Source: a bacterium
GTDB taxonomy: Bacteria; UBP15; UBA6099; DSWB01
DNA length: 14,398 nucleotides
Assembly: GCA_020061125.1 (NCBI GenBank)
Contig: JAGUYV010000159.1
Coordinates: 1 to 14,398, forward strand
Reading direction: 5' to 3'
Under the pieces are notes generated by a model. The model was not told where the DNA came from and did no database searches. It was given only the letters and a program-made list of their open reading frames with translations. Both the position numbers and the translations under genes were made by a program. Below, one piece after another: positions 1 to 14,398 of this stretch. The stretch's first letter is position 1, and the number at the start of each line of letters is the position of its first letter.

Positions 1-339
1 CCCTGCCGCCCTGCCCCGCCGGCGGCCGCCGCCGCCGAAAAACACATCGAAAATATCGTCCATGCCGCCGAATCCGAAATCGCTGAATCCGAACCCGCCG
101 CCCGCGCCGCCGTTCTCCAGGCCCGCATGCCCGTACTGGTCGTAAATGCCGCGCTTGCGCTCGTCGGACAGCACGGAATAGGCTTCGCCCAGTTCCTTGA
201 ATCTGGATTCGGCCTCGGGGTCTCCGGGGTTGACATCGGGGTGAAGCTGGCGCGCCAGGCGGCGATAGGCCTTCTTAATCGTTGCGGCGTCGGCCCCGCG
301 GCCCACGCCAAGCACATCGTAATAATCCCGTTTCTCCAT
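1..339 (-). CDS. dnaJ: DnaJ co-chaperone, N-terminal part (cut by window edge)
   Basis: This is the first 113 codons of an Hsp40 co-chaperone, which stimulates DnaK ATPase activity and delivers unfolded clients. It starts [12 protein letters not shown], the usual DnaJ opening, and has the J-domain HPD triad at residues 33-35 followed by the helix ending in [10 protein letters not shown] near residue 75. From about residue 77 a glycine/phenylalanine-rich stretch begins ([19 protein letters not shown]), which is the G/F linker of full-length DnaJ. The zinc-finger and C-terminal substrate domains would lie beyond the left edge. The ATG is 55 bases downstream of the hrcA stop, so the two are probably co-transcribed. 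No strong ribosome site is next to the ATG; the nearest GGAG is about 17 bases away. CbpA-type proteins share this architecture, so canonical DnaJ is likely but not proven. Confidence 0.9.
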
Positions 340-394
340 GACAGTTGCTTAATGACTCCGTTGACAATCGTTTTTCAAGCCGTGCGCGGGCCTG

Positions 395-1432
395 TCAATC
401 CAGGGACGCGCCGCTCAAGGCGCGGCTCAAGGACTCGGCCACATAGCGCACCAGGGACGAGAGCCGGGCGTAGTGCATGCGCCGCGGTCCGAGCAGGCCC
501 ACCGCGCCCGTGGTGCTGTCCCCGAACCGGAAGTGGCTCTTGATGATGCTGCACGCGCGCAGTTCTTCGAGGGAGTTTTCCACGCCAATGGTGATTTCCG
601 GCAGGCGCTCGCTCGTGGGGATCCGGTAGATGGCCCGGCCCGCGTTGTGGTCTCGCATGGCCTCGAGCACGGGCCGGAGCGTGGCCGCATCCTGAAACTC
701 GGGTTGCGCGATCATGGCCTCGGTCCCATCTACGAACACACGCTGGGACAGGGACAGGATCACCGTTTCGAAGAACGCCATGACCGCGTTGTACAGTTCC
801 TGCTCCGACAGGCGGATTTCCGCGAACACGCTTTCGAGAAAAGGGCCGGACACGGCGTTGATGTGGCGGCCGTGCAGCCGTTCGTTGAGGCGCTGGGCGA
901 TGCGGTCCAGGGGCATGCGCCCGGCGTCGCCGCGCAGGGCCACCAGCCGGTTTTCCACCATGCCGTTGCTCAATACAACCAGAAGCAGCGCGCGGTGCGC
1001 GGACACGGGCGTGAGGTCCACGCGCTGGATCTCGCACCGCTCCATCTCGGGCACGGCCACGAACGCCAGGCATTCGCTCCACCCGCTCAACAACGCCGTG
1101 ATGTCCGCCAGCAGCGCATCCAGGCGCATGTGCAGCACATCGAGCGTTTCCTGCACCATGCGGCCTTCGTCTTCGGCCAGGCGGTATTCGCCGATTAGGT
1201 AATCCACGAAAAAGCGGTAGCCCGCATCCGTGGGCACGCGGCCCGCGGAGGTGTGCGGCTGTTCGAGCAAGCCCTCGCGCTCCAGATCGCTCATGGTATT
1301 GCGGATGGACGCGCTGCTCAAGTTCAGTCCCTGCGCCAGCGCGCCGGACCCCACGGGCCGGTTCGTGCGCACGAACTGCTCAACCACATGCTTGAGCACA
1401 AGGATTTGCCGGTCTTTGCCTGCCATGCTCAT
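395..1432 (-). CDS. hrcA: Heat-inducible transcription repressor HrcA
   Basis: HrcA is the winged-helix repressor that controls chaperone genes and is kept active by GroEL. The N-terminal DNA-binding domain is clear at about residues 1-80: PVGSGALAQGLNLSSASIRN, then MSDLEREGLLEQPHTSAGRVPT and DAGYRFFVDYL, all characteristic of the family. The rest (about residues 90-345) fits the GAF-like and inserted dimerization regions. The length of 345 aa is normal. The start is taken at ATG 1432, preceded by AAAGGCGG; a second ATG two codons later (1426, MAGKDRQ) is also possible. The more upstream in-frame ATG at 1465 lies inside an inverted repeat just after the predicted promoter and is unlikely to be used. 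hrcA lies downstream of the zinc importer genes but appears to have its own promoter at 1490-1518, and it is followed by dnaJ. In many bacteria grpE and dnaK follow hrcA; here they do not. Confidence 0.95.
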   Translation of the reverse strand: MSMAGKDRQILVLKHVVEQFVRTNRPVGSGALAQGLNLSSASIRNTMSDLEREGLLEQPHTSAGRVPTDAGYRFFVDYLIGEYRLAEDEGRMVQETLDVLHMRLDALLADITALLSGWSECLAFVAVPEMERCEIQRVDLTPVSAHRALLLVVLSNGMVENRLVALRGDAGRMPLDRIAQRLNERLHGRHINAVSGPFLESVFAEIRLSEQELYNAVMAFFETVILSLSQRVFVDGTEAMIAQPEFQDAATLRPVLEAMRDHNAGRAIYRIPTSERLPEITIGVENSLEELRACSIIKSHFRFGDSTTGAVGLLGPRRMHYARLSSLVRYVAESLSRALSGASLD

Positions 1433-1454
1433 GCCGCCTTTGCGCGGGAATCCA

Positions 1455-1490
1455 TTAGAGTGCATTCCGCGCGGTTTTACTGCTCTATAA
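1455..1490 (-). promoter_or_regulatory. Inverted repeat in the hrcA leader, candidate repressor site
   Basis: On the minus strand TTATAGAGCA (1481-1490) and TGCACTCTAA (1455-1464) form arms that pair at 8 of 10 positions across a 16-base spacer. The site begins at the -10 box and covers the predicted transcription start, a good place for a repressor. It shares TTA and GAGTGC-like pieces with CIRCE, but order and spacing differ from TTAGCACTC-N9-GAGTGCTAA, so it is not a standard CIRCE. Confidence 0.35.
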
Positions 1491-1518
1491 GAATATTCAA
1501 ATGGCAGGGTGCTGACAA
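1490..1518 (-). promoter_or_regulatory. Predicted sigma70-type promoter of hrcA
   Basis: On the minus strand TTGTCA (1513-1518) is followed after exactly 17 bases by TATTCT (1490-1495). The boxes match the consensus at five and four of six positions. It lies between the znuB stop and the hrcA start, and would start transcription near 1483, about 50 bases before the chosen hrcA ATG. Assigned by eye only. Confidence 0.5.
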
Positions 1519-1549
1519 CCGCGCGCGGGGAGCCATAGAAATGGAGCGT

Positions 1550-2413
1550 TCACTTGAGGGACGCGCGCGCGCGCAGGCGGCGCGAGACCGCGCCCGCCAG
1601 TGTTGCGGCCAGATACGCGGCCGCGGCCAGCACAATGATGGTGGCGCCCGCGGGCAGGTTGGGCGCATAACTCAACGCCAGCCCGCCCGTGGTGAACACC
1701 GCGCAAAGTATTGACGAAAGAATCATGATGCGGCTCATGGACCGCGCCATCTGCCCCGCCACGGCCACGGGCAGGGTGAGCAGCGCGATGACCAGCACGA
1801 TGCCCACCACGCTTACCAGCAGCACCACGGTCAGCGCGGTGAGGCACAGCAGCAGCATGTACAGCGCGTCCACACGCAGCCCGCGAGTACGCGCGAATTC
1901 TTCATCAAAGCAGATGGCCGTGAACTGGTTGAACAAAAGCACGCCCAGGCCCACCACGAAAATATCAAGCGCAATCACCATCCACAGGTCCGCTGGCGTG
2001 ACCATGAGGATGTTGCCGAAAAGATAGCTCATGAGATCCTGGCTGTACCCGGGCGTGCGCGCGATGAACAGCACGCCCGCGGCCATGCCCACGGCCCACA
2101 GGGCCCCGATTATGGTATCTTCGCGTTCGCGCGCGCGAAGACTTACGAACCCGATGATGAAGGCGGCGAGCAACGCCGCGAACACCGCGCCGTGCAGGGG
2201 CTGCAGCCAGGTCCAGCCATGCACCTGTATCAGATAGTTGGCGGCCCCCAGGCCACCGAGCACGCAGTGTGAGATGCCGCCCGCGATGTATCCGATGCGG
2301 CGCATGGTCACATATGTGCCCACCACGCCGCAGGCCACGCTCGCCAGCAGGCCCGTGGCCAGGGCGTACTGCATGAACTTGTAGTTGGCCACGGCGTCAA
2401 GGAATTCGCTCAC
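1550..2413 (-). CDS. znuB: Zinc/metal ABC transporter permease (ABC-3 family)
   Basis: This is the polytopic inner-membrane subunit of a ZnuABC/TroABCD-type importer for divalent metals, most likely zinc. The 287-aa product has the family's features: an N-terminal segment YKFMQYALATGLLASVACG, then GTYVTMRRIGYIAGGISHCVLGGLG, about eight hydrophobic segments, and the cytoplasmic coupling loop DEEFARTRGL at about residues 170-179. The later hydrophobic helices VVLLVSVVGIVLVIALLTLP and ILSSILCAVFTTGGLALSYA are also typical. The start is a GTG at 2413 that overlaps the znuC stop (GTGA). It is preceded by GGAGG nine bases upstream, so the longer in-frame extension over znuC is not real. It is the last gene of the regulator-znuACB operon; the overlap suggests translational coupling with the ATPase. 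Confidence 0.92.
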   Translation of the reverse strand: MSEFLDAVANYKFMQYALATGLLASVACGVVGTYVTMRRIGYIAGGISHCVLGGLGAANYLIQVHGWTWLQPLHGAVFAALLAAFIIGFVSLRAREREDTIIGALWAVGMAAGVLFIARTPGYSQDLMSYLFGNILMVTPADLWMVIALDIFVVGLGVLLFNQFTAICFDEEFARTRGLRVDALYMLLLCLTALTVVLLVSVVGIVLVIALLTLPVAVAGQMARSMSRIMILSSILCAVFTTGGLALSYAPNLPAGATIIVLAAAAYLAATLAGAVSRRLRARASLK

Positions 2414-3195
2414 CGGCAATCGCCTCCGGGGCAGGAGTCCTGGTGGCGCACCATGCGCATTCCCAGTCCGCAGAGCTGCCCGAGCGCCTCCGCGTCCACA
2501 TCCGTGGTGTCGTGCATTTGCACATTTTTCTGAATGCACAGAACGCGTTTCACATACCGGGACACGAACCACAAATCATGGGACACCAGGATGACGGTCA
2601 TACGCTCGTTCATGCGGCCCAGGAGATCATAGAGCTGCGCGGCGACTTCGGAATCCAGGCTGGCCGTAGGCTCGTCCAGAAGCAGGATGTCAGGTTCGGA
2701 CACCAGGGCGCGGGCGATGAGCACGCGCTGGCGCTGACCGCCGGACAGGTCCGAGAATGGCCTGTTGCGCAGATCGGCGAGACCCACCTCGTCGAGCGCA
2801 TCCAGGGCGGCCCTGCGGTCACGCGCGGAGAAAGGGCCGAGGCCCGCGCCGCGCCGCCCCAGCCGGCCCATGAGCGCCACATCCAGCACATGCACGGGAA
2901 AGCGCACATCCGCATAAATGTACTGGGGCACATAGCCCATTCGCGCGCGCGCTCGTTCCGGCGGGCTGCCGAACACGCGCACGGTTCCGGCAAGCGGATG
3001 AAGCAGCCCCAATATCAGCTTTAATATAGTAGTTTTACCGCTGCCGTTCGGCCCCACAATAGCCACGAATTCGCGCTCTTTGATGTCAATGCTCATGTTC
3101 CGCAATACGGGATCTCCATTGAACGCGAAGGTGACGCCGCTGATGCGGACCGCGGGTTCGCCGGGGGCAGGCGTTGTGTTTTTATGGCGCTCCAT
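2410..3195 (-). CDS. znuC: Zinc/metal ABC transporter ATP-binding protein
   Basis: This is the cytoplasmic ATPase that powers the importer. All nucleotide-binding motifs are present in order: Walker A GPNGSGKTT at residues 48-56, Q-loop Gln91, signature LSGGQ at 150-154, Walker B ILLLDEP at 170-176, and the H-loop His206 in VSHD. The length of 261 aa is normal. The start ATG at 3195 has AGGGAGA five bases upstream and lies 20 bases after the znuA stop. The C-terminus holds several cysteines and a histidine (LCGLGMRMVRHQDSCPGGDC), which could bind metal, although that is inference. It overlaps the permease by four bases. Metal specificity is inferred from the neighbouring His-rich binding protein. 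Confidence 0.93.
   Translation of the reverse strand: MERHKNTTPAPGEPAVRISGVTFAFNGDPVLRNMSIDIKEREFVAIVGPNGSGKTTILKLILGLLHPLAGTVRVFGSPPERARARMGYVPQYIYADVRFPVHVLDVALMGRLGRRGAGLGPFSARDRRAALDALDEVGLADLRNRPFSDLSGGQRQRVLIARALVSEPDILLLDEPTASLDSEVAAQLYDLLGRMNERMTVILVSHDLWFVSRYVKRVLCIQKNVQMHDTTDVDAEALGQLCGLGMRMVRHQDSCPGGDCR
2423..2427 (-). promoter_or_regulatory. Ribosome binding site deciding the znuB GTG start
   Basis: GGAGG on the minus strand, nine bases before GTG 2413 and inside the end of znuC. It supports the GTG start rather than an ATG farther upstream. Confidence 0.65.
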
Positions 3196-3215
3196 GCGTT
3201 CTCCCTGCGCGGGCG

Positions 3216-4112
3216 TCAGCGGCTGAATCCGCTCACGATTTCCCGCGCCATGATTTCCATGTTTGCGATGTAATCCTCGGCCAGACCATCCAGGGGAATG
3301 ACCACGCCCCCGATTTCCCGCGCCACCCGGTCCGCGCTTTTTTTCGAGAACTGCGGCTGCACGAAGATGACACGCACGCCGTCTGCGCGCGCCTTGCGGA
3401 TGAGCGCGTCCAGGGTGCGCGCCGCCGGTTCCTTGCCGCCGGTCTCCACGGCGATCTGCTCCAGGCCGTATGCATGCGCGAAATATCCAAACGCAGGGTG
3501 ATACACATAGAACCGCTGGCCCTTGAACGGCTCGAACATGGCCGACAATTTTTGATCCAATGCGCGGAGATCCGCGATCAACGACTCTTTGTTTTTTTCG
3601 TAGGTTTCCCTGTTTTCAGGATCCAGGACGGACAGAACCGCGGCCGTGTTTTCCGCCATGGAGACAGCGTTGCGCGGCGACATCCAGATGTGGGGGTCGA
3701 GTTCCCCGTGCTCCTCGTGATGGCCATGTTCGTGATCATGCTCCACGGCATCGGCGCGATCCACGCCACGGCCCATGTCCTCGATCCGTAACGATCGGTT
3801 CTGCGCCGCCGCCTTTTTCGCGATTTGCCCCTCGAACGGAATGCCGATGGTGAAATACACGCTGGCGCGGCTCAAATCCGCGATTTGCCGGGGCGTTGGC
3901 GTGTAAGTGTGCGGGGACTGCCCCGGGGCGATGAGAATGCGCGTTTGCGCGCGGTCTCCGGCGATGCGATCCACGAAATATTTCTGCGGCGGAATGCTGA
4001 CGAACACCAAGGGCGGCCCCTGCGGTTTTCCCCGGCCCGAGCAGGACGCCAGAAAACCGGGCGCGGTCAAAAGCGCCACGGTAATGATTATCTTTCTGAA
4101 ATGCGTTTTCAT
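3216..4112 (-). CDS. znuA: Zinc/metal ABC transporter substrate-binding lipoprotein (ZnuA-like)
   Basis: This is the high-affinity metal-binding component, anchored at the outer face of the inner membrane. The start ATG 4112 is preceded by AAGGAGGAG and gives a lipoprotein signal: KTHFRK, a hydrophobic stretch, and lipobox LASC with Cys24. Cluster A-I family ligand positions are visible: His68 (GQSPHTYTP), His141 (DPHIWMSP), His205 (YVYHPAFGYF) and Asp275 or Asp280 near the end. Between the first two lies an acidic, histidine-rich loop (EHDHEHGHHEEHGELD, residues 124-139), the feature that separates zinc-type ZnuA/AdcA from manganese-type binding proteins. The mature length (about 275 aa of 298) is typical. 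The ATG overlaps the stop of the RHH regulator (ATGA), so the regulator and znuA are translationally coupled. Confidence 0.93.
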   Translation of the reverse strand: MKTHFRKIIITVALLTAPGFLASCSGRGKPQGPPLVFVSIPPQKYFVDRIAGDRAQTRILIAPGQSPHTYTPTPRQIADLSRASVYFTIGIPFEGQIAKKAAAQNRSLRIEDMGRGVDRADAVEHDHEHGHHEEHGELDPHIWMSPRNAVSMAENTAAVLSVLDPENRETYEKNKESLIADLRALDQKLSAMFEPFKGQRFYVYHPAFGYFAHAYGLEQIAVETGGKEPAARTLDALIRKARADGVRVIFVQPQFSKKSADRVAREIGGVVIPLDGLAEDYIANMEIMAREIVSGFSR

Positions 4113-4405
4113 TGCGGCTCCTCCTTGACTCGTGCGCTGCGCGTGCGGGCGGCGTGTCCGCAAACAAGATGCACCTCGTGGCATTTCGAGCATTCTTCGA
4201 GAAGGTGGTCGCGCATGAATTCCTTCCAGTGTTCTTTCTGGTGCGGGCTAAGCTGTCCTGTGCCGTTGCACACCGGGCAGGTGTTTTCGAGCGCCGAGAG
4301 CACGGCGCCGCGGATAAATTCGCTGCGGTTGGGCAGCCTGCTGATGGCGTCCGCGAGCGCGGCGTCCGCCTTGAATGTGATCACCTGGTGCTTGTTTTTG
4401 CTCAT
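4109..4405 (-). CDS. Small ribbon-helix-helix (CopG/NikR-like) regulator with Cys/His cluster
   Basis: This 98-aa protein is the first gene of the zinc-importer operon. Residues 6-40 fit a ribbon-helix-helix fold: strand HQVITFKAD, then helices ALADAISRL and RSEFIRGAVLSALE. The NRSEFIRGAV segment is typical of RHH regulators. It is followed by a potential metal-binding module: CPVCNGTG (Cys43, Cys46), His55, His59, His67, then ECSKCHEVHLVCGH (Cys72, Cys75, His76, His79, Cys82, His84). The start ATG 4405 has GGAGAACGGCGGA upstream; the longer frame would begin inside the -35 box. Its stop overlaps the znuA start by ATGA. The inference is a zinc-responsive autoregulator of znuACB working in place of, or together with, a Fur-type Zur. 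An RHH domain with NikR-like metal control is the closest known idea, but the NikR ACT-like domain is absent. Confidence 0.85.
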   Translation of the reverse strand: MSKNKHQVITFKADAALADAISRLPNRSEFIRGAVLSALENTCPVCNGTGQLSPHQKEHWKEFMRDHLLEECSKCHEVHLVCGHAARTRSARVKEEPQ

Positions 4406-4460
4406 TCCGCCGTTCTCCGGACACGAATATTCCGCACAAGAAAATGAAGCGCCTGACAAC

Positions 4461-4489
4461 ATCGTATTACACTGTATTACTGCTGTCAA
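4461..4489 (-). promoter_or_regulatory. Promoter of the RHH regulator-znuACB operon
   Basis: On the minus strand a perfect -35 TTGACA (4484-4489) is separated by exactly 17 bases from -10 TACGAT (4461-4466, four of six consensus). Predicted transcription starts near 4454, giving a leader of about 50 bases before ATG 4405. It lies 39 bases beyond the stop of the upstream acylase gene, with no terminator between. Confidence 0.7.
4464..4480 (-). promoter_or_regulatory. Tandem GTAATAC operator candidate inside the promoter
   Basis: GTAATAC occurs twice on the minus strand (4474-4480 and 4464-4470). The copies are exactly 10 bp apart, one helical turn; one lies in the spacer and the other runs into the -10 box. 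Direct repeats on one DNA face fit cooperative binding by RHH dimers, and binding would block RNA polymerase. This is the likely autoregulatory site of the downstream regulator. Confidence 0.55.
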
Positions 4490-4528
4490 CAGGGCTGCGG
4501 CGGTTCTGGTTCCCGATGCGATGGCGAG

Positions 4529-6919
4529 TTATTTTTTTTCTGCGAAGCGCGCGGCCAGATCTTTTGGATCCACGCTAAAGGCCGTGCGGGCGGGATGTTC
4601 GTGGCCGGGATCGCCGCCCCATGGGTCAATGTCGCGCTCCACATCCTTGCGCGTGAGAGGCACGGTCATCCACTGCTTTGCGGCAAACAATTCAGCCTGC
4701 TGAAAAGCGTGCGGCGAGCCTGGGAATACCTTTGCGTCAATCTGGCCATAAGGGGTGATCGCATAGGAGACAGGGTTGCGAGGGTCCATGACATGGGCGT
4801 GAATGAATGAGGAGCCGAAATCGCAAATCACGCGCCCCTTGAGTCCGTTGATTGCGCCATCGGCAAGCTCGCGGTCTCCAAAAGCTTCGTCAATTTGCTC
4901 ATGCCCGCCTGGTTGCTCAAAAGCCCCCATTGCGGCCATGAACAGGGTCTGGATGCCAACGGTGCCGCCTGGAAGAGGGAGTCGGCGCCCCGCCAGGGTC
5001 ATGAAATGCGCCTCGCCCCAGGGGATCTCGATTTTCCCGAAATTCGCCCGCAAATCCCGCGCCACGGCATCGAGTTCATCAAGATACAGGACCATCTCGC
5101 GGAGCGTGGGGGTATAATCCCTCGGAAACCATGGCAGGCCGGAGAAGCGGCGCAAAACAAACATCACGGTCATTCCGGGTTGATCCGCATCTGCGTGCGC
5201 GTTCCATTGCCGCAGGATTTTGTCCAGTTTTTTCACGTCATCGGGCAGTGGAATTTCCCCGAGATTTGACGCATGCGTTTTCCAGCCGCGCTCAATGGCC
5301 TGGATGAAAAGCTGGGAATCCCGAGACAGGGTGCTGAACGCCAGTTTCGTGCGCACATCCTCCATGCTTGTTATGGACCGCGAGCAAGTCAACTCGCGCA
5401 TGAGCAGCCCGCGCGGAGACGAACTGACGGACTCCGGTGTAATATGGTAAGGAATGGATTCCGGCCGCTGGGGATTGGCTTCGCATCCTGCGGCGAACCA
5501 GGGGGCGTCGTTGGCGCTTCGCACCACGCCGCCAAGAGGATTCAGATGGTAGGGCAGTTGGAAATCCGGATCTCCCAGCCGCCACACGCCATGCAGCCAG
5601 TCGTTAAGCAATGTCCAGCCGGGCAGAGGCTTGCCCGTGTCGGGTTTGTGCAGGGGATTGATGTCTCCGTAACGCACGGGCACCCGGCCCGCCCAAATAT
5701 ATGAGATGTTCCCATACTCGTCTCCGAGCACAAAGTTGCGCATGGAAAACTTGGGCGACCGGTTCAGGTGATAATGTGCGTATACGGAATCGAGCCAGGG
5801 CGCTCGAAGCCGTTCGGAGATGTATTTCAGCGGCGCCATGGGGTCAATCACCGTGTCCATGGTTGAGACTTTGATGGCATAACCGTAGTCCGGCCTCTCC
5901 TTGCCCGGAGGGTAATTCCAGAGCCATCCATGCCGGGTGTAATATATCGTCAAGTCAAGGTCTTTCGAGCGCCTGATTTTGATGCGCACATTTTTGCGCT
6001 CCATGGCAACCCATTCGTTGCCCGCCAGGTACATGTCATTTTTTTCGGGATGGATTTTCTCCATGAACACATCGGCGGTATCGGGCTTGTTGCGTGTGAA
6101 TGCGATGCCGGTGTGGGCGCCCCGGCCCGCGGCGAAGAAGGGGCCGACGAATCGGCCGAAAACGGTTTGTCCATTCACCTCAAGGTGCGCCAGAAACACG
6201 GGGCCGTCCCAGGGATCGTGCAAATCTCCATACACAATCGCGGCGCGTTCACGAACCAGCGACGGCCCGATGGCCATGGCGTTGGAACCGCCCCTGTTCC
6301 CAGTCAGAGAAGGAATTTTTCCCTGCGTCTGCTCTTCTTCCGGCGTCAGATTGCCAAACGCACCTTCGGCGTTCTTGTACAGATCCAGGGCCACGAGATC
6401 CTGCGGGGTAATAGGGCCGATGCCTCGGAGAATCTCGCCTCTGTCCACGCCGTCCAGAACGGGATACCTCTTGCTGAACGAATTGGTTTTTCCGGATTCT
6501 TGAATGAAATCATTAAATCCCGCGGCGTATGCGCAGAGCTGTGACTGGATTTCCTCGGGCAGTGAGAGCCACTGCGCTGCAAACTCGTGATAGCCCATAG
6601 CCCGGGAACGGATGTCGCTTTTCAGAAGCTCGGCATTTATTGGATCCGAAGCCAAGCCAGTGCCGAAAAACTCCGATAACCGGCCCTGGGCGCTTAAAAT
6701 GTCCAGGGCGAATTCATACGCATTGTCTTGCGCCTGGGTCCAGCCCAGAGCGTACATGGCCGCTTCCTTACTGTCCGCGAAGATATGCGGAATCGCGTAT
6801 TTGTCCCTGATGATCTCCGCCTTGTGCGGCGCGGCACCGCCTGTCCGTGAAATGCCGCTTAACAGCAAAAACACAATGAAAACCAGGCTTATGAGCCGCC
6901 GGGGGGCCATCTGGCGCAT
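4529..6919 (-). CDS. Exported penicillin acylase family protein (Ntn hydrolase)
   Basis: Members of this family are periplasmic amidases matured by autoproteolysis into two chains. They include penicillin G acylase, acyl-homoserine lactone acylases and PvdQ. The 796-aa product starts at ATG 6919 with GGAGG six bases upstream, and has a signal peptide (MRQMAPRR, hydrophobic core to about residue 22, likely cleavage near GGAA). The family start EIIRDKYAIPHIFADS and the segment GWTQAQDNAYEFALDILSAQGRLSEFFG mark the alpha chain. The likely cleavage point and catalytic N-terminal serine is Ser212 in GGSNAMAIG, where many relatives have SNxW. NPLGGVVRSANDAP near residue 470 carries the Asn expected in the oxyanion hole. 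The C-terminus shows PGGHEQ and the conserved SFIHAHVMDP block. The substrate cannot be told from sequence. The gene is divergent from a HAD gene and upstream of the zinc operon. Confidence 0.9.
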   Translation of the reverse strand: MRQMAPRRLISLVFIVFLLLSGISRTGGAAPHKAEIIRDKYAIPHIFADSKEAAMYALGWTQAQDNAYEFALDILSAQGRLSEFFGTGLASDPINAELLKSDIRSRAMGYHEFAAQWLSLPEEIQSQLCAYAAGFNDFIQESGKTNSFSKRYPVLDGVDRGEILRGIGPITPQDLVALDLYKNAEGAFGNLTPEEEQTQGKIPSLTGNRGGSNAMAIGPSLVRERAAIVYGDLHDPWDGPVFLAHLEVNGQTVFGRFVGPFFAAGRGAHTGIAFTRNKPDTADVFMEKIHPEKNDMYLAGNEWVAMERKNVRIKIRRSKDLDLTIYYTRHGWLWNYPPGKERPDYGYAIKVSTMDTVIDPMAPLKYISERLRAPWLDSVYAHYHLNRSPKFSMRNFVLGDEYGNISYIWAGRVPVRYGDINPLHKPDTGKPLPGWTLLNDWLHGVWRLGDPDFQLPYHLNPLGGVVRSANDAPWFAAGCEANPQRPESIPYHITPESVSSSPRGLLMRELTCSRSITSMEDVRTKLAFSTLSRDSQLFIQAIERGWKTHASNLGEIPLPDDVKKLDKILRQWNAHADADQPGMTVMFVLRRFSGLPWFPRDYTPTLREMVLYLDELDAVARDLRANFGKIEIPWGEAHFMTLAGRRLPLPGGTVGIQTLFMAAMGAFEQPGGHEQIDEAFGDRELADGAINGLKGRVICDFGSSFIHAHVMDPRNPVSYAITPYGQIDAKVFPGSPHAFQQAELFAAKQWMTVPLTRKDVERDIDPWGGDPGHEHPARTAFSVDPKDLAARFAEKK

Positions 6920-6925
6920 TCCGTG

Positions 6926-6930
6926 CCTCC
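6926..6930 (-). promoter_or_regulatory. Ribosome binding site deciding the acylase start
   Basis: GGAGG on the minus strand, six bases before ATG 6919. It selects this start over in-frame ATGs at 6949 and farther upstream, which lack such a site. Confidence 0.75.
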
Positions 6931-6974
6931 GAATCTTGGGGACTGTCATAAAGGGGCGGTAATGCCGTAAAATA

Positions 6975-7011
6975 CCGGAATCGCCGGGGATGTTCTCATT
7001 CGGGATTCCGG
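6975..7011. repeat. Inverted repeat upstream of the acylase gene
   Basis: CCGGAATC (6975-6982) and GATTCCGG (7004-7011) are perfect reverse complements separated by 21 bases. They lie 56-92 bases upstream of the acylase ATG. This could be an operator or a leader hairpin; no T-tract follows on either strand. Confidence 0.45.
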
Positions 7012-7179
7012 CCCGGCGCAGCTGCCGCGGAACACGCATGCCGTGGAACGCGCCTTGTAAATAAGGATACAACAAGTAAGGGAAAAAACAACAGGAATTT
7101 CACGGCGTAACAATCAATGGAATACACAGAAGAAGGCAGGGGCATACACCACGGAAACGCCTGCCAGATGAAAATAATT

Positions 7180-7207
7180 AGGACAACACAACGGACCGGG
7201 GTATACT
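7180..7207 (+). promoter_or_regulatory. Possible promoter of the HAD gene
   Basis: TATACT (7202-7207) matches a -10 box at five of six positions. Sixteen bases upstream AGGACA (7180-7185) matches the -35 at four of six. Transcription would begin near 7214, about 24 bases before ATG 7238. Confidence 0.35.
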
Positions 7208-7237
7208 GATCCGCAGAACGGGAAACGGAACCGCTTC

Positions 7238-8098
7238 ATGCACGCACCGGACAGAAAACGGCTGAAACTCGATGGACTCGTACAGGTCTCCGAGCCGGTC
7301 TGGATCCGCGGCCATGGCGGGGAACTGGCCGCGCGCCTGCGCGGGGCGGACCTCGTTGCCAGCGATGTGGACGAATGCATGCTGCCGTTCATCGGCCAGG
7401 CCCGGGCCGGGCTGTATGTGCTGCGCCGCGTGCTGGGCAGCGCGGGCACGCCCGGCGAAATCCGCCTAGCAGCGCGCATGAGCGCACGCGCTGCATCCCT
7501 GCTCACACAAAAAACCTACCACAAAGTCACGGGCTGGGGCCAGAACTCGCGCCTCATCATGCAATTCGAGGATTTCGTCAAGGGCGCTCCCATGAAGTAT
7601 TTCTCGTCCAGCGCGCGCAAACTGGTTCATCAGGGCCTGCCCGGCGTGGCTGAAACCGTGCGCGTTTTCAACAGCCAGGACATTCCGTTCGGCATGATCA
7701 GCCTGGGTGTGGACCTGGTCATCGAGCCATACCGCGAGCACCTCGAAACCAGGCACGGCGTGCGCGTGGCGTTCACCGACTGCACGCGCACCAGCCACAG
7801 CGACGGCCGGTTCCAGGGCTACGACCCCGAGCGCACTTTGAGCATGCCCGAGCACAAGGCCGCGCGCGTGCGCGCCCGGGTGCAGGAATACGGCGCGCAG
7901 CGCCCCCTGGTCATCGGACACGACCGCGACGACATGGGCATGTTCCGCGCCGCGCGCGACCTCGGCGGCCTGTGCATGGGCTTCAACCCCGTGCCCGACA
8001 CCTACCCCCTGCTCGACATCGCCGTATTCGCAGACACCTGGCACGCCGTGGCCGACTACCTTGCCACGGTTTTCAAGCCAGCCCCCGCCGCCATCTGA
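7238..8098 (+). CDS. HAD-superfamily phosphatase-like protein
   Basis: This 286-aa soluble protein shows the HAD fold motifs. Motif I is DVDE (Asp43 nucleophile, Asp45) in ADLVASDVDECMLPF. Motif II is Ser155 in FGMISLG, motif III probably Lys207 in MPEHKAAR, and motif IV is GHDRDDMGMF (Asp229, Asp232). The sequence between motifs I and II (about 110 residues, mostly helical) would be a C1 cap, as in phosphoserine phosphatase-like enzymes. The usual Thr after the second motif I Asp is missing (DVDEC rather than DxDGT). No signal peptide is seen. The start has only a weak GGGAAACGGA upstream but no better alternative. The gene stands alone between two minus-strand units, so context does not give its substrate. 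Confidence 0.75.
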   Translation: MHAPDRKRLKLDGLVQVSEPVWIRGHGGELAARLRGADLVASDVDECMLPFIGQARAGLYVLRRVLGSAGTPGEIRLAARMSARAASLLTQKTYHKVTGWGQNSRLIMQFEDFVKGAPMKYFSSSARKLVHQGLPGVAETVRVFNSQDIPFGMISLGVDLVIEPYREHLETRHGVRVAFTDCTRTSHSDGRFQGYDPERTLSMPEHKAARVRARVQEYGAQRPLVIGHDRDDMGMFRAARDLGGLCMGFNPVPDTYPLLDIAVFADTWHAVADYLATVFKPAPAAI

Positions 8099-8160
8099 CA
8101 CATATCCCATCCGCTTCCGGCCGACAGGCTCTTCTGTGCTTATGCCATGAAACGCAGTAT

Positions 8161-8189
8161 CAAGGCGTGGCTACGCCATGAGGTTTTTT
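8161..8189 (+). terminator. Probable intrinsic terminator after the HAD gene
   Basis: CAAGGCGT (8161-8168) pairs with ACGCCATG (8173-8180) at seven of eight positions around a four-base loop. AGG and six T residues (8184-8189) follow. It overlaps the last codons of the convergent receiver gene. The minus-strand reading lacks a T-tract, so it should act only on the plus strand. Confidence 0.5.
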
Positions 8190-8572
8190 ATAGTGGAAAG
8201 CAGGATTCGCGAGTCAATAGGTTTTTCGATGAAGGCATCTGGTGGAGAGGTCTGGCGGCCGCCGTTGCCGCCGGGGTTCATGGGGATGTAGTCGCCGGGG
8301 TTTGCGCCGGAGATGACCACCACGGGCAGGGCTGCGCAGGGTTCATGGCTGCGCAGCTCGCGATACACGCGCACTCCGGTTTTGTTGGGCATGAGCAGGT
8401 CCAGGGTGACCAGGTCCGGGCTTTCGTGGCGCACGAGTTCAAGTACGCGGTCCGGGCTGGTGGTGGAGACCACGGTGTAGCCGTTGTCTTCGAAGAGCAT
8501 GGTGAGGAAAGCCACAGTGTCCGGCTCGTCGTCCACAATGAGGATTTTTTTGCGTGGCGCGGTCTGGGGCAT
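8171..8572 (-). CDS. Stand-alone response regulator receiver protein
   Basis: This 133-aa CheY-like receiver has no output domain. The acidic pair is in ILIVDDEPD (Asp14, Asp15), the phosphoacceptor is Asp57 in DLVTLDLLMPNKTG, the switch Ser88 is in PVVVISGA, and Lys117 is in FIEKP. A short insertion rich in Gly, Asn and Pro (about residues 91-111) lies after beta-4, which is unusual. It starts 18 bases after the kinase stop, so the two are a cognate pair in one operon. A lone receiver next to Hmc-like redox genes recalls Rrf1 of the Desulfovibrio vulgaris hmc operon; equivalence is inferred. How the signal leaves this protein is not visible here. Confidence 0.9.
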   Translation of the reverse strand: MPQTAPRKKILIVDDEPDTVAFLTMLFEDNGYTVVSTTSPDRVLELVRHESPDLVTLDLLMPNKTGVRVYRELRSHEPCAALPVVVISGANPGDYIPMNPGGNGGRQTSPPDAFIEKPIDSRILLSTIKNLMA

Positions 8573-8590
8573 GGGTTTGCCCGGGGCGCA

Positions 8591-10069
8591 TTATATCAGC
8601 CCCGCGATTTCCTCCACATCAAGTTCGGGCGTGAGCGTGCCCGGGACCAAGGTTTTGGTGCGCGGGATGCGCACGGTGAACCGTGCGCCCTGCCCCGGTT
8701 CGGACTCCACGGAGATCGCGCCCCCGTGCTTGAGCACGATTTTATTGGACAGGAACAGCCCCAGGCCCGTGCCGCCGGTTCCCTTGGATGAAAAGAACAG
8801 GGTAAAGAGCTTTTCGCGGGTTTCGCGATCCATGCCGATGCCGTTGTCGCTGACCTCGAAGACCAGGAACCCGTCTTCCGCGCACACGCGCAGCGACACG
8901 GCGTGGCCGGATTTCTGTTTGTCCACGCGGCAGGCGTCCAGAGCGTTTTCGAGGATGTTGACGAGCACGGAGCGGATGGCTTTGGGGTCTGCTTCCAGAG
9001 CACCGATGTCTCCGGGACATTCGCAGGAGAAGGCTACCCCGTTGCGCGCGGCGCGGGCTTCCATGAGTTCGCGCAGTTCGGCCACAAGTTCGCAGGCGTT
9101 CATGATGGCCCAGTCCGGCTCGCGGTCCTTGGCGTAGTAAAGGATGTCGAGGACAAGGGAGCGGACTTTGCCGACATTGCGCTTGACCATGTCCCAGCCC
9201 GAGCGCACGCGCGCGGTGTCGCCAAGCTCCAGGCCCGAGTCCACGGCGTAGATGCCGCCGTCCAGTCCCATGAGCAGCCCCTTGACCCCGTGGGACAGGG
9301 AGCTGACGAGCAGGCCTATGGAGGTGAGTTGGGACTGGAGCTGGCGGATCTGGGTGATGTCCGTGGACATTTCCATAACTGCAGTGATGTTGCCCGCGCT
9401 GTCGCGCACCGGCGCCGTGTAGCAGACCACATTGATTTTTACGCCCTGCTTGGTGGTGACGACTTCCTCGGAGCGGCGCACCTGGCCGTCCTCGAAGGTT
9501 TCCGCAACGGGGCACGGGTAGCACTGCTCGTCGCGATGTTTGTAGACTTCGTAGCAGAAGCGGCCCTGCGGTTCGCCGAAGTGCTCGCGGAAAAGGCGAT
9601 TGGTTTCGAGGAGCTTGAAGTCGCGGTCCTGGATGGTGATGAAGCAGGGTACTTCCTCAAAAAGCAGGCGGTATCGCTCGGTTTCCTCGCGGAGCCTGTC
9701 CTGGAGGAAAGCGACCTCGGAAATGTCCGTAGACATCTCTATGACATAGCGGATGCCGCCGTCTTTTTCCACCAGCGGCGCAAGGTGCATCATGTAACTG
9801 ATGGGTTCGCCGTCGCGGTCCACGCCTGTTTCGCGGGTGACGCGCACCTGGCCGTCCTCGAAGGTCCGGGTTGCCTGGCAGGTGTCGCACGGCTCGGTGC
9901 GGTTCTTGTACACCTCGTAGCAGTAGCGGCCCTGCCAGGCCCCGAATGTCTCTTCGAGGTTTTCATTGGCCTCGACGATGCGGTAGTCCCGGTCTATCAC
10001 CGAAATGCTTACCGGCACCTGGTGAAACAGTTCAGCCCGGATCCACCGTTTGAGATCGGTGTCGATCAT
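8591..10069 (-). CDS. Tandem-PAS sensor histidine kinase with C-x10-C-x2-C motifs
   Basis: This 492-aa cytoplasmic kinase has no membrane segment. PAS1 covers about residues 14-120 and PAS2 about 131-245. Each holds the same cysteine pattern within nearly the same sequence: RYCYEVYKNRTEPCDTC (Cys50, Cys61, Cys64) and RFCYEVYKHRDEQCYPC (Cys172, Cys183, Cys186), each followed by a TFEDGQVR segment. The likely phosphorylated His260 is in SSLSHGVKGLLMGLDGG, an atypical H-box without the usual E/D-x-R/K-x-P. The ATPase domain has the N-box (NILENALDAC), G1 DNGIGM (408-413), F-box FFSSK and G2 GTGGTGLGL. The start is taken at ATG 10069 with GGGGG six bases upstream; an in-frame GTG at 10105 is possible. 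It lies downstream of the CCG iron-sulfur gene and just before the receiver. Redox or metal sensing through the cysteines is inferred. Confidence 0.9.
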   Translation of the reverse strand: MIDTDLKRWIRAELFHQVPVSISVIDRDYRIVEANENLEETFGAWQGRYCYEVYKNRTEPCDTCQATRTFEDGQVRVTRETGVDRDGEPISYMMHLAPLVEKDGGIRYVIEMSTDISEVAFLQDRLREETERYRLLFEEVPCFITIQDRDFKLLETNRLFREHFGEPQGRFCYEVYKHRDEQCYPCPVAETFEDGQVRRSEEVVTTKQGVKINVVCYTAPVRDSAGNITAVMEMSTDITQIRQLQSQLTSIGLLVSSLSHGVKGLLMGLDGGIYAVDSGLELGDTARVRSGWDMVKRNVGKVRSLVLDILYYAKDREPDWAIMNACELVAELRELMEARAARNGVAFSCECPGDIGALEADPKAIRSVLVNILENALDACRVDKQKSGHAVSLRVCAEDGFLVFEVSDNGIGMDRETREKLFTLFFSSKGTGGTGLGLFLSNKIVLKHGGAISVESEPGQGARFTVRIPRTKTLVPGTLTPELDVEEIAGLI

Positions 10070-10103
10070 GCGACGCCCCCGATTCTCGTTTTGGATTTCC
10101 ACC

Positions 10104-10117
10104 ACCCGGTTCCGGGT
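10104..10117. repeat. 14-bp perfect palindrome between iron-sulfur protein and kinase genes
   Basis: ACCCGGTTCCGGGT is its own reverse complement and sits directly after the stop codon of the CCG iron-sulfur gene. It has no T-tract, so it is not a standard terminator. It may be a short RNA hairpin that separates expression of redox and signalling genes, or chance in GC-rich DNA. Confidence 0.4.
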
Positions 10118-11734
10118 TTACACGATTTCGTCCCAGTCAATGAAGTTGGGTTTCACATCCACCATGGCGTTCACTATGAGCTCCACGAGGCCGCCGTAGG
10201 TGATGCCCGCGCCGTTCCACAGATCGTAGTTGGCGATGAGGTCGCGAATCTGGCCCTTGCAGTTGGAGCATGGGGCGCAGACATATTTCTTGGTTTCCGG
10301 CTCGATCTGGTCCTGGAACGCGCCCAGGATCTGTGAGACTTTCTTGCGGCCGGAGATTTTGTAGCGCCAGTCCGAGAAGTTGTGCCCGGAATGGATGGCG
10401 AAGCCGCTGCCGCCGCCGCAGCAGTAGTTGTTCACGCCGTGCGGGGTCATTTCGCGGAATTGCGGACAAATTTCGTGCAGCACCTCACGCTGGGGCATGA
10501 CGATTCCCATGAGGCGCGTGAGGTTGCAGGGGTCGTGCAGGGTGACCGGGAAGTTGTTCCTGCTGGGATCGAGCTTAAGGGTTTTTGTTTTGACCAGATC
10601 GCGCAGCAGAGGGAAGCAGGATTCGCGCGGAATGTTGAGATCGCCCGTGAGCACGCGGTCGGCGATGACCATGAGCGCCTTGGTGGCGTGTCCGCATTCG
10701 CCGAGCACGATGCGCTTAACGCCGAGTTCCTTGGCCACGGCTGCATGCTTGAGCACCACGCGCGAGTATTGGAAATCGTCGTAGAACAGGCCGTAGTTGA
10801 TGTTGTCGTAGGCCAGAGCCTCGGAGGACATGGTCCAGTCCAGGCCCGCGGCCGTGAAAATCGTGGTGAATGCGCCGATGTTTTCGGGCCATGCCATGAT
10901 CTCGCCGGCATTGTGGATGAGCAGGATGTCCGCGCCCTTTTTGTCCCACACGGTCTTGAGGTTCATGCCGGTTTTTTCGCTCATGTCCTCGTCAATGAAC
11001 TCAATGTTGTCCTTGACGATTTCGGGGTTCATGCCTGTGGAGGAACCGACCTTGAGCTGGAGCATGGAGCCGCGGTCGTGCAGTTCGCTGGTGTAGATGT
11101 TCAGTTCCTGGCTCATGAGCTTGCGGATTTCACGCGCCACCAGGGCGTTGTCCGCGCCGATGGGGCAGGTCTGCGCGCAGCGGCGGCACAGGTTGCAGCG
11201 GTAGGCCAGCTCGGCCAGGCGGCACACGGCGGTCCATGTGAGGGGAATGTCCCCGCCGCTCTTCCATTGCTTGTGATATTTGCCGCTGGGCTTGACATAG
11301 TCCTGATAGATGCGGCGCAGGGTTTCCGAGCGGTAGGTTGGGCGGTAGATTTCGTTTCTGCCGCTGGCCTCGTAGATGTGGCACGCCTCATTGCAGGTCT
11401 GGCACCGGGCGCAGTGCTCCATGGTGGCCACGAACGGTTGCAGGAAGCCCCAGTTGTTGTGCTTGTCGAACAGCTTTTCGAGTCCGTTCAGAAACCGGCG
11501 CACGAGCTGCTGCTCTTCCTGTTTGGACCCCGGCTTGGGGATGTTCAGAATGAGGGTGTCGTCCAGCGAGGCCTCATATTTTTCGCGTGCCTCGGGCTTG
11601 AGGGGCATCCAGTCCTTCTCGGGCCGGTTCAGGGGTTTGGGCAGGGGCATGAGATCCGCGGGATCCACATGGGCGAGCTGCCCGTTCTGCTTATGGATAT
11701 CATTGAGGCTGATGCGTTTCTTTGTCTTGCCCAT
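10118..11734 (-). CDS. HdrD/DsrK/HmcF-like iron-sulfur protein with CCG domain
   Basis: This 538-aa cytoplasmic subunit is predicted to catalyse or relay two-electron thiol/disulfide chemistry coupled to a membrane cytochrome. It has two ferredoxin-type clusters: CARCQTCNEAC (Cys108, 111, 114, 118) and CNLCRRCAQTCP (Cys180, 183, 186, 190). A CCG domain follows with Cys403 (HDPCN), Cys438-Cys439 (CCGGGSG) and CAPCSNC (Cys486, 489, 492), the ligands of the non-cubane cluster in heterodisulfide reductase HdrB/HdrD. Cys346 in LGECGH is also conserved in DsrK-like proteins. The length is closer to DsrK (about 550 aa) than to HmcF (about 460 aa). The start ATG 11734 follows AAGGAGGG and comes two bases after the cytochrome b stop, implying a stoichiometric pair. 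The true substrate (DsrC-like trisulfide, ferredoxin or other) is unknown. Confidence 0.85.
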   Translation of the reverse strand: MGKTKKRISLNDIHKQNGQLAHVDPADLMPLPKPLNRPEKDWMPLKPEAREKYEASLDDTLILNIPKPGSKQEEQQLVRRFLNGLEKLFDKHNNWGFLQPFVATMEHCARCQTCNEACHIYEASGRNEIYRPTYRSETLRRIYQDYVKPSGKYHKQWKSGGDIPLTWTAVCRLAELAYRCNLCRRCAQTCPIGADNALVAREIRKLMSQELNIYTSELHDRGSMLQLKVGSSTGMNPEIVKDNIEFIDEDMSEKTGMNLKTVWDKKGADILLIHNAGEIMAWPENIGAFTTIFTAAGLDWTMSSEALAYDNINYGLFYDDFQYSRVVLKHAAVAKELGVKRIVLGECGHATKALMVIADRVLTGDLNIPRESCFPLLRDLVKTKTLKLDPSRNNFPVTLHDPCNLTRLMGIVMPQREVLHEICPQFREMTPHGVNNYCCGGGSGFAIHSGHNFSDWRYKISGRKKVSQILGAFQDQIEPETKKYVCAPCSNCKGQIRDLIANYDLWNGAGITYGGLVELIVNAMVDVKPNFIDWDEIV

Positions 11735-11736
11735 GA

Positions 11737-12681
11737 TCAGGCGCCCTCCTTGAGGTTGGTGACATCCGTGGTGGCTACTTGCGCCCATGTCTTGGCTTCG
11801 CCCTTGGGGTTGATGTGGTCGGCGGACCAGGTCACGGGATAGTTGAGCACCTCGCCGATGCGCGCTTCGAAAGCACTGCCCGGCAGGTTGGGCGCATCAT
11901 CCCAGCGGATGTTGTGATAGGTGAAATATTTGACGACAAAGTGCGCCATATGCGTGAGGGGGATATAGGCCACGGCCAGGGACGCGAGCAGGATGGCCAT
12001 TGGCGCGAGCGCTCCCCCGGGAGTGTAGGCCAGGTCCAGGGTGAGCACGCTGGCGACCCATGTGCGCAGACCCGCGAATGACGGGTCCGCGATACCAACG
12101 GCGAGCAGCAGCGCGAACGAGCCGCCGAGGAATATCAGGTTGAACAGATCCGCGGGCTTGGTGTAATCCTTGAGATTTTCATCGAACAGCCGCCGGTGCA
12201 GAAGACCCGCCGCGCCAATGATGCCCAGAATCATGCCGAAGAACCCGGAAAGTATGGTCAGGTAATAAACAATGGCGCCGGCCGCACCGCCGCTGGCGCT
12301 CACGCTCATGCCCGCAATCTGCATGACCGCGCCCGCATTCAGCAGCACAAGGAAGCCGATCATGTTGTACATGCCGAAATGGAACGGGAAACTGCGGAAC
12401 CACAGGGGTTTGTTATGATGCCACACCGCCGACAGGAACAGCATTTCCGGCAGCATGTGCTTGGCCTCGGACACCCTGTCCACGGTGCGGGGCTTTTTGT
12501 ACCACTCGGTTTCCTCGAAGAACGAGCCGCCGTAGTGCGCCTTGTGCCCCTCGTGCGCCACGGGATACAGCTCCCAGCGCAGGTGCAGGGGCATGGACTT
12601 GTAGCGATGGAACTTCACGCCCACCGCGATGACGAACACGGCCAGGCACGCATAGGTGATGATGTGCAGCAGAATGCCCAT
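11737..12681 (-). CDS. NarI/HmcE/DsrM-like membrane cytochrome b
   Basis: This 314-aa integral membrane protein should bind heme b and exchange electrons with menaquinol. Hydrophobic segments lie at about residues 4-22, 103-125, 138-160, 180-198 and 225-249, the five-helix pattern of the NarI-like family. Candidate heme ligands are His101 (PFHFGMYNM), His162 (LLHRR), and His244/His247 (THMAHF). A hydrophilic stretch at residues 23-80 follows the first helix. The start ATG 12681 has AAGGAGG at ideal distance. It is 26 bases after the Rrf2 gene stop and two bases before the CCG iron-sulfur gene. The pairing with an HdrD-like subunit matches HmcE/HmcF, TmcC/TmcB and DsrM/DsrK. No multiheme cytochrome c is encoded in the visible operon, so the periplasmic partner is missing or elsewhere. 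Confidence 0.82.
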   Translation of the reverse strand: MGILLHIITYACLAVFVIAVGVKFHRYKSMPLHLRWELYPVAHEGHKAHYGGSFFEETEWYKKPRTVDRVSEAKHMLPEMLFLSAVWHHNKPLWFRSFPFHFGMYNMIGFLVLLNAGAVMQIAGMSVSASGGAAGAIVYYLTILSGFFGMILGIIGAAGLLHRRLFDENLKDYTKPADLFNLIFLGGSFALLLAVGIADPSFAGLRTWVASVLTLDLAYTPGGALAPMAILLASLAVAYIPLTHMAHFVVKYFTYHNIRWDDAPNLPGSAFEARIGEVLNYPVTWSADHINPKGEAKTWAQVATTDVTNLKEGA

Positions 12682-12707
12682 TGTTTCCTCCTTAGCGGAA
12701 TTGGTGT

Positions 12708-13199
12708 TTATTTAAATCTCGAACTGCAGAGATCCGGCAGGTCCAAATCCCCGGCGGCCACGAGCGCGCGGGCCGCCTGGCGTTCGCCGTACATTGCCAC
12801 CACATCGGCCAGGGTCTGCTGGTGAAGGGCTTTCTTGATAAGCGCGTTGATTTCCGAATACAGGGGCCTGCACTCGCACATTTCCGAGTGCATGCACGCG
12901 TCCGGGTCCAGCACGCAGTCCACCACATTGATGGGGCCTATGGCGGCCTCGATGATCTCGCCTACGGATATGTCCTCGGGCGATTTGGCCAACACATAAC
13001 CGCCTTTCTTGCCCGGAATGCCTCGGATGAGGCGGCTATTCTTGAGGGAAATGACGATTTGTTCGAGGTAGCGCTTGGAGATGCCCTGGCGGCCGGCCAC
13101 ATCCTTAAGGTGCAGAGGCTTGTCTTGCTCCTGGCCATGGCTCTGCGCGATGTCTATCATGAGTCTTAGGGCGTATCGCCCTCTGGTTGAAATTCTCAT
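12708..13199 (-). CDS. Rrf2-family transcriptional regulator
   Basis: This 163-aa winged-helix regulator opens with the family signature MRISTRGRYALRLMIDIA. It continues with the recognition region GISKRYLEQIVISLKNSRLIRG and the wing GKKGGYVLAKSPEDISVGEII. The cluster-binding segment has Cys95, Cys102, Cys108 and Cys110, with His104 nearby (C-x6-C-x5-C-x-C), close to the IscR pattern, so an Fe-S cluster is likely. The start ATG 13199 follows GAAGGGA. It is the first gene of the redox operon and is probably autoregulated through the 37-bp dyad in its leader. Rrf2, the founding member of the family, was described at the end of the D. vulgaris hmc operon, beside HmcE/HmcF-like genes; here the regulator is at the front instead. 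The C-terminal tail has one more Cys (LCSSRFK). Confidence 0.92.
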   Translation of the reverse strand: MRISTRGRYALRLMIDIAQSHGQEQDKPLHLKDVAGRQGISKRYLEQIVISLKNSRLIRGIPGKKGGYVLAKSPEDISVGEIIEAAIGPINVVDCVLDPDACMHSEMCECRPLYSEINALIKKALHQQTLADVVAMYGERQAARALVAAGDLDLPDLCSSRFK

Positions 13200-13224
13200 G
13201 GCATCCCTTCGTGGTCCGGCTAAA

Positions 13225-13261
13225 CACTACTAATGCGATAAACTTTATTGGTTTAATAGTG
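13225..13261. promoter_or_regulatory. 37-bp dyad between Rrf2 promoter and start, candidate operator
   Basis: The left half CACTACTAATGCGATAAA (13225-13242) and the reverse complement of the right half (CACTATTAAACCAATAAA) agree at 14 of 18 positions around C13243. The centre holds a perfect palindrome, ATAAACTTTAT (13238-13248), and the outer arms CACTAnTAA are nearly perfect. It abuts the Rrf2 -10 box and covers the start of transcription. Its length would fit two dimers. Confidence 0.6.
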
Positions 13262-13268
13262 GTATAAT
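13260..13268 (+). promoter_or_regulatory. Extended -10 element facing the other way
   Basis: TGGTATAAT is a perfect extended -10 (TGnTATAAT) on the plus strand and overlaps the minus-strand -10 box. It has no good -35. It may make this a bidirectional promoter that adds transcripts toward the membrane iron-sulfur gene. Confidence 0.35.
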
Positions 13269-13289
13269 GATTCGCCCCGCGGTTGTCAA
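13261..13289 (-). promoter_or_regulatory. Predicted promoter of the Rrf2-led redox operon
   Basis: On the minus strand TTGACA (13284-13289, perfect) and TATACC (13261-13266, four of six) are 17 bases apart. Transcription would start near 13254, leaving a leader of about 55 bases that contains the dyad. Confidence 0.6.
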
Positions 13290-13499
13290 CTGCCGGGTGA
13301 AAAAAATCACAAAAAAAACAGGGCCGTGTTTCCGGCGCGCATTTTCCGCCCATCATGGCGCGCCACCGGTTTTCATTAATGAATTGAAATCAATACATAA
13401 TATGCGTTGCGCACACTCCGTCCCGCACACGCGGGCGCGAAAGACTCCGCAACACCGTTTCCGGCTCGTTCTGTTTGCGAAAAATTTCTCAAAAAAATG
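13290..13499. other. AT-richer stretch between divergent promoters
   Basis: There is no supported gene. It contains a perfect 12-bp palindrome, TTCATTAATGAA (13372-13383), within TTTCA-N9-TGAAA arms, and two A-rich runs (about 13300-13320 and 13480-13497). The second run is just upstream of a consensus -35 and could act as an UP element. Confidence 0.45.
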
Positions 13500-13528
13500 T
13501 TGACACGCGCGGCCCGCGGCAGTATAGT
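13500..13528 (+). promoter_or_regulatory. Strong predicted promoter of the membrane iron-sulfur gene
   Basis: TTGACA (13500-13505, perfect) and TATAGT (13523-13528, five of six) are 17 bases apart, with an A-rich run directly upstream. Transcription would begin near 13535, giving a leader of about 115 bases before ATG 13650. Confidence 0.72.
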
Positions 13529-13531
13529 GGT

Positions 13532-13555
13532 ATTGTGTTACCTGTTTTCCACAAT
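13532..13555. repeat. Inverted repeat ATTGTG-N12-CACAAT at the predicted transcription start
   Basis: Perfect 6-bp arms at 13532-13537 and 13550-13555. It lies at the start of transcription, as a repressor site would. The half sites resemble CRP/FNR/HcpR-type TTGTG, but the spacing is too long for that family. Confidence 0.4.
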
Positions 13556-13574
13556 GCGCCCCGCTCCGGGGCGC
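13556..13574 (+). other. GC-rich leader hairpin
   Basis: GCGCCCCG and CGGGGCGC pair perfectly over eight bases around a three-base loop CTC, within the untranslated leader. No T-tract follows, so it is a stable RNA hairpin rather than a terminator. Confidence 0.5.
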
Positions 13575-13649
13575 GGCGCGCGGCGCTTCCAGCCGCTCGC
13601 CTCATCACTCCGGGCCGCTCAATATGCGCCGCCCCACGGGACCAGACTC

Positions 13650-14398
13650 ATGACCGCAGAACCCCTCCCCCATCGAACCGCAAGGACGGCTTTTGCCATG
13701 CCGTCTCCCAGAACCCTGGTGCAGGCGCTGTTCCTGCTCATTGTGTGCGGGATCGGCTACCGGTTCCATGTGTTCGTGGCGTCGCTGGCCGAACCTTCGT
13801 CCGTGGTGGCGCCGCGGCCCGCGGGCGTGGACGCGTTCTTGCCGATCAGTTCTCTCATGGGTCTGATTCACTGGATCCGCACGGGCGCGCCCAACACCGT
13901 GCACCCCGCCGGGCTTGTGCTGTTCATCCTGATTCTAGCCACGGCTCTGCTGGCCCGCCGAGGGTTCTGCTCATGGGTCTGCCCCATCGGAACGATTTCC
14001 GAGTTCCTGCACAAGGCCGGCAAACGGTTGCTCGGCACGAATCTCGATGTGCCCAAATGGATTGATTATCCGGCCAAGGGCCTCAAATACGCTCTTCTCG
14101 GATTCTTTCTGTATTTCATTCTGCCGCTTCCGGGGCAGGCGCTCGAGGCGTTTCTGAACGCGCCCTACAACAGGCTGGCGGATGTGAAGATGTACTTGTT
14201 CTTTTCAAACATTTCGCGCACGGCGCTGTTCGTGATTGCGGCGCTCGCGCTGCTGTCCGTGTTTATCAAGAATTTCTGGTGCCGGTACCTGTGCCCTTAC
14301 GGAGCGCTGCTCGGCATTGCGGCGCTGTTCAGCCCGCTGGCGGTGCGCAGGAACAAGTCCGCGTGCCGCAACTGCGGCCGCTGCGCGCGCGCCTGCCC
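13650..14398 (+). CDS. NosR/NapH-type polytopic membrane iron-sulfur protein (cut by window edge)
   Basis: The visible 249 residues show a membrane protein with a helix at about residues 24-42. The first CxxxCP motif follows, in FCSWVCPIGTISEF (Cys107, Cys111), then more hydrophobic helices. The second is in FWCRYLCPYGALLG (Cys211, Cys215), and a ferredoxin site begins CRNCGRCARACP (Cys239, 242, 245, 249). This is the order found in NapH, NosR and related polyferredoxins that pass electrons from quinol or cytoplasmic donors. ATG 13650 is chosen with GGGA upstream; ATG 13698 (MPSPRTLVQ) is an alternative that starts nearer the first helix. It is divergent from the redox operon. The rest of the gene and any downstream partner lie outside the window, so its system is unknown. 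Confidence 0.82.
   Translation, partial: MTAEPLPHRTARTAFAMPSPRTLVQALFLLIVCGIGYRFHVFVASLAEPSSVVAPRPAGVDAFLPISSLMGLIHWIRTGAPNTVHPAGLVLFILILATALLARRGFCSWVCPIGTISEFLHKAGKRLLGTNLDVPKWIDYPAKGLKYALLGFFLYFILPLPGQALEAFLNAPYNRLADVKMYLFFSNISRTALFVIAALALLSVFIKNFWCRYLCPYGALLGIAALFSPLAVRRNKSACRNCGRCARAC

Follow-up and report, generated by a model that had tools for sequence, protein, structure and literature searches.

The product of the first gene of the znuACB operon in the window (the whole stretch of 14,398 nucleotides that was analysed) is very likely a repressor that responds to zinc and controls zinc uptake as well as its own gene; genome comparison suggests both the repression and the role of zinc as effector. 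A sequence-only reading of this DNA had proposed that the gene regulates ZnuACB zinc uptake, and comparative genomics supported the proposal through znu adjacency, conserved cysteines and an operator, from which we infer that zinc is the effector. At the level of sequence comparison, we found the protein, the operator and zinc genes to be associated and the candidate metal ligands to be conserved across genomes. The operator is absent from the earlier reading and was newly recognised in the present analysis.

Table 1. Position, strand and supporting detail of the features of the zinc operon and its regulator in the window
Feature	Position	Strand	Detail
RHH (ribbon-helix-helix) + Cys/His regulator gene (P0001)	4109..4405	-	98-aa ORF, 56 homologues
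Ribbon-helix-helix DNA-binding domain	4283..4387	-	residues 7-41: strand VITFK, then two helices with LPNRSEFIR
Cys/His domain	4160..4279	-	residues 43-82: C43xxC46 ... H59 ... H67 ... C72xxC75 ... C82
Operator GTAATAC-AGT-GTAATAC	4464..4480	-	exact match
Promoter TTGACA-17-TACGAT	4461..4489	-	operator inside spacer
znuA, zinc-binding lipoprotein of importer	3216..4112	-	PF01297, E 1.7e-72
znuC, importer ATPase	2410..3195	-	PF00005
znuB, importer permease (ABC-3)	1550..2413	-	PF00950, E 3.9e-67

The regulator ORF begins with an ATG at 4405, ends with a TGA at 4111-4109 and specifies a protein of 98 aa. The znuA ATG lies at 4112-4110, the stop and start codons sharing ATGA. This overlap and the place of the regulator as first gene of the operon had been noticed before and were seen again here, with znuA, znuC and znuB following according to Pfam. 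Translation of the ORF likewise gave the protein described in the earlier reading, with CPVCNGTG at residues 43-50 and ECSKCHEVHLVCGH at residues 71-84. A chance ORF was ruled out because the protein is conserved in its homologues. ZnuA carries the His-rich loop EHDHEHGHHEEHGE, and such a loop is usual in zinc-type ZnuA. The best NCBIfam match of znuC was the AztA zinc ABC ATPase, under its cut-off. The longest znuB ORF reaches 2572, but translation probably starts near 2413, so that znuB would overlap the 3' end of znuC. A penicillin-amidase family acylase (PF01804, weakly PvdQ-like) is encoded at window positions 4529-7075, immediately upstream of the operon and in the same direction.

The N-terminal part of the protein was assigned to the RHH superfamily through matches to RHH_1 (PF01402) in 21 of the 25 aligned family members (best 1.9e-4) and through the helices of an AlphaFold model, which cover residues 15-22 and 27-39; the window protein alone scored below the cut-off of the Pfam RHH model. 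Eight residues of this domain (F11, K12, L17, S28, F30, I31, R32 and A34) are nearly invariant among 57 proteins. The AlphaFold monomer, built from 21 sequences, was of moderate quality (pLDDT 76, pTM 0.37), and we therefore make no claim on the geometry of the metal site. Foldseek and VIA-align searches with this monomer gave no meaningful PDB match. Such an outcome is expected for a protein that folds as an intertwined dimer.

Upstream of the family genes we recognised the operator consensus GTAWTAC-N3-GTAWTAC, which consists of two self-symmetric heptamers 10 bp (one DNA turn) apart. Allowing one mismatch, we found the operator in the 300 bp upstream of 41 of 57 RHH genes, compared to 0.01 expected from shuffled upstream regions; 21 RHH genes have an exact copy. 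Each heptamer reads identically on both strands save for its central A/T, and the heptamer centres of the 21 exact sites (AA in 8, TT in 7, TA in 4 and AT in 2) vary independently, a pattern consistent with a single symmetric RHH dimer on each heptamer and a spacing of one turn between the two dimers. The copy before the operon is the sole site with two or fewer mismatches within the window, and GTAATACAGTGTAATAC is the DNA target that we predict for the window protein. It occupies the 17-bp spacer of a promoter that scores 10 of 12 matches (0.1 expected in shuffles) and reaches into the second hexamer, TACGAT. TTGAC stands just upstream of the operator in 30 of the 41 cases; the commonest spacing is a 3-bp gap, seen in 14. 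Since an operator bound in the spacer would block RNA polymerase, repression is the natural reading.

A scan of genome contigs yielded 26 homologues, from Gemmatimonadales, Phycisphaerae and other Planctomycetota, Zixibacteria, Glassbacteria, Spirochaetota and Deltaproteobacteria including Desulfomonile. A profile search of the phylum of Alkalispirochaeta alkalica found the protein in 32 of 392 genomes, and 30 further genomes from this search were examined, which gave 56 homologues in all. The znu genes lie directly downstream in 39 of these and are not adjacent in 17. The co-occurrence with znu genes that the earlier reading had proposed as a check thus held for the 39 adjacent cases, and most others were linked through the operator. 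At one locus (L016, 717-1334), a 205-aa predicted membrane protein with no Pfam match separates the RHH gene from a ZnuB-like stretch. One family member belongs to a cultured spirochaete, A. alkalica DSM 8900 (L022), and members in cultured spirochaetes make experimental tests practical.

In 13 of the 17 genomes in which the RHH gene is not beside znu, the operator was present elsewhere in front of znuA, of znuC or of a gene for a COG0523 (CobW-type) GTPase. Examples of such operators in trans are L062, L076, L078, L183, L186, L179, L181 and L080. Of these, L179, L181 and L080 precede genes for COG0523 GTPases, which are classic members of zinc-starvation regulons. L062 comes from Desulfomonile; this genome, with an RHH-znuC-znuB operon, was grouped with the operon genomes and has an exact site before a lone znuA elsewhere. 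Of 55 sites other than the regulator's own in genomes with the protein, 22 stand before znu or COG0523 genes, compared to none of the 20 sites examined in genomes without it (Fisher p 3.6e-4). Where the protein is present, the operator pattern had more matches than its reversed-pattern control (41 versus 11 in 26 genomes, 77 versus 29 in 30 genomes), and 20 spirochaete genomes without it gave 35 versus 53. Many single-mismatch sites fall in unrelated genes, as chance predicts. Judged by its targets, which on comparative evidence are zinc importer and zinc chaperone genes, the protein falls in the class of zinc-uptake regulators. A znu-linked operator was not found in 4 of the 17 non-adjacent genomes; in two of these the protein is without its last three cysteines, and one is truncated at a contig end.

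Several other sites look nonfunctional, namely those within the metK coding sequence (L206, L207), one in a prophage-like gene set (L180) and two exact sites with no evident zinc gene in a planctomycete (L072, L073; genome G013). The same applies to the only other exact operator in the regulator's own genome, which is 79% complete: the gene that starts 19 bp after it is PC4-like, next to a probable tRNA, and is not a zinc gene (L086, 1878-1894). This site is on a small contig (C296 of G000) that seems to carry the tRNA and an integrated element. In the spirochaete G408 (L179, 459-4515), two exact operators flank a cluster that contains a COG0523 GTPase and a DinB-like protein; a Peripla_BP_2 substrate-binding protein comes next, a hint that a zinc chelate may be taken up.

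No family model in Pfam or NCBIfam matched the Cys/His segment above its cut-off, and its nearest motif likeness is to the CxxCxGxG knuckle of DnaJ and anti-TRAP. Among the 57 proteins, C43 and C46 are kept in all, C72, C75, C82 and H67 in 55 and H59 in 52. Retention of all five cysteines, on which the sequence-only reading had staked its idea of a zinc sensor, was accordingly observed in 55 of 57 proteins. The two exceptions, spirochaete homologues at L023 (2445-2663) and L024 (1045-1263), stop short of C72, C75 and C82; their genomes have no operator at one mismatch or fewer, and they offer a natural test of the need for the C-terminal tail. The main rival to a zinc-responsive repressor is a protein that controls uptake through the operator but holds zinc for purely structural purposes, the signal being redox state, manganese, iron, cadmium or a partner protein. 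CPxCxGxG indeed resembles the structural zinc motifs of DnaJ and anti-TRAP, and C43, C46, C72 and C75 could supply the four ligands that suffice for such a site. However, H59, H67 and C82 are also nearly invariant, which is more than one structural site needs, and the genes under its control encode importers of the zinc type and COG0523 GTPases, so that we consider this explanation unlikely. Since the near-invariant ligand set exceeds a single four-ligand site, there may be room for both a structural and a sensory zinc site.

It is very improbable that a Fur-family Zur is the protein that recognises the GTAWTAC site and that the RHH protein is a mere passenger of the operon. Fur-family genes are present in the regulator's own genome, and Geobacter-type Zur boxes likewise contain GTAAT (PMC545781). 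However, no exact site was among the matches listed in 26 genomes without the RHH protein, the sites follow the protein into genomes without znu adjacency, and independent heptamer centres are unlike a single inverted Fur box. Zur was set aside as the true regulator because the site tracks the RHH protein and not Fur-family genes. The three Fur-family proteins found in the regulator's own genome matched PerR, PerR and Fur models best, not Zur, in an assembly incomplete enough that a Zur may be missed. That the protein is an antitoxin or a plasmid-type CopG regulator lying near znuA by chance is hardly credible. Many RHH proteins are antitoxins, but this one lacks a toxin partner, its homologues from at least six lineages mostly have znu genes next in line, and its operator is found repeatedly in front of zinc genes.

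For the zinc-responsive repressor, the following mechanism can be envisaged. One RHH dimer would bind each heptamer, and two dimers would occupy the same face of the DNA next to each other, thereby blocking RNA polymerase. Zinc held by C43, C46, C72 and C75 with H59, H67 and C82 would stabilise the DNA-binding form, and zinc shortage would release the repressor and turn on uptake. In this scheme we infer zinc binding, the specificity for this metal, its direction as corepressor and the dimer stoichiometry.

Control of zinc uptake is attributed to Zur (Fur family) and to AdcR/ZitR (MarR family). In a 2022 review table of metal regulators, nickel-responsive NikR is the sole RHH entry (PMC9294342). 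For G. metallireducens, Desulfuromonas and D. psychrophila, an earlier study reported znuABC but detected no Zur and no Zur site (PMC545781). We did not find an RHH zinc-uptake regulator, or a family of this kind, in Pfam, NCBIfam, PDB or the open literature. The protein probably represents an undescribed family of RHH metal sensors with its own Cys/His zinc module and operator, occurring in at least six phylum-level lineages and acting instead of or beside Zur on znuABC and COG0523 genes. Judging from its sequence and context, the regulator would combine the NikR-like plan of an RHH repressor that responds to a metal with Zur-like targets, its metal domain and its operator both being new. As in NikR, an RHH head is fused to a metal domain and the importer of the metal thought to be sensed is controlled; the metal part of NikR, however, is a C-terminal ACT-like nickel domain, whereas here it is a short Cys/His domain. 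NikR half-sites are 13-16 bp apart, in Deltaproteobacteria as GTGTTAC-N13-GTAACAC (PMC545781), whereas here the GTAWTAC heptamers adjoin with a 3-bp gap, and the window protein matched no NikR model in Pfam, NCBIfam or PDB sequence searches. With Zur it shares znuABC and COG0523 targets, the presumed zinc-corepressor logic and, through a Fur-family gene in a sister genome, the gene position, but the winged-helix fold of Zur is unrelated and its DNA box differs, and the window protein had no match to the FUR domain PF01475. AdcR/ZitR, too, controls a zinc ABC importer and is often encoded in the same operon as that importer, but is an independent family with a MarR fold and another site. The DnaJ zinc domain and anti-TRAP (PF00684, PF15777) share the CPxCxGxG knuckle at C43-G50; scores were under the curated cut-offs, and here there is one knuckle only and no DnaJ or TRAP context. 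If the reading as a new family is true, the regulator would be a third, unrelated zinc sensor and an independent invention, and its operator would allow immediate, testable regulon prediction.

The regulator was not found in six other genomes of the same order, most of which have znuA. In the sister genome G002, a Fur-family gene (PF01475) lies directly upstream of znuA (L248), in the place held here by the RHH gene, which suggests that one regulator was replaced by the other at this position. The earlier reading had set the gene against proteobacterial zinc control; this framing is doubtful, since the comparison set comprised only seven genomes from the host phylum, too few for Pseudomonadota. 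At another locus (L038, 1411-2127), a 238-aa protein has a Fur-family domain followed by an apparent FeoA-type domain. Finally, three Desulfobacterales homologues of about 150 aa (L025, 408-866; L026, 2945-3406; L027, 4916-5368) contain additional CxxC motifs beyond the first Cys/His domain and have the operator variant GTATTATTTTGTATTAC; they possibly form a second subfamily that contains an extra zinc module.
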